DNA of 64,000 bases, taken from assembly GCF_016863295.1 (NCBI RefSeq), contig NZ_BOOP01000043.1:1-64000 (forward strand), in the 5' to 3' direction. A program made the translations under genes and the position numbers. The stretch comes from Planotetraspora phitsanulokensis (GTDB lineage: Bacteria; Actinomycetota; Actinomycetes; Streptosporangiales; Streptosporangiaceae). Under the pieces are notes generated by a model. It was not told the origin of the DNA, did not search any database, and was given only the letters and a program-made list of their open reading frames with translations. This document shows, piece after piece, positions 1 to 64,000 of this stretch; the stretch's first letter is position 1, and the number at the start of each line of letters is the position of its first letter.

Positions 1-594
1 GACGGGGCGCAGGGTGCGTCCCACCACCCACCACGTCGCCCACGCCGCGAGCGCCACCGCGGCCAGGATCGCCGAGCCGGTCAGGAACTCGAGCGTGTTG
101 GAGGCCAGAAGCGGCGGCTGGGCCGTCCCCGCGTAGACGAAGTGCGACCTCCCCTGCCAGAGCACACGCGTCTCCAGCGGAGGGACGCGGATGGCGGTCA
201 GCACCACGCATTCGTCGCTTGAGGGGCACTCGGTCCGGTGCGCGACCCGGTCGTCTACCGGGGGGCGCAGGGTGCTCAGGCGTGGCCGGCCCGCCGCCGC
301 CGGGCTCGCGGACACGACCGCGCCCCTTTCGTCGACGAGTTGCAGGAGATCGATCCGGGACGTCTTGGCGCCGTTCCCGGGGTTGATGGTCGCGGGAGGC
401 GGCACGCCCGGCCCCAGGGACCCGATCAACTCGGCGGCGACCCCCTCGGTCTCCTTGAAGATGTTGTTCTCGATCCGGTCCCGGACGGCCAGGTCGACGC
501 CGCCGCCGATGACCAGGAAGACGAGCAGGGAGACGACCCCGGAGACCAGTGTGAAACGCGCCTGGATGGAGCGGCGGCGCAGCCTCTCGAACAC
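1..594 (-). CDS. Sensor histidine kinase, N-terminal part (cut by window edge)
   Basis: A reading frame of 198 codons runs from a GTG at 594 off the left edge. An AGGAGG lies just upstream of the GTG (about 4 nt spacing). The protein begins with a short basic segment, then a membrane helix (about residues 12-34), an extracytoplasmic domain of about 130 residues, a second helix (about 172-190) and the start of a HAMP-like linker ending GRTLRPV. This is the architecture of a membrane sensor kinase, and it resembles the kinase at 41022-42455 (linker GRTLKPV). HisKA and ATPase domains would lie outside the window, so the kinase identity is inferred from topology and the HAMP start. No response regulator lies on the visible side. 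Confidence 0.72.
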   Translation of the reverse strand, partial: MFERLRRRSIQARFTLVSGVVSLLVFLVIGGGVDLAVRDRIENNIFKETEGVAAELIGSLGPGVPPPATINPGNGAKTSRIDLLQLVDERGAVVSASPAAAGRPRLSTLRPPVDDRVAHRTECPSSDECVVLTAIRVPPLETRVLWQGRSHFVYAGTAQPPLLASNTLEFLTGSAILAAVALAAWATWWVVGRTLRPV

Positions 595-857
595 CGTGCC
601 TCCTGTCGTGGTCGTTGAATCCGGTCGCTCTGTGGAGAACAACCGGAGGCACCCGGGTCCATGGCGAACTTGATGCCAAAGCCCGAAAACCATTCACAAA
701 AACCACGAACGGATGACCGTGTCATTACTTAAATCGTGAAAATCATGAGAAATCGCCCAAATTTGATCTATTGATCGGCGGAGGTGCGTGCTGCGCCCAC
801 CGATGACGCCGGTCCCCCAGGTGAACCGCGGCGTCCCCCTTCCGACGGTCTCCGCTC
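595..857. other. AT-richer intergenic spacer next to the IS remnant
   Basis: No gene is seen. The stretch from about 670 to 780 is clearly richer in A and T than its surroundings and probably holds the promoter of the leftward kinase gene. The spacer ends exactly where the terminal repeat of the IS remnant begins (858). Confidence 0.5.
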
Positions 858-958
858 GGACCTGTATCAAAGTCGGTCAGAGCCATTCGTTGATCGCGGC
901 GATGAGGATGGTTGCCTCGTAGCGCACGGCCAGCTTGTCGAATCGGGTGGCCACAGCG
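858..958 (-). repeat. Inverted repeat, left copy (IS5-type 3' end)
   Basis: These 101 bp match 5108-5208 in opposite orientation with two mismatches by eye. They contain the last codons of an IS5-type transposase (ending AAINEWL), its stop codon, and the outer sequence GGACCTGTATCAAAGTCGGT, which looks like the terminal inverted repeat of the element. The two copies face outward and bound the AKR/SDR/AraC island. Confidence 0.85.
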
Positions 959-1455
959 CGGTGGCGTTTGAGCCGGTTGATGCCGCACTCAACCGCGTGG
1001 CGCTGTTTGTAGAGCTCGGGGTCGAAGGCCGGCGGCCGGCCGCCCTTCGACCCCTTCCTGCGACGGCCGGCGTCCTGGTCGGCCTTGCTGGGGATGGTGG
1101 CCTTGATGCCGCGCCTGCGCAGATGGGCGCGGTTGGCCTTGGAGGTGTGGGCCTTATCGGCCAGCACCCGATCCGGACGGGTCCGGGGACGACCGCCGCC
1201 CGGCCGTGGCACCCGGATCCCGCCCAGGACAGTGGTGAACTGGGGGCTGTCCCCTCGCTGACCGGCGGTGAGGACGATCGCCAAGGGCTTTCGGTGAGGA
1301 CGATCGCCAACGGCTTCTGGCCTTGTTCACAGGCCAGATGCAACTTGGTGGTCCATCCGCCGCGGGAGCGGCCCAACGCGTGATCGGCCGGCTCGAGACG
1401 CTTCCCGCCGGGCGGCTCGGCCTGCAGATCCCAGAGTGAGGTCTCCGGGATGTTG
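877..1455 (-). pseudogene. IS5-family transposase, 5'-truncated and frameshifted
   Basis: Read leftward, the product begins around GPNIPETSLWDLQ and continues through the typical segment [20 protein letters not shown], then [37 protein letters not shown] and ends AAINEWL. This is the C-terminal half of an IS5-family (IS427-like) DDE transposase. A stop codon lies just upstream of GPNIPE and no N-terminal part follows, so it is 5'-truncated. A 26-bp imperfect tandem duplication (starting at 1267 and 1293) changes the frame between LAIVLT and AGQRGD, splitting the remaining frame in two. IS427-group elements can use programmed frameshifting, but an out-of-frame duplication looks like damage. 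Not expected to be active. Confidence 0.85.
1267..1318. repeat. 26-bp imperfect tandem duplication inside transposase
   Basis: The sequence beginning GGTGAGGACGATCGCCAA occurs at 1267 and again at 1293, a period of 26 bp. Because 26 is not a multiple of three, the duplication shifts the transposase frame. The repeated peptide segment (LAIVLT) appears in both frames. Confidence 0.85.
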
Positions 1456-1617
1456 GGCCCTTACGCCTCCGCGGCGACAGCTCTCTGGCCTCAATACTGT
1501 TCGTGGCCGCCCGCCCACCACGCGGCTATGGCAACTGCAGATAGGAATGCAGTACAGATGGCCGCTCTGACCGGCTCGGCGTCAAGGCAGACGGCCTTGC
1601 CGACCCCGAACGCAGAC

Positions 1618-2586
1618 TCAGATGCCGACGCCGGACATGTTCGCGTAGCGCTCACCCGCTGGTGCATCAAGCGCGCTGAGCCGGCCGACCTGTTCGGCGG
1701 TGAGCCTCACCGTGTCGGCGCCGACGTTCTCCTCCAACCGCGCCACCTGCTTGGTACCGGGGATCGGTGCCAAGTCATCGCCCTGAGCGAGCAACCAGGC
1801 GATGGCGACCTGTGCGGACGTAGCACCGGCTTCTCCGGCCACGGCCTCCACCTCATCGACGATGCGGAGGTTCAGCGCGAGGTTGTCGCCAGTGAAACGG
1901 GGGTTTCTCCTACGGAAGTCGTCGGCAGCGAGTCCGTCGAGGCTGCGGAGCTTCCCAGTCAGGAATCCCCGGCCCAGCGGGGAGTACGGGACCAGCCCGA
2001 TGCCCAGCTCGCGCAGCAGGGGGAGGATCTCCGCCTCGACATCGCGGGTCCACAGCGAGTATTCGCTCTGGAGTGCGGTGATGGGGTGTACCGCCTGTGC
2101 CCGCCGGATCGTCTCAGGCCCCGCTTCGGAAAGACCGATGTACCGTATCTTCCCCTCTCGCACCAACTCGCCGAGCGCGCCCACCGTGTCCTCGATGGAT
2201 GTCTTGGGATCGACCCGGTGCTGGAAGTACAGGTCGATGTGGTCCGTGCCGAGTCGCTTGAGTGAACCCTCGACGGCGATCCGCACGCTGTCCGGCGAGC
2301 TGTCCAAGCGCGAAGCGTCACCACCGGGATGGGAGATGAGGCCGAATTTCGTTGCCAGTACGACCTGGTCACGCCGTTTGGCGATGGCCCGACCGACCAG
2401 CTCCTCGTTGACGTAAGGTCCGTAAATTTCCGCAGTGTCGAAGAAGGTCACTCCGAGATCGAGTGCACGGTGAATGGTGCGAATCGACTCGGCGTCGTCC
2501 TTGGAGCCGCCGTACAGATACGACATGCCCATGCAACCCAGGCCGATACGCGAGACATCCAGTTCGGCAAGTGATACATGCTTCAC
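1618..2586 (-). CDS. Aldo/keto reductase
   Basis: 322 residues, a full-length member of the AKR superfamily (NADPH-dependent reduction of aldehydes and ketones, cytoplasmic TIM barrel). The catalytic tetrad is visible: D50 and Y55 in [10 protein letters not shown]80 in ATKFG, H123 in YFQHRVDP. The C-terminal cofactor motif [16 protein letters not shown] is also present. The family resembles YajO/AKR13-type oxidoreductases. The gene lies downstream of the SDR on the same strand, with an unusually AT-rich 181-bp spacer between them that may hold its own promoter. Base composition is lower in GC than most of the window. Substrate unknown. Confidence 0.93.
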
Positions 2587-2767
2587 AAGAGGAGCCTTTC
2601 TGATGGATATATAATCACAATCAATTTCAAATCCCGGTCGCGCATTATCTATTTTTGGCGGACGCGAACAGACAACCGCAGAGCCATGGCTGGGTAGTTG
2701 CCCGATGCGCTGTCTCGTCGTTGTCCAAAATCCCAGCCATGTCCCAGCGCCGCGAGGATGTCACCGA
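2587..2767 (-). promoter_or_regulatory. AT-rich spacer upstream of aldo/keto reductase
   Basis: A 181-bp spacer containing an A/T-dominated core (about 2600-2660, including GATATATAATCACAATCAA). It stands out sharply against the GC-rich background. It could hold a promoter for the AKR gene or be a relic of the island's donor. No exact operator dyad was assigned. Confidence 0.4.
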
Positions 2768-3514
2768 TCAGATGGCTCCGCCATTGGCGTAGAGGACTTG
2801 GCCATTGATCCATCGCGCCGGACCGGCGAGGAAAAGGACGACCTCGGCAATGTCGTCGGGGGTGCCGATCCGCTCCAGCGGCGAGCGGTCAGCGATCTCC
2901 GCGCGGAGATGTTCACGGCCCGAAAGAAACTCCTGGAGCATATCCGTATCGATGGCGCCGGGTGCGACGGCATTGACCGTGACATCGCGGCCTCGCAACT
3001 CCCGCGCCAGCAGCAGAGTCAGCGCCTCCACTCCGCCCTTGGTCATGATGTAGGCGGCATTCCCTGGGTTCGAGAACCGGGTGACAGAGCTGGAGAAGTT
3101 GATGAGCGCACCGCCCGGTCGCAACCTGCGGGCTGCCTGCTGGTCAACGATGAAGGTGCCACGAAGGTTGACACGAATGGCATGGTCGAGCTGATCAAGA
3201 TCGAAGTCGGCTACCGAGCCCCTGGACAGGGCGCTAGCGGCGTGCACGACCACGTCCACGCCGCCGAAAGCCTCCTCCGCCGTGTCGAAGAGCGTCGCCA
3301 CCTCATCCTCCTTTGCGACGTCTGCGCGCACGGCCATGGCCGTGCCGCCGGCGGCGGTGATGTCATCGACCACGGCATTCGCGGCCGCGGCGGCCTGTGC
3401 GTAGTTGACGACGACGGCCAGCCCACTTGCGGCGAGGCGCTCGGCGACGCGCCGGCCTATGCCGCGCGACCCTCCGGTGATGATTGCGACGCGCTGGGCT
3501 GTGGTGGTGGTCAT
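2768..3514 (-). CDS. SDR family oxidoreductase
   Basis: 248 residues, a classical short-chain dehydrogenase/reductase. The Rossmann glycine motif TGGSRGIG is at residues 13-20, and the active-site Ser, Tyr and Lys are in INFSSS (about 138-143) and AAYIMTKGG (Y155, K159). The length is typical (about 250). It acts on an unknown alcohol/ketone with NAD(P)H in the cytoplasm. It is divergent from the AraC-type regulator (84-bp gap) and upstream of the aldo/keto reductase, so the three probably form one regulated module. FabG-like sequence does not fix the substrate. Confidence 0.93.
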   Translation of the reverse strand: MTTTTAQRVAIITGGSRGIGRRVAERLAASGLAVVVNYAQAAAAANAVVDDITAAGGTAMAVRADVAKEDEVATLFDTAEEAFGGVDVVVHAASALSRGSVADFDLDQLDHAIRVNLRGTFIVDQQAARRLRPGGALINFSSSVTRFSNPGNAAYIMTKGGVEALTLLLARELRGRDVTVNAVAPGAIDTDMLQEFLSGREHLRAEIADRSPLERIGTPDDIAEVVLFLAGPARWINGQVLYANGGAI

Positions 3515-3598
3515 ACGGTAACTCCGGTCTCGTGCCCGTCCGACGACAGGCGGCGTGCTGTGCGGTTTCAGTGTGGGATTGACAGGCCGGGACTCGGA

Positions 3599-4696
3599 AT
3601 GCTTGAAAGTCCCGAAAAGTTGCGCGACAGTTCAGGAGTGTCCTGGCGTGTTCAACTGTCCGGCCCCGCCCCCGGCGACCCGCTCAGCGAAGCGCTCACC
3701 CTCAGCGAGGCGCGCTCAGTCATCTCTGGCGGTTTCCGGGCGACGGCGCCGTGGGCCCTTCGGTTCTGGCCACAGGCCCGGCTGAAGCTGGCCGCTGTTG
3801 TCTCAGGCTCCTGCTGGCTGACAGCAGACGGCTCTCAAGCTCCACTGCTGCTGGGTGCGGGCGATGTGGCCGTCCTCAACGACGTGAAGAGCGTGCAACT
3901 CGCCTCCGATCCAGGGCTCGCACCGGCTGAGGCGGCACCGATGTTCGGCCCGGGCCGCGAAACGATCGTGCGGATCACCAGCCATCACCAGGAACACGGC
4001 GCAGCGCCCACGGAGGAGACGAAGGTCCTAACTGGCCCGAGCACCGTGATCATCGGAGGTCATGTCGCCCTGAACGCCACCGGCGAGGAACTGCTACTGG
4101 CAGCGCTCCCGCCGCTCACGCGAATCGGCGCGGAAAGCGCCGAGGCCCCGGTCGTCCAATGGATCCTCGATCGTCTATTGCACGAACTGCATGCCGAACG
4201 GCCAGGCACCCATCACGCATCCCATCAGTACGCCCAACTTCTGCTCGTCGAAGTGCTCCGCTCCACGCTGGCGGCCTCGCCCGAGTCCTTCCCCACCGGC
4301 TGGCTGCGCGCACTGGCCGACCCACACCTCGCGCCGGCCCTTCGCCGAATGCATGCCGATCCTGGCCGCCGCTGGCATCTCGAAGAACTCGCCCAGGCGG
4401 CCGCGATGTCGCGCACCAACTTCAGCATGCGCTTTCGCGCGGCGGCAGGCGTACCACCTCTCACCTACCTCCACCGCTGGCGCATGCACATCGCCGAACG
4501 CGCTCTTTTGGACGATGAGGTGCTGCTTGCCTCCCTGGCTTCGAGCCTCGGTTACGCCTCCGAGAGTGCCTTCAGCAACGCCTTCAAACGCACTCATGGA
4601 TATTCGCCGCGCAACTACCGCGCGAAGATCCACGCACGACAGCAATCGAAAGCGCTGACGATTCCCGACAGCCAGGGCGCATCCGCCGATGCTTGA
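3599..4696 (+). CDS. AraC-family transcriptional regulator with cupin sensor domain
   Basis: 365 residues from ATG 3599; the open frame extends upstream, but that part overlaps the SDR gene antisense and is not coding. The N-terminal half resembles the Cupin_6/AraC_binding_2 type (RFWPQARLKLAAVVSG and GAGDVAVLND). The C-terminal 100 residues contain two helix-turn-helix motifs (LEELAQAAAMSRTNFSMRF and VLLASLASSLGYASESAFSN), followed by FKRTHGYSPRNYR. Regulators of this type commonly control adjacent SDR/AKR genes, here transcribed divergently. The ribosome site is weak, so the start is less certain than the identity. Confidence 0.9.
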   Translation: MLESPEKLRDSSGVSWRVQLSGPAPGDPLSEALTLSEARSVISGGFRATAPWALRFWPQARLKLAAVVSGSCWLTADGSQAPLLLGAGDVAVLNDVKSVQLASDPGLAPAEAAPMFGPGRETIVRITSHHQEHGAAPTEETKVLTGPSTVIIGGHVALNATGEELLLAALPPLTRIGAESAEAPVVQWILDRLLHELHAERPGTHHASHQYAQLLLVEVLRSTLAASPESFPTGWLRALADPHLAPALRRMHADPGRRWHLEELAQAAAMSRTNFSMRFRAAAGVPPLTYLHRWRMHIAERALLDDEVLLASLASSLGYASESAFSNAFKRTHGYSPRNYRAKIHARQQSKALTIPDSQGASADA

Positions 4697-4734
4697 CCTC
4701 GCGCTTTCACAAGGTGGGCGCGACGGCCTCCCGC

Positions 4735-5033
4735 CTGGTCGACACTCGGACAAGGAGGACGCTGCCCCGACATGGAAGCGGACGTACGGCCACCATCCGT
4801 TGATGGGATTCGTCGACCACGGCCCGGGCGGCACCGGGGAACCCGTCGCGGCCCTGCTCAGATCGGGCAACGCGGGCTCGAACACCGCTGCCGATCACAT
4901 CACTGCCACCCGCCTGGCTCAGCTACCGAAGACCGGCCGCCGACGGATCCTCCGCCAGGCCCGGCACTGGCCTTGGAGAGACGAGATCACCGCAGCCCTG
5001 GCCTGGCTCGCCCTCTTCCCCAACCAAGGCTGA
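4735..5033 (+). pseudogene. IS1380-family transposase remnant with internal deletion
   Basis: The frame encodes HSDKEDAAPTWKRTYGHHP, VDHGPGG, ALLRSGNAGSNTAADHITAT and RLAQLPK, characteristic of the N-terminal third of IS1380-family transposases. It then jumps directly to a C-terminal-like tail (RRRILRQARHWPWRDEIT). The whole catalytic core between is missing. The upstream conserved segment before HSDKE also looks out of frame. This is a decayed element, not an active gene. It lies between the AraC gene and the right-hand IS5-type repeat. Confidence 0.75.
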
Positions 5034-5107
5034 CCAGCAGCTTCCCCGCCCCTGCGAGCACCAGCATCACGGCCCCGGCAGTGGAACCCGGCGCCCAAAC
5101 GTCACGG

Positions 5108-5208
5108 CGCTGTGGCCACCCGATTCGACAGGCTGGCCGTGCGCTACGAGGCAACCATCCTCATCGCCGCGATCAACGAATGGCTTTGACCGACTTTGAT
5201 ACAGGTCC
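5108..5208 (+). repeat. Inverted repeat, right copy (IS5-type 3' end only)
   Basis: 101 bp encoding [20 protein letters not shown] and AINEWL plus the outer repeat ending GATACAGGTCC. It is the inverted partner of 858-958 with two mismatches. Nothing of the transposase upstream of this point is present, so this copy is only a 3' terminal fragment. Between 5034 and 5107 nothing is recognised. Confidence 0.85.
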
Positions 5209-5214
5209 TAGGCG

Positions 5215-6660
5215 TCACGCCTGGGAGGGGACCCGCCTCGGACGGCCTGTTCCGTGGACCGGCGGGTACGGGCGGATCCCGCTCCCCGCCGCCGCGACGA
5301 GGCGCGGAGCCAGCCCGGCGGCCTGCGTGCGGATCTCCGGGATGGCCGTGGTCTCGTACCGCGTGCCCCGCAGCGTCGGCCCCAGAGTGAAGATCTTCTC
5401 GCTCGGCCGTCCCCGGGCGTCGAGGACGGCGCCGGCGTCGTCGGCGTCCAGGCCGAGGCCCAGCGGGTCGGGACGGCAGAGACCGGCGGCGAACAGTCCG
5501 GACAGGAAGGGATCACGGGACACGTCGGCCGAGGGGCCGGTGCCGTTGACCACCCAGCCGACGCGGAGGTCGCGAGGCGTCCCCTCCTCGTCCACGTGGG
5601 CGACCAGGCCGTCCCGGACGGCCGTGGTCCCGGCGAGCCGGCCGCGGACGATGTGAAGCCGGCCCGCCGCCCGCAACCGGGAGACGCGAGAGGCCGTCGA
5701 GGGAGGGATCCGGTGCCGGTGCACCTCCCAGTAGCGGGCCACGAGGGCGAGGAAGCGGCGGCGGTCGTCGAGGGAGAGCCGTCCCCACAGTGCGGGGACG
5801 TGCGGGCGCAGGCCGTCGACCACCGAATGCCAGTCTCCGTCGCCTGCGGTGACGGCGGCCCGTACGGCGCGCAGCAGGTCGGCCAGTCGCGTCGCGTCGT
5901 CGGGGATCGGCATCGGGGCCGGTGGTCCGGCGGGACATCGGTGCGCCCGGGGGAGCAGGCCGTGCCTGGACAGCGCGTACACCGTCGCGCCCGGATGGGC
6001 CCGGGTCGCGGAGATCGCCACATCGATCATGGTCAGCCCGGTCCCCACGACCAGTACGGGGGTCCCGTCCCCGATCCGGGCGAGCGCGCCCGGCGCCCAG
6101 GGGTCGCCGACGTAACGGCCCCCGGCGACCTCGGCCACCTGCGGCAGGGGCGAGGGCCTGGTGTTGCCGAGGGCGAGGACGACGGCGTCGGCGTCGATCC
6201 GGCCGCCACCGGACAGGTGGACCGCAGGCCTCCCCCTGAACGACCGGGAGACGGCGGAGACCTCCGCGGTCACGCGCGTCATCGGGGACGCGGGGGAGGC
6301 GTGGCTCTCGGCGGCGGTCAGGACGTCGCGCAGGTAGCGCCCGTATACGGCGCGCGGCAGGAAGTCGGACCCCGCGACGTCGAGGCCGTTCGCCCGCGCC
6401 CACCTCAGGAGGTGGCCGGGATCGTCGGCGATCGCACTCATCTTGTCGACGCAGGCGTTGAGGAGGTGATCCGGATCAGAGGTCGCGTAGGCCTGCCCCG
6501 TGCCGTGACGTCCGTCCCGGTCGACCAGGACGACCCGCAGCGGCGCACGTGAGGTCGCCGCATGCCGGAGGAGGTGCACTGCCGTGAGGGTGCCGCTCGC
6601 ACCGCCGCCCACGATCGCCACTACGGGGAGACGGCCTTGCGGAGCTGAGGAATCGACCAC
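5215..6660 (-). CDS. YdhS-like FAD/NAD(P)-binding protein (COG4529)
   Basis: About 481 residues from a GTG at 6660. An N-terminal FAD-binding Rossmann motif (VAIVGGGASGTLTAVHLLR) is followed by HGTGQAYATSDPDHLLNACV, typical of the NAD_binding_9/COG4529 group that includes E. coli YdhS and the urate hydroxylase HpyO. A second nucleotide-binding segment VLVVGTGLTMIDVAI and a late WVVNGTGP motif complete the fold. The gene is on the same strand as the PYROXD2-like flavoprotein, 92 bp downstream of it. Function unknown; a redox enzyme is inferred. The start is uncertain because the GAGGG site is very close to the GTG. Confidence 0.85.
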   Translation of the reverse strand: MVDSSAPQGRLPVVAIVGGGASGTLTAVHLLRHAATSRAPLRVVLVDRDGRHGTGQAYATSDPDHLLNACVDKMSAIADDPGHLLRWARANGLDVAGSDFLPRAVYGRYLRDVLTAAESHASPASPMTRVTAEVSAVSRSFRGRPAVHLSGGGRIDADAVVLALGNTRPSPLPQVAEVAGGRYVGDPWAPGALARIGDGTPVLVVGTGLTMIDVAISATRAHPGATVYALSRHGLLPRAHRCPAGPPAPMPIPDDATRLADLLRAVRAAVTAGDGDWHSVVDGLRPHVPALWGRLSLDDRRRFLALVARYWEVHRHRIPPSTASRVSRLRAAGRLHIVRGRLAGTTAVRDGLVAHVDEEGTPRDLRVGWVVNGTGPSADVSRDPFLSGLFAAGLCRPDPLGLGLDADDAGAVLDARGRPSEKIFTLGPTLRGTRYETTAIPEIRTQAAGLAPRLVAAAGSGIRPYPPVHGTGRPRRVPSQA

Positions 6661-6752
6661 CCCCTCACAGTAACCCGTAATCCCTATGGGTTGAATAGGT
6701 AATTGCACGACACGGAGAAAGCTTTGGGAACCCGGGCTCGGCGGGCGCCGCG

Positions 6753-8348
6753 TCAGAGCCGTGGCCCGGAGAGGAGGGCGCGGGCGACGGCGCGCCCCGA
6801 CGCGCCGTTCACGCCCGGCCCCGGCCACGTGGCCGAGCCGATCAGATACAGACCCGGTACGGCGGTGCCGTAGCCGCCGCGGTGAGCCGCCTCGTGGCGC
6901 CGGAAGAAGCCCTGGGACAGGGCCTTGTGCCCGGCGTCGGGGTTCGCCGCCGCGATGTCCGCGGGGGTGAGCACGTGGCGGGCCAGGATCATGTCCTCCA
7001 GCCCGGCCACATGCAGGGCCGCTTCCGCGATCACCCGGTCGGCGAACCGCTCGGCCACCTCGTGCGTCCACCCTCCCTCGGCGGCGACGTCATGAGCGGC
7101 GTCGCCCATCGGGCGCGACGGCGCGTCGAGGATCTGAAGACGGACGACGGCCGAGCCCGCGGGCGCCCGTCCGGGATCAACCGCGCTGGGCTCGTGCCAG
7201 GAGATGGAGGGGTAGGCGGGCAGCAGCCCGTCCTCGGCCTGGCGCACGGACGTGACCAGTTCCGCGACGCCGCGGCCGAGATTGACGGCGCCTCCCAGGT
7301 CGAGGCGGGGGTCGCAGAAGCGGGGCTTGCCGGACAGGGCCAGATTGATCTGGAAGCAGCCGCGCCGATCGGGCGTACGCGCCGCCTGGCCGCGCAGGCC
7401 TGCCGGAATGCCGGGCGTGTCACGCAGAAGCCGGCCGTAGAGCCGGTCGGCGGAGGTCGTGGCGACGACGGCCTGGCGGGCGGTGTACACCGCGCCGTCG
7501 GTGGTGCGTACCCCGATGGCGCGTCCCTCGCCGACCAGGATCTCGTCCACCTCGGTTCCGGTCACCACGGTCCCGCCATGCCGTTCGACGAGTGCGGTGA
7601 GTGCGGAGACCAGGCGGCCGCTGCCGCCTTCGGGCGCCGGATTCCCCGCGGTCAGCACGGCGATCATCGCCGACATCCACACCGCGCCTCCGGCGTCCTG
7701 CGGCCCGACGCCCAGGTGCAAAGGCCACGGAACGAATGTCGAGCGCATCTCCTCGGAACGGAACCTGCCGGCGATCAGGCCGAACGCGGTGCCCGCGACC
7801 AGCTTGTGGAAGGGCAGCGCGCTCGGGGCTCCCTGGTCGTACAGCTTGTCCAGCAACGCGGTCGCCTCCGGCGTGGCCGGGTCCATGCCGAACAGGGGCA
7901 GGAGCGTTTCGAGATGAGGCGCGAGATCGGCGAGCAGCTCGGTCCACGCCTCGTCCTCGCCCAGGCGGGCCAGTTCCACGGCCAGGTCCTGGGGATCGGT
8001 GGGCACGACCGCGCCGCGGCCGTCAGGCAGCGACGCCCCGGTGGACACCTCGCCCTGTACGTAGCGCAGGCCGAATTCGGAGAGCTCGTCGCCGAGTTCG
8101 GCGAAGACAGGCCCGTTGGCCAGGAAGGGATGCACCGCGGAGAAGGTGTCGTGCAGGAAACCCGGCAGGGTCAGTTCCTCAGTGCGCACATAACCGCCGG
8201 GCACGGCGCCGCGCTCCAGCAGGGCGACGCTGCGGCCCGCCCTGGCGAGATAGGCCGCCGCGACGAGGGCGTTGTGCCCGGCTCCGACGAAGACCACGTC
8301 GCAGGCGCGCCGCGGTGAGGACGCGACTTTCAGCGAAAACCCAGACAT
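6753..8348 (-). CDS. PYROXD2/CrtI-like NAD(P)/FAD-dependent oxidoreductase
   Basis: 531 residues. The N-terminal FAD motif DVVFVGAGHNALVAAAYLAR and the ALLERGAVPGG segment, together with the C-terminal PGLYLIGSATWPGPGVNG, place it in the phytoene-desaturase-like amine oxidase superfamily. It is closest to PYROXD2-type proteins rather than true carotenoid desaturases. No carotenoid genes lie nearby. It probably oxidises a hydrophobic substrate; the substrate cannot be inferred. It may be co-transcribed with the downstream YdhS-like gene. Confidence 0.88.
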   Translation of the reverse strand: MSGFSLKVASSPRRACDVVFVGAGHNALVAAAYLARAGRSVALLERGAVPGGYVRTEELTLPGFLHDTFSAVHPFLANGPVFAELGDELSEFGLRYVQGEVSTGASLPDGRGAVVPTDPQDLAVELARLGEDEAWTELLADLAPHLETLLPLFGMDPATPEATALLDKLYDQGAPSALPFHKLVAGTAFGLIAGRFRSEEMRSTFVPWPLHLGVGPQDAGGAVWMSAMIAVLTAGNPAPEGGSGRLVSALTALVERHGGTVVTGTEVDEILVGEGRAIGVRTTDGAVYTARQAVVATTSADRLYGRLLRDTPGIPAGLRGQAARTPDRRGCFQINLALSGKPRFCDPRLDLGGAVNLGRGVAELVTSVRQAEDGLLPAYPSISWHEPSAVDPGRAPAGSAVVRLQILDAPSRPMGDAAHDVAAEGGWTHEVAERFADRVIAEAALHVAGLEDMILARHVLTPADIAAANPDAGHKALSQGFFRRHEAAHRGGYGTAVPGLYLIGSATWPGPGVNGASGRAVARALLSGPRL

Positions 8349-8735
8349 GGCGTCACCTTAGGTATGGTTTGCGACGAATGTGAGGAAAATGAGTTAAGTG
8401 AATCTTTGCGGAAAATGTGGTCGTGAATCCTTGACGGTGGCGCGCGGTCGGTCGCCGCATTCGAGCGCCGAATCGTCACGCTGAATCGTCGTGGCTCGTC
8501 CGATTCGGTCCGGGAACCGCCGCCCCCGCCGGTGCGCCTCGATGATCGCTTGGGGTGATGCCCGCCTCACGCTCCCCGCGATCTGGCCGGGCCGGCCGCC
8601 CAAGGGTGGCAACGGGACACCCAGGCAATGCCACACCCAGGCAAAACGCACCCTGGTGGCGCCGGGCCGCACCGCCGAACATGAAGACACGGGCATCGGC
8701 GTAAGGCGCCGGGCGTCGATCGGGGAGACAGCCAG
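8349..8735. other. Intergenic region between divergent genes
   Basis: 387 bp between the leftward PYROXD2-like gene and the rightward SHOCT gene. The first 80 bp are somewhat A/T-rich and probably contain the leftward promoter. No coding frame with actinomycete-type codon bias and no clear hairpin was recognised. Confidence 0.4.
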
Positions 8736-8987
8736 ATGTATGTGTACGGAATCGCGACGAGCCAGGAGGAAGCCCTCTTCCTCCTCCTCACTGTTCTGTT
8801 CTGGGTGGCCGTCTTCGGTGGCGTCGGCGCCGCGCTCCATTCCAAGGCCAGGGATCGCCGGTCGAGGACGCCCGAGGACGTCCTCTTCCAGAAGTTCGTA
8901 GCCGGAGAGATCGACGACGACGAGTACCGCCACGATCGTGAGGTCCTGCGCGCCGTGCCCCACCTGTGCGGGCGCGACGGCTCGTGA
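8736..8987 (+). CDS. Small SHOCT-domain membrane protein
   Basis: 83 residues. A single hydrophobic helix (about residues 14-33, LFLLLTVLFWVAVFGGVGAA) is followed by a basic linker. The C-terminal SHOCT motif is TPEDVLFQKFVAGEIDDDEY followed by RHDREVLR. SHOCT domains occur at the ends of many small bacterial membrane proteins and are thought to mediate oligomerisation or binding; function here is unknown. The neighbour downstream is convergent. Confidence 0.8.
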   Translation: MYVYGIATSQEEALFLLLTVLFWVAVFGGVGAALHSKARDRRSRTPEDVLFQKFVAGEIDDDEYRHDREVLRAVPHLCGRDGS

Positions 8988-9005
8988 CCCATTCCGCCGC
9001 CGCCG

Positions 9006-9653
9006 TCACTCGGGCCAGGGCGAGTTCTGGATGACCTCGACGAAGTCGCCGCGCGTGAACCCGGGAACGAAATGCTGGAGGACGTCCGCCTTCACGTTCC
9101 CGAAGGTGGTCTCCGGCCGCGGCGCGATGCCCTCGGTGAACGCCTTGAGGATGCGCTGCTTGAACCGCGGCCGCGGGTGCAGCGCGACGATCTCGGACCG
9201 GCTGCGCTCGGGGATGTCGGCGTAGCCGATCCCCAGCACGTCGTACTCCACGCCGGCGGTGACCAGGGCGACCTCCGGCTCCATGAACTCCGGGATGCCG
9301 GGCGTCGTGTGCAGCGCGATCGCCGTCCACACCCGCCGGACGCTGTCCTCCGGAACACCCCGGCTCTGGAGGAAGCGGCGGGCCTCGTCGGCGCTGTCGA
9401 TCTCGAAACGGCGGCCGCTGTCGCGGAACTCCACGCCGAGACCCAGGTCGTGGAACATCGCCCCGATGTAGAGGAGTTCCGGGTCGAAGCTCAGCCCCCG
9501 GTTGCGCCCCTGCAGGCTGCCGAACCAGTAGACGCGGCGCGAGTGATGGTAGATCAGTTCGTCGGTGGTGTCGCGGACGAACTCGGTCGCCTCGGCGGCG
9601 AGCCTGGTGTCCGGTACGGCCACACCCGCGGCGATGTGCTCCATGAGCTGCAT
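9006..9653 (-). CDS. HD-domain protein (cyanamide hydratase-like)
   Basis: 215 residues from ATG 9653, with GAGGAG upstream. The HD metal-binding signature is visible: H36/H37 (IYHHSRRVYWFG), H68-D69 (AMFHDLGLG), and later IALHTTPGIPEFMEPEVALV with a downstream D. This resembles the HD branch that includes fungal cyanamide hydratase, metal-dependent hydrolases of small molecules. It is divergent from a GlxA-type regulator, which often controls such a gene. Substrate unknown. Confidence 0.85.
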   Translation of the reverse strand: MQLMEHIAAGVAVPDTRLAAEATEFVRDTTDELIYHHSRRVYWFGSLQGRNRGLSFDPELLYIGAMFHDLGLGVEFRDSGRRFEIDSADEARRFLQSRGVPEDSVRRVWTAIALHTTPGIPEFMEPEVALVTAGVEYDVLGIGYADIPERSRSEIVALHPRPRFKQRILKAFTEGIAPRPETTFGNVKADVLQHFVPGFTRGDFVEVIQNSPWPE

Positions 9654-9815
9654 TGGTCGAGACTCCTCTCTGGAGGGGGAGGCCGGTCCGGCCTCGGCCC
9701 GTGCTTCCACCCTGCCGACCCGCGGAAGCGCCCGGCCATGTCTTCCGGGACCTAAACCCCACACATGAGGACACGGCCTCAGGCAGGCGCGGAGCCTCCG
9801 CCGTACGCTGGGAAA

Positions 9816-10808
9816 ATGCACTACCGACACGGCGAACGCAGGCCGCACCGGGTGATCGTCTTCGCCTTCGACGGGGTGCGGCTGATGGACGTGGCCGCCC
9901 CGCTCGAGGTCTTCAGCACCGCCTCCGGCGGCTCCCACACCTACACCGTCGAGGTCTGCACCCCCGACGGTCGGGACGTCACCACCTCCACCGGCCTGCG
10001 CATCTCGGCCGACCTGCCGTACGCACGCGTGGATCACGTGGACACGCTCGTGGTGCCGGGCCCCGCCGATCTCGGCACGCTCGAGACGAGCCCCGTCCTC
10101 GTCGAGCAGGTGAGGCTGCTGGCGGGGAAGGCTCGGCGGGTGGCGGCGGTCTGCACGGGGGCGTTCGCCCTCGCGGCGGCGGGGCTCCTCAATGGACGCC
10201 GCGCCACGACGCACTGGGAGTACGCCGCGGACCTCGCCCGGCGCCATCCGGACGTCACCGTCACCGCGGACGCCATCTACGTGCAGGACGGGCCCATCCT
10301 CACCTCGGCGGGAGTCACCGCCGGCATCGATGTGTGCCTGGCCCTGGTGGAGCAGGACCAGGGACCGGAGGCGGCCCGCAAGGTCGCCCGTGACCTGGTC
10401 GTCTTCCTGCAGCGGCCAGGCGGCCAGTCACAGTTCTCCGTGGCCTCCCGCACGTCCGCGACGGGCCACCCGGTCCTGCGCCCGTTGCTCGACGCAATCG
10501 CGGCCGACCCCGCAGCCGACCACAGTCCGCGGGCCCTGGCGAGGAACGCCGGCGTGAGCCCCCGGCATCTGTCCCGGCTCTTCCGGGAGCAGGCGGACAC
10601 GACCCCCGCGGCCTACGTGGAGACCATGCGCCTGGAGGCCGCCCGGATCATGCTGGAGCGCGGCGTCAGCGTGACCGCGGCGGCGCGGCGCAGCGGGCTG
10701 GGCAGCGACGAGACCCTGCGGCGGGTCTTCGCCCGCCACCTGAGGACCACCCCGTCGGCGTACGCGGCCCGTTTCCGCACCACCGGCGCGGCGGCCGCCG
10801 GCGTCTGA
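9816..10808 (+). CDS. GlxA-family transcriptional regulator (DJ-1/PfpI plus AraC HTH)
   Basis: 330 residues from ATG 9816 (an in-frame ATG at 9765 would add 17 low-complexity residues). The N-terminal 190 residues form a DJ-1/PfpI domain with the nucleophile-elbow cysteine C113 in VAAVCTGAFALA. The C-terminal 100 residues form an AraC-type double HTH (SPRALARNAGVSPRHLSRLF, then SVTAAARRSGLGSDETLRRV). Such proteins sense a small ligand and activate neighbouring catabolic or detoxification genes. The likely target is the divergent HD-domain gene (162-bp gap). Confidence 0.93.
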   Translation: MHYRHGERRPHRVIVFAFDGVRLMDVAAPLEVFSTASGGSHTYTVEVCTPDGRDVTTSTGLRISADLPYARVDHVDTLVVPGPADLGTLETSPVLVEQVRLLAGKARRVAAVCTGAFALAAAGLLNGRRATTHWEYAADLARRHPDVTVTADAIYVQDGPILTSAGVTAGIDVCLALVEQDQGPEAARKVARDLVVFLQRPGGQSQFSVASRTSATGHPVLRPLLDAIAADPAADHSPRALARNAGVSPRHLSRLFREQADTTPAAYVETMRLEAARIMLERGVSVTAAARRSGLGSDETLRRVFARHLRTTPSAYAARFRTTGAAAAGV

Positions 10809-10812
10809 CCGG

Positions 10813-12327
10813 TCACCGCCCGGACGGATCCGTGGATTGGCTGACGAACAGGCGGATGAGGTACCCGTGGACGCGTGTCCGGGACGCCTGGCGGTAGTCG
10901 TCGTGCAGCGACCGCAGCTTGGCCACGTCCTGCGGTGTGCTCAGGCGGGAGTCCTTGATGCGGGAGCGCTGGATCGTCCACACACGGGACACGTCGTGCA
11001 GCGCCGCCGCGATCCTTTTCGCCGGGATCTCCTGGGAGATCAGAGCGCCCGTCTGGGCGGCGGTTCGGGTCAGGGCGACCTCGCGGACCGCGACGAAGTC
11101 CTCCGGGTAGGCATCGGCGACGATGCGGCGTCCCACCGGCAGGAACAGGACGGCGTCGCCCGGCCGGGCGTCCTCCCGAATCACGCGCGCCGCTCCTGCC
11201 GGGTCGTCGTTGCGGCTGGTGATCCGGCGGACGTCGGCCTGGGACGGCAGGGCCAGGACGGCGGTGACGCCGAGCAGCGCGCACGCGACGACGACGCCGG
11301 GAACGCGCCGCCCGCCCAGCCGCCCGCTCAGCCGTCCGGCGGCTGCGAGTCCCGCGCCGACCAGCCATGCCAGCCCGACGACGGCGTAGAGGACGTAACG
11401 GTCCTGGTAGAAGGGCTTGATCTGGGAGACCGCCAGCAGCGCCGCGGGCGGCAGGACCGCCAGGGGAGCCGCCACGGCGAGCAGCGGAAGGCGCGGAGCA
11501 GCCTGCGCGGCGTCCTCGGCGCAGCGGCCCGGCAGGAAGGCGAGCACGACCAGCCCGGCGGTGACCACGAGCAGCGCACCCGTGCCGGCCAGACGGGTCA
11601 CCAGCTCTCCCACGGCCTCCCAGCCGGGTCTCGTGAGCCAGCCGACCTGTCCCTGCTGCGCGCTGCTCACCCAGACGAGGGGGGCGACGGGAACCAGGCC
11701 GGCGGCGCAGGCCGCGACCCACCGGAGCAGCGCCGCCCTGCCGGCCCGGCTCACGAGAAGCGTCACGGCATGGGCGAGCAGAGCGAAGACGGCGAAGACG
11801 TTGAGCAGGCACCCCACGGCGACGGCCGTGCCGTACAGCACCCACCAGCGAGGACGCGGCTCGGACACCGCGCGCGCCAGGAACAGGGTGGCGAGCACGA
11901 CGGCCGCGGTGACCAGCGCGTATGACCTCCCCTCCTGGGCGTAGTAGCTCACCACCGGGGTGGTCGCGTAGGCCAGGCCGGCGAACAGGCCCGTCCAGGA
12001 CGACGCCGTGTGCTCCGCGACGGCGGCCACCCCGGCCGCCGCGACGCACGTGGCGAGCACCGACGGCAGCCGCAGCACGACCTCGCCGAGATCGGGGCCG
12101 CTCACCAGGGCGAGGAGCGGATGGAGCATCAGGTAGTAGAGGCCGTGGACCGCGTCGATCTGGCCGAGCGTGTCCCACAGAGCCGGCAGCGAGCGGCGCG
12201 CGACGGTGAACGACGTCGCCTCGTCATGCCACATCGACCCGCGGTCGACTCCCCAGACGCCCGCGACCAGCGCGGCGACCGCCGGTATGACGACGGCGGG
12301 GCGGCCGCGCGACATGCCGATGCTCAT
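10813..12327 (-). CDS. GT39-like integral membrane glycosyltransferase
   Basis: 504 residues with at least ten hydrophobic helices and the first-loop acidic motif MWHDEATS (about residues 32-39). This corresponds to the catalytic Asp-Glu region of GT-C glycosyltransferases (PMT_2/GT39 group). The soluble C-terminal part contains PAKRIAAALHDVSRVWTIQR. Such enzymes transfer sugars from polyprenyl-phosphate donors on the outer membrane face. Acceptor unknown. It is convergent with the GlxA gene, with stop codons only a few bases apart. Confidence 0.85.
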   Translation of the reverse strand: MSIGMSRGRPAVVIPAVAALVAGVWGVDRGSMWHDEATSFTVARRSLPALWDTLGQIDAVHGLYYLMLHPLLALVSGPDLGEVVLRLPSVLATCVAAAGVAAVAEHTASSWTGLFAGLAYATTPVVSYYAQEGRSYALVTAAVVLATLFLARAVSEPRPRWWVLYGTAVAVGCLLNVFAVFALLAHAVTLLVSRAGRAALLRWVAACAAGLVPVAPLVWVSSAQQGQVGWLTRPGWEAVGELVTRLAGTGALLVVTAGLVVLAFLPGRCAEDAAQAAPRLPLLAVAAPLAVLPPAALLAVSQIKPFYQDRYVLYAVVGLAWLVGAGLAAAGRLSGRLGGRRVPGVVVACALLGVTAVLALPSQADVRRITSRNDDPAGAARVIREDARPGDAVLFLPVGRRIVADAYPEDFVAVREVALTRTAAQTGALISQEIPAKRIAAALHDVSRVWTIQRSRIKDSRLSTPQDVAKLRSLHDDYRQASRTRVHGYLIRLFVSQSTDPSGR

Positions 12328-12663
12328 GAATCCCCCCGTTCGGAGCCCGGCCCCCGGTGCGGACCACGGCGACGGCTTGCTGCCGCGGCCCGTCCGGCTC
12401 GCCTCCGGCGGATGCCCTCTCCTGTGGCGCTGTCCTCAGCTCTCCCGTCTCAGCTTTCCCGATAGTCGTCGTATCGGCCCCGTGAACAGGTCTTTCTGTT
12501 CGGAGCGGTGAGGCCGTCGCCGGTTCGGGGAAGGGGAAATCAAGCGTTTCGTCTCACATATCCGGCCGGATCGGCCGCGGTGATCTCGGCGTCCGGTGGG
12601 AACACCCCGCGAACGCGGGGTGCTGAGACTCAGGAGACGACGCCTGCACGAGGAGCACCAGCC
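12328..12663. other. Intergenic region with a short perfect hairpin
   Basis: 336 bp between divergent genes. No supported gene was found. It includes an 8-bp perfect stem with loop GAAC (12603-12622), about 40 bp before the DUF427 start. The hairpin may act in the leader or be a weak terminator. Confidence 0.45.
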
Positions 12664-13047
12664 ATGACCGCCAGAGAAGTCAAGATTCCCGGCGCCGATC
12701 ATCCGATCACGATCGAGCCGAGCACCGACGAGATCGTCGTCACCGTCGCGGGAAAGGTCGTCGCCTCCACGCGTGACGCGCTGGTCCTACGGGAGGCGAA
12801 CCTTCCGCCGGTGAACTACATCCCGGTCAAGGACGTCGACGTCGACCTGCTGGAGCGGACCGACCACGCGACCTACTGCCCGTACAAGGGGTGGTGCGGC
12901 TACTACAGCATCCCCGCCGGCGGCGACAGGTCGGTCGACGCCGTGTGGCGTTACGACGAGCCGTACGACGGGGTGGCCGAGATCAAGGACCACGTCGCGT
13001 TCTATCCGGACCGGGTCGACTCGATCACGGTCCGGCCCACGGCCTGA
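12664..13047 (+). CDS. DUF427 domain-containing protein
   Basis: 127 residues from ATG 12664, preceded by GAGGAG. The sequence shows the DUF427 signatures: VVASTRDALVLREANLPPVN, YIPVKDVDV, THATYCPYKG-like DHATYCPYKGWCGYYSI and VAWRYDEP-like AVWRYDEPYDGVAEIKDHVA, ending FYPDRVDSITV. DUF427 proteins are small beta-rich proteins found widely in actinomycetes and fungi, without an established biochemical function. A hairpin terminator follows. Confidence 0.92.
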   Translation: MTAREVKIPGADHPITIEPSTDEIVVTVAGKVVASTRDALVLREANLPPVNYIPVKDVDVDLLERTDHATYCPYKGWCGYYSIPAGGDRSVDAVWRYDEPYDGVAEIKDHVAFYPDRVDSITVRPTA

Positions 13048-13060
13048 GCCGGCTCGCCGG

Positions 13061-13088
13061 AAGGGGCGCGGCGAACGCCGCGTCCCTT
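13061..13088. terminator. Hairpin terminator between convergent genes
   Basis: AAGGGGCGCGGCG pairs with CGCCGCGTCCCTT across a two-base turn. It lies between the DUF427 gene and the convergent sigma factor gene and could serve both. Confidence 0.6.
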
Positions 13089-13107
13089 TCCGTGAGCCCG
13101 GGGCCGT

Positions 13108-13989
13108 TCAGTGGACTCCGGTGAGCTTGTCGGGATTGGTGATGGTGTAGATGCCGCGGATCCGGTCGCCTTCCGGCGCCAGGTCGACGACGATGACGGC
13201 GAAGGGCGATCCCTCCACGAACACCACCGCCGAGAGGTCGCCGTTGACCGGCTGGAAGCGGATGTCCAGCCCCTCCAGCGGCCTGGCGGTCCGGGCGACG
13301 AGCAGCCGGGCGACCTTGTCGCGGCCGTGGATCGGACGCGGCCCCGCCGCCGTCGCCTTGCCGCCCCCGTCGGTCCACAGGGTCACCTCGGGGGCGAGGA
13401 TCTCCAGCAGGGAGTCGAGGTCGCCGCCGAACGCCGCGGCCACGAACCGCTCGGTCACCTGGCGTTGCGTCCGCCGGTCGACCTGGTAACGGGGCCGCCG
13501 CGCCCGCACGTGTTCCCGGGCCCGGTGGGCGAGCTGGCGGATCGCCGAGGGGCTGCGGCCGAGCGTCTCCGCGATCTCCGTGTGCGCGTAGCCGAACACC
13601 TCGTGCAGGACGAAGACCGCGCGTTCCAGCGGCGTGAGCGTCTCCAGCACCACCAGGAGCGCCATCGACACCGACTCCGACCGCAGCGCCTCGTCGGCGG
13701 TGTCGCCGGAGGTCAGGAGGGGTTCCGGCAACCACGGGCCGACGTACGTCTCACGGCTGCGGCTGAGCGCGGTCTGCCGGGCCAGGGCCTGGTTGACCGC
13801 GATCCGCACGAGATAGGCGCGCGGGTGCCCGATGTCCTCCTGGTTCCGCGACGCCCACGACAACCAGGTCTCCTGGAGCACGTCCTCGGTGTCGGCGACG
13901 CTGCCGAGCATGTTGTAGACGATGGAGAACAGCAGCTCACGATGGTCGGCGAACACGCGTGTCACACCGTCGGCCGAGATCCCGGGCAT
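13108..13989 (-). CDS. sigJ: ECF41-type RNA polymerase sigma factor (SigJ-like)
   Basis: 293 residues. Sigma region 2 (HRELLFSIVYNMLGSVADTE, DVLQETWLSW) and region 4 (VFVLHEVFGYAHTEIAETLG) are followed by a C-terminal SnoaL-like extension (about residues 185-293) with the DGGGK motif typical of the ECF41 group. In this group the extension replaces a separate anti-sigma factor and tunes activity. It is divergent from a dehalogenase/NmrA/peroxiredoxin operon. Both directions have a TGTCACA element, so it probably activates itself and that operon. Confidence 0.92.
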   Translation of the reverse strand: MPGISADGVTRVFADHRELLFSIVYNMLGSVADTEDVLQETWLSWASRNQEDIGHPRAYLVRIAVNQALARQTALSRSRETYVGPWLPEPLLTSGDTADEALRSESVSMALLVVLETLTPLERAVFVLHEVFGYAHTEIAETLGRSPSAIRQLAHRAREHVRARRPRYQVDRRTQRQVTERFVAAAFGGDLDSLLEILAPEVTLWTDGGGKATAAGPRPIHGRDKVARLLVARTARPLEGLDIRFQPVNGDLSAVVFVEGSPFAVIVVDLAPEGDRIRGIYTITNPDKLTGVH

Positions 13990-14017
13990 CGCGGGCCTCC
14001 TCTCTTGTCCGGATGCC

Positions 14018-14051
14018 TCCTAAGAGTGGTCCGCGCCCGTCCGGTGTGACA
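14018..14051 (-). promoter_or_regulatory. ECF41-type promoter of the sigma factor gene
   Basis: On the minus strand TGTCACA (14051-14045) is followed after exactly 18 bp by CTCTTAGGA (14026-14018). TGTCACA is the known -35 element for ECF41 sigma factors. The same arrangement occurs on the other strand for the divergent operon. The published -10 is CGTC-like, so the downstream block here is a variant seen in both copies. Confidence 0.7.
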
Positions 14052-14093
14052 TCCGCCCGCCGATTGTGACCCGGATCTCACCCTCGGCGCCGA

Positions 14094-14127
14094 TGTCACA
14101 CTCCGGCGGCCCACGGCTCTCTCAGGA
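14094..14127 (+). promoter_or_regulatory. ECF41-type promoter of the dehalogenase operon
   Basis: TGTCACA (14094-14100), an 18-bp spacer, then CTCTCAGGA (14119-14127). Spacing is identical to the sigma-gene promoter, and the second block differs by one base. A third related half-site (TGTGACC, 14065-14071) lies between the two. This suggests the sigma factor reads both directions. Confidence 0.7.
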
Positions 14128-14183
14128 TGCGACCCGCCCGCCGCGGACGATGCGGCGGGCCGACCAGGAGAGCGAGACGCATC

Positions 14184-15176
14184 GTGACTGTGAACACTCC
14201 GGAGGGCCGTGCCGCCGCTTCCTCGGCGCCGCCGCGGAGCATGGAGGTGCTGCGGACGCCGGACGCGCGGTTCGAGGGGCTGCCCGGCTACGCGTTCGAG
14301 CCGCACTACGTCGAGATCGACGCGGGCGACGGCGCCGGAACCCGGCTGCGCGTGCACTATCTGGACGAACGTCCGGACGACACGGCGGAGGCCTCGGGAG
14401 AGACGATCCTGTTGTTGCACGGAGAGCCGACCTGGAGTTACCTCTACCGGAACGTCATACCGCCGCTCGTGGCGGCGGGACACCGCTGCGTCGCCCCCGA
14501 CCTCGTGGGGTTCGGCCGTTCCGACAAGCCGGCGTCCCCCTTCGCGTACACCTACCAGAGCCACGTCGACTGGCTGCGGGAGACCGTCTTCGGCCGGCTC
14601 GACCTGCGGGACGTGACCATGGTGTGCCACGACTGGGGCGGCCTGCTCGGGCTGCGGCTGCTGGCCGAGCACCCGGACCGGTTCCGCCGCGTGGTGGCGA
14701 CCAACACCGTCCTGCACACGGGCGACCAGGGGGACATGGGCCCCTTCTACACGCAGTGGCTGCAGTTCAGCCAGCGCGCCCACCCGTTCGAGCCCGGAGC
14801 GGTCGTCGAAAGGGGCACGGTCACCGATCTCGACCCGGCGGTGCGCGCCGCCTACGACGCGCCGTTCCCCGACGAGGCCCATCTCCAGGGCGTACGCCGG
14901 TTCCCCCTGCTCATCCCCATCTCGGCCGACGACGAGGCCGCCCCGGCGAACCGTAAGGCGTGGGAGGTGCTGGAGACCCTGCGGATCCCGTTCCTGTGCG
15001 CGTTCAGCGACCGGGACCACGTGCTCGGCGACGCGCACACGCCGATGCGCGAGCGCATCCCCGGCGCCCAGGGGCAGCCGCACACGACCATCACGAACGC
15101 CGGCCACTTCTTGCAGGAAGACCAGGGCCCCCGGCTCGCGGCGGTCATCGACGACTTCGTCCGCACCGCCCGTTGA
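14184..15176 (+). CDS. Haloalkane dehalogenase-like alpha/beta hydrolase
   Basis: 330 residues from GTG 14184 with GGAGAG upstream; the in-frame ATG at 14127 overlaps the promoter. It shows the HLD-I (DhlA/DhmA-like) features: LLLHGEPTWSYLYRNVIPPL with E81 and W84, nucleophile aspartate D150 in VCHDWGGLLG, a catalytic acid near AFSDRDHVLGD, and histidine in TNAGHFLQED. Such enzymes hydrolyse carbon-halogen bonds in the cytoplasm, but related hydrolases act on other substrates. First gene of an operon, 28 bp before the NmrA-like gene, under the putative ECF41 promoter. Confidence 0.88.
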   Translation: MTVNTPEGRAAASSAPPRSMEVLRTPDARFEGLPGYAFEPHYVEIDAGDGAGTRLRVHYLDERPDDTAEASGETILLLHGEPTWSYLYRNVIPPLVAAGHRCVAPDLVGFGRSDKPASPFAYTYQSHVDWLRETVFGRLDLRDVTMVCHDWGGLLGLRLLAEHPDRFRRVVATNTVLHTGDQGDMGPFYTQWLQFSQRAHPFEPGAVVERGTVTDLDPAVRAAYDAPFPDEAHLQGVRRFPLLIPISADDEAAPANRKAWEVLETLRIPFLCAFSDRDHVLGDAHTPMRERIPGAQGQPHTTITNAGHFLQEDQGPRLAAVIDDFVRTAR

Positions 15177-15204
15177 GCCGGCACCGAGCGAAGGGAGCAT
15201 CGAC

Positions 15205-16110
15205 ATGACCGTTCTCGTCACCGGAGCCACCGGGACCGTGGGCGCCCACGTCGTCCGTCATCTGCTGCGGGCGGGCAGAAAGGTACGGGCGCTGACCCGC
15301 GACCCCGCCTCCGCCCACCTGCCGGAGGGCGTGGAGGTGATCGCCGGCGACCTCACCGACGCAACCACGCTGGCGCCGGCCTTCGACGGCGTCACCGCCG
15401 CCCATCTGATCAATTTCGGCAGGGGATACCGGCCCCTGAGAAACGGGCAGGAGATCGTCGACCTCGCGCTGCGGGCCGGAGTGCGCGCCGTCACCGTCCT
15501 CGGCGGCTGGGAGACGGGCAGCCTGGAGCCTGCCGTACAGGCCGGCGACCTGAGATGGACCCTCCTGCGGCCGGTGGAGTTCATGGCCAACACGCTGGCC
15601 GACTGGGGCGAGTCGCTGCGGACCACCGGCGTCGTCCGCGAGCCGTACGGCGACAGGAAGAGCCCCCCGATCCACGAGTCCGACATCGGTGCGGTAGCGG
15701 CGGCCGTGCTCACCCAGGACGGCCACGCGGGGCAGGCCTACCACCTCACCGGGCCGGAGGTGGTGACTCCCCGCGACAAGGTCCGCATGCTCGCCGAGGC
15801 GACCGGCCGTGACCTGCGATTCGAGGAGCTCACGCCCGGCCGGACGCGGCAGGAGTGGGTCACCGAGGGCGGCCGGCCGGAACGGCTCCTCTTCCGGGCG
15901 TTCCCTCCCGGACTGGGTGACGCGGAGCTCGTGGAGATGCTCCTGCGGCTGTACGGCACGCCCAACGAACTCGGCACCACCGTCACCGACGCCGTGGAGA
16001 AGGTCACCGGCCGGCCGGCGCGCACGTTCGCCGAGTGGGCGGCCGAGCACGCGGGCGCGTTCCGGCCCGGATCCGCGGAACGACCGGAAGCAGATCGGAA
16101 GGTCTCATGA
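15205..16110 (+). CDS. NmrA-family NAD(P)-binding protein
   Basis: 301 residues. The N-terminal VLVTGATGTVGAHVVRHLL is a Rossmann motif of the atypical SDR/NmrA group. There is no classical YxxxK active site, but LLRPVEFMANTLADW is typical for the NmrA/HSCARG-like subgroup (about residue 118). This class includes quinone oxidoreductases and NADP(H) redox sensors. ECF41 sigma factors are commonly linked to oxidoreductase or epimerase genes of this kind. The stop overlaps the next start (ATGA), indicating translational coupling. Confidence 0.88.
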   Translation: MTVLVTGATGTVGAHVVRHLLRAGRKVRALTRDPASAHLPEGVEVIAGDLTDATTLAPAFDGVTAAHLINFGRGYRPLRNGQEIVDLALRAGVRAVTVLGGWETGSLEPAVQAGDLRWTLLRPVEFMANTLADWGESLRTTGVVREPYGDRKSPPIHESDIGAVAAAVLTQDGHAGQAYHLTGPEVVTPRDKVRMLAEATGRDLRFEELTPGRTRQEWVTEGGRPERLLFRAFPPGLGDAELVEMLLRLYGTPNELGTTVTDAVEKVTGRPARTFAEWAAEHAGAFRPGSAERPEADRKVS

Positions 16111-16694
16111 GCACCTCATCGAAGCCCGTCCCCGGAAGGGCGCACCGCTACGCGCCGGGTGACCTGGTCGCCCCCCGCGAGCTGACGTCGATCCGGGCGG
16201 AGCGGGTCCTCCTGCCCGACCCCGGGTCCCTCGTCCACCTGCAGTTCCGGCGCTACGCCGGATGCCCCATCTGCAACGTCCACCTGCGGTCCGTGGCCCG
16301 GCGCCACGACGAGATCGCCGCCGCGGGGATCCGGGAGATCGCGGTGTTCCACTCTCCCGCGGAGGACATGCTGTCCCACCAGGGCGAGCTCCCCTTCGCC
16401 GCCGTCGCGGACCCGGACAGGAAGCTCTACGCCGAGTTCGGCGTGGAGGCGTCCCCCCGGGCCGTGCTGCATCCGCGGGCCTGGACGGCCCCGCTGAGGC
16501 CGGGGACCTACTCCGTCGTCATCCGGGGCATACGCGCCGGGGGGACGCCGTTCTCGACCGGGGGCCAGACCGTCCTCGGCCTGCCGGCGGACTTCCTCAT
16601 CGCCCCTGACGGAAGGGTGCTGGCCGCCAAGTACGGCAGGCACGCGGGTGACCAGTGGTCGGTCGACGAACTGCTGCGCCTGTCCGGGCGGTGA
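16107..16694 (+). CDS. Peroxiredoxin-like thioredoxin-fold protein
   Basis: 195 residues. A thioredoxin fold of the AhpC/TSA PRX-like group with C53 and C56 in RRYAGCPICNVHLRSV, then AVFHSPAEDM and FAAVADPDRKLYAEFGV. It ends with DFLIAPDGRVLAAKYGRHA. The CPIC pair suggests a thiol peroxidase or thiol-disulfide role. It is the third gene of the ECF41-linked operon with a 4-bp overlap, consistent with a response to oxidative or electrophile stress. Confidence 0.88.
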   Translation: MSTSSKPVPGRAHRYAPGDLVAPRELTSIRAERVLLPDPGSLVHLQFRRYAGCPICNVHLRSVARRHDEIAAAGIREIAVFHSPAEDMLSHQGELPFAAVADPDRKLYAEFGVEASPRAVLHPRAWTAPLRPGTYSVVIRGIRAGGTPFSTGGQTVLGLPADFLIAPDGRVLAAKYGRHAGDQWSVDELLRLSGR

Positions 16695-16799
16695 GCGCTG
16701 ACCGCGTGCGGCTGGGATGATCGCCGAGTGGCCGGGCGTTGCCCGGCACAGGGACCCGGGCGTGCCCGCGCCGGGACCTGCCACGCGAACGGAGCGACC

Positions 16800-17225
16800 G
16801 TGACACACGACGACGAACTCTTCCTCCGCCGGGCCATCGAGCTCGCCGCCATGTCACGGGCGTCGGGAGACGCGCCGTTCGGGTCGCTGCTGGTCGGCCC
16901 GGACGGCGCCGTCCTCGCCGAAGACCACAACACGGTCCTCACCGACCGCGACATCTCCGCTCATCCCGAGCTCAAGCTGGCCAGGTGGGCGGCCAGGGAG
17001 CTGGACCCCGACACCGCGGCCGCCACCACCATGTACACGAGCTGCCAGCCGTGCGGCATGTGCGCGGGCGCCATCGAGCGGTCCGGTCTCGGCCGCGTCG
17101 TGTACGCGTTGTCCAGTGAACAGCTCACCGGCCTCAAGCCGCCTGCGGCCGGCGCCGGCGTGCGCCAGGACGGTCCCGCGCTGTACGACGAGGCGCGGGT
17201 CCCCGTCGAGGGCTACTACATCTGA
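16800..17225 (+). CDS. Nucleoside/cytidine deaminase-like zinc protein
   Basis: 141 residues from GTG 16800. The zinc site of the cytidine/guanine deaminase superfamily is seen as H55-P56-E57 in SAHPELKLARWA and C85/C88 in SCQPCGMCAGAI. HPE replaces the usual HAE, keeping the zinc ligand and catalytic glutamate. The N-terminal DAPFGSLLVGPDGAVLAE is typical for guanine/nucleoside deaminases. The 105-bp gap from the preceding gene leaves membership in the ECF41 operon open. Confidence 0.88.
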   Translation: MTHDDELFLRRAIELAAMSRASGDAPFGSLLVGPDGAVLAEDHNTVLTDRDISAHPELKLARWAARELDPDTAAATTMYTSCQPCGMCAGAIERSGLGRVVYALSSEQLTGLKPPAAGAGVRQDGPALYDEARVPVEGYYI

Positions 17226-17251
17226 CCCACGGGCGGCCCTTCGCGGAGCGG

Positions 17252-18295
17252 TCACCTGGCGGTGAGGCCCAGCTCCGCGAAGACGGCCCGATGGTCGGTG
17301 GCGGGGACGACCTGGACGCTGAACGCCCGGACGGTCACGCCGGAGCTCACCAGGACGTGGTCGAGCGTCACGGGTGGGATGCCGAAGCCGTTGAAGTGCC
17401 ACGGCTGGTACGGCCAGGTGGTCGAGAGGCCGTCCCCCGTGACATCGGCGGCGTCCGAGTACCCCTCGTCCAGCAGACGACGGACCCGAGCGTGGTCGAG
17501 GGTGGCGTTGAAGTCCCCGGCCAGCACATGTCTCGATCCGGAGGGTGACGGCAGCGCCGCCAGACCGTCCGCCCAGCACTGGTACCTGTCCTGGTAGCGC
17601 GGCGCGCAGGGGTGGACGGACACGATCTCGACCGGCCTGCCGTCCGGAGCCGCCAGGGTGGCCCGTGCCTGACCGAAGCCGCCGATGTCGATGGCCTGCC
17701 CAGGCGTCAGGGGGTATCGGGCGTAGATTCCGGAACCGCCGGTGCCGGGCTTCGACCGGACCACCTTGTACGGCAGAAGCTGTCCCAGCCCCGCTTCGTC
17801 CAGTCCCTCGGCGGCCTCGGGGGTGAGCTCCTGCAGGGTCAGCACATCGGGACGGAGTCTCCGTACGAGATCGACCAGTGCGGGCGGAGGCGCCGCTCCG
17901 ATCATCAGGTTCGAGGACAGGATCCGCAACGACGGCCCGCCGTCGTCCACGTCCGTCACGGTCGTCCGCGGCAGCGTGCAGGCCGCGAGCACGGCGGTGA
18001 CCAGAAGACTCGCCGCGAGGGCCTTCCACCGGCGCGAGACCAGGGCGACGATCGGGGCGACGACGGAGAGCAGCGCGACGTAGGGCGTGAACCCCACCAG
18101 TTGCACCCAGCGGAAGTGCACGTCCGCCGGGATCAGCCGGAGCACCGCCCAGATCGCGAACGGCGTCACCGTCAGCCAGGCGAGGACGCTCACCCACCGT
18201 CTCGGACGCGTCTCGAGGGCGGCCGGCGGCCCCTCTTCCTGTGCGACCGTCGTCACGTGGGCCTCCGTCGGCTCGATCATGCTCGGCGGGGGCAA
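17252..18295 (-). CDS. Membrane endonuclease/exonuclease/phosphatase-family protein
   Basis: 347 residues. Three N-terminal membrane helices (about residues 35-110) precede an EEP-fold domain. EEP motifs: LRILSSNLMIG, LRPDVLTLQELTPEA with the metal-binding E, HVLAGDFNATLD with the D-x-N pair, and the terminal TDHRAVFAELGL with D-H. Members cleave phosphodiester bonds in nucleic acids, lipids or inositol phosphates. The C-terminal catalytic domain probably faces outside. Substrate unknown. Confidence 0.87.
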   Translation of the reverse strand: MPPPSMIEPTEAHVTTVAQEEGPPAALETRPRRWVSVLAWLTVTPFAIWAVLRLIPADVHFRWVQLVGFTPYVALLSVVAPIVALVSRRWKALAASLLVTAVLAACTLPRTTVTDVDDGGPSLRILSSNLMIGAAPPPALVDLVRRLRPDVLTLQELTPEAAEGLDEAGLGQLLPYKVVRSKPGTGGSGIYARYPLTPGQAIDIGGFGQARATLAAPDGRPVEIVSVHPCAPRYQDRYQCWADGLAALPSPSGSRHVLAGDFNATLDHARVRRLLDEGYSDAADVTGDGLSTTWPYQPWHFNGFGIPPVTLDHVLVSSGVTVRAFSVQVVPATDHRAVFAELGLTAR

Positions 18296-18307
18296 TCCTA
18301 GGGCGGT

Positions 18308-18703
18308 TCAGGTCGCGGCGGCCTCGCGGTCGTGGCGCTCACGAGCGGCCCGGATGTCGTCGCGGTGGGCGTTGGCCCATTCGTCCAGCGCGGTGAGCGG
18401 GCCCAGCAGCGTCCGGCCGAGCTCGGTGAGCTCGTAGTCGACGCGCGGCGGCACGCTCGCGTGCACCGTCCGGCTGACCAGCCCGTCGCGGGCGAGCGCG
18501 CGCAGGGTGTGCGTCAGCATGCGCTGGCTGATGCCCTCGATGGCGCGGTTCAGCTCGCTGAAGCGGTGCGTGCGCCGCCCGAGCAGCACCACGATGAGCA
18601 CGCTCCACTTGTCGCCGACCCGGTCAAGGACGTCACGGATGGGGCAGTCGTCCGTCAGCTGGATGGTGGCGGGCACAGGCACATCCGTGTGCGTGACCGA
18701 CAT
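18308..18703 (-). CDS. HxlR-family transcriptional regulator
   Basis: 131 residues from ATG 18703 with an excellent AAGGAGG site. A winged-helix HxlR domain: CPIRDVLDRVGDKWSVLIVV, HRFSELNRAIEGISQRMLTH, LRALARDGLVSRTVHASVPP and VDYELTELGRTL. The conserved N-terminal cysteine (DDCPI) is the redox or electrophile sensor in several HxlR proteins. It is divergent from the small peptide and FrnE genes, with an ATTGTG/CACAAT dyad in between, so it probably represses them. Confidence 0.93.
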   Translation of the reverse strand: MSVTHTDVPVPATIQLTDDCPIRDVLDRVGDKWSVLIVVLLGRRTHRFSELNRAIEGISQRMLTHTLRALARDGLVSRTVHASVPPRVDYELTELGRTLLGPLTALDEWANAHRDDIRAARERHDREAAAT

Positions 18704-18729
18704 GGAAGTGCCTCCTTATGGTCGCCGCT

Positions 18730-18759
18730 ATTGTGACTCATGATGGTGTTACACACAAT
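18730..18759. promoter_or_regulatory. Candidate HxlR operator dyad
   Basis: ATTGTG (18730-18735) and CACAAT (18754-18759) form an inverted repeat with half-sites 24 bp apart, about two helical turns. It sits between the divergent HxlR and peptide/FrnE genes and is A/T-rich against the background. It fits a dimeric winged-helix regulator; binding is inferred. Confidence 0.5.
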
Positions 18760-18778
18760 AAGTAACCAGGAGGGCTCG

Positions 18779-18934
18779 ATGAGCGCATCCGCGTCACCCG
18801 AGGCTCCGGCGCCGGACGCCGTGACCGCGGAGACCACCCCTGAGGCGCCGTCGATCAGGCGGCCGGTCGCGCAGGGGCTGGTGGTGCTCGGCGCCGAGGG
18901 CGCCGAGGCGTGCTCGGACGGGACCTGCTGGTGA
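18779..18934 (+). CDS. 51-residue peptide ending CSDGTCW, unknown
   Basis: ATG 18779 follows a very good AGGAGG at 5 nt. The peptide starts MSASASPEAPAPDAVTAE, is acidic and Ala/Pro-rich for about 30 residues, then has RRPVAQGLVVLGAEGAEA and a C-terminal CSDGTCW with two cysteines. It is not recognised as a known family. The stop TGA overlaps a downstream GTG, and the FrnE-like gene starts 14 bp after it, so the two genes are probably translated together. It could be a thiol substrate or partner of FrnE, a leader peptide, or a precursor peptide. No maturation enzyme is nearby. Confidence 0.6.
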   Translation: MSASASPEAPAPDAVTAETTPEAPSIRRPVAQGLVVLGAEGAEACSDGTCW

Positions 18935-18948
18935 GCGAGGAGAAGTCT

Positions 18949-19599
18949 GTGCGGGTCGAAGTGTGGTCCGATGTCGTGTGCCCGTGGTGCTACATCGGCA
19001 AGCGGCGGCTGGAGCGGGCGCTCGAGGGGTTCGAGCACGCCGGCGAGGTCGAGGTGGAGTGGCGCAGTTTCCAGCTTGATCCGACGCATCCCAAGGGCGT
19101 CAGGCAGCCGGTCTACGAGGCCCTGGCCCAGAAGATGGGCGGCTCGACGGCGCAGATCCGCGCGATGACCGACCGGGTGAAGGCGCTGGCGGCGGAGGAG
19201 GGGCTCGAGTACGACTTCGAGCACTCCATCTCGGTCAACACGTTCGACGCTCACCGCCTGACCCACCTCGCCAAGGCGCACGGCCTGGGCGGGGAGACGC
19301 ACGAGCGGCTCATGCGGGCCCAGCTCATCGAGGGCGAGACGCTCGACGACGTCGACACGCTCGTCCGGCTGGGCGCCGAGGTCGGCGTCCCCGCCGACGA
19401 GGCGCGACGGGTGCTCGAAGGGGACGACTACACCCGTGAGGTCGAGGAGGACATCCGCGAGGCCCAGATGCTCGGCGCGACCGGAGTACCGTTCTTCGTG
19501 CTCAACCGCATGTACGGCGTCTCGGGCGCGCAGCCGGTCGAGCTGTTCCTGTCCGCGCTCCGCACGGCCTACGAGAACGAGGACGCCCCGGCCCGCTGA
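18949..19599 (+). CDS. FrnE-like DsbA-family oxidoreductase
   Basis: 216 residues from GTG 18949, chosen because GAGGAG sits 6 nt upstream and FrnE proteins start close to VEVWSDVVCPWCYIG. The thioredoxin-fold CPWC active site is at residues 11-14. The alpha-helical insert and the cis-Pro segment GATGVPFFVLN are present. There is no signal peptide, so it acts in the cytoplasm as a disulfide oxidoreductase or isomerase, as for Deinococcus FrnE, which is linked to oxidative stress tolerance. It is co-transcribed with the Cys-ended peptide and divergent from HxlR. Confidence 0.92.
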   Translation: MRVEVWSDVVCPWCYIGKRRLERALEGFEHAGEVEVEWRSFQLDPTHPKGVRQPVYEALAQKMGGSTAQIRAMTDRVKALAAEEGLEYDFEHSISVNTFDAHRLTHLAKAHGLGGETHERLMRAQLIEGETLDDVDTLVRLGAEVGVPADEARRVLEGDDYTREVEEDIREAQMLGATGVPFFVLNRMYGVSGAQPVELFLSALRTAYENEDAPAR

Positions 19600-19618
19600 C
19601 GACGTCAGGGCTGAGTGA

Positions 19619-19654
19619 GCCGGCGCGGCGGCCTCATGCGGCCGCCGCGCCGGC
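19619..19654. terminator. Strong GC hairpin between convergent genes
   Basis: GCCGGCGCGGCGGC pairs perfectly with GCCGCCGCGCCGGC around an 8-base loop. It lies between the FrnE stop and the convergent SUFU gene stop and probably terminates both. Confidence 0.7.
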
Positions 19655-19665
19655 GACGAGGACTC

Positions 19666-20712
19666 TCAGCCGATCACCTCGACCACGTTTCCTTCCTGGT
19701 CGCGGATCTGCGACCTGACGATCTCCACGACGAGGCCGGGCGCGGTGCGGAGTTCATGGACCCCGGCCGTGGGGCGCAGCACCGTCGTCAGCTCGGTGAG
19801 GACGTCCGCGGGGATCTCGACCTCGACGTACCCGTCACCGGATTCCGTGACGGTGACGTTGTCGCCGGGTCGCAGCCGCACACCGCCGTCGGGCCCGGCG
19901 ATCGACAGATCACGCCCGTACGGCAGGCGGCCGGCCAGCGTTCGTGCGATGCGCTCGGCCGCGTTCGCGCCGAAGGTCAGCACCGTCTTCTCCGGTCGGC
20001 CGTCGGTCTTCCAGCGCGCCTCCTGGACGTACAGGCCGCCCGTCGACGAAGCGTCGCGCCGCGCGCCGTCTTCGATCGCGGCCGCGAGCTCCGGATCGTC
20101 GATCACGCTGCCCCGTGTCAGGTCCGTGACCAGCAGCGGCAGCCGGGTTCGCAGGACGCCGAGCAGGCCGAGGGCGTCCCAGCGTCCGATCGCCTCGTAT
20201 TCGCCGAGGGTGAGCCCGACGACCTGCAGGAAGCACAGCCGCCCGTGAGGTGTGTCGATCGTGCCGAGCTCGGGATCCTCGGCGAAGGCGGCGGCCCGGA
20301 TCGCCGTCTCGGGGTTCTCCTGCGAGATCGGACCGTTCAGATCGATATGGTGGCCCGGCGCGAACGGGTTGGCGGAGGAGAAGACGTAGCGGCCGAGGTT
20401 CTGCAGGAAGTTCGCCGCCCACATCGGCGGGTCGGTCTCATCGTGGCCGCGGGCGACGCGGAAGGTGAACTCGAACCCCCATCCGGACTCCTCGGCGACC
20501 TCCGACTCCTTGTCGTACAGCTCGGACATGCCGTAGCTGATGAAATGCCAGTGGTCCTCACGGGGGTAGACGCTGACCCCGTCCAGCGGGTCGGGCCCGC
20601 CGAGGCTCCATCTGTGAAGCGTTCCGTAGTGTTTGGGGGTCACCCCGGGATAGAGCCGCGCCGCTGCGGCGTCGATGGCGTCCCAGCCGGCGGCGATCGT
20701 GTTGTCGACCAT
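19666..20712 (-). CDS. Suppressor-of-fused (SUFU) domain protein
   Basis: 348 residues. The SUFU signature is clear: GWDAIDAAAARLYPGVTPKH, GGPDPLDGVSVY, HWHFISYGMSELYDKESE and SGWGFEFTFRVAR. A C-terminal part of unknown role follows. SUFU is a Hedgehog-pathway regulator in animals; bacterial members are common in actinomycetes, often near toxin-immunity loci, with no established function. It lies 65 bp downstream of the FAD monooxygenase gene on the same strand, so the pair may share a transcript. Confidence 0.9.
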   Translation of the reverse strand: MVDNTIAAGWDAIDAAAARLYPGVTPKHYGTLHRWSLGGPDPLDGVSVYPREDHWHFISYGMSELYDKESEVAEESGWGFEFTFRVARGHDETDPPMWAANFLQNLGRYVFSSANPFAPGHHIDLNGPISQENPETAIRAAAFAEDPELGTIDTPHGRLCFLQVVGLTLGEYEAIGRWDALGLLGVLRTRLPLLVTDLTRGSVIDDPELAAAIEDGARRDASSTGGLYVQEARWKTDGRPEKTVLTFGANAAERIARTLAGRLPYGRDLSIAGPDGGVRLRPGDNVTVTESGDGYVEVEIPADVLTELTTVLRPTAGVHELRTAPGLVVEIVRSQIRDQEGNVVEVIG

Positions 20713-20777
20713 GAGGCGCGACTCTATTCGAGCTGAAGGGGCGGTGGATCCGATGTCATATGACCGGGCTTGGTCGC

Positions 20778-21971
20778 TCAGTAGTCCCTGATGGTGATGG
20801 CGGTCGCGGCCTTGCGGATCGGCTCGGTGACCCGCCTGATCATGCGGTCCTTGCCGGGCAGGTGTGGCATGAGCCGCAACATCCCCATCTGGAACCGGAT
20901 CTGGCCCGCCGACTTCAACACCATTCCCTTGAGGTTGCCCTCGGCGAGCTTCTGGTTCTCCTCGACGAAGTGCCGCATGTCCTCCTCGTAGGTGGCGAAC
21001 CCCGCCGTGTGGTCGCCGGCCGCGGCCGCGAGAGAGCCGGCCAGGACGTAGGCGCCGACCAGGCTCAGGCTCGTGCCCTGGCCGGACGCGGGGGAGGGCC
21101 CGTAGGCGGCGTCGCCGACGAGGACCACGCGGCCCGACGACCAGCGGTCCATGCGCACCTGGCTGATCGAGTCGAAGTAGAAGTCCGGCGCGTCCCACAT
21201 GGAGTCGAGCAGGCGGGGGACGTCCCAGCCCTGGGCCGCGAAGGTCTCGGCCAGGAGCTTCTTCTGCGCGTTCACGTCCTTGCGGTCGTAGGGGCCGGCC
21301 GGCGAGACGAACAGGAACATCGCCTTGGCGTCGGCGCTCTGCCGGGTGCTGTACATGCCCGCGCTCCGGCCCGGCGCCGGGTGCATCATCTCGGTGCGGT
21401 CGAGGCCGAGGTGGTTCGGGACCGTGAAGATCGAGATGTGGTGACCGAGGTCGTGGACGAATTCGGACTCCTCGCCGAAGGTCAGCGCCCGCACGTTGGA
21501 GTGCAGGCCGTCGGCGCCCACGACGAGGTCGAAGGTCCGCGCCGGGCCGTTCTCGAACGTGACGTGGATGCCGTCCGGCGTCTCCTCGAGCGCGGCGATG
21601 GAGTCGCCGAAGATGTACTCCACGTCGTCCTTGGTGGCCTCGTACAGGATCGCGCCCAGGTCGCCGCGCATGATCTCGACGTCGTCGCCCTCGCGGCCGC
21701 CGAACAACTGGGCGCTCATCGTCGCCATCTGCTTGCCCTTCGCGTCGACGAACCGCGCGATCTGCATGTCCGTGCTGTGCCGCCGCACCTCTTCGAGTAA
21801 GCCCATGCGCTCGACCACCTCGAGGGCGGCGCCCCGAATGTCGATCTTGTAGCCGCCCTCCCTGAGGGAGGGTGCGCGCTCCACCACGGTGGGGCGGAAG
21901 CCGTGCTCGCGGAGCCAGAAGGCGAGGGCGGGGCCGGCGACGCTCGCGCCGGAGATCAGAACGTTTGTCAT
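20778..21971 (-). CDS. FAD-dependent monooxygenase (PHBH/TetX-like)
   Basis: 397 residues. A group A flavoprotein monooxygenase with VLISGASVAGPALAFWLREH (FAD Rossmann), VVGADGLHSNVRA (DG motif) and VVLVGDAAYGPSPASGQGTS (GD motif binding the FAD ribityl chain). These enzymes hydroxylate aromatic compounds or inactivate drugs such as tetracyclines; the substrate cannot be told. It is divergent from a TetR regulator, with several dyads over the shared promoter, a standard arrangement for drug-inducible monooxygenases. Confidence 0.92.
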   Translation of the reverse strand: MTNVLISGASVAGPALAFWLREHGFRPTVVERAPSLREGGYKIDIRGAALEVVERMGLLEEVRRHSTDMQIARFVDAKGKQMATMSAQLFGGREGDDVEIMRGDLGAILYEATKDDVEYIFGDSIAALEETPDGIHVTFENGPARTFDLVVGADGLHSNVRALTFGEESEFVHDLGHHISIFTVPNHLGLDRTEMMHPAPGRSAGMYSTRQSADAKAMFLFVSPAGPYDRKDVNAQKKLLAETFAAQGWDVPRLLDSMWDAPDFYFDSISQVRMDRWSSGRVVLVGDAAYGPSPASGQGTSLSLVGAYVLAGSLAAAAGDHTAGFATYEEDMRHFVEENQKLAEGNLKGMVLKSAGQIRFQMGMLRLMPHLPGKDRMIRRVTEPIRKAATAITIRDY

Positions 21972-22033
21972 GTCGCTGACTGTACAAACGTCTCAGAAGC
22001 TTGTCTAGTACAGATGTGCAAGACATTTGTTCA
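21961..22033. promoter_or_regulatory. Overlapping inverted repeats between monooxygenase and TetR
   Basis: Three related dyads: ACGTTTGT (21961-21968) with ACAAACGT (21984-21991), perfect; TGTACAAACGTCT (21981-21993) with AGACATTTGTTCA (22021-22033), 11 of 13 paired; and CTGTAC (21980-21985) with GTACAG (22008-22013). The region is A/T-rich and covers the promoter and start of the monooxygenase. It is a good TetR operator candidate. Which dyad is used is unknown. Confidence 0.6.
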
Positions 22034-22054
22034 AGCAGGCGCTAGGCTGTGGCC

Positions 22055-22636
22055 ATGGGAAATCGGGAAGATCTGCTCGCGGGAGCCCGCCGGTGCCTGA
22101 TGGAGAAGGGATACGCGGGCACCACCGCCCGTGACATCTCGGCGGCCTCCGGCACGAGCCTCGCGTCGATCGGCTATCACTTCGGGTCGACGAAGGCGCT
22201 GCTGAACGCGGCCCTTTATGAGGCGATGGAGGAGTGGGGGAGCGAACTCGAGCGCGCCCTCGCCGGGGGAGCGTCGCCCGGGGCGACGCCGACGCAGAGG
22301 TTCGAGGAGACGTGGGCGCGGATCATCGAGTCCTTCGCCAGGCTCAGACCCCTGTGGGCCATCCAGTTCGAGCTCATCGCCCAGATGGACCGCATGCCCG
22401 AGTTGCGGGAGTCCTTCGCGGCCGCCAACCGCCAGGCCCGGCTTGGTCTGGCGGCGCTGTTCGACGGCCTTGACCCGGTCGCGGACGAGAAGAAGGCGCT
22501 GGTCGTCGGCGCGTTCCACCAGGCGCTGCTCGGCGGGATGGCGGCCCAGTGGCTCGTCGACCCGGAGGGCGCGCCCTCGGCCCAGGACCTCGCCGAGGCG
22601 CTGCGCACGATCACAGCCGGCCTCTCGGACTCCTGA
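22055..22636 (+). CDS. TetR-family regulator
   Basis: 193 residues from ATG 22055; GTG 22049 is an alternative. The N-terminal HTH is ARRCLMEKGYAGTTARDISA plus TSLASIGYHFGSTKALLNAA. The C-terminal ligand domain is typical in size. It is divergent from the FAD monooxygenase and probably represses it and itself through the dyads in the 83-bp gap. Confidence 0.93.
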   Translation: MGNREDLLAGARRCLMEKGYAGTTARDISAASGTSLASIGYHFGSTKALLNAALYEAMEEWGSELERALAGGASPGATPTQRFEETWARIIESFARLRPLWAIQFELIAQMDRMPELRESFAAANRQARLGLAALFDGLDPVADEKKALVVGAFHQALLGGMAAQWLVDPEGAPSAQDLAEALRTITAGLSDS

Positions 22637-22701
22637 GCCCCAGGATCACGGCGAGGGGCACAAGATCCGGAACGCCAAGCTTGTACGGAATTTCCGGCGC
22701 G

Positions 22702-22723
22702 GTTCATCCTGCATTCCGTTCCG
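22702..22723 (+). promoter_or_regulatory. Possible PHO box upstream of phytase
   Basis: GTTCATCCTGC (22702-22712) closely matches the 11-bp direct-repeat unit of actinomycete PhoP boxes (GTTCAyyyr-type), followed immediately by the weaker unit ATTCCGTTCCG. It ends 41 bp before the phytase start. Phosphate control of phytase makes biological sense, but the second repeat is poor. Two TTCCGGCGCGG repeats (22692, 22719) overlap the site. Confidence 0.35.
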
Positions 22724-22764
22724 GCGCGGAAGATCGGGCGACATCCCCTGACTGGAGGAGTGCG

Positions 22765-24138
22765 ATGCGCCCCCTGACCGCACTGGCACCCGCAGCCCTG
22801 ATGATCGGTGTGCTCGGCGTCGCCGCCGTCCCCGCGACCGCCACGGCCACATCCTCGCCCGCCGCGAAAGCTCCCGCGAAGGCCGCCTCGAAGGACCTCC
22901 CCGCCGTCGCGCCCCGGGTGGAGACTCCCGCGTTGTTCGACGACGAGGCGGGCGGCAACGCCAACGGCGACGACCCGGCGATCTGGGTGCACCCCACGAC
23001 ACCGGCGAGGAGCGTGGTCGCCACCACCGCCAAGGAAGGTGGTCTGTACGTCTACGACCTGGACGGCAGGCAGCTCCAGCACATCCCCGCGCCGCCCGCG
23101 CCGGGTGAGGACGACGAGCCTGGTCGACTGAACAACGTGGACGTGGTCTACGGGAGCCCGTCCGCCGCCGGGCGGCCGGATCTGCTCGTCGCCTCCGACC
23201 GCGGCTCCGACAAGCTGCGCGTCTACCGCGTCGATCCGGGAGAGGCGGCCCGTGGCCGGGAGCCGCTCACCGATGTCACCGACCCCTCCGCGCCGTTCAT
23301 CTTCAACGCGACGCAGACGGAGGTGAACGACGCCGAGACGGTCTACGGTCTCGCCACCTGGAAGCGGGCCTCGGGCACGTATGTCGTGGTCAGCCGGCGT
23401 CACACGACGCGGCTCGCGTTGCTCAAGCTGGTCGACGCGCCTCATGGGAAGGTCGGGTACAAGCTGCTCCGCACCATCGACCTGCCGTCGAGCTTCACGC
23501 TCCCCGACGGGGGTCGTTGGAGCCCATGCGACGAGCCGGGCGTCGGCCCGCAGGTGGAGGGCATGGTCGTCGATGCCGAGACCGGCACCTTGTACGCGGC
23601 CCAGGAGGACGTCGGCGTCTGGCGCATGCCCGCGGACCTCACCGGCCGGCCGGCGCTGATCGACCGCGTCCGCGAGTTCGGCGTGCCGGCCACCTTTGAC
23701 GCGGCCACCGAGGAGTGCGTCCCCGGCGCCGACCCCGGTTTCGGCGGACACCACCTGGCCGCGGACGCGGAGGGCCTGACCATCTACTACGGCAAGAACG
23801 GCAAGGGCTACCTGATCGCGTCCAGCCAGGGCGACGACACGTTCTCCGTCTACGGCAGGAGCGGCGCGAACGCCTACATCGGCTCGTTCCAGGTCGGCGA
23901 CCACGGCGCCGTCGACGGGGTGCAGGCGAGTGACGGCGCGATGGTGGTCAACGTGCCCCTCGGCCGGAGCTTCCCCAAGGGCCTGTTCGTGACCCACGAC
24001 GGTGCCAACACCCCCGAGGCGCTCGACCCGGAGGGTGAGGAGCGCGAGAACACCGACTTCAAGTACGTCAAGTGGGACGACATCGCCGGCCGGCTCGGAC
24101 TGGACGTGGACACCAGGAGCTGGAACCCGCGCCGCTGA
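22765..24138 (+). CDS. Secreted beta-propeller phytase
   Basis: 457 residues from ATG 22765 with GGAGGAG upstream. A signal peptide (about residues 1-28, ending VPATATA) precedes an Ala/Lys/Pro-rich linker and the propeller. Beta-propeller phytase features: DDPAIWVHP, GGLYVYDLDGRQLQ, NNVDVVYG, VASDRGSDKLRVYRVD, NDAETVYGL, GPQVEGMVVDAETGTLYAAQ and GGHHLAADAEGLTIYYG. The acidic residues coordinate calcium and the phytate phosphates. It would release phosphate from phytate outside the cell. A possible PHO box lies upstream and a long hairpin downstream. Confidence 0.92.
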   Translation: MRPLTALAPAALMIGVLGVAAVPATATATSSPAAKAPAKAASKDLPAVAPRVETPALFDDEAGGNANGDDPAIWVHPTTPARSVVATTAKEGGLYVYDLDGRQLQHIPAPPAPGEDDEPGRLNNVDVVYGSPSAAGRPDLLVASDRGSDKLRVYRVDPGEAARGREPLTDVTDPSAPFIFNATQTEVNDAETVYGLATWKRASGTYVVVSRRHTTRLALLKLVDAPHGKVGYKLLRTIDLPSSFTLPDGGRWSPCDEPGVGPQVEGMVVDAETGTLYAAQEDVGVWRMPADLTGRPALIDRVREFGVPATFDAATEECVPGADPGFGGHHLAADAEGLTIYYGKNGKGYLIASSQGDDTFSVYGRSGANAYIGSFQVGDHGAVDGVQASDGAMVVNVPLGRSFPKGLFVTHDGANTPEALDPEGEERENTDFKYVKWDDIAGRLGLDVDTRSWNPRR

Positions 24139-24143
24139 CGTCG

Positions 24144-24195
24144 CTCACCCCGGCCGGCCGCGGTCCTTCACACGTGTGCGGCCTGCCGGGGTGAG
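24144..24195. terminator. Long two-part hairpin between phytase and ROK genes
   Basis: CTCACCCCGGC and GGCCGC on the left pair with GCGGCC and GCCGGGGTGAG on the right, with one mismatched base between the stem blocks and a 16-nt loop. It overlaps the last codons of the leftward ROK gene and lies directly after the phytase stop. Probably a terminator for phytase; for ROK it lies inside the coding end. Confidence 0.6.
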
Positions 24196-25268
24196 GTGAG
24201 CGGGCCGTACTTCTCGTTGAGCACCTGCATCGCGGCGCCGGCGGCGATCACGTCGGTGCCCAGGGCGGACGTCGTGACCTCGGCGGTGAGCCAGTCGACC
24301 CGGGGCACCTCGTCACGGACGGCCGACCGCACCGCGTCCAGATAAGCGTCGGCGTGGGGGAGCAGGTCCGCGCCGGCGAGCACCACATGGTCGACGTCGA
24401 TCGCCTGCAGCAGGTTCACGACGCCGACGGCCAGGACGCGTGCGGCGGCGTCGACGTCGCCGCGCGCGCGGGCCTGGTCGTGCACGATCTCCAGGCAGCC
24501 GCGCCGGCCGCACACGCATCGCGGGCCGTCGAGCTGGACCACCATGTGGCCGAACTCACCGGCGTTCGTGTGCGCCCCGCGATAGGCGCCGCCCCCGAGC
24601 CACAGGCCGGCGCCGATGCCGGACTCGACCATGATCAGTACGGCGTCGCGGAACTCCGTGCCCCGGCGCCACGCCTCGGCGGTGACGCCCGCGGTGACGT
24701 CCTTGTCCATCAGGACGGGGATTCCGAGACGTTCGGCGGCCAGGTCGCGGAGCGGCACGTCGTGCCAGTGGCGCAGTCGGTGCGCGTCGCGGACGACGCC
24801 CTCCGCGTGGTCGAGCGGGCCGACCATGCCGATTCCGACCCCGACCAGCCGCCCGGCCCTGCACCCGCCGGAGAGGGCCGCGACGCCGTCCGCGAGGTCG
24901 TCGAGCAGGCGCTGCGGGGTGAAGTCCTCGGGCAGCGGGGTGAGGATCGTCTGCAGCACCTCGCCGGCCAGGTCGGTCAGGACGAGCCGAAGCGTGCGGC
25001 GGGCGACGTGCGCCCCGATGGCGTAGCGGCTGTCCGGGACCAGGTGGTAGACGCTCGTCGGCTTGCCGACGCCCTGCCGCCGCACGCCGTCCGGCTCCAC
25101 GAGACCGGCCGCCAGGAGGCGCGCGATCACCTTGGAGACCGCCTGCGGCGTGAGGCCCGTGCCGGCGGCGATGGTCGCACGGTCGAACACGTCCGTGCGG
25201 CGGGCGATCGCGACCACCAGCGCGTCGTTGTAGTCGCGCAGGTAGTCCAGATCGGCTGCTTTGTCCAC
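24168..25268 (-). CDS. ROK-family transcriptional repressor
   Basis: 366 residues from GTG 25268. An N-terminal winged HTH (TIAAGTGLTPQAVSKVIARL, LVEPDGVRRQGVGKPTSVYH) is followed by a ROK sugar-kinase-like domain with the NAGEFGH segment and the zinc motif CVCGRRGCLE. ROK repressors sense sugars or phosphosugars and control transport and catabolism genes. It is divergent from an MFS exporter (119-bp gap) with a GCAAC-AGC-GTTGC dyad between them, so it probably controls that gene. Confidence 0.92.
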   Translation of the reverse strand: MDKAADLDYLRDYNDALVVAIARRTDVFDRATIAAGTGLTPQAVSKVIARLLAAGLVEPDGVRRQGVGKPTSVYHLVPDSRYAIGAHVARRTLRLVLTDLAGEVLQTILTPLPEDFTPQRLLDDLADGVAALSGGCRAGRLVGVGIGMVGPLDHAEGVVRDAHRLRHWHDVPLRDLAAERLGIPVLMDKDVTAGVTAEAWRRGTEFRDAVLIMVESGIGAGLWLGGGAYRGAHTNAGEFGHMVVQLDGPRCVCGRRGCLEIVHDQARARGDVDAAARVLAVGVVNLLQAIDVDHVVLAGADLLPHADAYLDAVRSAVRDEVPRVDWLTAEVTTSALGTDVIAAGAAMQVLNEKYGPLTSPRQAAHV

Positions 25269-25284
25269 CCTGCCAGCGTATTAC

Positions 25285-25297
25285 GCAACAGCGTTGC
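25285..25297. promoter_or_regulatory. Candidate ROK operator (GCAAC-N3-GTTGC)
   Basis: A perfect 5-bp dyad with a 3-bp centre lying in an A/T-richer stretch 17 bp upstream of the ROK start and 91 bp upstream of the MFS start. The position suits autoregulation and control of the divergent transporter. Binding is inferred only. Confidence 0.45.
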
Positions 25298-25387
25298 TAT
25301 TCTAGGTACCGCACTGACCTCGAGCTTCTCGGCCGCCTTTCTCCGACACAAGGCCGGCAGTGCTTTCCTCGATCACGAAGGTTTCGC

Positions 25388-26629
25388 ATGAGCCCCCTCA
25401 CCCCGGCGCAGCGCTGGTCTGCGCTCCTCGCGCTCGCCCTCGGCGGCTTCGCCATCGGCCTGACGGAGTTCGTCGCCATGGGCCTGCTGCCGGACATCGC
25501 GGGGAGCCTGCTGCCCACGGTTTACGCGCGGTCCACGTCCGAGGCCGTGGCACAGGCCGGCTGGATGATCAGCGTGTACGCGCTCGGCGTCGTCGTCGGC
25601 GCCCCGCTGTTCGCGGCCTTCACCGCCCGGCTCCCGCGCAAGAAGATCCTGCTCGGGCTCCTGGTCGTCTTCATCGTGGGCACCGCGGCCTCGGCGGCCG
25701 CCCCCACATTCGGGCTCGTCCTGGTCGCCCGGTTCGTGGCCGCGCTGCCGCACGGCGCCTACTTCGGCGCCGCGGGGCTGGTCGCCGCCTCGATCATGGG
25801 CCCGGGCAGCCACGGCAAGGGCTTCGCCGTCTCGCTGGGCGGCCTGACCGTTGCCAACGTCATCGGCGTGCCGGTGATCACGCATATCGGTCAGTCGGCC
25901 GGGTGGCGGATCGCCTACCTCATCATCGCGGTCATCTTCGCCCTGACGCTGTTCGCCGTGCTGGCGACCGTGCCGGCGATCGCCGCCCACCCGAACGGAT
26001 CGGCCCGCAGCGAACTGCGCGCCTTCCGCGCGCCGCAGGTGTGGCTCGTCGCGGGCATCGCGTCGATCGGCTTCGGCGGCTTCTTCGCGATCGACAGCTA
26101 CATCGCCCCGGTGACCACCCATGTCGCGGGACTGCCGGCCTCGACGGTCCCCTGGGTCCTCGTCGCGGTCGGCCTCGGAATGACCATCGGCAACGCCGCG
26201 GGCGGGTGGGCGTCGGACCGCGACCTGCGCCGGGCCATGCTCAGCGGGTTCCCCGTCTTCATCGCCTCGATGGTCGTCTTCGCGCTCGTCTCCCGCTGGA
26301 CGGCCGGGCTGTACCTCGGAGCCTTCCTGGTGGGAGCCGCGAGCCTGTTCCTCGGCCCGGCGTTGCAGTCCCGCCTGATCCAGGTGGCCCCCGGCGCGCA
26401 GATGATGGGCGCGGCCGTCAACCAGTCCGCGATGAACATCGCGAACAGCCTCGGCGCGCTGCTGGGCGGTGTGGTGATCGCGGGAGGGCTCGGCTACGTC
26501 GCCCCCACCTGGGTCGGAGTCGGTCTCGGCCTCTTGGGGTTCGTGCTCGCGGGCGTCAGCTACGCGCTGGAGTCGCCCCGGAGGCGTACGGCGGACACGC
26601 CGCTCCCGGAGCCTGCAGAGGCACGGTGA
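25388..26629 (+). CDS. MFS transporter, AraJ/DHA1-like
   Basis: 413 residues with about 12 membrane helices. N-terminal ALGGFAIGLTEFVAMGLLPD is typical for the DHA1/AraJ (sugar-efflux or drug:H+ antiporter) group. The loop motif after helix 2 (FTARLPRKKILLGLL) and the helix 4-5 region (ARFVAALPHGAYFGAAGLVA) are present. It probably exports a sugar-like or drug substrate. Divergent from, and probably controlled by, the ROK repressor. Confidence 0.92.
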   Translation: MSPLTPAQRWSALLALALGGFAIGLTEFVAMGLLPDIAGSLLPTVYARSTSEAVAQAGWMISVYALGVVVGAPLFAAFTARLPRKKILLGLLVVFIVGTAASAAAPTFGLVLVARFVAALPHGAYFGAAGLVAASIMGPGSHGKGFAVSLGGLTVANVIGVPVITHIGQSAGWRIAYLIIAVIFALTLFAVLATVPAIAAHPNGSARSELRAFRAPQVWLVAGIASIGFGGFFAIDSYIAPVTTHVAGLPASTVPWVLVAVGLGMTIGNAAGGWASDRDLRRAMLSGFPVFIASMVVFALVSRWTAGLYLGAFLVGAASLFLGPALQSRLIQVAPGAQMMGAAVNQSAMNIANSLGALLGGVVIAGGLGYVAPTWVGVGLGLLGFVLAGVSYALESPRRRTADTPLPEPAEAR

Positions 26630-26663
26630 TCCGCGGGCCGCTGCGGGGGAGCGGCGGACCCGA

Positions 26664-27599
26664 TCAGGCGGTCGAGGCCTCTCCGGCCGCACGGCGACCC
26701 ATTTCCGCCTCCACCGCCTCGACCGACTCCGTGGCCTTGTCGCGGTGGTACTCCCGCCAGGAGTAGGCGATAGCGGCGGCCCAGACGACCGCGATGCCGA
26801 TGTAGGCGGTGGCCTGTACGGACCCGGGGGCGTCGACCAGGTCGCTGCGCAGCAGCGTGCGGACGTTGGTCAGGATGATGACGCCGCCCACCGCGGATCC
26901 GAGGATGCGCGGAGGGATGTGGCGGACCAGCCAGGCCGCGATGGGCGCGGCGATCACGCCGCCGAGCAGCAGCACCGCGACCCAGGCGAAGTCGATGTTC
27001 TCCGAGCCGATGCCGACGAGGAACCCGACGCTGGCGGCGATGGCGACGAGGAACTCGCTGGCGTCGATCGACCCGATCACCTTGCGCGGGGCGAGCCGCC
27101 CGCTGGCCAGGATGGCCGGCGTGCCGACCGGGCCCCATCCGCCGCCGCCGGTGGCGTCGATGAACCCGGCGACGAGGCCGAGGGGGGCGAGGAAACGCCT
27201 GCGCAGCGGCTTGCCCAGGTTGCCGCGCGGCAGGCCGAAGGTGGTGAACCGGATGAGGACGTACAGGCCGAGTGCGAGCAGGATGATCGACATGATCGGC
27301 GCCGCCACCTCGGTGGACAGGCTGGACAGGAACGTCGCGCCGGCGAACGCGCCGGCGGCTCCCGGCACGCCGATCCTGGCGACGACCTTCCAGTCGATGT
27401 TGCCGAAACGCCAGTGTGAGACGCCTGAGGCGAGGGTGGTGCCGATCTCCGCCAGGTGGACGGTGGCCGAGGCCGCGGCCGCGTTGGTCCCGATCGCGAG
27501 CAGGAGCGTGGTCGAGGTGACTCCGTACGCCATGCCCAGGGCGCCGTCGACGAGTTGGGCGGCGAAACCCACCAGTCCGAGCAGAATGAGCGAACGCAC
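26664..27599 (-). CDS. Sulfite exporter TauE/SafE-family permease
   Basis: 311 residues from GTG 27599. About eight membrane helices, with the two half-repeats typical of the TauE/SafE family (GLVGFAAQLVDGALGMAYGV at the N-terminus, ATGGGGWGPVGTPAILASGR in the middle). The C-terminus is charged and cytoplasmic. Members export or import sulfite, sulfonates or organosulfur compounds. A dyad (CCTAC...TTCAA-TCG-TTGAAGTAGG) lies directly upstream. Substrate uncertain. Confidence 0.92.
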   Translation of the reverse strand: MRSLILLGLVGFAAQLVDGALGMAYGVTSTTLLLAIGTNAAAASATVHLAEIGTTLASGVSHWRFGNIDWKVVARIGVPGAAGAFAGATFLSSLSTEVAAPIMSIILLALGLYVLIRFTTFGLPRGNLGKPLRRRFLAPLGLVAGFIDATGGGGWGPVGTPAILASGRLAPRKVIGSIDASEFLVAIAASVGFLVGIGSENIDFAWVAVLLLGGVIAAPIAAWLVRHIPPRILGSAVGGVIILTNVRTLLRSDLVDAPGSVQATAYIGIAVVWAAAIAYSWREYHRDKATESVEAVEAEMGRRAAGEASTA

Positions 27600-27610
27600 C
27601 CCGCCCCCTT

Positions 27611-27636
27611 CCTACTATTTCAATCGTTGAAGTAGG
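27611..27636. promoter_or_regulatory. Dyad upstream of TauE/SafE gene
   Basis: TTCAA-TCG-TTGAA forms a perfect core dyad. Outer arms CCTAC and GTAGG extend it with a small bulge on the left. It is 12 bp upstream of the GTG start, in an A/T-rich stretch, a typical repressor position. No regulator gene adjoins it. Confidence 0.5.
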
Positions 27637-27858
27637 AATTATCGTGAATTGCACACTTCGTATCCGTCAAGTCACGGTTCGGATTTTTCGGAAAAGGCCT
27701 GGTCGGGCCGTATGCGCCGTTGAGGGCTCACCGTTCCCCGTGGAGGCGGCCTCACACACGGGCGGGTTCGCCGGCGCTCACACGGTTCTTTCCGGCGCCC
27801 GTTCCGCCGAGCATGTCCATGGTGGGACCTGAGCGGAGCCGGTCGCTGCGCTCGTTCG

Positions 27859-28577
27859 TCACCCGGCCTGTAAATCGATCTCGATGCGACACATTCCAAG
27901 GGGCCCATCGGAAGTCGCCTCGCGGGCCGCCCGGCCGTCCACCTTGATACGGCACGTCAAGCTGTCAGCGGCGTTCGGGTCCCGCAGCGCCCACAGCGAC
28001 AGAGCAGAGATGTGACCGGACACCTGGACGGTCCTGCGATAGGGAAGCGGCACGCTGGCCTTCTCCTTCATGTCCAAGCCCACGGACTGCACGATGACCC
28101 CCGCCCGGGACGCGCCGTGCTCACCCTCCACCTCGAACGTCACAGTGTGAGCGCCGGCCACGGCCTTGGCCGGGTCGGCCCGGTAGAAGGACTTACCGGT
28201 GCCTGGGCCAGGACAACGGAGACCCACACCCAGTAGATGATCCACAACACGGTGAAGACCCAGCCGAGAACGGTCCCGGCCAGGGCCATTCCACGCCCGC
28301 CGGTGTGATCGCGGCGGATCTGCCCAAGGGCGACGAGGCCGAGCACCGCCGCAAGGATGCTGGTGACCCCGCAGGTGATGAACCCGGTCAGTCCGAGGAT
28401 GAGGGTGGTGATCGCCAGCCCGTTGGTCCGGCGGTGAGGAATCGCCGGGTGGTGGACGTAGGGCTGGCCGTACGGGGTGTACATGTGCTGTCCGGGCCAG
28501 TACAGATACACGTACCCCGGCGCGTCTGGCTGTACTTCGGGCTGGTCGGGCCGCTCGGTCACGACGGAACGTTCCAT
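27859..28577 (-). pseudogene. DUF4190 / MmpS-like membrane protein, frameshifted
   Basis: The N-terminal part, from ATG 28577, carries a proline/tyrosine-rich head (PGYVYLYWPGQHMYTPYGQP) and a DUF4190 two-helix domain (NGLAITTLILGLTGFITCGV through WIIYWVWVSVVLAQA). The C-terminal part (GTGKSFYR, HTVTFEVEGEHGASRAGVIV, then SLTCRIKVDGR) is in another frame and resembles the MmpS-like lid domain that normally follows. The frames meet at about 28195-28215, so one indel separates them. It is either a pseudogene or a sequencing error; a corrected protein would be about 239 residues. Confidence 0.75.
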
Positions 28578-28801
28578 TCACGGATTGCTGTGAAGCAGGC
28601 GTATCGAGGGAGGCGCATCTCTACCCGGGAAGGTTGAGCACGGCCTCATCATGGACGAACAGTCCATGCCAATGGATCATCCCGCCGGTAAGGACGCCCA
28701 GAGTTCACCCGTAGTTCGAGCAACATCGTTTCGAACCGGCCCCAGGGCGGTTTCGAGACGCGCGTCACATTCGCCCATGTCCGCATGACGAGGAGTACCT
28801 G

Positions 28802-28822
28802 GCCGGGACCGCCCGTCCCGGC
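28802..28822. terminator. Hairpin downstream of PHB depolymerase
   Basis: GCCGGGAC and GTCCCGGC form a perfect 8-bp stem with a 5-nt loop. It lies 25 bp left of the next hairpin, so the two may act as a double terminator for the leftward esterase gene. Confidence 0.5.
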
Positions 28823-28846
28823 TCGCCTGATCGGCGGCACACGCCC

Positions 28847-28870
28847 CGGGCACCTCTCGCTGGGTGCCCG
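28847..28870 (-). terminator. Terminator of PHB depolymerase gene
   Basis: CGGGCACC and GGTGCCCG form a perfect 8-bp stem with an 8-nt loop, 21 bp beyond the leftward stop codon. Confidence 0.6.
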
Positions 28871-28890
28871 AGGGCGTCGGTTCAGCGCAC

Positions 28891-30138
28891 CTAGCACTCG
28901 CCGTCGGCGAGGACCCAGTAGTTGGGGCTGGTCTGCTTGAGGGCGTGGGTCGTGAAGGTGTTCCACAGGCCCATGGCGTCGTTGGAGCCGTTGGCGAAGG
29001 TGTAGCCGCCGGACTGGTGGGCGCGGCCGGCGGTGGTGTGGGCGTAGTTGCTGGCCCGGACGCAGACGACGGGCCCGGTCGGCGTCGGAGTCGGCGTGGG
29101 CGTGGGGGTGGGGGTGACCGTCGGGGTCGGCGTGGGGGTGGGCGGGGTCCCGCCGTCGAGGCCGAAGAAACGGGCGTCGTAGTAGGCCGAGCAGATGGTG
29201 TCGAGGAAGTACGCCGCTGCGGTGCCGCACTGGTCGGGGGCGCCGCCCGGGTCGACCGGGAGGCCGTGGCCCATCCCGGCGATCTCGTACAGGCGGACGT
29301 CGTCGTTCCCGTACACCTTCAGCGAGGTGCCGCCGGGCAGTGACTGCGTCGAGGTGGCGGTCTGGGACACGCCGCGCACGTTCGTCCACTGGTCGCGCAA
29401 CTGCGTGCCGTTGGCCGGGGTGACCGTGTAGTCGGCCTGTCCCTGCCAGACGGCCACGCGCGGGTACGGCCCGGAGTAGCCGGAGTACGCCCCCCGGACC
29501 AGGTCGCCCCACTGCTGCGGGGTCTTGGCGGTGGCGTTGTACTGGCATCCGGACGCCTGGAGCAGACTGGCGGCGCAGCGGTAGGCGAGCCCGGCACCGA
29601 TCGAGCCGCCGGCGAAGACGTCCGGATAGGTGGCCAGCATGACCGCGGTCATCGCCCCTCCCGCCGACAGGCCGCTGACGAAGATCCGCGAGGGGTCGCT
29701 TCCGTACTCGGCGACCGCGTGGGCGACCATGGAACGGATGGAGGCGGCCTCGCCCTGGCCGCGGGCGGTGTCGCCGGTCTCGAACCAGTTGAAGCAGCTC
29801 GACGAGTTGTTGGCGCTGCTCGTCTGCGGCACCACGAGGGCGAAGCCCCACTGGTCAGCGTACTTGCGCCAGCCCGAGTTGGCGAAGTAGCCGGCGGCGT
29901 TCTGGGTGCACCCGTGCAGGAGCACCACGAGCGGGCGGCCGTTGGCCAGGCCGTCGGGGCGGTAGCCGTACATTGTGAGGTTGCCCGGGTTGCTGCCGAA
30001 GGAGGTGACCTGAACCAGCGACGCCGCCCGTGCGGGGCTCGCGTTCAGGGCCGTGACGAGCAGGCCGGACAGTGCGAGGAGGACGGCGAGGAGGGTGAGG
30101 ACCGCTCGTGACGGTCGGGCTGGGAGGGGTGTGACCAT
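28891..30138 (-). CDS. Secreted PHB depolymerase-family esterase (CE1-like)
   Basis: 415 residues from ATG 30138 with GGAG upstream. A signal peptide (about residues 1-38, ending SPARA) precedes the catalytic domain: VVLLHGCTQNAAGYFANSGW, nucleophile S158 in VSGLSAGGAMTAV, Asp in WQGQADYTV and His in MGHGLPVDPGG. A Pro-Thr linker of (PT)n repeats follows (about 335-360). A C-terminal domain of about 60 residues has two cysteines (CVRASNYAHTTAGRAHQSGG to LADGEC). This is the type 1 short-chain PHA depolymerase or feruloyl/acetyl-xylan esterase architecture; polyester or plant ester substrates are both possible. Confidence 0.9.
   Translation of the reverse strand: MVTPLPARPSRAVLTLLAVLLALSGLLVTALNASPARAASLVQVTSFGSNPGNLTMYGYRPDGLANGRPLVVLLHGCTQNAAGYFANSGWRKYADQWGFALVVPQTSSANNSSSCFNWFETGDTARGQGEAASIRSMVAHAVAEYGSDPSRIFVSGLSAGGAMTAVMLATYPDVFAGGSIGAGLAYRCAASLLQASGCQYNATAKTPQQWGDLVRGAYSGYSGPYPRVAVWQGQADYTVTPANGTQLRDQWTNVRGVSQTATSTQSLPGGTSLKVYGNDDVRLYEIAGMGHGLPVDPGGAPDQCGTAAAYFLDTICSAYYDARFFGLDGGTPPTPTPTPTVTPTPTPTPTPTPTGPVVCVRASNYAHTTAGRAHQSGGYTFANGSNDAMGLWNTFTTHALKQTSPNYWVLADGEC
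29086..29150 (-). repeat. Pro-Thr linker repeat in the esterase gene
   Basis: A run of six-base GGCGTC/GGGGTG-type units encodes alternating Pro and Thr between the catalytic and C-terminal domains. Such linkers vary in length between strains through replication slippage, but the frame is kept by the 6-bp unit. Confidence 0.75.
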
Positions 30139-30396
30139 GGGGGGCTCCTTGTGACCTGGATCACTGGTCCTTTCCGCGCACGGTAGAGCTCTGGACACGG
30201 TTCCGACATGTTCGTGAAACACACTTTTCGCTTCGATGTCATGGTTCTGGTGATGTGTCCGACTCGCCGTTAATGGCCCAACATGACGCTTTCGTGAACT
30301 CCGCATGGGGGTGGCCACGGAAGAGGGCGGGTACGCGCTCCAACACTGCGAGCCGGTCGCGTCCATCGTCCGGGACCGGCGACGACGAAGGTTTCC

Positions 30397-31284
30397 ATGA
30401 TCAGTACAGTGCTCATCGGTCTCGCGGCGGCCTGTCTGCTCGGGCTGGGCTTCGTGGCGCAGCAGCACGCCGCCTACACCGAGCCGCTCGGTGAGATGTT
30501 GCGGCTGCACCTGCTCCTGGACCTCGTCCGCAAGCCGCTGTGGTTGTGCGGGGTCGCCGCGATGGTGGGCGGCCAGATCCTCGGCGCGCTGGTCCTGCAG
30601 CGGGCCGACATCGCGCGGGTGGAGCCGCTCCTGGCGACCAACCTCATCTTCGCGCTCGGCGCCGCGGCCGTCGTCTACAAGGAGCGCCTGGGCTGGGTGG
30701 AGTGGCTGGGTGCGGTGCTGGTCAGCGGCGGGGTCGCCGTCTTCCTGGTCTTCGGGCAACCGCACGGCGGCGAAGCCCCCGGGCCCGGATCCCCGGTCTG
30801 GCTGTCCGTCCTCGGCGTCCTGATGGCGGCGGCGGCGCTGGTCATGATCGCGCTCCGGCTCGACCTGCAGACCAAGGCGATGTTGCTGGCCGCGTCGGCC
30901 GGGATGTTGTACGGCCTCCAGGACGCCCTCACCCGGGATTCGCTGCTCACGCTCGCGCAGGGGTCGCACGCGCTGGCGGCGACGTGGCAGCCGTACATGG
31001 TCGCGGTGGTCGCCGTGATCGGCATCCTGCTCAACCAGAGCGCGTTCGACGCCGCGCCGCTGCGGATCTCCCTGCCGGCGACGACCGCCGCCGAACCGAT
31101 CATCGGGATCGTGCTCGGAGTCGCGATCTTCAGTGAGCACCTCCGCGTCGATGCGGGGGCGCTGGCGGGGGAGGTCCTCGGTCTGATCGCCCTCGTCGTG
31201 GGCATCGTCATCCTCGGCCGATCGCCGTTCCTCGCCAAGTCGGACCGCAACCGGGAGCAGAGTCCCGATCCCGAGCGCCGGTGA
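30397..31284 (+). CDS. EamA/DMT-family membrane transporter
   Basis: 295 residues with about nine to ten hydrophobic helices and no large soluble domain. The start is LIGLAAACLLGLGFVAQQHA, the half-repeat junction is near residue 140, and the C-terminus is charged and cytoplasmic. The pattern (ILGALVLQRADIARVEPLLA, TTAAEPIIGIVLGVAIFSEH) is that of actinobacterial DMT-family permeases. Substrate unknown. Single gene, convergent with the catalase gene. Confidence 0.85.
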   Translation: MISTVLIGLAAACLLGLGFVAQQHAAYTEPLGEMLRLHLLLDLVRKPLWLCGVAAMVGGQILGALVLQRADIARVEPLLATNLIFALGAAAVVYKERLGWVEWLGAVLVSGGVAVFLVFGQPHGGEAPGPGSPVWLSVLGVLMAAAALVMIALRLDLQTKAMLLAASAGMLYGLQDALTRDSLLTLAQGSHALAATWQPYMVAVVAVIGILLNQSAFDAAPLRISLPATTAAEPIIGIVLGVAIFSEHLRVDAGALAGEVLGLIALVVGIVILGRSPFLAKSDRNREQSPDPERR

Positions 31285-31304
31285 GCCCGGTCGCCGGTCC
31301 GGGG

Positions 31305-33347
31305 TCAGGCGGCGACCGCGTCCACGTCCCTGTCGAAGACGCGATGATCGGCGATCACGCCTGCGAACGCCGCCGCGAACTCGTCGCCCGACGTCTCCGG
31401 CCCGACGACGCCCTGGCGCCCGGGCAGGGCGGCGGCCTCCAGCAGGGCCTGGCCGTCGGGCAGCGCGGCGATCGCCTTGCCGTGCTTGAACGCCTCGCGG
31501 ACGAAGTGCACCGCGTGGCCGTTCTCCGCCAGTTCCCCGCCGTCGGCGAGCAGGACGGCGTCGTACAGCACGGAGGACACCGCGCTGAGCTGCCTGTCCA
31601 CGGGGAGGGGGCCGACCCGTCCCTCATGGGACGCGACGATCTCGCAGACGGCCCCCTTCTCCTCCAGCGCCGCCCTGAGCTCCCCGGCCCGGTCCAGGTC
31701 GGCGGCGTCGGCCACCAGGAAGGCGATCTTCCTGGTCGCGATCGAGTCCCGGGGGGAGTTGGCCTGGCTGAGCGCCGGGGAGGTCCTGCCGTGGTTGGGC
31801 GTGGTGGCGGCGGGGGCCGGCACGCCCAGCCCCGCGGCGACCTGCCCGGCCAGGCCGGCGTCGACGTTGGCCAGCCGCTGGACGACCTGCTCCTTGATGT
31901 ACCGGCGCTCCACGTGCCCGAGTTCGAACAGGAACGCCTCGACGATGTGCCGTTTCTCCCAGCTCGACATGCTGTTCCAGAAGAGGGTCGCCTGGCTGTA
32001 GTGATCCTCGAAGCTGGGGCTTCGCTTGCGGATCTTGTTGCCGTCGACGCGTTCCTGGTAGTGCCGGTAGACGCCCTCCATGTCGCCGCTCAGCACTCCG
32101 GACATCGGGCAGCCGCCGCTGATGGAGTTGGGCGCGTAGCTGGTCCTGCTCCGGTGGATGATCTGCTGGTTGTAGCCGTCGCGCTGATCGTTGTTCACGG
32201 GGGCGATCGGCCGGTTGACCGGGATCTGCGCGAAGTTCGGCCCGCCCAGGCGGATGAGCTGGGTGTCCAGATAGGAGAAGTTCCTGGCCTGCAGCAGCGG
32301 GTCGTTGGTGAAGTCGATCCCCGGCACGACGTTGGCGGTGTGGAAGGCCACCTGCTCGGTCTCGGCGAAGAAGTTGTCCGGATTCCGGTCGAGGACCATC
32401 CGGCCGATCACGCGGACCGGGACGATCTCCTCAGGAATGATCTTCGTGGCGTCGAGCAGGTCGAAGTCGAAGCTGTGCTCGTCCTCCTCGGGCACGAGCT
32501 GCAGGCCGAGCTCCCATTCGGGGAACGCGCCGCGCTCGATGGCCTCCCAGAGGTCCCGCCGGTTGAAGTCGGGGTCGTTGCCCTGGATGCGCAGCACCTC
32601 GTCCCAGACGAGGGAGTGGGTGCCGAGGACGGGACGCCAGTGGAACTTGACGAACGTGCCCCGCCCTTCCGCGTTGACCAGGCGGAACGTGTGCACGCCG
32701 AACCCCTGCATCATGCGGAAGCTGCGCGGGATCGCCCGGTCGGACATCAGCCACATGACCATGTGCATGATCTCCGGTTGGAGTTGCACGAAGTCCCAGA
32801 ACGTGTCGTGGGCCGACTGGGCCTGTGGGATCTCGTTGTGCGGCTCGGGCTTGACCGCGTGGACGAAGTCGGGGAACTTGACGCCGTCCTGGATGAAGAA
32901 GACCGGCATGTTGTTGCCGACCAGGTCGTAGTTCCCCTGGCGGGTGTAGAACTTCGTGGCGAACCCGCGTACGTCGCGGACGGTGTCGGCCGAGCCGCGC
33001 GACCCGGCCACCGTGGAGAAGCGCACGAAGACCGGCGTGCGCGCCGACGTGTCGCACAGGAAGTCGGCGACGGTGTACTCGGCCAGCGACTCGTAGAGGT
33101 GGAAGTACCCGTACGCTCCAGCGCCCCGCGCGTGGACGACGCGTTCCGGGATGCGCTCGTGGTCGAACCGGGTGATCTTCTCGCGGAAGTGGAAGTCCTC
33201 CAGCAGCGTCGGGCCGCGTTCGCCCGCCGACAGCGAGTTGTCGGTGTCGTCGACCCGCACACCCTGGTCGGTGGTGAGACGGCTGCCCTCGGAACCGACC
33301 CGGTAGCCGTCGAGTTGCCGCTGCTTGTCGTCGTTTCCGTCGGCCAC
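31305..33347 (-). CDS. katE: Large-subunit catalase (clade 2, KatE/HPII type)
   Basis: 680 residues from GTG 33347; the frame continues upstream but GGGGGA before the GTG fits a ribosome site. Catalase features: catalytic H72 in ERVVHARGAGAYGYF, N145 in LVGNNMPVFFIQDGVKFPDF, and the heme-ligand Tyr in NFSYLDTQLIRLGGPNF. After about residue 560 a DJ-1/PfpI-like flavodoxin domain follows (KIAFLVADAADLDRAGELRA), marking the large-subunit type. It converts hydrogen peroxide to water and oxygen in the cytoplasm. No dedicated regulator is adjacent. Confidence 0.95.
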   Translation of the reverse strand: MADGNDDKQRQLDGYRVGSEGSRLTTDQGVRVDDTDNSLSAGERGPTLLEDFHFREKITRFDHERIPERVVHARGAGAYGYFHLYESLAEYTVADFLCDTSARTPVFVRFSTVAGSRGSADTVRDVRGFATKFYTRQGNYDLVGNNMPVFFIQDGVKFPDFVHAVKPEPHNEIPQAQSAHDTFWDFVQLQPEIMHMVMWLMSDRAIPRSFRMMQGFGVHTFRLVNAEGRGTFVKFHWRPVLGTHSLVWDEVLRIQGNDPDFNRRDLWEAIERGAFPEWELGLQLVPEEDEHSFDFDLLDATKIIPEEIVPVRVIGRMVLDRNPDNFFAETEQVAFHTANVVPGIDFTNDPLLQARNFSYLDTQLIRLGGPNFAQIPVNRPIAPVNNDQRDGYNQQIIHRSRTSYAPNSISGGCPMSGVLSGDMEGVYRHYQERVDGNKIRKRSPSFEDHYSQATLFWNSMSSWEKRHIVEAFLFELGHVERRYIKEQVVQRLANVDAGLAGQVAAGLGVPAPAATTPNHGRTSPALSQANSPRDSIATRKIAFLVADAADLDRAGELRAALEEKGAVCEIVASHEGRVGPLPVDRQLSAVSSVLYDAVLLADGGELAENGHAVHFVREAFKHGKAIAALPDGQALLEAAALPGRQGVVGPETSGDEFAAAFAGVIADHRVFDRDVDAVAA

Positions 33348-33589
33348 GGGATCCCCCTCAGGAATCGTGCGTACGAAGGCACCCGTACCCCGCGCGGCCT
33401 CGGCACACGGCGGGGTGCGCTCCATGGCGGGGTAATTTGGGTCCTCGATCACGTCCCCGGTCCGGCATTTCCGGATGAGGTGTTCTCGCTGTCCGGAAAG
33501 GGGTCGGGATCTCCGGAGCATCATCCGCGGGCTTCAACTTCCTGCGAGGCCGGTGGCGAGTTCCGGGGCAAGGGGGGAAGGGGCCGCCA

Positions 33590-33631
33590 TTTCGTTTCTC
33601 ATGGAATCCACGATTTCCGTGAGAAACGAAA
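33590..33631. repeat. Near-perfect 17-bp palindrome over the WhiB-remnant start
   Basis: TTTCGTTTCTCATGGAA (33590-33606) and TTCCGTGAGAAACGAAA (33615-33631) are complementary over 17 bp with one mismatch that would be a G-U pair in RNA. The loop is 8 nt. It is A/T-rich against the background and contains the putative ATG (33601) of the WhiB remnant. It could be an operator, a translational hairpin or a mobile-element relic. Confidence 0.75.
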
Positions 33632-33895
33632 AGGCCGAGGCTGTAGGAGCGGTCCACCACGGCCGCTGAACAGACGCCGGACCTCTTCTTCCCGATCGGC
33701 GGCTCCACGCCCGCGGGGGACGTCGCGACTGCCAAGGCCATATGCGCCCGGTGCCCCGTCCGGCGGGACTGCCTCGACTTCGCCCTCACGACCAGGCAGA
33801 GGCATGGGATCTGGGGCGGGATGACCGAGGACGACCGGGACACCCGGGCCCGTGGTGATCTTCGTCGCCGACGTTTCGCGAGGTCCACGCCATGA
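33601..33895 (+). pseudogene. WhiB-family regulator, broken
   Basis: The frame from ATG 33601 encodes MESTISVRNEKAEAVGAVHH then GR and a TGA at 33667, where intact WhiB proteins have the first cluster cysteine (GRC/GLC). After one frame change the C-terminal part is well conserved: DLFFPIGG, ATAKAICARCPVRRDCLDFA (three cluster cysteines) and the HGIWGGMTEDDR turn, with a basic tail. WhiB proteins bind a 4Fe-4S cluster through four cysteines; here one is lost and the frame is broken. No start codon allows an intact short form. Confidence 0.75.
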
Positions 33896-33947
33896 GCGGG
33901 GTCACGGGCGGGGAATGCCCCGGCGAAGCGGGGGTAGCTGGCCCTTC

Positions 33948-35291
33948 ATGGCCGAATCACAGACCGGTGGACGACTGGTGGCGGGGCGGTACCGGCTGAT
34001 CGAACCGCTGGGAAGCGGCGGCATGGGGACGGTGTGGCGGGCCGCCGACCGCGTCCTCGGGCGGGAGGTCGCGGTCAAGGAGCTGCGCGGCCCCGCCGAG
34101 CTCGCGGGGCCCGAGCGGGAGGCGTTCACCCTGCGGACCGTCCGCGAGGCCAGAGCCGCGGGCCGGCTGAACCACCCGGGCGTCGTCGCCGTCTACGACA
34201 TCTTCGAGGACTGCGGCCATCCCTGGATCGTCATGCAGCTGGTGCGGTCGTGCACTCTCGGGTCCCTCGTCCACGACGAGGGACCGCTGCCGCCCCGCCG
34301 GGTGGCCGAGATCGGCGTGCAGCTCCTCGCCGGCCTCCAGGCCGCGCACGCGGCGGGAGTGCTCCACCGTGACGTGAAGCCGGACAACGTGCTGATCACC
34401 GACGAGGGCCGTGCCGTGCTGACGGACTTCGGCATCGCGACGCTGGAAGACGACTCGCCCGTGACCCGCACGGGCACGCTGGTCGGAACTCCCGCGTTCA
34501 TCGCCCCCGAACGGGCCTCCGGTGGAAGCGCCCAGCGGGCGTCGGATCTGTGGTCGCTCGGCGTGACGATGTTCCTCGCGGTGGAGGGGCGATCTCCCTT
34601 CCAGCGCGGCAACGCGCTCGCGACGCTCGCCGCCGTGGTGTACGACCACCACGGACCCCTGCTCCGGGCCGGGGCGCTGGCCCCCGTCATCGACGGGCTG
34701 CTCGCCAAGGACCCGGCACGCCGGCTGGGCGGAGCCGAGGCGGAGTCGTGCCTGCGGGCGATCGTGGAGGGCGCGCTGCCCGAGCACGCGTCCGTGCCCA
34801 CCGTGCCCAGGCCCGCTGCGCCCCCTTCCGCTCAGACGCTGCCCGTCGTGTCCGTTCCCGCGCAGAGGCCGTCCGCGCCCCCTTCCGCACCCCCATTCGT
34901 GTCTCCGTCCGTGTCTCCCCAGGCGAGGCCGGGAACTCCCGGCGCGACCGTTCCCGGACCGGCGCTCCCGGTACGGCGGAGCAGGCGATGGAACCTCGCG
35001 GCCGCGACGGGAGCTCTGGTCGTCCTCGTCGGGCTGGCGGCGGGCGGTATGGCCTATCTCACCGCCGGTCGGCCGCCGGGCGGGACGGTCCCCGGCGTGA
35101 GCACGCCCACGGTCACCGTCTTCAGGATCCGCTCGACGCCACCGGCGCCCGAGGACGAGTCGCGACCGGCCGTTCGGCCGCCGGGGGATCCGGCCGATGA
35201 GCCCGGCCGCCAGAGGCCGACGCGTCCGCACGAGAAGAAGGACAAGGCGGAGAGGGGGAACTCCGGCAAGGGTCTAGGGGCCGGAGAGTGA
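33948..35291 (+). CDS. Ser/Thr protein kinase, PknB type
   Basis: 447 residues from ATG 33948. The kinase domain is at about 14-275: glycine loop GSGGMGTVWRA (22-), K44 in VAVKEL, catalytic HRDVKPDN (D142), DFG 160-162, activation-loop VTRTGTLVGTPAFIAPERAS and the SDLWSLGVTMF segment. A long Pro/Ser/Val-rich linker leads to one membrane helix (about 350-375) and a short extracytoplasmic tail rich in Pro, Glu and Lys, without PASTA repeats. A cell-envelope signalling role is likely. It begins about 50 bp after the WhiB remnant. Confidence 0.94.
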   Translation: MAESQTGGRLVAGRYRLIEPLGSGGMGTVWRAADRVLGREVAVKELRGPAELAGPEREAFTLRTVREARAAGRLNHPGVVAVYDIFEDCGHPWIVMQLVRSCTLGSLVHDEGPLPPRRVAEIGVQLLAGLQAAHAAGVLHRDVKPDNVLITDEGRAVLTDFGIATLEDDSPVTRTGTLVGTPAFIAPERASGGSAQRASDLWSLGVTMFLAVEGRSPFQRGNALATLAAVVYDHHGPLLRAGALAPVIDGLLAKDPARRLGGAEAESCLRAIVEGALPEHASVPTVPRPAAPPSAQTLPVVSVPAQRPSAPPSAPPFVSPSVSPQARPGTPGATVPGPALPVRRSRRWNLAAATGALVVLVGLAAGGMAYLTAGRPPGGTVPGVSTPTVTVFRIRSTPPAPEDESRPAVRPPGDPADEPGRQRPTRPHEKKDKAERGNSGKGLGAGE

Positions 35292-35295
35292 GTCA

Positions 35296-35325
35296 GGGCC
35301 GCGCCGCCGAGGGACGGCGCGGCCC
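35296..35325. terminator. Hairpin terminator of the kinase gene
   Basis: GGGCCGCGCCG pairs perfectly with CGGCGCGGCCC around an 8-base loop, 4 bp after the kinase stop and before the convergent DUF1801 gene. Confidence 0.65.
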
Positions 35326-35354
35326 CGGGGAACGAGCCGGTGCGAGGCTCCGGC

Positions 35355-35705
35355 TCACTCCTGGTCGAGCCGGACGGCCTGCCCGATGTAGTCGCGCAGG
35401 GCGTCCTCGTTGAGGGCGTCCGCTTTCTTGATCTTGACGTGGCGGGTGGTCTTCCCCACGCCCTCCAGCAGGCCGAACTCGTCCTTGAACTCCGCGCCCC
35501 TGGCGAAGGCGAAGGTGATGTGCGTCTTGCTCGGACTGATGATCGCCAGAAGCTTCTTCCCCTGCCACGCGGGGGACCCCCGGCTGATCACCTCCTCCGC
35601 GCCCGGAGCGTTCTCCTTCATGAGCTCGCGGAGCGTGCCGACGATGCTCTGGTGTTCCGGAAGGACCTTGGTCCTGACGAACTCGTCGACGGCTTCGTTG
35701 GGCAT
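35355..35705 (-). CDS. DUF1801 (YdhG-like) domain protein
   Basis: 116 residues. The fold signature of the DUF1801/YdhG group is present: EFVRTKVLPEHQSIVGTLRE, APGAEEVISRGSPAWQGKKL, LAIISPSKTHITFAFARGAE and GVGKTTRHVKIKK. Related proteins have been called iron-chaperone- or frataxin-like, but their activity is not established. Single gene; no operon partner. Confidence 0.85.
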   Translation of the reverse strand: MPNEAVDEFVRTKVLPEHQSIVGTLRELMKENAPGAEEVISRGSPAWQGKKLLAIISPSKTHITFAFARGAEFKDEFGLLEGVGKTTRHVKIKKADALNEDALRDYIGQAVRLDQE

Positions 35706-35781
35706 GGGCGGGACCTCCTTTGCTTGGCGACCATGGTCACTTGATCACGATGAGGGAAGGACGCGCAACGCGTTCGCCGGA

Positions 35782-37227
35782 TTACGGAGCCGAACTGCCG
35801 ACGGGAGAGGGCGTGCCGGGGTCGGCCTCGGCCAGGGCATGCCGGGGGAGGAGGAGGCTCAGGGGGCAGGACAGCGCCGCCAGCCCCGCGGCGAGCAGCA
35901 GGCTCCGGGCGCTCGCGTCGGCGTAGGCCGCGGACTGGACCCCGTGTTCCGAGGTCAGCAGACCGAAGAACAGGGCGCCGAGTGTCGCGACGCCGACGGC
36001 GGAGCCGAGCTGAAGGGTGGTGTTGACCAGCCCGGACGCCGACCCTGCGTGGTCGGCGGGGACGCCGGACAGAGTGATGGTCACGAGAGTGGCCGACACG
36101 AGGGCCAGCCCCAGGCCGGCGAGGACCAGGCTGGGGGCGAGGTGCCAGGCCTGCAGGGCGTCGCCCGCCCCGCCGACGGTGAGGATCATCCCGAGGATGC
36201 TCGCGGCCTCCACCACCGTGCCGGCGGTGACCACCGTACGGCCGAGCCGGGGAACCAGGCGCGCCGCGGCGCCGGAACCGGCGATGACCCCGAGGGCGAA
36301 CGGCAGGAAGGCCAGCCCCGTTCGCAGCGCGCCGAATCCCAGACCCGCCTGCAGATGGAGGGTCAGGACGAAGAAGTAGCCGGTGGACGCGAAGAAGACC
36401 AGCGCGACCAGGAGTCCGGCGACGACCGGGCGGGCCCGCAACAGCCGTGGGTCGACCAGCGGGGAGGCGCCGGCGCGGGCTCTGCGTCCCTCGTGCACCC
36501 AGAACACGGCCAGCAGGGGGACGGACGCCGCCATGGCGAGGAAGGTCCAGATCGGCCAGCCGAGCTCACGTCCCTGGACGAGGGGGTGAACGAGGGCGAG
36601 CAGCCCCAGGGTGACGAGCACCGTGCCGAGCGGGTCGAGGCGCGGCCGCCGGTCCGCCCGCGACTCGGTCATGAGGACGGCGGACCCGGCGAACGCGAGC
36701 ACGCCGACGGGAACGTTGATCAGGAAGATGGTCCGCCACCCCCACCCGAAGAGGTCGGCCTCGGTGAGCAGCCCTCCCAGCAGCGGACCGCTAACCCCGC
36801 CGAGCGCAAGCACCATGCCGTACAGGCCGAAGGCCCGGGGGCGCTCGTCCCGGCGGAAACCGACCTGGATGACCGTGAGGAGCTGCGGAATCATGATCGC
36901 CGCGGCCGCGCCCTGGACGGCGCGGGCGGCCACCAGCACGCCCGGCCCCGTCGCCAGGCCGGACAGGGCGGAGGCGGCGGTGAAGCCCGCGACGCCGATC
37001 AGGAACATGGTCTTGCGGCCGTGGACGTCGCCGAGCCTGCCGCCGGTGATCAGGGCGAGGGCGAACGCCAGGGTGTATCCGGCGGCGACCCACTGCAGGG
37101 CCGTGTCGCTCGTGCCGAGATCCCGCTGGATCGAGGGGAGCGCGACGGTGACGATCGTGGTGTCCAGCAGGTCCATGTACGCGGCGATCAGCATGACCGC
37201 CAACGCCGGCCAGCGCCTGGAGTCCAT
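35782..37227 (-). CDS. MFS drug exporter, DHA2/EmrB-QacA type
   Basis: 481 residues with about 14 membrane helices. N-terminal MLIAAYMDLLDTTIVTVALP is the DHA2 motif D1; GGRLGDVHGRKTMFLIGV is the conserved loop 2-3, and GVSGPLLGGLLTEADLFGWG with WRTIFLINVPVGVLAF marks helices 5-6. Proton-driven efflux of hydrophobic or cationic drugs is likely. It is divergent from a MarR regulator with an exceptional operator between them. Confidence 0.93.
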   Translation of the reverse strand: MDSRRWPALAVMLIAAYMDLLDTTIVTVALPSIQRDLGTSDTALQWVAAGYTLAFALALITGGRLGDVHGRKTMFLIGVAGFTAASALSGLATGPGVLVAARAVQGAAAAIMIPQLLTVIQVGFRRDERPRAFGLYGMVLALGGVSGPLLGGLLTEADLFGWGWRTIFLINVPVGVLAFAGSAVLMTESRADRRPRLDPLGTVLVTLGLLALVHPLVQGRELGWPIWTFLAMAASVPLLAVFWVHEGRRARAGASPLVDPRLLRARPVVAGLLVALVFFASTGYFFVLTLHLQAGLGFGALRTGLAFLPFALGVIAGSGAAARLVPRLGRTVVTAGTVVEAASILGMILTVGGAGDALQAWHLAPSLVLAGLGLALVSATLVTITLSGVPADHAGSASGLVNTTLQLGSAVGVATLGALFFGLLTSEHGVQSAAYADASARSLLLAAGLAALSCPLSLLLPRHALAEADPGTPSPVGSSAP

Positions 37228-37247
37228 ACCATATCCTCACTGCTCGA

Positions 37248-37287
37248 AGAGATTTAGCTTAGTGAGCTAAATCTCTTAGTAAGCTAA
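37248..37287. promoter_or_regulatory. MarR operator: 11-bp perfect dyad plus direct repeat
   Basis: AGAGATTTAGC (37248-37258) and GCTAAATCTCT (37266-37276) form a perfect 11-bp dyad with a 7-bp centre. In addition CTTAGTGAGCTAA (37258-37270) and CTTAGTAAGCTAA (37275-37287) are 12/13-identical direct repeats 17 bp apart. The A/T-rich cluster occupies nearly the whole 72-bp gap between the divergent MFS and MarR genes, and is a very strong operator candidate for the MarR dimer. Confidence 0.8.
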
Positions 37288-37299
37288 GGGGAATTGGTG

Positions 37300-37785
37300 A
37301 TGGTGTCAACGCCGGGACGTGACGCTGTGCTGAGCGACGTCCACGAGGGCCTGCGGTCGTTCACGGCCTACGCGGTGCTCCTCAGTCACGTGGTGGCCGA
37401 ACGGCTCGGCCTGAGTGCCACCGACTCGCGATGCGTCGACCTCCTGAACAGGCACGGCCCGATCACCGCGGGCCGGCTGGCCGAGCTGACCGGCCTGACC
37501 ACCGGCGCGGTGACGGGGATCGTCGACCGGCTGGAGCGCGCTCGCTTCGTGCGGCGGGACAAGGACCCCGCCGACCGGCGCCGCGTGATCATCCGGCTCG
37601 TGCCGGAGCGCGAGAACGCGGCCTTCGCGGAGCTCGCGTCCATGACCGGCCGGGTGGACGAGATCCTCGCCCGCTATGACGACAGGGAGCTGGCCGCCAT
37701 CGCCGATTTCCTCAAGCGGTCGGGGGCGGGGACCGCGGAGGAGATCGCCCGGCTGCGTGAGGCAACCGAGAAATCTACAACGTAA
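37300..37785 (+). CDS. MarR-family transcriptional regulator
   Basis: 161 residues from ATG 37300, about 7 nt after AAGGGGA (in-frame TTG/GTG lie just before). A winged helix: DSRCVDLLNRHGPITAGRLA, ELTGLTTGAVTGIVDRLERA, FVRRDKDPADRRRVIIRLVP. The flanking helices form the dimer. It is divergent from the DHA2 exporter and probably represses both promoters until it binds a drug-like ligand. Confidence 0.93.
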   Translation: MVSTPGRDAVLSDVHEGLRSFTAYAVLLSHVVAERLGLSATDSRCVDLLNRHGPITAGRLAELTGLTTGAVTGIVDRLERARFVRRDKDPADRRRVIIRLVPERENAAFAELASMTGRVDEILARYDDRELAAIADFLKRSGAGTAEEIARLREATEKSTT

Positions 37786-37787
37786 AG

Positions 37788-37814
37788 GCTGACGCGCCCT
37801 GAGCCCGCGTCAGC
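37788..37814. terminator. Hairpin between MarR and histidine kinase genes
   Basis: GCTGACGCG pairs perfectly with CGCGTCAGC around a 9-base loop, just after the MarR stop, in a convergent gap. Confidence 0.65.
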
Positions 37815-37850
37815 GTGGGTCTCGACGAGGGCCGCTTCGATGGGCGCCGC

Positions 37851-39572
37851 TCACGCGGGGTCTCCTTCCCGAGCGGGCACCGCCCCGTCGTCGCCTTCGC
37901 CCTCGCCTTCGCCCTCGCCCTCGCCTTCGCCTTCGGGCAGGGCAGGGGCGGCGGCGGCGGGGAGGGTGAAGCGGATGCGCGTGCCGTCCGTGTGATCGGT
38001 GTCGATCCAGATCTCGCCGCCGTGGAACTCGACGATCTTCTTGCAGAGCGCGAGGCCGATCCCGGTGCCCCCGTAGGCCTCCCTGGTATGCAGGCGCTGG
38101 AAGATGACGAAGACCTTCTCGGTGAACTCGGCACCGATGCCGATGCCGTTGTCGGCGACGCTCAGCCGCCACATCCCCGACTCCGGCTCCTGGGCGCAGT
38201 CGACGCGGACGACCGGTGGGCGGTCGGCGTGGCGGAACTTCACCGAGTTGCCGAGGAGGTTCTGCCACAACATGGTCATCAGGTTCGGATCGCCGACGAC
38301 CTCGGGCAGGCGCCGTGGGCGTTCGATCCGGCCGTCCGACTCCTCGATCCGGCCGGCCAGGTTCGCCAGCGCCGAGTCCAGGGCGTCGTCGAGGGCGACG
38401 CGCACGCGGGCGTCGTTGACCCGGCCGACACGGGAGAAGGTGAGCAGGTCGTTGATCAGGACCTGCATGCGCTTGGCACCGTCGACGGCGAAGGAGATGT
38501 AGGTCAGTCCGCGCTCGTCGAGCTTGTCCGAGTAGCGCCTCTCCAGCATCTGGCAGAACGAGGCGACCTTGCGCAGCGGTTCCTGAAGATCGTGGGAGGC
38601 CACGTAGGCGAACTGCTCCAGTTCGGCGTTGGAGCGGCGCAGCTCGACGGCCTGGGCGTCCAGGTGCGCCGCCTGCTCGCTGAGGGCGGCCCGTTGCTCC
38701 TGCGAATCGTGCAGCGCCTCGACGATCCGCCCGCGCATCGCCTCGACGTCGTGGGCCACGTCGCGGAGGTCGGCGGGGCCCTGGGCCGGGATGTGGTGGC
38801 CGAAGTCGCCCCAGGCCACTCGTCGGGACGCGGCGCGCAGAGCGCGCAGGGGCCGTCCGACGGAGAGGTGGAACAGGACGGCGAATCCCAGGCCGGTCAG
38901 GACGAACAGGCCCAGCATCGCGGTGAACGCCCAGTCGCGCAGGGTGCGCATCCGCACGAGGTCGTCCCTGGCGTGCGCCCGAGCCCGGTCCAAGTGATCG
39001 TTCTGGGCCTGGAACAGGGCCCGGATGCGGTCGAAGGCGAGTTTGCCGGCGTCCAGTTGCGCGTCGTCCGGCCTGGCGCCGGACCGCACCGCCGCGATGA
39101 CGGGTGTCGCGTACGTGCGGCGCCATTGCGCGCCCGCCTCGCGGATGGCGGCGACGTCCGCGGCCAGGTCCGGCAGATCGCCGACCAGGGCGGTGGTCTG
39201 CCGGGCCTCGTTCTGCTCAGTGGCCACTCCCGTGGTGTAGGGCTCGAGGAAGTCGGGGGCGCCGGTCAGCAGGTAGCCGCGCACGCCGGTCTCCTGGTCG
39301 ATCAGCGCGCTCTGCAGGCGCGCCGCCGAGGTGCGGGCGGGAGCGATCCGGTCCACCAGCTGGTCCGACACGCCTGCGGTCCGATTGAGCAACCAGGCGC
39401 CGATTCCCGCGCAGATCAGCACGAGGACGGTCATGACGCTCAGCAGCACGTAGACCTGCGCCTGCGTGGTGAGCCGGTGCCGGCCGCGCCCGGGGCCGCC
39501 GGGAGCCGGCCGCTCGGCGTCCGTGCTCTCCGGCGGTCCGATGTCGGGGCTCCCGTGCATGGGGGCAAACAT
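37851..39572 (-). CDS. Orphan sensor histidine kinase with CHASE3-like domain
   Basis: 573 residues from ATG 39572 (ATG 39560 also possible). Helix 1 (about 40-62), a CHASE3-like sensor ([20 protein letters not shown] is diagnostic), helix 2 (about 215-237), HAMP, a coiled-coil stretch, HisKA with the phospho-acceptor in [20 protein letters not shown], and HATPase with [19 protein letters not shown] and [20 protein letters not shown]. The C-terminus is a (GE)n acidic tail. This layout (CHASE3[12 protein letters not shown]) is the bacteriophytochrome/cyanobacterial-like kinase subgroup. No response regulator adjoins, so its partner is elsewhere. Confidence 0.92.
37893..37937 (-). repeat. Low-complexity (Gly-Glu)n repeat in kinase C-terminus
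   Basis: A run of 6-bp units of the type GGCGAG/GGCGAA (seen as CTCGCC/TTCGCC on the plus strand) encodes seven Gly-Glu pairs near the kinase C-terminus. The unit keeps the frame; copy number may vary by slippage. Confidence 0.75.
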
Positions 39573-39686
39573 AGCCGCCCGCCGAGGTGCCCCGACCCGG
39601 TCCGCCCGCCGGGGGTTGACCGCGCCGCGATGATCGCGCAGGCTGCCCCCTGGACCACCCGCTCCGGCCACTTTGAAGGAGTTCTC

Positions 39687-40238
39687 ATGGCGCACATCCC
39701 GCTGGGCGACGACCTCCCGGGAATCACCAGCCTGTTCCGCTACCGCCCGGAGACCGCGCGCCCGCTGAGCGAGTTGGCCGAGGTGTTGTTGCGCGGCGAG
39801 AGCCCGTTGTCGCGCGGGGAGCGGGAGCTGATCGCGGCATACGTGTCGGCGCAGAACGACTGCCGGTACTGCTACTCCTCGCACGCCGCGTTCGCCGCCG
39901 CCCAGTTGCCGGAGGGGACGGAGCCCGTCGGGGACGTCTGTGCAGACCCGTCGTCCGCGTCGATCTCGGCCAAGATGAAGGCGCTGCTCGAGATCGCCGC
40001 CGCCGTGCGGGAGGGCGGCAAGTCCGTCTCGGACGAGCACGTGGCCGCCGCCCGCGCGGAAGGGGCCACCGACGTGGAGATCCATGACGTGGTGCTCATC
40101 GCGGCCGCGTTCTGCATGTTCAACCGCTACGTGGACGGCCTCGGCGCGTTCACTCCGGACGACCCGGCGGCCTACGAGGCCATGGCCGACCGTGTCGTCA
40201 GGTTCGGATATGCGAGCTCGCTGACCGGCCCCCGATAG
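39687..40238 (+). CDS. Carboxymuconolactone decarboxylase/AhpD-like protein
   Basis: 183 residues from ATG 39687 with GAAGGAG upstream. The AhpD-like redox motif is NDCRYCYSSHAAFA (C-x2-C then H), preceded by LSRGERELIAAYVSAQ. Peroxidase-related members of this family use the two cysteines to reduce peroxides. The C-terminal half (EGATDVEIHDVVLIAAAFCM, FNRYVDGLGAF) is typical for uncharacterised peroxidase-related proteins of about 185 residues. Divergent from the CHASE3 kinase; no operon partner. Confidence 0.9.
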   Translation: MAHIPLGDDLPGITSLFRYRPETARPLSELAEVLLRGESPLSRGERELIAAYVSAQNDCRYCYSSHAAFAAAQLPEGTEPVGDVCADPSSASISAKMKALLEIAAAVREGGKSVSDEHVAAARAEGATDVEIHDVVLIAAAFCMFNRYVDGLGAFTPDDPAAYEAMADRVVRFGYASSLTGPR

Positions 40239-40261
40239 ACACTGATCCGGCCCGCGGGGCG

Positions 40262-40798
40262 TCAGGACAGGCGGCCGACGTGGGCCAGTGCCTGCTTCAG
40301 AAGAACGCCCTGCCCGCCGGTCATCTCCTGCTGGGCGATCGGCGACGAGGCCTCCTCCGGGGTGAACCACACCAGGTCCAGCGCGTCCTGCCGGGGACGG
40401 CAGTCGCCCGCGACCGGCACGACGTACGCGAGCGACACGGCGTGCTGCCGGGGGTCGTGGTATGGCGTGACGCCCTGCGTCGGGAAGTACTCCGCGATGG
40501 TGAACGGCTGAGGCGAGGCGGGGACGCGGGGGAGCGCCGTGGGGCCGAGATCCTTCTCGAGGTGGCGCATGAGCGCGTCGCGCACACGCTCGTGGTGGAG
40601 GACCCGGCCGGACACGAGCGCGCGGCTGACCGTGCCGTCCGAGCCGATGCGGAGCAGCAGGCCGACATGGGTGACCACTCCCGTGTCGTCGACCCGCACG
40701 GGCACCGCGTCGACGTAGAGGATCGGCATCCGCGCACGGGTCGACTCGAGCTCATCTGGGCTGAGCCAGCCCGGCGTGGTTTCGGTCATTTCGGTCAT
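40262..40798 (-). CDS. NUDIX-like DUF4916 protein
   Basis: 178 residues from ATG 40798. The sequence TPGWLSPDELESTRARMPIL with YVDAVPVRVDDTGVVTHVGL and HHERVRDALMRHLEKDLGPT matches the actinobacterial DUF4916 group, a divergent NUDIX branch. The strict NUDIX box is not intact here (RVLHHERVRDALMRHLEKDL), so pyrophosphohydrolase activity is doubtful. C-terminal LDLVWFTPEEA is shared with NUDIX proteins. Single gene. Confidence 0.8.
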   Translation of the reverse strand: MTEMTETTPGWLSPDELESTRARMPILYVDAVPVRVDDTGVVTHVGLLLRIGSDGTVSRALVSGRVLHHERVRDALMRHLEKDLGPTALPRVPASPQPFTIAEYFPTQGVTPYHDPRQHAVSLAYVVPVAGDCRPRQDALDLVWFTPEEASSPIAQQEMTGGQGVLLKQALAHVGRLS

Positions 40799-40981
40799 TG
40801 ATCGATGGTACCCGGCCGCCCGTCCTTGACTCGAGCATTGCCGGATCGTGCGGCACGAGTGGCATTTCCCGTGCTCGCGTGGCGAAGCCTTTGAAGGCGG
40901 CGGCCGGGGATGGTGGCTGGCGGTAACGACAGCGGACCCGTACGGAGGGGATCGTGGAACTCGGATACGGAAATCGTGTTC

Positions 40982-40991
40982 TTGTATACAA
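40982..40991. promoter_or_regulatory. Palindrome TTGTATACAA upstream of histidine kinase
   Basis: A perfect 10-bp palindrome of the GntR/FadR consensus type (TnGTnnACnA), 30 bp before the kinase GTG, in an A/T-rich stretch. It may be a GntR-family operator, or the TATACA part may be a -10 element. No GntR gene lies in the window. Confidence 0.45.
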
Positions 40992-41021
40992 CATCCACTA
41001 GGAGTATGCGGGGAGGCCATC

Positions 41022-42455
41022 GTGGCCTGCACGTCCAGCACGAACGGCCGGTTACGGAGGCTGTCGCGGCACCTGCGCCCGCAGTCGATCCGCGGCCGTC
41101 TCACCGTCCTGGTCACGCTCCTGGCGATCCTTCTCCTCCTTCCCACGAGTGCCGCGGAGGGCGCTGTGGGCCGCCAGGCGCTCGGGAACGCCCTCTGGCT
41201 TGAGGCCAGGGAACAGGCGAACCTCACGGCCGCCGCCGACCGGCTCAACGAACTGCGCGGCCCGCTCGTGCCGCGCGTCGCGGGCGTCGACCTCGTCCAG
41301 GTCGTCGCCCCGGGCCACCGCGTCGTCGACGCGTCGAAGGACGCGCTGGGGATGCCGCCCCTGACCTCCGCGTGGCCCGCACCGGGTGACCCGGAGGAGG
41401 ACGTGCAGACCTGTCTGCCGCACCTGGGATGCGTCCGGCTCGCCGCGCTCCGGATCAAGGCCGCGGCGAACTCGCCGGTGGTCTACGCGGGGCGGCTCGC
41501 GGCCGGCGTGACCTCGACGGGGATCTTCGCGCGGCTCTTCGGCCTGCAGGACGGGCTGCTGGTCCTCCTGGCCGCCCTGGCGACCTGGAAGATCACCGGC
41601 CGGACGCTGAAGCCGGTCAACGCCATCCGCGACGACCTCGCCGTCATCAACGGCGACGACCTGAGTTCCCGCGTGCCCGAGCCGCAGGGCGGGGACGAGG
41701 TCGCCCGCCTCGCCAGGACCGTCAACGCCACCCTGGGCAGGATCGAGGAGGCCAAGCTGAACAGGGACGCCGTTCTCGCGCAGCAGCGGCAGTTCGTCTC
41801 CGACGCCTCACACGAGCTGCGCACGCCCCTCGCGGGCCTGCGCGCGGAGTTGGAGATGGGACAGCTCCATCCGGAGGACACCGACCTGAACGAGCTGCTC
41901 GCCAGCGCCCTGGTGGACGTGGACCGGCTGGAGGCGATCATCACCGATCTGCTGCTCCTGGCCCGCGTGGGAACCGCCGGACCCGCCGACAGGACGTCGC
42001 TGAACCTGACCGAGTTGGTCCAGGAAGAGGTGTCACAGAGGTGCGACCGACTGCCGATCAGGGTGGGGATGGCCATGCCCGTGCGCGTCACCTGTGTGCG
42101 CGTCCAGATCGCCCGGCTCCTGAAGAACCTGCTCGACAACGCTCAGCGGCACTCCAGGAGCCTCGTCGAGGTCAGCGTGCGGACCGACGGGCCGTTCGCC
42201 GAACTGACCGTGGACGACGACGGGTGCGGCATCCCCGTGCCCGACAGGGAGCGTGTCTTCGAGCGGTTCACCCGGCTGGACACGGCCCGCAGCCGCGGCC
42301 ACGGCGGAACCGGCCTGGGGCTGGCGATCGCCCGCGAGATCGCCCATGCCCATGGGGGCACCCTGGAGGCGGGGGAGTCGCCCAGCGGCGGCGCACGCCT
42401 CCTGCTCCGGCTCACTCTTGACGGCTCGCCCGGTGCGACGGCGACCCCTGGGTGA
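41022..42455 (+). CDS. Orphan sensor histidine kinase (HAMP-HisKA-HATPase)
   Basis: 477 residues from GTG 41022 with GGGGAGG upstream. Helix 1 (about 25-45), an extracytoplasmic domain with two cysteines in QTCLPHLGCVRL, helix 2 (about 170-190), HAMP (GRTLKPVNAIRDDLAVINGD), HisKA with FVSDASHELRTPLAGLRAEL, and HATPase with LLKNLLDNAQRHS, VDDDGCGIPVPDRERVFERF and GGTGLGLAIAREIAHAHGGT. This is the PhoR/EnvZ-like class. No response regulator is adjacent. The extracytoplasmic layout resembles the truncated kinase at the left edge. Confidence 0.93.
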   Translation: MACTSSTNGRLRRLSRHLRPQSIRGRLTVLVTLLAILLLLPTSAAEGAVGRQALGNALWLEAREQANLTAAADRLNELRGPLVPRVAGVDLVQVVAPGHRVVDASKDALGMPPLTSAWPAPGDPEEDVQTCLPHLGCVRLAALRIKAAANSPVVYAGRLAAGVTSTGIFARLFGLQDGLLVLLAALATWKITGRTLKPVNAIRDDLAVINGDDLSSRVPEPQGGDEVARLARTVNATLGRIEEAKLNRDAVLAQQRQFVSDASHELRTPLAGLRAELEMGQLHPEDTDLNELLASALVDVDRLEAIITDLLLLARVGTAGPADRTSLNLTELVQEEVSQRCDRLPIRVGMAMPVRVTCVRVQIARLLKNLLDNAQRHSRSLVEVSVRTDGPFAELTVDDDGCGIPVPDRERVFERFTRLDTARSRGHGGTGLGLAIAREIAHAHGGTLEAGESPSGGARLLLRLTLDGSPGATATPG

Positions 42456-42516
42456 CCCCGGGCACCTCCGGTGACGGGGGCCGGGGCCCCGGGCCCGGAC
42501 GGATCAGAGGGACGGA

Positions 42517-43173
42517 TCAGCGGGACGGATAGTCCCCGAAGCCGTCACGCAGCCGGTCGAAGACCCGGCGGACGTCGTCGTGGTGGGCGCGCTCGATCGT
42601 CTCGTCGTCGTCGCCCGACGCCACCCGCTCACGCAGCCGGCGGTACAGCGCACGCTGCGCGCCGATCAGGGTGGAGGCGACGATGGACGGTATCGGGTCG
42701 TCGGGCTCCGCCTCGGTCTCGGCGGCCACGGCCTCGGCGAGCGTGTCGACGAGATGGGCGTTGACCTCGTACATCTTCCGCTGCAACGAGGGGTTGGCGT
42801 TCACCAGGTCGAAGAACCCGCGGGGCTGCGCCTGATCGCGCCTGATGCCCGCCACGAGCCGCGTCTGCGACCGGCACAGCTGCCGGAACGAGTCGAGGAT
42901 GGAGACCCCGGGCTCCCGCTCCCTGACGGCGGCCAGCGACATGGCCTCCCGCTCCTCGGCCTTGTAGAAGACGAGGTCCTCCTTGGTGGGGAAGTGGTTG
43001 AACACCGTCTTCTTCGACACCTGGGCGACCGCGGCGATCTCGTCGACCGTGACGTCGTCGAAGCCGCGGGCGCGAAAGAGAGAGGCGGCGGTGTCGGCGA
43101 TGAGTTGACGTGTCTGGCTCTTCTTCATCTCACGCAGCCCGCCCGGTCGCATGGGCACAGCGTAGCGGTTCAT
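42517..43173 (-). CDS. TetR-family regulator of the DrrAB-type exporter
   Basis: 218 residues. The HTH is LIADTAASLFRARGFDDVTV followed by DEIAAVAQVSKKTVFNHFPT. The C-terminal ligand domain is of the common actinobacterial type (RRDQAQPRGFFDLVNANPSL). It is divergent from the ABC exporter genes with a 67-bp gap containing 13-bp repeats. It probably represses the exporter until a drug binds. Confidence 0.93.
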   Translation of the reverse strand: MNRYAVPMRPGGLREMKKSQTRQLIADTAASLFRARGFDDVTVDEIAAVAQVSKKTVFNHFPTKEDLVFYKAEEREAMSLAAVREREPGVSILDSFRQLCRSQTRLVAGIRRDQAQPRGFFDLVNANPSLQRKMYEVNAHLVDTLAEAVAAETEAEPDDPIPSIVASTLIGAQRALYRRLRERVASGDDDETIERAHHDDVRRVFDRLRDGFGDYPSR

Positions 43174-43190
43174 ACCTTGCTCCCGATTTG

Positions 43191-43220
43191 CTTACACTAA
43201 GAGCATTCTTACACTTAGAG
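43191..43220. promoter_or_regulatory. 13-bp direct repeats upstream of the ABC exporter
   Basis: CTTACACTAAGAG (43191-43203) and CTTACACTTAGAG (43208-43220) match in 12 of 13 bases, 17 bp apart. An inner dyad CTAAG/CTTAG (43197, 43214) is also present. A candidate TetR operator covering the exporter promoter. Confidence 0.6.
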
Positions 43221-43240
43221 TACTTAAATCAGGAGATCTC

Positions 43241-44227
43241 ATGACACGGACGGCGGTCGCCACGACCCGCCTGACCAAGAGCTATGGCGAATTCGAAGCG
43301 GTGCGGGGCCTCGACCTGACGGTGGAGGGCGGTGAGACGTTCGGCTTCCTCGGCCCCAACGGTGCGGGGAAGTCCACGACCATCAGCATGTTGTGCACCC
43401 TGGTGACCCCGACGGGAGGCACCGCGAGCGTCGCCGGGCACGACATCGTGCGGGAGCGCGACGAGGTGCGGCGCAACATCGGGCTGGTCTTCCAGGACAC
43501 CACCCTGGACGGCTACCTCACCGCCGAGCAGAACCTCCGCCTGCACGCGGGTCTGTACGGCGTGCCGAAGAGCGAGCTCGGCGACCGGTTGCGGCAGGTG
43601 CTCGACATGGTCGGCCTGTGGGACCGGCGCGGGAGCAAGGTGAACACGTTCTCCGGCGGGATGAAACGGCGGCTGGAGATCGGGCGCGGCCTGCTCCACT
43701 CGCCCCGCGTGTTGTTCCTCGACGAGCCGACCGTCGGCCTCGACCCCCAGACGCGCAGCTCCATCTGGGCCTACATCCGCGAGCTCAAGCAGGCCGAGGA
43801 CATCACGATCTTCCTCACCACCCACTACATGGACGAGGCCGAGAACTGCGACCGGATCGCGATCATGGATCACGGCCGGATCATCGCCCTCGACACCCCC
43901 GAGGCGCTGAAGGCGAGCGTGGGCAAGGACCGCGTCCGGATCGACACCGACGACAACGAGAAGGCGATCGCCCTGCTCGCCGAGCGGTTCGGGCTGGAGG
44001 CGACCGCGTCCGAGGGCGCCGTCACGTTCTTCGTCGAGCAGGGCGAGAAGTTCGTCCCCACGCTCTTCGGGGAGTTCCCGCTGCCGATCCGGGCCGTCAA
44101 CGTCGCCCGCCCGAGCCTCGACGACGTCTTCATGTCCTACACCGGCAAGACCATGCGTGACGCGGAGGCGACCGCCGGCCAGCGCGGCCGGGACACCATG
44201 GCGAAGTTCAGAGGAGTGCGCCGATGA
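43241..44227 (+). CDS. ABC transporter ATP-binding protein, DrrA-type
   Basis: 328 residues. Walker A GPNGAGKST (38-46), Q-loop region, signature FSGGMKRR (about 136-143), Walker B VLFLDEPTVGLDPQTR and the H-loop TTHYMDEAENCD. The C-terminal DUF4162-like region and PSLDDVFMSYTGK are typical for DrrA (daunorubicin-resistance) ATPases. It powers export of hydrophobic compounds. The stop overlaps the permease start (ATGA), so the two are translated together. Confidence 0.95.
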   Translation: MTRTAVATTRLTKSYGEFEAVRGLDLTVEGGETFGFLGPNGAGKSTTISMLCTLVTPTGGTASVAGHDIVRERDEVRRNIGLVFQDTTLDGYLTAEQNLRLHAGLYGVPKSELGDRLRQVLDMVGLWDRRGSKVNTFSGGMKRRLEIGRGLLHSPRVLFLDEPTVGLDPQTRSSIWAYIRELKQAEDITIFLTTHYMDEAENCDRIAIMDHGRIIALDTPEALKASVGKDRVRIDTDDNEKAIALLAERFGLEATASEGAVTFFVEQGEKFVPTLFGEFPLPIRAVNVARPSLDDVFMSYTGKTMRDAEATAGQRGRDTMAKFRGVRR

Positions 44228-45090
44228 CCGCCGTCCAGACCGCGCCGGTGCCGCGGATCCGGGTTCCCCGCCGCAGCGTGGCCGGTGAGCTGCGCGCCAT
44301 CAAGATCGTCTGGCAGCGGGAGCTCATCCGGTTCTTCAGCGACCGGCTGCGGATCCTCACCTCGCTCGTGCAGCCGTTCCTGTTCCTGTTCGTCCTGGGC
44401 ACCGGGCTGTCGCAGCTGACCTCCGGCGGCACGGGCGGCCTGAGCCTGCGCACCTTCCTCTACCCGGGCATCCTCGCCATGGCCGTGCTGTTCACCGCGA
44501 TGGCCTCAGCCGCCTCCATCGTCTGGGACCGCGAGTTCGGCTTCCTGCGCGAGATGCTCGTCGCGCCGGTCCGCCGCAGCTCGATCGTCATCGGCAAGTG
44601 CGCGGGCGGGGCCACCGTGGCCGCCTTCCAGGGCGTGATCGTCATCGCCATCGCGGGCCTGGTCGGCGTGCCGTACGCGCCGGATCTCGTGCTCGGCGTG
44701 TTCGGCATCCAGTTGCTGCTGGCGTTCACCATCACGGCCTTCGGCGTCATGATGTCCGCCCGGATCAAGCAGATGCAGTCGTTCATGGCGCTCACCCAGA
44801 TGCTGATCCTGCCCTTGTACTTCCTGTCCGGCGCCGTCTTCCCGGCGTCGAACCTGCCCACCTGGCTGGCCGTGCTCAACCGCATCGACCCGCTCGCCTA
44901 CGCGGTCGACCCCATCAGGCGCATCGTGTTCTCCCACCTGACGCTGGCCCCCGCCGTACGGCAGCGGCTCGACGCGGGCATGACGTGGGGGAGCTGGCGG
45001 GTGCCGACTCTGCTGGAGGTCGGCGTCGTGGCGGCCATCGGGGCCGTCCTGCTCGCCGTCGCGATCGCGGAGTTCAGCAAGACGGACTGA
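44224..45090 (+). CDS. ABC-2 type permease, DrrB-type
   Basis: 288 residues with six membrane helices. Conserved elements: VWQRELIRFFSDRLRILTSL, VQPFLFLFVLGTGLSQL, and the ABC-2 consensus LYFLSGAVFPASNLPTWLAV. It pairs with the DrrA-type ATPase. Drug or lipid-like metabolite export is likely; no biosynthetic cluster adjoins, so this is probably a self-standing resistance exporter. Confidence 0.94.
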   Translation: MTAVQTAPVPRIRVPRRSVAGELRAIKIVWQRELIRFFSDRLRILTSLVQPFLFLFVLGTGLSQLTSGGTGGLSLRTFLYPGILAMAVLFTAMASAASIVWDREFGFLREMLVAPVRRSSIVIGKCAGGATVAAFQGVIVIAIAGLVGVPYAPDLVLGVFGIQLLLAFTITAFGVMMSARIKQMQSFMALTQMLILPLYFLSGAVFPASNLPTWLAVLNRIDPLAYAVDPIRRIVFSHLTLAPAVRQRLDAGMTWGSWRVPTLLEVGVVAAIGAVLLAVAIAEFSKTD

Positions 45091-45097
45091 ACGGCGA

Positions 45098-45127
45098 GGC
45101 CCCCGCACTCGCGGGAGTGCGGGGGCC
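45098..45127. terminator. Bidirectional hairpin terminator
   Basis: GGCCCCCGCACTC pairs perfectly with GAGTGCGGGGGCC around a 4-base loop, between the DrrB-type stop and the convergent NlpC/P60 gene. Confidence 0.8.
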
Positions 45128-45143
45128 CTGTGGTGCGCGGAGG

Positions 45144-46844
45144 TTATGCGAGGCGGTAGGCGACGACGAAGGTGTCGGTCGGGAACGCCGTCTCACGGAG
45201 GGGGATGGTGGTGCGCGGGGCCTCGATGATGGTGATCGAGGAGCCGCTGACCTTCGAGACGATCACCGTGTGCGCGGGACGGCCGCTCGAGTCGGGACGG
45301 CTGAGGATCAGGTCGCCCGGCTGCAGGTCGGAGACCCGGTGAATGGTGTAGGCGAAGATGGACGGGCGCCTGTTGTACATGGTGTACGTGGTCTGGTTGC
45401 CCATGTCGACGCCGGTTCCCATGTAGAAGGCCCAGCGCATGAGTCCCGAGCAGTCGAATCCGATCCGCTGGGACGCGGCGCAGTGCCCGGGAGTGTCGTA
45501 ACCGTTGACGCCGTCACAGAAGCCGCGGGTCGGGCCGGGGTTGGCGCCGTGGCCGCCGCCCCACGCGTACAGCGGGTGGTTGGTGATCTCGGCGCGGGCG
45601 GCCGCGATCGCCGCGTTGACCTTCTCCTGGTGGCTGGAGGACGGCGGGGCCGGCGAACCGGGGTCCCAGCCGGACGGGTCGCCACCGGCGGGCGGCGGCG
45701 TGTTGTCGCAGCGCGGCAGGCCGGCGACGAAGCCGTCCGTGCCCGTCTTGACGTAGTAGTCGACGACCCAGAGGCCGTCGGTGGTCTTGTCCCAGATGGC
45801 CGAGCCGCCGTAGGTGAACTCACCGTACGCCTGGCAGGTGATCGTCACCGAACTGCCCGACGGGTACCTGTCCGGGTAGGCGTGGTTGCTCAGGCTCTTG
45901 GCCGTGCGGCCGTCGAGGGTGGCCGTCACGACGTAGGTGTGACCGCCGGTGGAGCCGCCGCCCGAGGTGCAGCGGGGCAGAGCGGGGGAGAAGCCGCTGT
46001 AGCCGGTCTTGACGTAGAAGTCGGGGATCCACCAGCCCTCGGCGGTGAGGTCCCAGATCGTGCTGCCGTAGGCGTCGGGGCCGCTGTCCTGGCAGGTGAT
46101 CTCGACGTACTGGCCCTCGAAGTACCGGTCGACGGAGGCGTGGTTGTTGACGTCCTTGACGCTGCGGCCGTCGAGCGTGGCCGTCACCGGGAACGAGTGC
46201 GGGCCGGTCGAGGGCGGGTCGACCTCGTCGCCGCCACAACGCGGAAGCTGCGGGGTGGGGCCGCTGTAGCCGGTCTTCACGTAGAAGTCCGGGACCCACA
46301 GGTTGTCGTCGGTGAGGTCCCACAGGTTGCTGCCGTACGCGTCGGGACCCGTCGTCTGGCACAGGATCCAGACGACGCTGCCGCTCGGGTACTTGTCGAC
46401 GAACGCGTGGTTGTTGACGTCACGCTCGGTGCGCCCGTCGAGGGTGGCCGAGACGGTGTACGGCCGGCCGGTGCCGCTGCCCGGCGTGCTGCCGTTGACG
46501 CAGCGGGGCACCTCGTCGGTGAAGCCCGAGTGCCCGGTCTTCACGTAGAAGTCGGGGACCCAGAGGCTGTCCGAGGTGCGGTCCCAGACCGTGCTGCCGT
46601 AGGCGTCGGGCCCGCTGTCCTGGCAGGTGACCGTGATGGTGCTGCCGTTGGGGTACTTGTTGGGGTACGCGTGGTTGTTCAGGTCCTTGGCCGTGCGCCC
46701 GTCGAGGGTCGCGGTGACCGTGTAGGAATGCGGGCCGACGGCGGCCTCGGCCGCGCCCGGCGCGACGAACAGCGCGGCGAACATCGCCGCCGCGCCGATC
46801 AGCGGCGCGCATATCTTGCGCAGCCGCGAAGGTCCAGACTTCAA
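45144..46844 (-). CDS. Secreted NlpC/P60 protein with four tandem repeats
   Basis: 566 residues from TTG 46844, chosen because AAAGGA stands about 7 nt upstream; a GTG at 46859 would have no ribosome site. Signal peptide about 1-35 (ending GAAEA). Four repeats of about 90 residues, each with the pattern VTATLDGRxxKDxNNHA, a ACxDxGPDAYGS-like segment, DLWVPDFYVKTGYSG and a Cys-containing LPRC, probably SH3-like wall-binding domains. The C-terminal NlpC/P60 domain (about 430-566) has catalytic Cys in IGFDCSGLMRWAFYMG and His in GRPAHTVIV. It probably cleaves peptidoglycan peptides. Confidence 0.9.
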   Translation of the reverse strand: MKSGPSRLRKICAPLIGAAAMFAALFVAPGAAEAAVGPHSYTVTATLDGRTAKDLNNHAYPNKYPNGSTITVTCQDSGPDAYGSTVWDRTSDSLWVPDFYVKTGHSGFTDEVPRCVNGSTPGSGTGRPYTVSATLDGRTERDVNNHAFVDKYPSGSVVWILCQTTGPDAYGSNLWDLTDDNLWVPDFYVKTGYSGPTPQLPRCGGDEVDPPSTGPHSFPVTATLDGRSVKDVNNHASVDRYFEGQYVEITCQDSGPDAYGSTIWDLTAEGWWIPDFYVKTGYSGFSPALPRCTSGGGSTGGHTYVVTATLDGRTAKSLSNHAYPDRYPSGSSVTITCQAYGEFTYGGSAIWDKTTDGLWVVDYYVKTGTDGFVAGLPRCDNTPPPAGGDPSGWDPGSPAPPSSSHQEKVNAAIAAARAEITNHPLYAWGGGHGANPGPTRGFCDGVNGYDTPGHCAASQRIGFDCSGLMRWAFYMGTGVDMGNQTTYTMYNRRPSIFAYTIHRVSDLQPGDLILSRPDSSGRPAHTVIVSKVSGSSITIIEAPRTTIPLRETAFPTDTFVVAYRLA

Positions 46845-46918
46845 AGGGGGTCCTTTCACAAGAGCGGCGTCAGCCGCGGGGGAACCTCGCCCGCGGGAAC
46901 GGGCGTGCTCGCCGCGGA

Positions 46919-46951
46919 CGCCCGGCGGCCCCCACAGGGGACCGCCGGGCG
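46919..46951 (-). terminator. Hairpin after the small secreted protein gene
   Basis: CGCCCGGCGG pairs perfectly with CCGCCGGGCG, and the inner CCCC/GGGG can extend the stem. It lies just after the leftward stop at 46965 and before the NlpC/P60 gene, so the two tandem genes are probably separate transcripts or partly attenuated. Confidence 0.65.
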
Positions 46952-46964
46952 CCGGAGAGCCTCG

Positions 46965-47384
46965 TCAGCAGCGCTCGCTGGTCTTCGCGCTCGCCCCGTC
47001 GGGGATCCAGCCGACGGCCTGCGTGCACACCGACACCGTGTTGGTGGGCAGCGACCAGATCTCGGTCGTGTGGGTCCTGCACTGGGTGCCGTTGAGGGCG
47101 TGGTCGCCGGTCGTGCCGACCGCGACGCACGCGTCCCACGTGCTGTGCGTGCTGCGGTAGCCCTCCCAGACGTAGAGGTAGGCCCAGTTCTTGCCGCACC
47201 CCACGAACTGCTTCACGGACGCGAACGTCGTGCCGCCCGAGGTGATGTAGGCGGTCGAGCCGATCTGGGTCGTGCCGGCGCATCCCGGAGCCGATTCCGC
47301 GTGGGCGGTCCCCGAGATCCCGGCGACCGCCGGAGCGCACAGCAGCGCGACGATCGCGCCCTTCGCGAAACGTCCTGCCTTCAA
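46965..47384 (-). CDS. Small secreted Cys-rich protein, unknown
   Basis: 139 residues from TTG 47384 (AAAGG 8 nt upstream; ATG 47405 in frame is the alternative). A signal peptide (about 1-30, ending GTAHA) precedes about 110 mature residues with six cysteines (CAGTTQIG, QFVGCGKNWAYLYVW, DACVAVGTT, TQCRTHTTE, VSVCTQAVGW and a terminal SERC), suggesting three disulfides. Not recognised. The translation start region resembles that of the downstream NlpC/P60 gene, as if copied or co-selected. Possibly an extracellular wall-associated or inhibitor-like protein. Confidence 0.75.
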   Translation of the reverse strand: MKAGRFAKGAIVALLCAPAVAGISGTAHAESAPGCAGTTQIGSTAYITSGGTTFASVKQFVGCGKNWAYLYVWEGYRSTHSTWDACVAVGTTGDHALNGTQCRTHTTEIWSLPTNTVSVCTQAVGWIPDGASAKTSERC

Positions 47385-47511
47385 AAGTGCCGCCTTTCTG
47401 GCCATGGACTCCCCGGCCGTTTCGGCCGGTTGAAGATCGGAGCCATCATGGGCGGCGGCGTGCGTTGTCAGGTAGCGCGTCTTACAGGTTCTGACATGCT
47501 CTGACAGCCGG

Positions 47512-48789
47512 TCAGCCTGCGACGTTGACCACGAAGTAGATCGGGCGCGAGCCGGGCAGGAACGGGTGGTCCTCGCCGTCGACCATCTTCCAGCCGACCC
47601 AGCAGGAGCCGGGGGAGTCCGGGGCCATGACCGTCACGCTGATGCGCACGTGTGCACCCGGCTCGGTGTCCGGGATCGGAACCTTGCTCGGCGTGGAGCA
47701 CGTCCCGTTGTCCGCGGGCAACTGGGCGCGCTCCAGGAAACGGCCGTGCCACGGGACCGTCCCGATGTTGGCGATCTCCCAGGTCTTCGTGAACTGCTGC
47801 CCGGGCTCCATGACCGTGCCGTCGGGAATCGTGACGTCGCCCACGAACACGCTCTTGTCACCCGCGATCCGCGGGACCATGCCCTCCGACGAGGTGGCCG
47901 CCGGCATCGCCGTCGGCTCCGGGCCCGGCTTCGCGCGCGCCGGCGTCCTCTGGTCGTGCGACTGCAGATAGACGGACGCGCCGGCGGCGGCCAGCGCGGC
48001 GGCGCAGCCCGCGACGATCAGCGCCGTACGGCGGTGCCGCCCCGGCGGACGCCGGACGGGGACCGGTTCCACCGGGGGCTCGGGATCGCCGGTTGCCGGT
48101 GCGGATCTCGAGGGGACGTCCGGAGTCTCCGCCACGTGGTCGGGGCGGTCCGCGGAGACGGTGTTCGTGAAGACGGTGTTCGCGGAGACAGTGTTTGCGG
48201 GGACCCCGTCCAGCTCGGCGCCGTCCGCTGAAGCGCCGTCCGCCGGGGCGTCTCCGGTGCCGTCACCTGGGGGGACGGGAAGTCGCGGAACCCTCGCAGG
48301 TTCCGGAACGCCGGCGGTGCCGATCGGCTCGTCAGGGAGGTTCTCGTGCTCGTTCGCCGTGCCGTCCACCACGCTGACGGCGTCACCTGTCTCGGGCGCG
48401 GAGCCGTTCGCCGTGCCGACGTCTCCGTCCGGTTCGGGCGCCGAGTCGTTCGCCGGTTCGACGTCGCCGTCCGGTTCGGGCGCGGACGGCTCCGACTCGG
48501 TCACGGCAGTCCGCGCTTCGAGCGTGGCCGCGGGCTCGCCCAGCGCCTCGCGCCACCGCGCCCGCCAGTCGTCGACGTCTCCTCCGCACGCCTCGACGAA
48601 CGCCTCCGTCGTCAGCCAACTGGGGAATCGTGTGCCCTTGGCCGCCTCGTGCAGCGTCGCGTGGCTGACGCTGCGCGACCTGGCCGCCATCACCCGGAAC
48701 GACGGATTGCCCGCCTCCGCTCGAAGCCCCCGCAACTCCTTGGCGAATCGCTCTTGACGTTCCCGCTTGCCTGACACCGCATCACGCAC
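47512..48789 (-). CDS. HTH-TM-Ig-like (NBR1-type) protein
   Basis: 425 residues from GTG 48789 with GGAGG 5 nt upstream. The N-terminal HTH-like domain (RQERFAKELRGLRAEAGNPS through SHATLHEAAKGTRFPSW) is of the type found before transmembrane segments in actinomycetes. An acidic linker with imperfect repeats (SAPEPDGDV, then ANTV) leads to one membrane helix (about 255-277). The C-terminal extracytoplasmic domain of about 105 residues is NBR1-like Ig (FTKTWEIANIGTVPWHGRFL, SCWVGWKMVDGEDHPF). Role unknown; a membrane-bound sensor or regulator is inferred. Confidence 0.82.
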   Translation of the reverse strand: MRDAVSGKRERQERFAKELRGLRAEAGNPSFRVMAARSRSVSHATLHEAAKGTRFPSWLTTEAFVEACGGDVDDWRARWREALGEPAATLEARTAVTESEPSAPEPDGDVEPANDSAPEPDGDVGTANGSAPETGDAVSVVDGTANEHENLPDEPIGTAGVPEPARVPRLPVPPGDGTGDAPADGASADGAELDGVPANTVSANTVFTNTVSADRPDHVAETPDVPSRSAPATGDPEPPVEPVPVRRPPGRHRRTALIVAGCAAALAAAGASVYLQSHDQRTPARAKPGPEPTAMPAATSSEGMVPRIAGDKSVFVGDVTIPDGTVMEPGQQFTKTWEIANIGTVPWHGRFLERAQLPADNGTCSTPSKVPIPDTEPGAHVRISVTVMAPDSPGSCWVGWKMVDGEDHPFLPGSRPIYFVVNVAG

Positions 48790-49098
48790 AGCAGCCTCCG
48801 TCCTGGCTGTCCGATCACAAGTGTTCCGCGACCGCCGAAATCTAGCCCGTGCCATTTAAGCGATCAAACCGGCGTGAAAGGGCTGTGTCAGAGGTCGTGT
48901 CGATCATGCCGGACCGAGCTGCGGTGGTGTGCGCCGGGGCGGATTCCCCGACCGCGCAGGGTGTGCGCGGCCGGGCGGCCCCTCCGCTCCGCCGTCGCCG
49001 GCGCAGGTTCTCCCAACGGGTCGCGCCCCGTTTGGACAGCCCCCTCCTGACACGTCTGTCAGGCCGGCCGGCGGTGGGCCAGGCCCTATCGTTGACGC
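48790..49098. other. Leader region of valS
   Basis: 309 bp between divergent genes. One small perfect hairpin (CCTGACA-CGTC-TGTCAGG, 49046-49063) lies 35 bp upstream of the valS start. No T-box motif (TGGnACCGCGG type) and no gene was recognised. Confidence 0.4.
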
Positions 49099-51612
49099 AT
49101 GACCGAACAGCGACGGCTCCACGCCTCCATGCCCGAGAAGCCCACTCTCGACGGCCTGGAGTCGGTATGGGTAGCCCGCTGGGAGGCCGAGGGGACCTAC
49201 CGCTTCGACCGGTCGAAGCCGCGCGAGCAGGTCTACTCGATCGACACCCCGCCGCCGACCGTGTCCGGCTCGCTGCATGTGGGGCACGTGTTCTCCTTCA
49301 CCCATGCCGACCTCATGGCGCGTTATCAGCGGATGAACGGCAAGTCGGTCTTCTATCCGATCGGGTGGGACGACAACGGCCTGCCCACCGAGCGGCGCGT
49401 GCAGAACGTCTACGGCGTGCGCTGCGACCCGTCACTGCCCTACGACCCGGACTTCGTGCCGCCGGACAAGCCGGGCAAGCGGGACGTGCTGATCTCGCGG
49501 CGCAACTTCGTGGAGCTGTGCCACAAGCTGACCGCGATCGACGAGAAGGCGTTCGAGGAGGTCTGGCGGCGGGTCGGCCTGTCGGTCGACTGGTCGCTGC
49601 TCTACACGACGATCAGCGACGAGGCGCAAGCCGTCTCGCAGCGGGCCTTCCTGCGGAACCTGGCCCGAGGCGAGGCCTACCTGGCCGAGGCTCCCACGTT
49701 GTGGGACGTGACGTTCCGTACGGCCGTCGCCCAGGCCGAGCTGGAGGACAGGGAATGGCCGGGCGCATTCCACCGGATCTCCTTTCACGGAGAGCGGGGG
49801 CCCGTCTGGATCGAGACGACGCGACCCGAGCTGATCCCCGCCTGTGTCGCGCTCGTCGCGCATCCCGACGACGAGCGCTACCAGCCGCTGTTCGGCACGA
49901 GTGTGCGCACCCCGCTGTTCGACGTGGAGGTGCCGGTCCTCGCCCATCGCCTCGCCGAGCGGGACAAAGGCTCCGGGATCGCGATGATCTGCACGTTCGG
50001 CGACGTCACCGACGTCACCTGGTGGCGGGAGCTCGGGCTGCCGACCCGCCCGGTCATCGGCTGGGACGGCAGGCTGCTCGCGGACGCGCCCGCGGGTGTG
50101 CCGGCCGAGCCGTACAAGGAGTTGGCGGGCAAGACCGTGCACGGCGCGCGGGAGCGGATCGTGGAACTGCTGCGCGGATCCGGCGACCTCGACGGCGAGC
50201 CGCGGCCGGTGTCACGCGCGGTCAAGTTCTACGAGCGCGGCGACAAGCCGCTGGAGATCGTGACCACCCGGCAGTGGTACATCCGCAACGGCGGGCGCGA
50301 CGCGGGCCTGCGGGAGCGGATGCTGGACCGGGGACGCCGACTCTCCTGGCATCCGGCGCACATGCGCGTGCGCTACGAGAATTGGGTCGAGGGGCTCGCA
50401 GGAGACTGGCTCATCTCCCGGCAGCGGTTCTTCGGCGTGCCGTTCCCGGTGTGGTACCGGCTCGACGCCGCCGGTGAGCCGGTGCACGACGAGCCGATCA
50501 CGCCCCCGGAGGACGCGCTGCCGGTGGATCCCAGCTCCGACGTGCCGCCCGGACACACCGAGGACCAGCGCGGCGTGCCCGGTGGTTTCATGGCGGACCC
50601 CGACGTGATGGACACCTGGGCCACCTCGTCGCTGACCCCGCAGATCGCGGGCCGCTGGGAGACCGACGACGACCTCTTCCGGCGGGTCTTCCCCGCCGAC
50701 CTGCGGCCGCAGTCGCACGAGATCATCCGGACGTGGCTGTTCGCGACGGTGGTCAGGTCGGACCTGGAGTTCGGCTGCCCGCCGTGGAGCGACGTGGCGA
50801 TCTCCGGATGGATCCTCGACCCCGACCGCAAGAAGATGTCGAAGTCCAAGGGCAACGTCGTCACCCCGATGGACCTCCTGCAGCAGCACGGTTCGGACGC
50901 GGTGCGCTACTGGGCGGCCAACGGCCGGTACGGCGTGGACACGGCCTTCGACGCCGGGCAGCTCAAAATCGGCCGGCGGCTGGCGATCAAGATCCTTAAC
51001 GCGTCGAGGTTCGTCCTCGGGCTGGGCTCGGGCGACGGGGAGGTCACCGAGCCGGTCGACCTGTCCATGCTGGCCCAGCTGGCCGACGTCGTGCGCGAGG
51101 CGACGGACGCCTTCGAGGCCTACGACCACACCCGGGCGATCGAGGTGGTCGAGCGCTTCTTCTGGATGTTCTGCGACGACTACCTGGAACTGGTGAAGGG
51201 GCGTGCGTACGGCGGAGCCGACGCCCCGGCGGCGTCCGCCCGTGCGGCCCTGCGGCGGGCGCTCGACACGTTGTTGCGGCTGTTCGCCCCGTTCATGCCG
51301 TTCGTCACCGAGGAAGTGTGGTCGTGGTGGCGTGAGGGCTCGATCCACCTCGCGCCCTGGCCGACGCCGGACCGCGGCGCGGGCGACCCCGCCGTGTTGT
51401 CGGCAGTGGGAGAGGTGCTCAGGCACGTGCGCAAGGCGAAGTCCGAGGCCAAGCTGTCGATGCGGGCGCAGGTCGCGGCCGTGACCGTCGGCGGGCGCGG
51501 GGCGGACCTCGTCCGGCTGGGCGAGCACGACGTGCGGGCCGCCGGCGCCGTCGGGGATCTCGTCCTGGCCGAGACCGGGGGAGACCTCGCGGTCGAGGTC
51601 GTCCTGGGCTGA
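49099..51612 (+). CDS. valS: Valyl-tRNA synthetase
   Basis: 837 residues. Class I synthetase: HIGH-type motif HVGH at 60-63 within TVSGSLHVGHVFSFTHAD, WDDNGLPTERRVQN, an editing (CP1) domain (about 190-330), and KMSKS at about 579 (DRKKMSKSKGNVVTPMDL). The anticodon-binding domain is at the C-terminus, without the long coiled-coil of the E. coli type, as is usual for the actinobacterial form. It charges tRNA-Val in the cytoplasm and is probably essential. It is unusual to find a housekeeping gene here, so it may be a core-genome anchor or a second copy. A strong terminator follows. Confidence 0.96.
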   Translation: MTEQRRLHASMPEKPTLDGLESVWVARWEAEGTYRFDRSKPREQVYSIDTPPPTVSGSLHVGHVFSFTHADLMARYQRMNGKSVFYPIGWDDNGLPTERRVQNVYGVRCDPSLPYDPDFVPPDKPGKRDVLISRRNFVELCHKLTAIDEKAFEEVWRRVGLSVDWSLLYTTISDEAQAVSQRAFLRNLARGEAYLAEAPTLWDVTFRTAVAQAELEDREWPGAFHRISFHGERGPVWIETTRPELIPACVALVAHPDDERYQPLFGTSVRTPLFDVEVPVLAHRLAERDKGSGIAMICTFGDVTDVTWWRELGLPTRPVIGWDGRLLADAPAGVPAEPYKELAGKTVHGARERIVELLRGSGDLDGEPRPVSRAVKFYERGDKPLEIVTTRQWYIRNGGRDAGLRERMLDRGRRLSWHPAHMRVRYENWVEGLAGDWLISRQRFFGVPFPVWYRLDAAGEPVHDEPITPPEDALPVDPSSDVPPGHTEDQRGVPGGFMADPDVMDTWATSSLTPQIAGRWETDDDLFRRVFPADLRPQSHEIIRTWLFATVVRSDLEFGCPPWSDVAISGWILDPDRKKMSKSKGNVVTPMDLLQQHGSDAVRYWAANGRYGVDTAFDAGQLKIGRRLAIKILNASRFVLGLGSGDGEVTEPVDLSMLAQLADVVREATDAFEAYDHTRAIEVVERFFWMFCDDYLELVKGRAYGGADAPAASARAALRRALDTLLRLFAPFMPFVTEEVWSWWREGSIHLAPWPTPDRGAGDPAVLSAVGEVLRHVRKAKSEAKLSMRAQVAAVTVGGRGADLVRLGEHDVRAAGAVGDLVLAETGGDLAVEVVLG

Positions 51613-51616
51613 ACGT

Positions 51617-51652
51617 GCGTGAAGGGCCGCCGGTCCCGGCGGCCCTTCACGC
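51617..51652 (+). terminator. Strong valS terminator
   Basis: GCGTGAAGGGCCGCC pairs perfectly over 15 bp with GGCGGCCCTTCACGC around a 6-base loop, right after the valS stop. Confidence 0.85.
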
Positions 51653-51708
51653 GGTCGGACCCTGCTCAAGCTTGCGCCGGATCTCGCCCGGATTCCGTTC
51701 GGACGACT

Positions 51709-51736
51709 GAGGGGCCCGGCTCAGGCCGGGCCCCTC
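51709..51736 (-). terminator. Terminator of the DHA2 exporter gene
   Basis: GAGGGGCCCGGC pairs perfectly with GCCGGGCCCCTC around TCAG. It lies after the stop of the leftward MFS gene and opposes the valS terminator. Confidence 0.8.
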
Positions 51737-51768
51737 ACTCGACTTTCCTTACCGCCGGCGGCGCCCGG

Positions 51769-53292
51769 TCAGTGCGAGAGCACCGGGACCGTCGCCTGGT
51801 CCTGCTCGTCCGAGGACGAGACCACGGTGGAGCCCTGGCGCCCGGTGTTGATGAAGGTGACCGCGATGATCGCCGACACCAGCAGGATGCCGACCGCCCA
51901 CCAGATCGCGGTGGCGTAGCCGTGCACCGCGGCCTCGTTGGCGAAGCCGACCTTGCCGAGGGTGGCCGCCTGGGCGCCATGCGAGGCGACCCAGCTGGTC
52001 ACGGCGCTCGCTGCGATCGTGTTGAGCAGAGCGGTGCCGATGGCGCCGCCGACCTGCTGCGAGGTGTTGACCATCGCGGAGGCGACGCCCGCGTCGCGCG
52101 GCTGGACGCCGTACGTCGCGAGGCTCATCGCCGGCATGAACGCCGTGCCCATGCCGAGGCCGAGCAGGATCTGCGCGGGCAGGACCAGGCCTGCGTAAGA
52201 GCTGTCGGTCTGCATCTGGGTCAGGATCAGCATGCCGATCGCGGCGGTCAGGAAGCCCGGCGCCATCAGCAGCCGCGGCGGCACCCGGGTCATGAGGCGC
52301 GCGCCGATCTGCGTCGAGCCGATGATCATTCCGGCGATCATCGGAAGGAAGGCGAAGCCCGTCTGCACCGGCGAGTATCCCTTGATGACCTGCAGGTAGT
52401 AGGTCAGGAAGAGGAACAGGCCGAACATCGCGATGATGGCCAGGCCAAGCGACAGGTACACGCCGCCGCGGTTGCGGTCGGTCACCACACGCAGGGGCAG
52501 GAGCGGAGACCGCACCCTGCTCTCGAGCAGCGCGAACGCGCCGAGCAGCACGACCGCACCGACGAACAGGCCGATGGTCGCGCCCGAGGTCCAGCCGTCG
52601 GTCTCGGCGCGGGTGAAGCCGTAGACCAGGGAGACGAGGCCGAGGGTCGCCAGGACGACGCCGGGGATGTCGAGGCCGTTGCCGTTGCGGCTGCCGGCCG
52701 GCTCGCGGATGACGAGGAACGCGCCGGTCGCGGCGATGACGGCGAAGGGGATGTTGACGAAGAACGTCCAGCGCCAGTCGAGGTACTCGGTGAGGAAGCC
52801 GCCGAGGATCAGGCCGAGGGCGCCGCCGCCGCCGGCGATGGCGCCGTAGATCCCGAACGCCTTCGCGCGCTCCCTGACCTCGGTGAACGTCACCGCGAGC
52901 AGCGAAAGCGCGGCCGGTGCGAGCAGCGCGCCGAACGCACCTTGCAGCGCGCGGGCGCCGAGCAGCATCGCCTCGTTGGCGGCGGCGCCCCCGATGGCCG
53001 ACGCCGTGGCGAAACCGATCAGGCCGGTGGTGAAGGCGCGCTTGCGCCCCCACAGGTCGGCGATGCGGCCGCCGAAGAGCAGCAGCCCGCCGAACGCCAG
53101 CGCGTAGGCCGTGATGACCCACTGGCGGTTGGTGTCGGAGATTCCGAGGTCGGCCTGGGCGGAGGGCAACGCGATGTTCACGATGGTTCCGTCGAGCACG
53201 ACCATCAACTGGGCGATGGCGATGAACGCAAGGGCTTTCCAGCGCCGCGGGTCCGGCTGGACCTGGGCCGTTTCAGGCATGGAGAAACTCAC
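51769..53292 (-). CDS. MFS drug exporter, DHA2/EmrB-QacA type
   Basis: 507 residues with 14 predicted helices. Motifs: ALAFIAIAQLMVVLDGTIVN, LLFGGRIADLWGRKRAFTTG, and YLDWRWTFFVNIPFAVIAAT. It is the second DHA2 exporter of the window. It lies downstream of, and in the same direction as, a TetR gene (74-bp gap), so they may be co-transcribed and self-regulated. Substrate unknown. Confidence 0.93.
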   Translation of the reverse strand: MSFSMPETAQVQPDPRRWKALAFIAIAQLMVVLDGTIVNIALPSAQADLGISDTNRQWVITAYALAFGGLLLFGGRIADLWGRKRAFTTGLIGFATASAIGGAAANEAMLLGARALQGAFGALLAPAALSLLAVTFTEVRERAKAFGIYGAIAGGGGALGLILGGFLTEYLDWRWTFFVNIPFAVIAATGAFLVIREPAGSRNGNGLDIPGVVLATLGLVSLVYGFTRAETDGWTSGATIGLFVGAVVLLGAFALLESRVRSPLLPLRVVTDRNRGGVYLSLGLAIIAMFGLFLFLTYYLQVIKGYSPVQTGFAFLPMIAGMIIGSTQIGARLMTRVPPRLLMAPGFLTAAIGMLILTQMQTDSSYAGLVLPAQILLGLGMGTAFMPAMSLATYGVQPRDAGVASAMVNTSQQVGGAIGTALLNTIAASAVTSWVASHGAQAATLGKVGFANEAAVHGYATAIWWAVGILLVSAIIAVTFINTGRQGSTVVSSSDEQDQATVPVLSH

Positions 53293-53366
53293 TAACGATG
53301 TAGGAAAAGCGAAATTGCAGGTGAACGGCGGGTGAGGGAAAAAGGGCTGTGGGGTGGTCGGCGTGG

Positions 53367-54020
53367 TCAGTTCTGGCCGCGAAGGTCCTCGAATGTCGCG
53401 GCCGCGCCGGGCAGGGGGGTGCGCGCCGGAGCGCGGAGCCCGTCGAGGAAAAGCTCGAGATGACGATCGATGAACCGGCCGAGCTTCAGGCAGCCGGTGC
53501 CGGGCAGCGGGCGGGTGAGCTGCGGCAGCGCGATCAGCACGTCTCCGGGGCCGACGTCGGGGCGGAGTGAGCCCGCGTCGCGGGCCCGGTCCATGATGCC
53601 CTGCACGGCCCGTTCGAGACGTTCACGCTTGTCCGCGAGCTCGTCCGCCATCGGCCGGCAGCCGTCCGACAGGATGGGGCACAGGGCTCCGATCCGCTCG
53701 TCTGCGGCGCCGTGGACGAAGCGCCGCAGCGCCTCGAACGCGTCCCCCTCGCTGGTCAGCGAGGACTCCGCGAGCTCCACTATCCGGTTCATGACCTCCA
53801 GGGTCACCTGGCGGATCAGCTCCGACCGGTCGGCGAAGTGCCGGTAGATGGTGGCGTTCCCCACTCCGGCCCGTCGCGCGATCTCGTCGAGGGTCACCTC
53901 GGCGCCGTACTCCACGAACGCCTCGCGCGCGGCGGCCACGATCCGCTCCCGGTTGCGTGACGCGTCCGCCCGCATCCTCGGACCGCCGCTCCGGTCGGCG
54001 GTCATGCTCACCGCGCCCAC
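53367..54020 (-). CDS. TetR-family regulator (SBP-/MFS-linked)
   Basis: 217 residues; a later start (near the ASRNRERIVAAA segment) is possible. HTH: IVAAAREAFVEYGAEVTLDE and IARRAGVGNATIYRHFADRS. The C-terminal domain (FVHGAADERIGALCPILSDG) is of the common actinobacterial TetR_C_33-like type. It directly precedes the DHA2 exporter gene and probably regulates it. Confidence 0.92.
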   Translation of the reverse strand: MGAVSMTADRSGGPRMRADASRNRERIVAAAREAFVEYGAEVTLDEIARRAGVGNATIYRHFADRSELIRQVTLEVMNRIVELAESSLTSEGDAFEALRRFVHGAADERIGALCPILSDGCRPMADELADKRERLERAVQGIMDRARDAGSLRPDVGPGDVLIALPQLTRPLPGTGCLKLGRFIDRHLELFLDGLRAPARTPLPGAAATFEDLRGQN

Positions 54021-54151
54021 GGTGCCCTCCAGTCGTCTGCCGTAAGAACTTTCGTTACTTGCCGTACATAAGTGGGGAACTTCTCCCCGTTTCTGTGACG
54101 TACGTGCAAACAGGGGAACTGTCCCCGGTTATTTCGCGAGCCGACTATGAG

Positions 54152-54162
54152 CTGTGTCACAG
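54152..54162. promoter_or_regulatory. CTGTG-T-CACAG palindrome in divergent spacer
   Basis: A perfect 5-bp dyad around one base, of CRP/FNR-like shape (TGTG..CACA), in an unusually A/T-rich divergent gap (54021-54244) between the TetR and DHFR-like genes. A second, weaker dyad GTAA...TTAC is at about 54043-54059. The regulator is unknown. Confidence 0.35.
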
Positions 54163-54244
54163 AGCACCGAATATAAAAACTGTCTTGACGAATCAAGTTG
54201 TCGGTGGGAGGGTGATGACACACCACGAGAGACGGGAAACGGAA

Positions 54245-54793
54245 ATGCGCAAGATCATCGCGGGGTTCTTCATTTCGCTGGACGGCGTCGTCGAGGCGCC
54301 GGACCAGTGGCACTTCCCCTACTTCGACGACGAGATGGGCGCGGCCGTCGGCGCCCAGATGGAGGAGTCGGACGCGCTCCTCATGGGGCGGGTCATGTAC
54401 CAGGAGTGGGCCGCCTACTGGCCCGGCAAGACCGCCGAGGACGACCCGTTCGCCGGTTACATCAACAACATCAGCAAGTACGTCATCTCGTCGACGCTCG
54501 ACTCCGCCGACTGGGAGAACACCACTCTGCTCCGCGGCGACCTGGTCGAGCAGATCACCGAGCTGAAGAACCGGCCGGGCAAGCACATCAGCATGAGCGG
54601 CAGCACCACGCTCGTCCGCTCGCTGTTGCGGCACGGGCTGCTCGACGAACTGCGTCTTCTGGTCCACCCGATCGCCGTCGGCCAGGGGCAGCGGCTGTTC
54701 GAGGATGGTCAGCGGGTCCCGCTGAAGCTCACCTCCTCGACGACCTTCAAGACCGGCGTGCTCTCCCTGATCTACGAGCCCGCCGAGAAGTGA
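54245..54793 (+). CDS. Dihydrofolate reductase-family (RibD C-terminal) protein
   Basis: 182 residues from ATG 54245 (an in-frame ATG at 54215 adds ten residues). RibD_C/DHFR-like fold: MRKIIAGFFISLDGVVEAPD, ALLMGRVMYQEWAAYWPG, ISKYVISSTLDSADWENTTL, HISMSGSTTLVRSLLRHGLL and ELRLLVHPIAVGQGQRLFED. Proteins of this group reduce pterin- or pyrimidine-like substrates with NADPH; most actinobacterial paralogues are uncharacterised. It is divergent from the TetR gene across an A/T-rich spacer, so TetR control is possible. Confidence 0.9.
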   Translation: MRKIIAGFFISLDGVVEAPDQWHFPYFDDEMGAAVGAQMEESDALLMGRVMYQEWAAYWPGKTAEDDPFAGYINNISKYVISSTLDSADWENTTLLRGDLVEQITELKNRPGKHISMSGSTTLVRSLLRHGLLDELRLLVHPIAVGQGQRLFEDGQRVPLKLTSSTTFKTGVLSLIYEPAEK

Positions 54794-54950
54794 CCGGCGT
54801 AGCCGGCCGGACCATCCCCGAGCGGTCCTTCGTCCCGACGGACGGGTGGCCGCCGGTGAGGGGTGATCAGCCCTGCACTCGCGCGCTGAAGAAGGGCGAG
54901 GAGCCTGCGGTCGCCGAAGCCGTGGTGCCCTTCGGCCCTTCTCCGGTTCA

Positions 54951-55886
54951 CTACTCGAACGGGTCCCACACCGTGGCGTAGCGCAGAAGCGACCGCGCGA
55001 GGTCCTCGTGCCTGGCGATCCACATGTCGTCGAAGACGAACCACTGCTGGTGGCCGAAGAAGCCGCTCAGATGGATCGACATCTGCGCCAGGTGCTCGTC
55101 GCTTCGCAGGAGTGTGCGGCCCGGATCCCGGCCGGAGAACGCACCGGGGTCCGCCAGCTGCGCCAGCGCGAAGCGGTGCGCCTCGCCGTGCTCGCCGTAC
55201 AGCTCGGCCGGCCTCTCGTCGAAGTCGGGCAACAGGTTGCGCCGTTCGAGCGCGGAGCCGAGGTCGTCGTCCTCAGGGGCGACCAGAGCCCGCAGTTCGA
55301 GCAGCTCGACTGGCCAGGTCTTCAGGTCGTCGGCCGTGGAGCGAAGGTGGGCCGCCAGATCCGGCAGGCGGACGCCGGGGAAGGTGAAGGGCGGCTGCTG
55401 ACAGATGCTGTCGCCGTCGTGGAAGGTCAGCAGAACCGCATGCGTGGCGCCGTCACCTTCCACCTCGGCGGCGTCGGAGGGCAGCGGCCAGTCGTGGAGC
55501 AGGTACGCCACCTCGCCGGTGAGGGTGTCGTCGAAGAAGAAGTACGGCAGCATGACCTCGTCGTCGTCGGTGAGCACCCGCACGCTGTGCGCGTCGACCC
55601 GCAGCTCGCCCTCGAAGTAGAGGTGCTCCTGGAGAAGGCCGCGCAACTCCTGCCAGGACTCCGGCGCCGCCAGCCCCTGCTCGCGGGCCCGGTCGAAGAT
55701 CGTGTGCAGGCCGTACACGTCGCCGCCGAGCTCCGCCTCAAGCCAGGCGTCCACGTCCCCGGTCTGGTCGGCCACCACCTCGGCCCACCCCCGGCGGAAC
55801 CAGCCGAGCACAGTGGCGTCGGGCAGCCGGCGGACCCTCTTGCTGAGCGGGCCCTCGTAGTGCGTGCGGTAGACGAAGAAGATCAT
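54951..55886 (-). CDS. Hypothetical protein, acidic, about 311 residues
   Basis: Not recognised. The protein starts MIFFVYRTHYEGPLSKRVRR, is acidic, has no signal peptide or membrane helix, and has Trp-rich motifs (TVLGWFRRGWAEVV, GFFGHQQWFVFDDMWIARHE). It ends close to a fully open frame with GC-rich third positions, so it is coding. It may be related to uncharacterised immunity or SUKH-like families, but this is a guess. The neighbour on its right is a fragment without a start codon. Confidence 0.7.
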   Translation of the reverse strand: MIFFVYRTHYEGPLSKRVRRLPDATVLGWFRRGWAEVVADQTGDVDAWLEAELGGDVYGLHTIFDRAREQGLAAPESWQELRGLLQEHLYFEGELRVDAHSVRVLTDDDEVMLPYFFFDDTLTGEVAYLLHDWPLPSDAAEVEGDGATHAVLLTFHDGDSICQQPPFTFPGVRLPDLAAHLRSTADDLKTWPVELLELRALVAPEDDDLGSALERRNLLPDFDERPAELYGEHGEAHRFALAQLADPGAFSGRDPGRTLLRSDEHLAQMSIHLSGFFGHQQWFVFDDMWIARHEDLARSLLRYATVWDPFE

Positions 55887-55930
55887 GCGCAGAACCTGCC
55901 AGACGCCTCCGACAAAACGCCGGCCGCGGA

Positions 55931-56185
55931 TCAGTGCGGAAACGCCCTGGGTGGACGGCGCGTGAGCCCCTCGCGGAACTCATCGATGATCGTGCTGATC
56001 TGCCGCATCAGCACGGTGTTCTCCAAGCGGTCCAGATAGAGGGAACGTCGCGCCAGGCCGTCGGCGTCCACCACGAAATAGGCGACCGCGTAACGCCGCA
56101 GCGATGGACCCGTTGACGATGCTCGGGTGTCGAGGCGCGTTGCGAGGCGGATGGGGCGATCTTCGCCGGACAGGTGGAACGTCAG
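55931..56185 (-). pseudogene. Short C-terminal-like fragment without start codon
   Basis: The leftward frame from about 56185 encodes [20 protein letters not shown], then SLRRYAVAYFVVDADGLARR and RQISTIIDEFREGLTRRPPR, ending with a stop at 55931. Codon bias is actinomycete-like in the second half. A stop lies directly upstream and no ATG, GTG or TTG precedes the conserved part, so it is either a gene remnant or starts at an internal GTG (a roughly 47-residue product). It overlaps the end of the P-loop kinase gene. Family not recognised. Confidence 0.35.
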
Positions 56186-56706
56186 ATGCCACCCCTATGT
56201 CGTGGCGGACGATGGGCCGCGAGGACCCTGGAGAGGTTCTCCGACAAGGATCTCGCGGAGTCCACCACGATGGTCTGCTCCGGCCAAGGCGTCCACTCGT
56301 CTCGCCGGCGCTGTACGGAGTCCCAGGTCGGCTCGGGTATGGCCAGGCCGCGATCACGTGCTTCCAGGCGTTCCCTGTGCAGCGCCGGGTCGGAGCACAC
56401 GCACTCGACTACGCGGAGCCGTACGCCGTTGCGGGCGGCGATCTCGCGCCAGGCGTCCCGCGCCTCCTCGACGTCGTTGACGGCGTCCGCCACCACCGAC
56501 TGGCCGAGCGCGAGGTGGTCGCCGGTCAGCCGCTGGGCCACGCCGTACGCCGCCAGGCCTGTGGTGAATCCCCGGGGCAACCCGGCGGTCACCATGGTGG
56601 ACTCGATCGGGTCGACGGAGAAGACCGCAGCCGGAAGCGCGCGGCCGAGGGCTTGCGCCAGTGTGCTCTTCCCGGTTCCCGGCAACCCGGACAGCAGGAT
56701 CATCAT
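56182..56706 (-). CDS. P-loop kinase (AAA/zeta-toxin-like)
   Basis: 174 residues. N-terminal [19 protein letters not shown] is a Walker A motif. [32 protein letters not shown] and [18 protein letters not shown] follow the pattern of the AAA_33/zeta-toxin-like small-molecule kinase superfamily. It probably phosphorylates a sugar, nucleoside or other metabolite. No antitoxin-like partner is present, which argues against a toxin. Divergent from the ECF42-type sigma gene. Confidence 0.88.
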
Positions 56707-56869
56707 CAGTACATCCTGCCCGAGAGGCGGGAGTTCCGGTTGCGCCGTCGATTCGGGCGGGGGCCGTTCGTGTAGACGATGGGAGCCCGGTGTCCGCGAG
56801 TATCAGATGAGGCAGGCTCTTCCCCATAAGAGCCGGGCCGCGCAGGGAGAGGGAGGGCTGACGTCCGCC

Positions 56870-58093
56870 ATGGCACCCGTGTCCACCTCGGAGATCGACG
56901 GCGTGTTCCGCCAGGAGTACGGCCGGGCGGTGGCCGTGCTGGTGCGCGCCTTCGGCGACGTCGACATCGCCGAAGAGGCCGTTCAGGAGGCGTTCGCGAC
57001 GGCGGTGTGGCGGTGGCCCTCGGACGGACGGCCTGCGAGCCCCGCGGGCTGGATCATCACCACCGCCCGCAACCGGGCGATCGACCGCCTGCGGCGCGAG
57101 GCGTCCAGGGAGGACCGGCACGCCCAGGCGGCCTTGTTGCACGCCCGGGACGCCCCGGACGAGGAGGGGCCCGTGCACGACGACCGGCTGCGCCTGATCT
57201 TCACCTGCTGCCATCCCGCGCTCGCCCCGGCCGCCCAGATCGCGCTGACGCTCCGGCTCCTTGGCGGACTGACCACCGCCGAGATCGCGGGTGCGTTCCT
57301 GGTGCCCGAACCGACCATGGCCCAGCGGCTGGTCCGGGCCAAGGGGAAGATCCGTGACGCGCGCATCCCGTACCGGGTGCCGAGGGAGGCCGACCTGCCC
57401 GAGCGGCTCCAGGCCGTGCTCGCCGTCCTCTACCTGATCTTCAACGAGGGTTACGCGGCCGGCTCAGGCGACCGCCTGGTCCGTGAGGACCTCTGTGCCG
57501 AGGCAGTGCGGCTGGGACGTCTCCTGGCCGAACTCATGCCCGACGAACCTGAGGTCATGGGGCTCGTCGCGCTGATGATCCTCGTCCAGTCACGCAGGAA
57601 GGCCCGCACCACCCCGGCCGGCGACCTGGTCCTGCTGGCCGACCAGGACCGGAGCCTGTGGGATCACGACCTCGCCGAGGAGGGACGGCAGTTCGTCCGG
57701 CGTTGCCTGCGCCGCGACAGGCCCGGGCCGTACCAGATCCAGGCGGCGATCAACGCCGTCCACAGCGACGCGGCCACCGCCGCCGCGACCGACTGGCGGC
57801 AGATCCTCCAGCTGTACGACCTGCTCCTGACGTTCACGCCGACCCCGGTCGTGGCACTCAACCGGGCGGTCGCCGTGGCCGAGGTCGACGGCCCGGGACC
57901 GGCGCTCGCCCTCGTCGACGATCTCGACCTGGATGGATATCACCTTTTCCATGCCGTACGCGCAGATCTGCTCCGGCGCCTGGGCCGGGACGAGGAGGCC
58001 GTGCCGGCCTACGAGTCGGCGATCGCCCGTGCGCGCAACGGGGCGGAGCGAGCCTTCCTGATCCGCCGCCGCGACGCGATCACCCGGACGTGA
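56870..58093 (+). CDS. ECF42-type RNA polymerase sigma factor
   Basis: 407 residues from ATG 56870. Region 2: [39 protein letters not shown]. Region 4: [41 protein letters not shown] long C-terminal extension (about 180-407) with helical, TPR-like character ([40 protein letters not shown]) is diagnostic of ECF42 (DUF6596). ECF42 genes are usually next to DGPF/YCII genes; none is in the window. It overlaps the convergent TetR gene by 14 bp. Target promoters are unknown. Confidence 0.94.
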
Positions 58094-58673
58094 GGAAGAG
58101 CCGGTCGAGGTGGTAGTCGACCGTCGCGGCCACATCCTCCGGAGAGAGATGACCGATCAGGGCGGGGTTCACCAGCCCCTGGGCCATCGTGTACAGGATG
58201 ACCGCCTCGATCCGCGGGTCGAGGTCCGCGTGCACCTGGCCGAGTTCCTGCGCGGCGCGGATCTGCTCGGCATAGAAGCCGATCACGTACGGCAGGGCCT
58301 GGCGGAGCAGGTCCGCCAGTTCGTCGGCGACGACTGATCGGGCCAGATAGGCGAGGCCGATGCGGGACTCCGAACGGCGCTCGTCGTCGAGCGGGAGGAG
58401 TTCCAGGATCGCGGCCCGCAGGAACGCCCGTGGCGACGGCGCGTCCATGGCGCCGGCCACCCGTTCGCCGATCCTGGCGTTCAGCTGGGTCAGGGCGAAC
58501 ATGAGCATCTGGTCCTTGGTGGCGAAGTAGTGCTGGACCATGCCCATCGACACGCCTGCCTCCGCCGCGACCTCCCGCAGGCTCACCGCGTCCAGCCCGT
58601 CCCTCGACGCGATGCGGAGCAGAGCGTCGGCGATGAGCCGCCGCCGCGCCTCGTGATCGACGATCTTGGGCAT
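58080..58673 (-). CDS. TetR-family regulator (BetI-like C-terminus)
   Basis: 197 residues from ATG 58673. [43 protein letters not shown]. The C-terminus is of the TetR_C_6/BetI-like type ([20 protein letters not shown]). It is divergent from the glycosyltransferase gene (128-bp gap) and probably represses it. It overlaps the end of the sigma-factor gene convergently. Confidence 0.93.
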
Positions 58674-58801
58674 TTTCCGGTCTTTCCAATGCACTCGTAT
58701 TGATTCCCGGGGATGGCGCATTTTACGATGCGGGTGCATTGTAATCGCCCGAGAGGACGAACCATGCCCATCGTTCACCTGTGCACCAGAGATCTCTCCG
58801 C

Positions 58802-60031
58802 ATGCGGGTGCTGATCATCGGGCTCGGGACCCGTGGCGACGTCGCACCGTACACCGGCCTGGGAGCCCGCCTCCGTGACGCGGGCCATGAGGTCGCGATC
58901 GCCGCGCACCAGCCCTACGGCCACCTTGTGACCACCTCCGGCCTAGAGTTCCGCGCCATTCCCGGAGATCCGATTCCGCTCCTTCCCGTGGCGGCCGGCG
59001 GGTTGAAGGCCGCGCCGGCGGCCAAGGCGAGGATGTTCGCCGAGTACGGCAGGCAGACGGCCGACGGGATCGTCCAGGCGGCGGAGCGGGGCGCCGACGT
59101 GCTCCTCCTGAACGCCCCGGCGTCCGCCGGATATCACGTGGCCGAGGCCATGGGACTCCCCAGCATCGGCGTCCACCTGCAGCCGATAGAGCCGACCGGA
59201 GACTTCCCGCCGGTCATGGGCGCCTTCTCCCGCTCGCTCGGCCGGTGGGGCAACCGGGCCGCCGCCCGCTTGTTGTTCGTCGTCCCGTCTCCCGCGCACG
59301 CGGGCTCCGCCAAGGATCTGCGCGCCCGGCTCGGTCTTCCCGCGACGACCTCCAGGGAGGTCTACCGGCGCCGCGAGGCCACCCGATGGCCGGTCCTCCA
59401 CGGATACAGCCCCTGCGTGCTCCCGCGCCCGGCGGACTGGAGGGAGGGGCTGGAGGTGGTCGGCTACTGGTGGCCCGAGCGCGCGCCCGGCTGGCGGCCT
59501 CCGGCGAGACTGCTCGATTTCCTGGAGTCGGGCCCGCCCCCGGTGTTCATCGGTTTCGGCAGCATGGCCTCCGGGAGCCTCGACCGGCAGACCGAGATCG
59601 CGCTGGCCGCGCTCCGGCGGGCACGGCTGCGGGGCGTGCTGCAGACCGGGCCCGCGGGCATGGCGGCGGAGGGCGACGACGTGCTGGGCGTCGAGGACGT
59701 GCCGCACGACTGGCTGTTCCCGCGGACGGCCGCGGTGGCCCACCATGCCGGCAGCGGGACCACGGCGGCAGGAATACGGGCCGGCGTTCCCGCCGTGGGC
59801 CTGCCCGCCGTCGCCGACCAGCGCCTGTGGGCCGCGCGACTGTCCGCGCTGGGTGTGGGTCCTGGCGCGATACCGCTCCGGCACCTGTCGGCCGACCGGC
59901 TGGCCGATGCACTCGGCGCCGCCGTGTCCGAACCGGCCTATCGGCGCAGGGCCGCCGAACTCGCCGGCCGCGTCGGCGCGGAGGACGGCGCGCTGGCCGT
60001 CGTCGAGGCCGTCGGCAGGCTGGACGGCTGA
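58802..60031 (+). CDS. UGT-like glycosyltransferase (GT1, MGT/sterol-GT type)
   Basis: 409 residues from ATG 58802. GT-B fold: the N-terminal MRVLIIGLGTRGDVAPYTGL motif is diagnostic for UGT/sterol 3-beta-glucosyltransferase-like enzymes (GTRGDVxP). The C-terminal nucleotide-sugar part shows PPVFIGFGSMASGSLDRQTE, VLQTGPAG, HDWLFPRTAAVAHHAGSGTT and AGVPAVGLPAVADQRLWAAR. It probably glycosylates a hydrophobic small molecule (macrolide, sterol or flavonoid) and gives self-protection or detoxification. Likely controlled by the divergent TetR regulator. Confidence 0.92.
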   Translation: MRVLIIGLGTRGDVAPYTGLGARLRDAGHEVAIAAHQPYGHLVTTSGLEFRAIPGDPIPLLPVAAGGLKAAPAAKARMFAEYGRQTADGIVQAAERGADVLLLNAPASAGYHVAEAMGLPSIGVHLQPIEPTGDFPPVMGAFSRSLGRWGNRAAARLLFVVPSPAHAGSAKDLRARLGLPATTSREVYRRREATRWPVLHGYSPCVLPRPADWREGLEVVGYWWPERAPGWRPPARLLDFLESGPPPVFIGFGSMASGSLDRQTEIALAALRRARLRGVLQTGPAGMAAEGDDVLGVEDVPHDWLFPRTAAVAHHAGSGTTAAGIRAGVPAVGLPAVADQRLWAARLSALGVGPGAIPLRHLSADRLADALGAAVSEPAYRRRAAELAGRVGAEDGALAVVEAVGRLDG

Positions 60032-60108
60032 CGCGGATCTCCTGGATGGCCGGGCGTACTGTGGGCATGTGGCCCCGGATGTCCGGATCGTGCTCAACGG
60101 GGGGTGCC

Positions 60109-60348
60109 ATGGCCACCTATGAATTCGTGTGCCCGGCCTGCGGGCCGTTCGACGTGGTCCTGCCCATGGGGACCGCGTCGTCGCATCGGGAGTGCCCATG
60201 GTGCGGTGAGGGAGCCCGCCGCGTCTACTCCACCCCCCGCCTGTCCCGGCTGGCCTCGGCACTGGCCGGCGCGCTGGCACAGGAGGAGCGGAGCCGGGAC
60301 GAACCCGAGGTCGTCTCCAACGTGCCACGTCGTGGGCGGCGCCGCTGA
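60109..60348 (+). CDS. fmdB: FmdB-type zinc-ribbon protein
   Basis: 79 residues from ATG 60109. The N-terminal zinc ribbon is MATYEFVCPACGPFDVVLPM with the second pair in ECPWCGEGARRVYSTP. It belongs to the FmdB-family (CxxC...CxxC), originally found beside the formamidase FmdA in Methylophilus. A basic Arg-rich tail follows. It is 98 bp upstream of fmdA in the same direction, so the pair is a classical fmd locus, though the order here is B then A. Proposed regulatory or metal-handling role; not proven. Confidence 0.92.
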   Translation: MATYEFVCPACGPFDVVLPMGTASSHRECPWCGEGARRVYSTPRLSRLASALAGALAQEERSRDEPEVVSNVPRRGRRR

Positions 60349-60446
60349 CGGCCCCCTGAACCGCCACCCGGACCCGCGCGGAAGACCGCCTGCGGACCGA
60401 AGCGGAGATCACGCGCGGAGGCCGGGCGTCAACGGACGAGGTCCCC

Positions 60447-61694
60447 ATGCCTGAGGTCGTGTTCCAGGTGGACCAGTCCCGCTCCATGCGGGATCAGGAG
60501 GTGCCCGGCCACAACAGGTGGCACCCGGACGTCCCCGCCGTCGTGACCGTACGGCCGGGGGACGAGTTCCGGGTGGAGTGCAGGGACTGGACCGACGCCC
60601 AGATCGGGAACAACGACTCCGCGAACGACGTCAGGGACATCGATCTGACGCTCCCGCACATGCTGAGCGGGCCCGTGGCGATCGAGGGGGCGCAACCCGG
60701 CGACCTGCTGGTCGTCGACATCCTCGATCTCGGTCCCGTACCGCAGCAGACGGGCGAGATCGCGGGACAGGGCTGGGGCTACACGGGGATCTTCGCCAAG
60801 GTCAACGGCGGCGGCTTCCTCACCGACCACTTCCCCGACGCCTACAAGGCGATCTGGGACTTCCACGGGCAGCAGGCGACCTCCCGCCACCTGCCGGGTG
60901 TCCGGTTCACGGGGATCACCCATCCCGGTCTGTTCGGCACGGCGCCGTCTCCCGACCTGCTCGCGGCCTGGAACCGCCGGGAACAGGCGCTGATCGACAC
61001 CGATCCCGGCCGCGTCCCCGAGCTGGGCCTGCCGCCGGAGCCTCGAAACGCCGTCACCGGCACGGCCACCGGGTCGGTGGCGGCCCGCATCGCCGCCGAG
61101 GGCGCCCGTACGGTTCCTCCCCGTGAGAACGGCGGGAACCAGGACATCAAGAACTTCACCCGGGGCGCACGGGTCCTGTGTCCCGTGTTCGTCGAGGGCG
61201 CCAAGCTGTCCGTGGGCGATCTCCACTTCAGCCAGGGCGACGGCGAGATCACCTTCTGCGGCGCGATCGAGATGGGCGGGTTCATCGACTTCCACGTCGA
61301 TCTCATCAAGGACGGCATGGAGAAGTACGGCGTGACGACCAACCCGATCTTCCTGCCGGGCAACGTCGAGCCGCGCTACTCCGAGTTCCTGTCGTTCATC
61401 GGGATCTCCGTCGACCACGAGAGTGGCGCCAACCACTATCTCGACGCGACCCTGGCCTACCGCCGGGCCTGTCTCAACGCGATCGAGTACCTGAAGAAGT
61501 GGGGCTACTCGGGCGAACAGGCGTACCTGCTCCTCGGAGCCGCGCCGATCGAGGGCCGGATCAGCGGGATCGTCGACATCCCGAACGCCTGCTGCTCGCT
61601 CTACATCCCCACGGCGATCTTCGACTTCGACGTGCGTCCCACCGCGGCGGGTCCCGTCAGGGCGGATCGCGGCCGGTGCGCGGTCACCTCCTGA
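60447..61694 (+). CDS. fmdA: Formamidase
   Basis: 415 residues. The FmdA/AmdA family: PEVVFQVDQSRSMRDQEVPG, HNRWHPDVPAVVTVRPGDEF, GWGYTGIFAKVNGGGFLTDH and PGLFGTAPSPDLLAAWNRRE. The acidic and histidine metal-site residues (DFHGQ-like DFHGQQATSRHLPGVRF, SVGDLHFSQGDGEITFCGAI with E and C) are present. It hydrolyses formamide (and short amides) to formate and ammonia in the cytoplasm. It shares a locus with FmdB. Nitrogen-starvation control is likely in this family but is not seen in the sequence. Confidence 0.95.
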   Translation: MPEVVFQVDQSRSMRDQEVPGHNRWHPDVPAVVTVRPGDEFRVECRDWTDAQIGNNDSANDVRDIDLTLPHMLSGPVAIEGAQPGDLLVVDILDLGPVPQQTGEIAGQGWGYTGIFAKVNGGGFLTDHFPDAYKAIWDFHGQQATSRHLPGVRFTGITHPGLFGTAPSPDLLAAWNRREQALIDTDPGRVPELGLPPEPRNAVTGTATGSVAARIAAEGARTVPPRENGGNQDIKNFTRGARVLCPVFVEGAKLSVGDLHFSQGDGEITFCGAIEMGGFIDFHVDLIKDGMEKYGVTTNPIFLPGNVEPRYSEFLSFIGISVDHESGANHYLDATLAYRRACLNAIEYLKKWGYSGEQAYLLLGAAPIEGRISGIVDIPNACCSLYIPTAIFDFDVRPTAAGPVRADRGRCAVTS

Positions 61695-61720
61695 ACCGCG
61701 GGCCTGACCACGTCGGTCTC

Positions 61721-61797
61721 CGCGGGCCGTACGCGGGAGTTCGCCGCCCTCAACGGCCGCGGCGGGCCGTACTCGCGCGGCGGGCCGTACTCGGCGG
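61721..61797. repeat. Short repeats GCGGGCCGTAC between fmdA and thiolase gene
   Basis: The block GCGGGCCGTAC occurs three times; two longer copies CGGCGGGCCGTACTCG are at 61760-61775 and 61778-61793, a period of 18 bp. They lie in the short convergent gap after fmdA and may be slippage products or a terminator remnant. Confidence 0.6.
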
Positions 61798-61807
61798 TCA
61801 CCCGCTC

Positions 61808-64000
61808 TCAACGGTTGCGCCAGCGCGGCGGCCGCTTCTGGACGAACGCGGTCAGCCCCTCGGCCGTGTCGTCGCTGACCATGAGGCCGTCGAGGGCGGC
61901 GGACGGCCGGCTGATCGCGTCGATCACGTCGGGGACGCCCCTCGTCTCCTCCATGATCCGCAGTGAGGTGCGGACCGAGGTCGGCGACGCCTCGAGGATC
62001 TCGGCGGCCAGCGCGCGTGCGCCTTCCAGCGCCGTTCCGGCCTCGACGACCCGGTTGACCAGGCCGTGCTCCGCCGCCTCCGCCGCCGTGATCCGCCGGC
62101 CGGTGAGGATCATCTCGGTGGCCAGCTTCTCCGGGATCGCCCGGGGCAGCCGGACCAGTCCGCCGGCGCCGGCGACGAGCCCCACCCTGACCTCGCTGAG
62201 CGCGAACCGGGCCGTGACGTCGGCGACGACGAGATGGCAGGCCAGGGCGATCTCGCACCCGCCGCCCATCGCGTAGCCGTTGACCGCGGCGATGACCGGC
62301 TTGTGCATGCCCCGGCGGCCGGTCAGCCCGGCGAAGCCGTTCTTCGGCACCCACATCGGCCTGCCCGACGCCGAGTAGATCAGGTCGTTCCCGGCGGAGA
62401 ACGCCTTGTCGCCCGCGCCGGTGATGATCGCCACCCACAGGTCCGGGTCGGCGAAGTAGGCGTCGAAGACCTCGTCGAGTTCGTCGTTGGCCATCGGATG
62501 CAGGCTGTTGCGCACCTCCGGCCGGTTGATGGTGACCTCCAGGACGTGGCCGTCCCGGCGGACCAGCACGTTCTCGTAGTCGTCCCGCAGGACGGCCGGA
62601 CGGGGCGGGAAGAGCTCGTCCATCCGCGCGTCGCCGGTGGTGACGCGGTTGCCCGCCGCGAAGGAGCGGACGTAGACCCGGCGGCCGATCGGCTCGCCGG
62701 TGCTCAGCAGGTCGAGCATGCCGCCGTCGGAGTCCGCTGTCCTGGCGAGGAACCGCCTGCCGTCCGCCTCGAGACGGCCGACGACGATGCCGACCCGGTC
62801 GCCTCCGCGCCGGTGCTTGACGGTGTAGGTCTCGATCGTGCCCCACCCGTCGGCCTGGACGGTCTGCTCCACCGTGGGCCAGGAGTCGATCTCCGCCTGG
62901 AGCGTGGCGCTGCGATCGGGCCGCCAGTCGCCGGGCGTGGTGGAGTAGACGCCGGCGGAGTACTTGTTCAAGAGCCCGCCGTTCGCGCCGACCAGCCCGT
63001 ACGACCCCGGGGCCTCCCGCAACCGCTGGACGGTCTCGGCGATGGCGTGCATCGAGTAGTCGTTGCCCGCTCCGCCGAAGAACGGCAGCCCGCCGGTCAC
63101 GGTCAGGCCGCGGGGGTCGTCGGCCGACAGGCCCAGCCCGTCGCAGATGTTGGAGACCGCGATGGGGAAGCAGCTGTAGAGATCGATGGTGAGCAGGTCG
63201 GCGACGCCGATTCCGGCCACCTCCAGCGCGTGCTGGACCGCCATGATCGCCGCAAGACCGGTGCTGAGGTCGGCGCGGTCCAGCAGGTCGCGGTCGCGCA
63301 GGTCGGCGTGGCCCGGAAGGAAGACCCACCGGTCCTCGGGCACGCCGAGGCGGCGGGCGGCCGCGACCGACATGAGCAGGACGGCGGCGCCCTGGTTGAC
63401 CTTCTCCCTGGCCACCACATACCGCGTGTACGGCTCGGCGATCATCCGGTTCCGCTCGGTCGGGGTGACGAGCTCCTCGGCCGTGCGCACGGTCGGGGCG
63501 GCGGCGTGCGGGTTCGCGGCGGCGACCCTGGTGAACGGCGCGAACAGCGCGCCCATCCCGGCCGCGTACTCCTCGCGGCTCTGCTTCAGCCGGGCGCGGC
63601 GCGCGTTGTCGAACAGGGCGTACTGGCTGGGGGCTCCGGTCAGCCCGTGGGCGGCCTGAAGACGCGAGACCATCCCCGTCAGCCCGTAGCCGCGATCTTC
63701 CAGGTCGCCGTCGACCGTCTCGGAGAAGTCGGGCCGATCGGGTGCGCCGGCGAAGTGCCGGACCGTGGAGATCGCCTCGGCACCGAAGATCAGCGCGACG
63801 TCGCACGCGCCGCCGGCGATCGTCGCGGCGAGCTCGTTGACCAGGTGCTGCGGTCCCTGGCCGCCCGTCACCTCGAGGATCGCCCGTGCCGGGTCCGCGC
63901 CGACTCTGCGGGCGACCGAGCGGGGGAAGTTCGTGGACCTCCCCAGCGGGGCCGGGGCGCCGGGGGAGGAGGTCTCGAACTGCCGGACGCCCGCCACGGT
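61808..64000 (-). CDS. Thiolase-like / crotonase fusion protein (cut by window edge)
   Basis: One uninterrupted frame reads leftward from the window edge (at least 729 residues). The first part (about 1-390) is thiolase-superfamily (SCP2/acetyl-CoA acetyltransferase-like): ILEVTGGQGPQHLVNELAAT, VALIFGAEAISTVRHFAG, IDLYSCFPIAVSNICDGLGL and LPFFGGAGNDYSMHAIAETV. A linker with an OB-like segment (GGDRVGIVVGRLEADGRRFL) follows. The C-terminal part (about 485-729) is an enoyl-CoA hydratase/isomerase (crotonase) domain with VLEVTINRPEVRN, PVIAAVNGYAMGGGCEIALA and TGRRITAAEAAEHGLV. It probably acts in CoA-linked acid metabolism; the N-terminus lies outside the window. Confidence 0.9.
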   Translation of the reverse strand, partial: TVAGVRQFETSSPGAPAPLGRSTNFPRSVARRVGADPARAILEVTGGQGPQHLVNELAATIAGGACDVALIFGAEAISTVRHFAGAPDRPDFSETVDGDLEDRGYGLTGMVSRLQAAHGLTGAPSQYALFDNARRARLKQSREEYAAGMGALFAPFTRVAAANPHAAAPTVRTAEELVTPTERNRMIAEPYTRYVVAREKVNQGAAVLLMSVAAARRLGVPEDRWVFLPGHADLRDRDLLDRADLSTGLAAIMAVQHALEVAGIGVADLLTIDLYSCFPIAVSNICDGLGLSADDPRGLTVTGGLPFFGGAGNDYSMHAIAETVQRLREAPGSYGLVGANGGLLNKYSAGVYSTTPGDWRPDRSATLQAEIDSWPTVEQTVQADGWGTIETYTVKHRRGGDRVGIVVGRLEADGRRFLARTADSDGGMLDLLSTGEPIGRRVYVRSFAAGNRVTTGDARMDELFPPRPAVLRDDYENVLVRRDGHVLEVTINRPEVRNSLHPMANDELDEVFDAYFADPDLWVAIITGAGDKAFSAGNDLIYSASGRPMWVPKNGFAGLTGRRGMHKPVIAAVNGYAMGGGCEIALACHLVVADVTARFALSEVRVGLVAGAGGLVRLPRAIPEKLATEMILTGRRITAAEAAEHGLVNRVVEAGTALEGARALAAEILEASPTSVRTSLRIMEETRGVPDVIDAISRPSAALDGLMVSDDTAEGLTAFVQKRPPRWRNR

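Follow-up and report, generated by a model that had tools for sequence, protein, structure and literature searches.

What does a 51-residue peptide ending in a pair of cysteines do when it is encoded immediately ahead of a disulfide oxidoreductase? The question arises from a stretch of 64,000 nucleotides of the Planotetraspora phitsanulokensis genome (9.17 Mb, 95 contigs), hereafter the window, in which a small open reading frame (ORF) lies between a gene for a FrnE-like CPWC oxidoreductase and a divergent gene for an HxlR-type regulator (Table 1). The original prediction, made from the letters of the DNA, joined these genes in a redox circuit in which the peptide might be a FrnE substrate, a thiol carrier or a sensor partner. 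Our comparison of FrnE loci makes it probable that the peptide works in trans as the detached form of the CX4C tail found at the C-terminus of FrnE-type cytoplasmic disulfide oxidoreductases. The peptide is conserved, selected at the protein level and linked to FrnE; it has a motif in common with fused FrnE tails, and the tail occurs in detached form in two parts of the FrnE tree.

A small gene ahead of a tail-less FrnE

The arrangement of the peptide, HxlR and FrnE genes is that of a short peptide–FrnE operon with a divergent regulator. As predicted, the small gene has a good ribosome site, its product is acidic (seven acidic and two basic residues) with a C-terminal cysteine pair, and its stop lies 14 nt before the start of a gene with a clear DSBA match (Table 1); GAGGAG is found inside this gap. 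An alternative in-frame FrnE start, GTG 18931, overlaps the peptide stop, and ATG occupies the position equivalent to the 18949 start in two relatives examined. The peptide is a separate ORF with its own stop, in a reading frame that differs from that of FrnE, and is not a covalent part of the enzyme. On the same strand, approximately 2 kb upstream, an AhpC/TSA-type redox protein is encoded at 16035-16694.

Table 1. Features of the peptide–FrnE locus (positions in the window)
Feature	Position	Strand	Details
HxlR/DUF24-type regulator, divergent	18308..18703	-	131 aa; single cysteine, Cys20; Pfam HxlR E 1e-27
Putative HxlR operator GTTAC-N9-GTAAC	18748..18766	.	Overlaps CACAAT (possible -10 element); just before the peptide ribosome site
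Shine-Dalgarno AGGAGG of the peptide gene	18768..18773	+	Read from the sequence; 5 nt before ATG
Peptide gene (proposed stand-alone CX4C tail)	18779..18934	+	ATG 18779; stop TGA 18932-18934; 51 aa; Cys45 and Cys50; C-terminus GLVVLGAEGAEACSDGTCW
Tail-less FrnE (DsbA-family, CPWC)	18949..19599	+	Start GTG 18949; Pfam DSBA E 1.6e-40

The FrnE protein of the window has both marks of the subfamily, a DSBA thioredoxin-fold domain and a CP(W/F)C motif near the N-terminus, and its closest relatives in the PDB are FrnE of Deinococcus radiodurans (drFrnE, 5cnw; E 2.8e-57) and SCO1869 (3gl5; E 1.6e-51). It has two cysteines, both in the CPWC active site. The C-terminal CX4C tail that many, not all, FrnE proteins possess is absent, and the protein ends in AYENEDAPAR, without a cysteine.

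By comparative sequence evidence, the small ORF is a real, conserved gene whose tail is under purifying selection. The peptide sits upstream of FrnE in all five same-genus genomes examined, one copy of which had been missed by a single-sequence peptide search; a search of genome contigs with the peptide alone gave, among the matches listed, one relative, Planotetraspora silvatica, and neither Pfam nor NCBIfam holds a family for the peptide. GC3 is higher than GC2 in the ORF of the window (one-sided p 0.0026), as it is in a pool of 47 peptides, which are related sequences (p 3e-88). Across 42 family tails, namely those of the 47 that fit a fixed-spacing expression, mean pN was 0.23 versus a pS of 0.42, and pN was lower than pS in 792 of 861 pairs, the pairs being non-independent. 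The expression presets L1, G5 and both cysteines, so that conservation at these positions comes from the selection of tails; Ala9, which is not preset, is invariant (42/42) although four codons are used for it, and 40 of the 42 tails retain Asp14 and Gly15.

The link to FrnE was also seen in a search of 338 family genomes with a profile of 35 peptide tails, all of them from the searched family. Among the best candidates (at most 25 per genome), 47 matched at E <=1e-3; 46 lay within 200 nt, directly upstream of a FrnE gene, and the remaining match was a FrnE's own fused tail, so no other place in these family genomes matched.

Likeness to fused FrnE tails and two detached forms

The original prediction held that the peptide family was not recognised, which no longer stands: fused FrnE tails resemble it, including those of drFrnE and SCO1869, whose structures are solved. 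The peptide consensus ends in GLVxLGxxDAPxCxDGxC, and the consensus of fused tails in relatives is ARPxLTTxGxDAxACxDDxCAVP. The peptide carries the C-x4-C pair in an L-x3-G-x2/3-A-x2-C context, and at some loci it extends as CADGVCTVP or CVDGSCAIP, resembling fused tails. The drFrnE tail aligned as LTMLGQDAPAEGCEDGQCAVPQ, with the same CxDGxC as the CSDGTC of the window, and the SCO1869 tail as AEACGPDGCAVPG. A FrnE paralogue in the window genome itself (G000:C4:136074-136700, L034; 37% identity) has a fused C-x4-C, CTPDGC, and ends in ...ADGICTPDGCTVPDHA (...GICTPDGCTVP).

This likeness was measured with an HMM built solely from 32 fused tails and run against 6331 six-frame segments, taken from the 115 family loci that have no fused C-x4-C tail. 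Once the frames of FrnE itself were excluded, all of the top 20 matches were upstream peptides, as were 39 of the top 47; masking of the cysteines left 14 in the top 20 and 18 in the top 47. Column-permuted HMMs (30) placed 0-2 upstream peptides in the top 20, and 30 permuted HMMs in which the two Cys columns were held fixed placed 0-3. When 35 peptide tails were aligned to 24 fused tails with hhalign, a two-profile comparison and not a database search, the probability was 96% (E 4.4e-9). The shared segment is short, approximately 20 residues, which leaves some room for convergence, and the Cys-masked signal is weaker.

To place the peptide among FrnE genes, we assembled all 147 family matches at E <=1e-50, from 341 genomes, and 80 of 101 non-family matches at E <=1e-52, from 394 class genomes; L094 (C-terminus in an assembly gap), L241 (truncated by the end of its contig) and five duplicates of family loci were left out, and the total was 225 loci. 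An upstream peptide, called by the tail motif, was present at 62 loci (47 of 146 in the family and 15 of 79 elsewhere, with 14 in one further family and one in a third), a downstream tail ORF at 5, a fused C-x4-6-C pair at 73 and neither at 85; L199 was scored as upstream and L257 as downstream from reading their frames. The search for small ORFs with a C-terminal cysteine pair upstream of frnE homologues, suggested with the original prediction, thus found the peptide at 62 of the 225 loci, and in syntenic loci the Cys-pair peptide and its coupling to FrnE are conserved. No locus was scored with both a fused and a separate tail, a result weaker than it appears because the upstream-peptide loci partly share one history; in an independent-pairs test of exclusivity, pairs that differed in the second trait were too few.

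A looser test, which accepted any frame within 120 nt upstream that ended in a cysteine pair, was positive for 56 of the 62 upstream-peptide loci, 6 of 73 fused-tail loci, 4 of 85 loci with neither form and none of the 5 downstream loci. In seven fused-tail loci that were matches of this test or of a wider scan, or close kin of such loci (L112, L117, L121, L124, L132, L138 and L150), the upstream Cys-pair frames were read, and neither a shared frame nor the tail motif was found. At another fused-tail locus, L271, a match to an upstream search expression was a Cys-rich frame without the tail motif, and a peptide call at L076 by a loose expression was rejected as a chance occurrence in G+C-rich DNA.

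The same seven fused-tail loci have a conserved GGAAT-N18-GTT-like stretch approximately 80-110 nt before FrnE, which looks like a promoter. We take it to resemble the consensus of sigma-R (disulfide stress) promoters; if so, these fused-tail FrnE genes would belong to a thiol-stress regulon.

In FrnE trees calculated with the tail removed, every upstream-peptide locus fell in one clade, which also contained some loci with neither form and none with a fused or downstream tail. Support for this clade was 80 (22 neither-form loci) and 90 (21 such loci) in two FastTree runs. In a quick IQ-TREE run on 99 rows, the clade (31 peptide and 11 neither-form loci) had an SH-aLRT support of 93. Because all of the upstream peptides fall in one clade together with some neither-form loci, the upstream detachment probably happened once and was then lost several times.

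The 85 neither-form loci, 21-22 of which lie inside the peptide clade, show that the tail is dispensable for many FrnE proteins and not needed by every one. Candidate docking positions were sought in FrnE, with kinship ignored, but no residue tracked cleanly with tail possession. We also searched 22 genomes (17 neither-form and 5 peptide-bearing) with the A1 profile. Strong matches were confined to the peptides already known in G001 and G013; in the 17 neither-form genomes, one weak match lay within a frame of 551 aa (G476, E 0.0045) and two others had E values near 0.09. Since this profile overlooked the peptides known from G559, G558 and G460, a lack of matches to it does not prove absence.

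Several single loci showed further variation. Two genomes have two peptide–FrnE pairs each (L069/L072 in G232 and L070/L074 in G046). At L094 (G181), the upstream region is like the L091 peptide gene with a broken frame and resembles a decayed tail peptide. In the neither-form loci L076 and L095, one frame 60-73 nt beyond the end of FrnE contains a PCDDxxCGP-like stretch, which may be chance.

A different gene order emerged when 396 phylum genomes were searched with the peptide profile: among the best candidates (at most 22 per genome), there was, apart from the upstream peptide of the window, one genome with a tail ORF directly downstream of FrnE, beginning inside the GTGA that terminates the FrnE gene. 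This layout recurs in three genus mates (ATGA) and in one more distantly related genome (GTGA), giving five downstream loci (L252-L255 and L257) with a stop–start overlap. In the tree they lie within a seven-row clade (support 99) whose two other members have neither form, and the next relatives include four fused-tail FrnE proteins (12-row clade, support 98). We interpret the downstream form as a second detachment of the same tail, in another part of the FrnE tree; it looks like simple fission with a stop–start overlap. The upstream gene order cannot result from simple fission and may instead have arisen by tandem duplication of frnE, followed by the loss of most of copy 1 and of the tail of copy 2.

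These data bear on a cis-acting explanation, in which the ORF would be a cysteine-responsive leader whose Cys codons stall ribosomes at low cysteine and so set frnE translation by coupling. The Cys codons do fall close to the stop of a short ORF that immediately precedes a coupled gene, and mycobacteria have Cys-rich regulatory short ORFs, according to work cited in PMC9094748. However, the peptide has two Cys codons with four residues between them rather than a run, its Shine-Dalgarno sequence is good, which tends to argue against a leaderless start such as marks the polycysteine attenuators, and the retention of Ala9 through four codons, together with that of Asp14 and Gly15, indicates selection on the protein. 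Moreover, the Cys-masked profile still detects the peptide, and the motif also occurs fused to FrnE and in the downstream ORF, where upstream attenuation of frnE is impossible. We therefore regard a leader as quite improbable.

The divergent HxlR regulator and a putative operator

HxlR/DUF24 regulators are involved in thiol sensing. The regulator of the window is divergent and has a conserved N-terminal cysteine, in agreement with the prediction: an ortholog (at least 68% identity) lies divergently beside 21 of the 62 upstream-peptide loci, including four of the five in the same genus, and Cys20 is kept in all 21. No HxlR neighbour was found in the flanks, of approximately 1 kb as a rule, of the other 41 peptide loci, one of them same-genus, the count being based on a set of 204 loci. 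The window HxlR scored below the cut-offs of the NCBIfam redox models RrpB (77.6 bits versus 175) and RrpA (55.2 versus 185). More distant HxlR genes (40-49%) were observed near FrnE without the peptide at 5 of 78 neither-form and 3 of 64 fused-tail loci (L118, L137, L152, L165, L167, L169, L175 and L179), and the HxlR–FrnE pairing may be older than the peptide.

The ATTGTG/CACAAT dyad described in the original prediction exists at 18730-18759, but its ATTGTG arm is confined to four same-genus loci among the 21 syntenic ones; what is conserved instead is GTTAC-N9-GTAAC around CACAA, in the form GTTAC[A/G]CACAA[T/G/C]AAGTAAC or close to it. The arms of this operator-like element matched at 7-10 of 10 positions in all 21 HxlR loci, whereas shuffles mostly matched at 6-7, and at least 8 positions matched in 20 of 21 loci versus 56 of 1050 shuffles, with a motif derived from the very sequences that were then scored. 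Where the one-cysteine HxlR is present, it might repress the peptide–FrnE pair through this putative site and release the pair under thiol or electrophile stress.

Could the peptide then be a redox co-sensor of the regulator? The divergent Cys20 HxlR and the shared operator-like element at 21 of the 62 peptide loci would fit such a role, but the other 41 peptide loci have no HxlR neighbour in their flanks and the peptide matches FrnE tails, leaving a co-sensor very improbable. Of the predicted roles, that of sensor partner is not favoured, an HxlR neighbour having been found in the flanks of just 21 of 62 peptide loci, whereas that of thiol carrier or FrnE partner fits in the narrower form of a CX4C regeneration tail.

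A proposed regeneration tail in trans and its known relatives

How might a detached tail serve FrnE? We propose that the reduced Cys45/Cys50 pair would enter the active-site groove of FrnE, where Cys50 would attack the first cysteine of CPWC, on the model of the Cys244-Cys22 bond of drFrnE. Through this mixed disulfide the oxidised CPWC would be reduced and the active site regenerated, and the oxidised peptide would depart with the oxidising equivalents, after which thioredoxin or mycothiol enzymes of the cell would recharge it; in this role it would be a dithiol relay. With its own gene and ribosome site, the peptide could exceed the enzyme in amount and diffuse. Such detachment is plausible, given that in drFrnE crystals the tail works between molecules while still part of the protein; the sections on drFrnE in the review PMC8945050 describe that this tail (CEDGQC) reaches the active site of another molecule, and they report a proposed role for it in regeneration.

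The same contact allows another reading, in which the peptide would be a FrnE substrate, inhibitor or cap that fills the groove and blocks or buffers the enzyme without recharging it. A peptide bound at the active site as the drFrnE tail is (PMC8945050, same sections) could inhibit, and the retained cysteine pair would permit a reversible disulfide latch. In drFrnE, however, mutation of the tail cysteines or deletion of the tail lowered the NADPH/TrxR-driven activity, as given in that part of the review (PMC8945050), and we consider a cap unlikely.

If the regeneration tail in trans is correct, it provides a function for an unannotated small-protein family and explains how these tail-less FrnE proteins could be regenerated, a question posed in the review PMC8945050 with regard to other FrnE proteins that have no tail. 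Natural versions of one enzyme with a fused tail, an upstream-detached tail, a downstream-detached tail or no tail make the working of the redox tail directly testable, and a detached tail can serve as an added reagent at variable dose. The case would also exemplify a catalytic tail turned into a separate gene more than once. More tentatively, and with somewhat less than even confidence, we suggest that the FrnE tail, freed on more than one occasion (upstream in a single large actinomycete clade and downstream in another), gave rise to a family of free-standing redox micropeptides. These would be disordered, diffusible dithiol shuttles that lack a thioredoxin fold and transfer electrons between FrnE and the thioredoxin or mycothiol system; further thiol targets might be served as well.

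The FrnE enzyme and its fused tail were known already, and the detached, separately encoded tail is new; a search of open-licence literature gave no paper that describes a FrnE tail as a peptide of its own. Two known systems share parts of the layout. In the grecocycline cluster, the FrnE-like DSBA oxidoreductase GreD stands beside the HxlR regulator GreR2 in the gene table of PMC4943663; unlike the window locus, this is an antibiotic gene cluster, and the available text of that paper describes no tail peptide. The mycobacterial polycysteine attenuators (Canestrari 2020, as cited in PMC9094748) are likewise short ORFs with Cys codons upstream of a coupled gene, but the window peptide has no Cys run, has a Shine-Dalgarno sequence and a conserved sequence, and carries a motif that also occurs fused or downstream.

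The remaining relatives are FrnE enzymes themselves. Those of Streptomyces roseofulvus and D. maricopensis, like the window FrnE, are without a C-terminal CX4C, and a different regeneration has been suggested for them in the corresponding passage of PMC8945050. SCO1869 (3gl5) and other actinomycete FrnE proteins with CGPDGC tails belong to the same enzyme family and have the CX4C tail, as in AEACGPDGCAVPG, but in a fused state. A further parallel is drFrnE (DR_0659; PDB 5cnw and relatives), a DsbA-family CPWC enzyme homologous to the window FrnE, whose tail C-E-D-G-Q-C, in the context LTMLGQDAPAEGC, resembles the LVVLGAEGAEAC-S-D-G-T-C of the peptide and works between molecules (review PMC8945050, drFrnE sections); whereas the CX4C tail of drFrnE is its own C-terminus, that of the window is a separate upstream product with a variable acidic N-terminal part.
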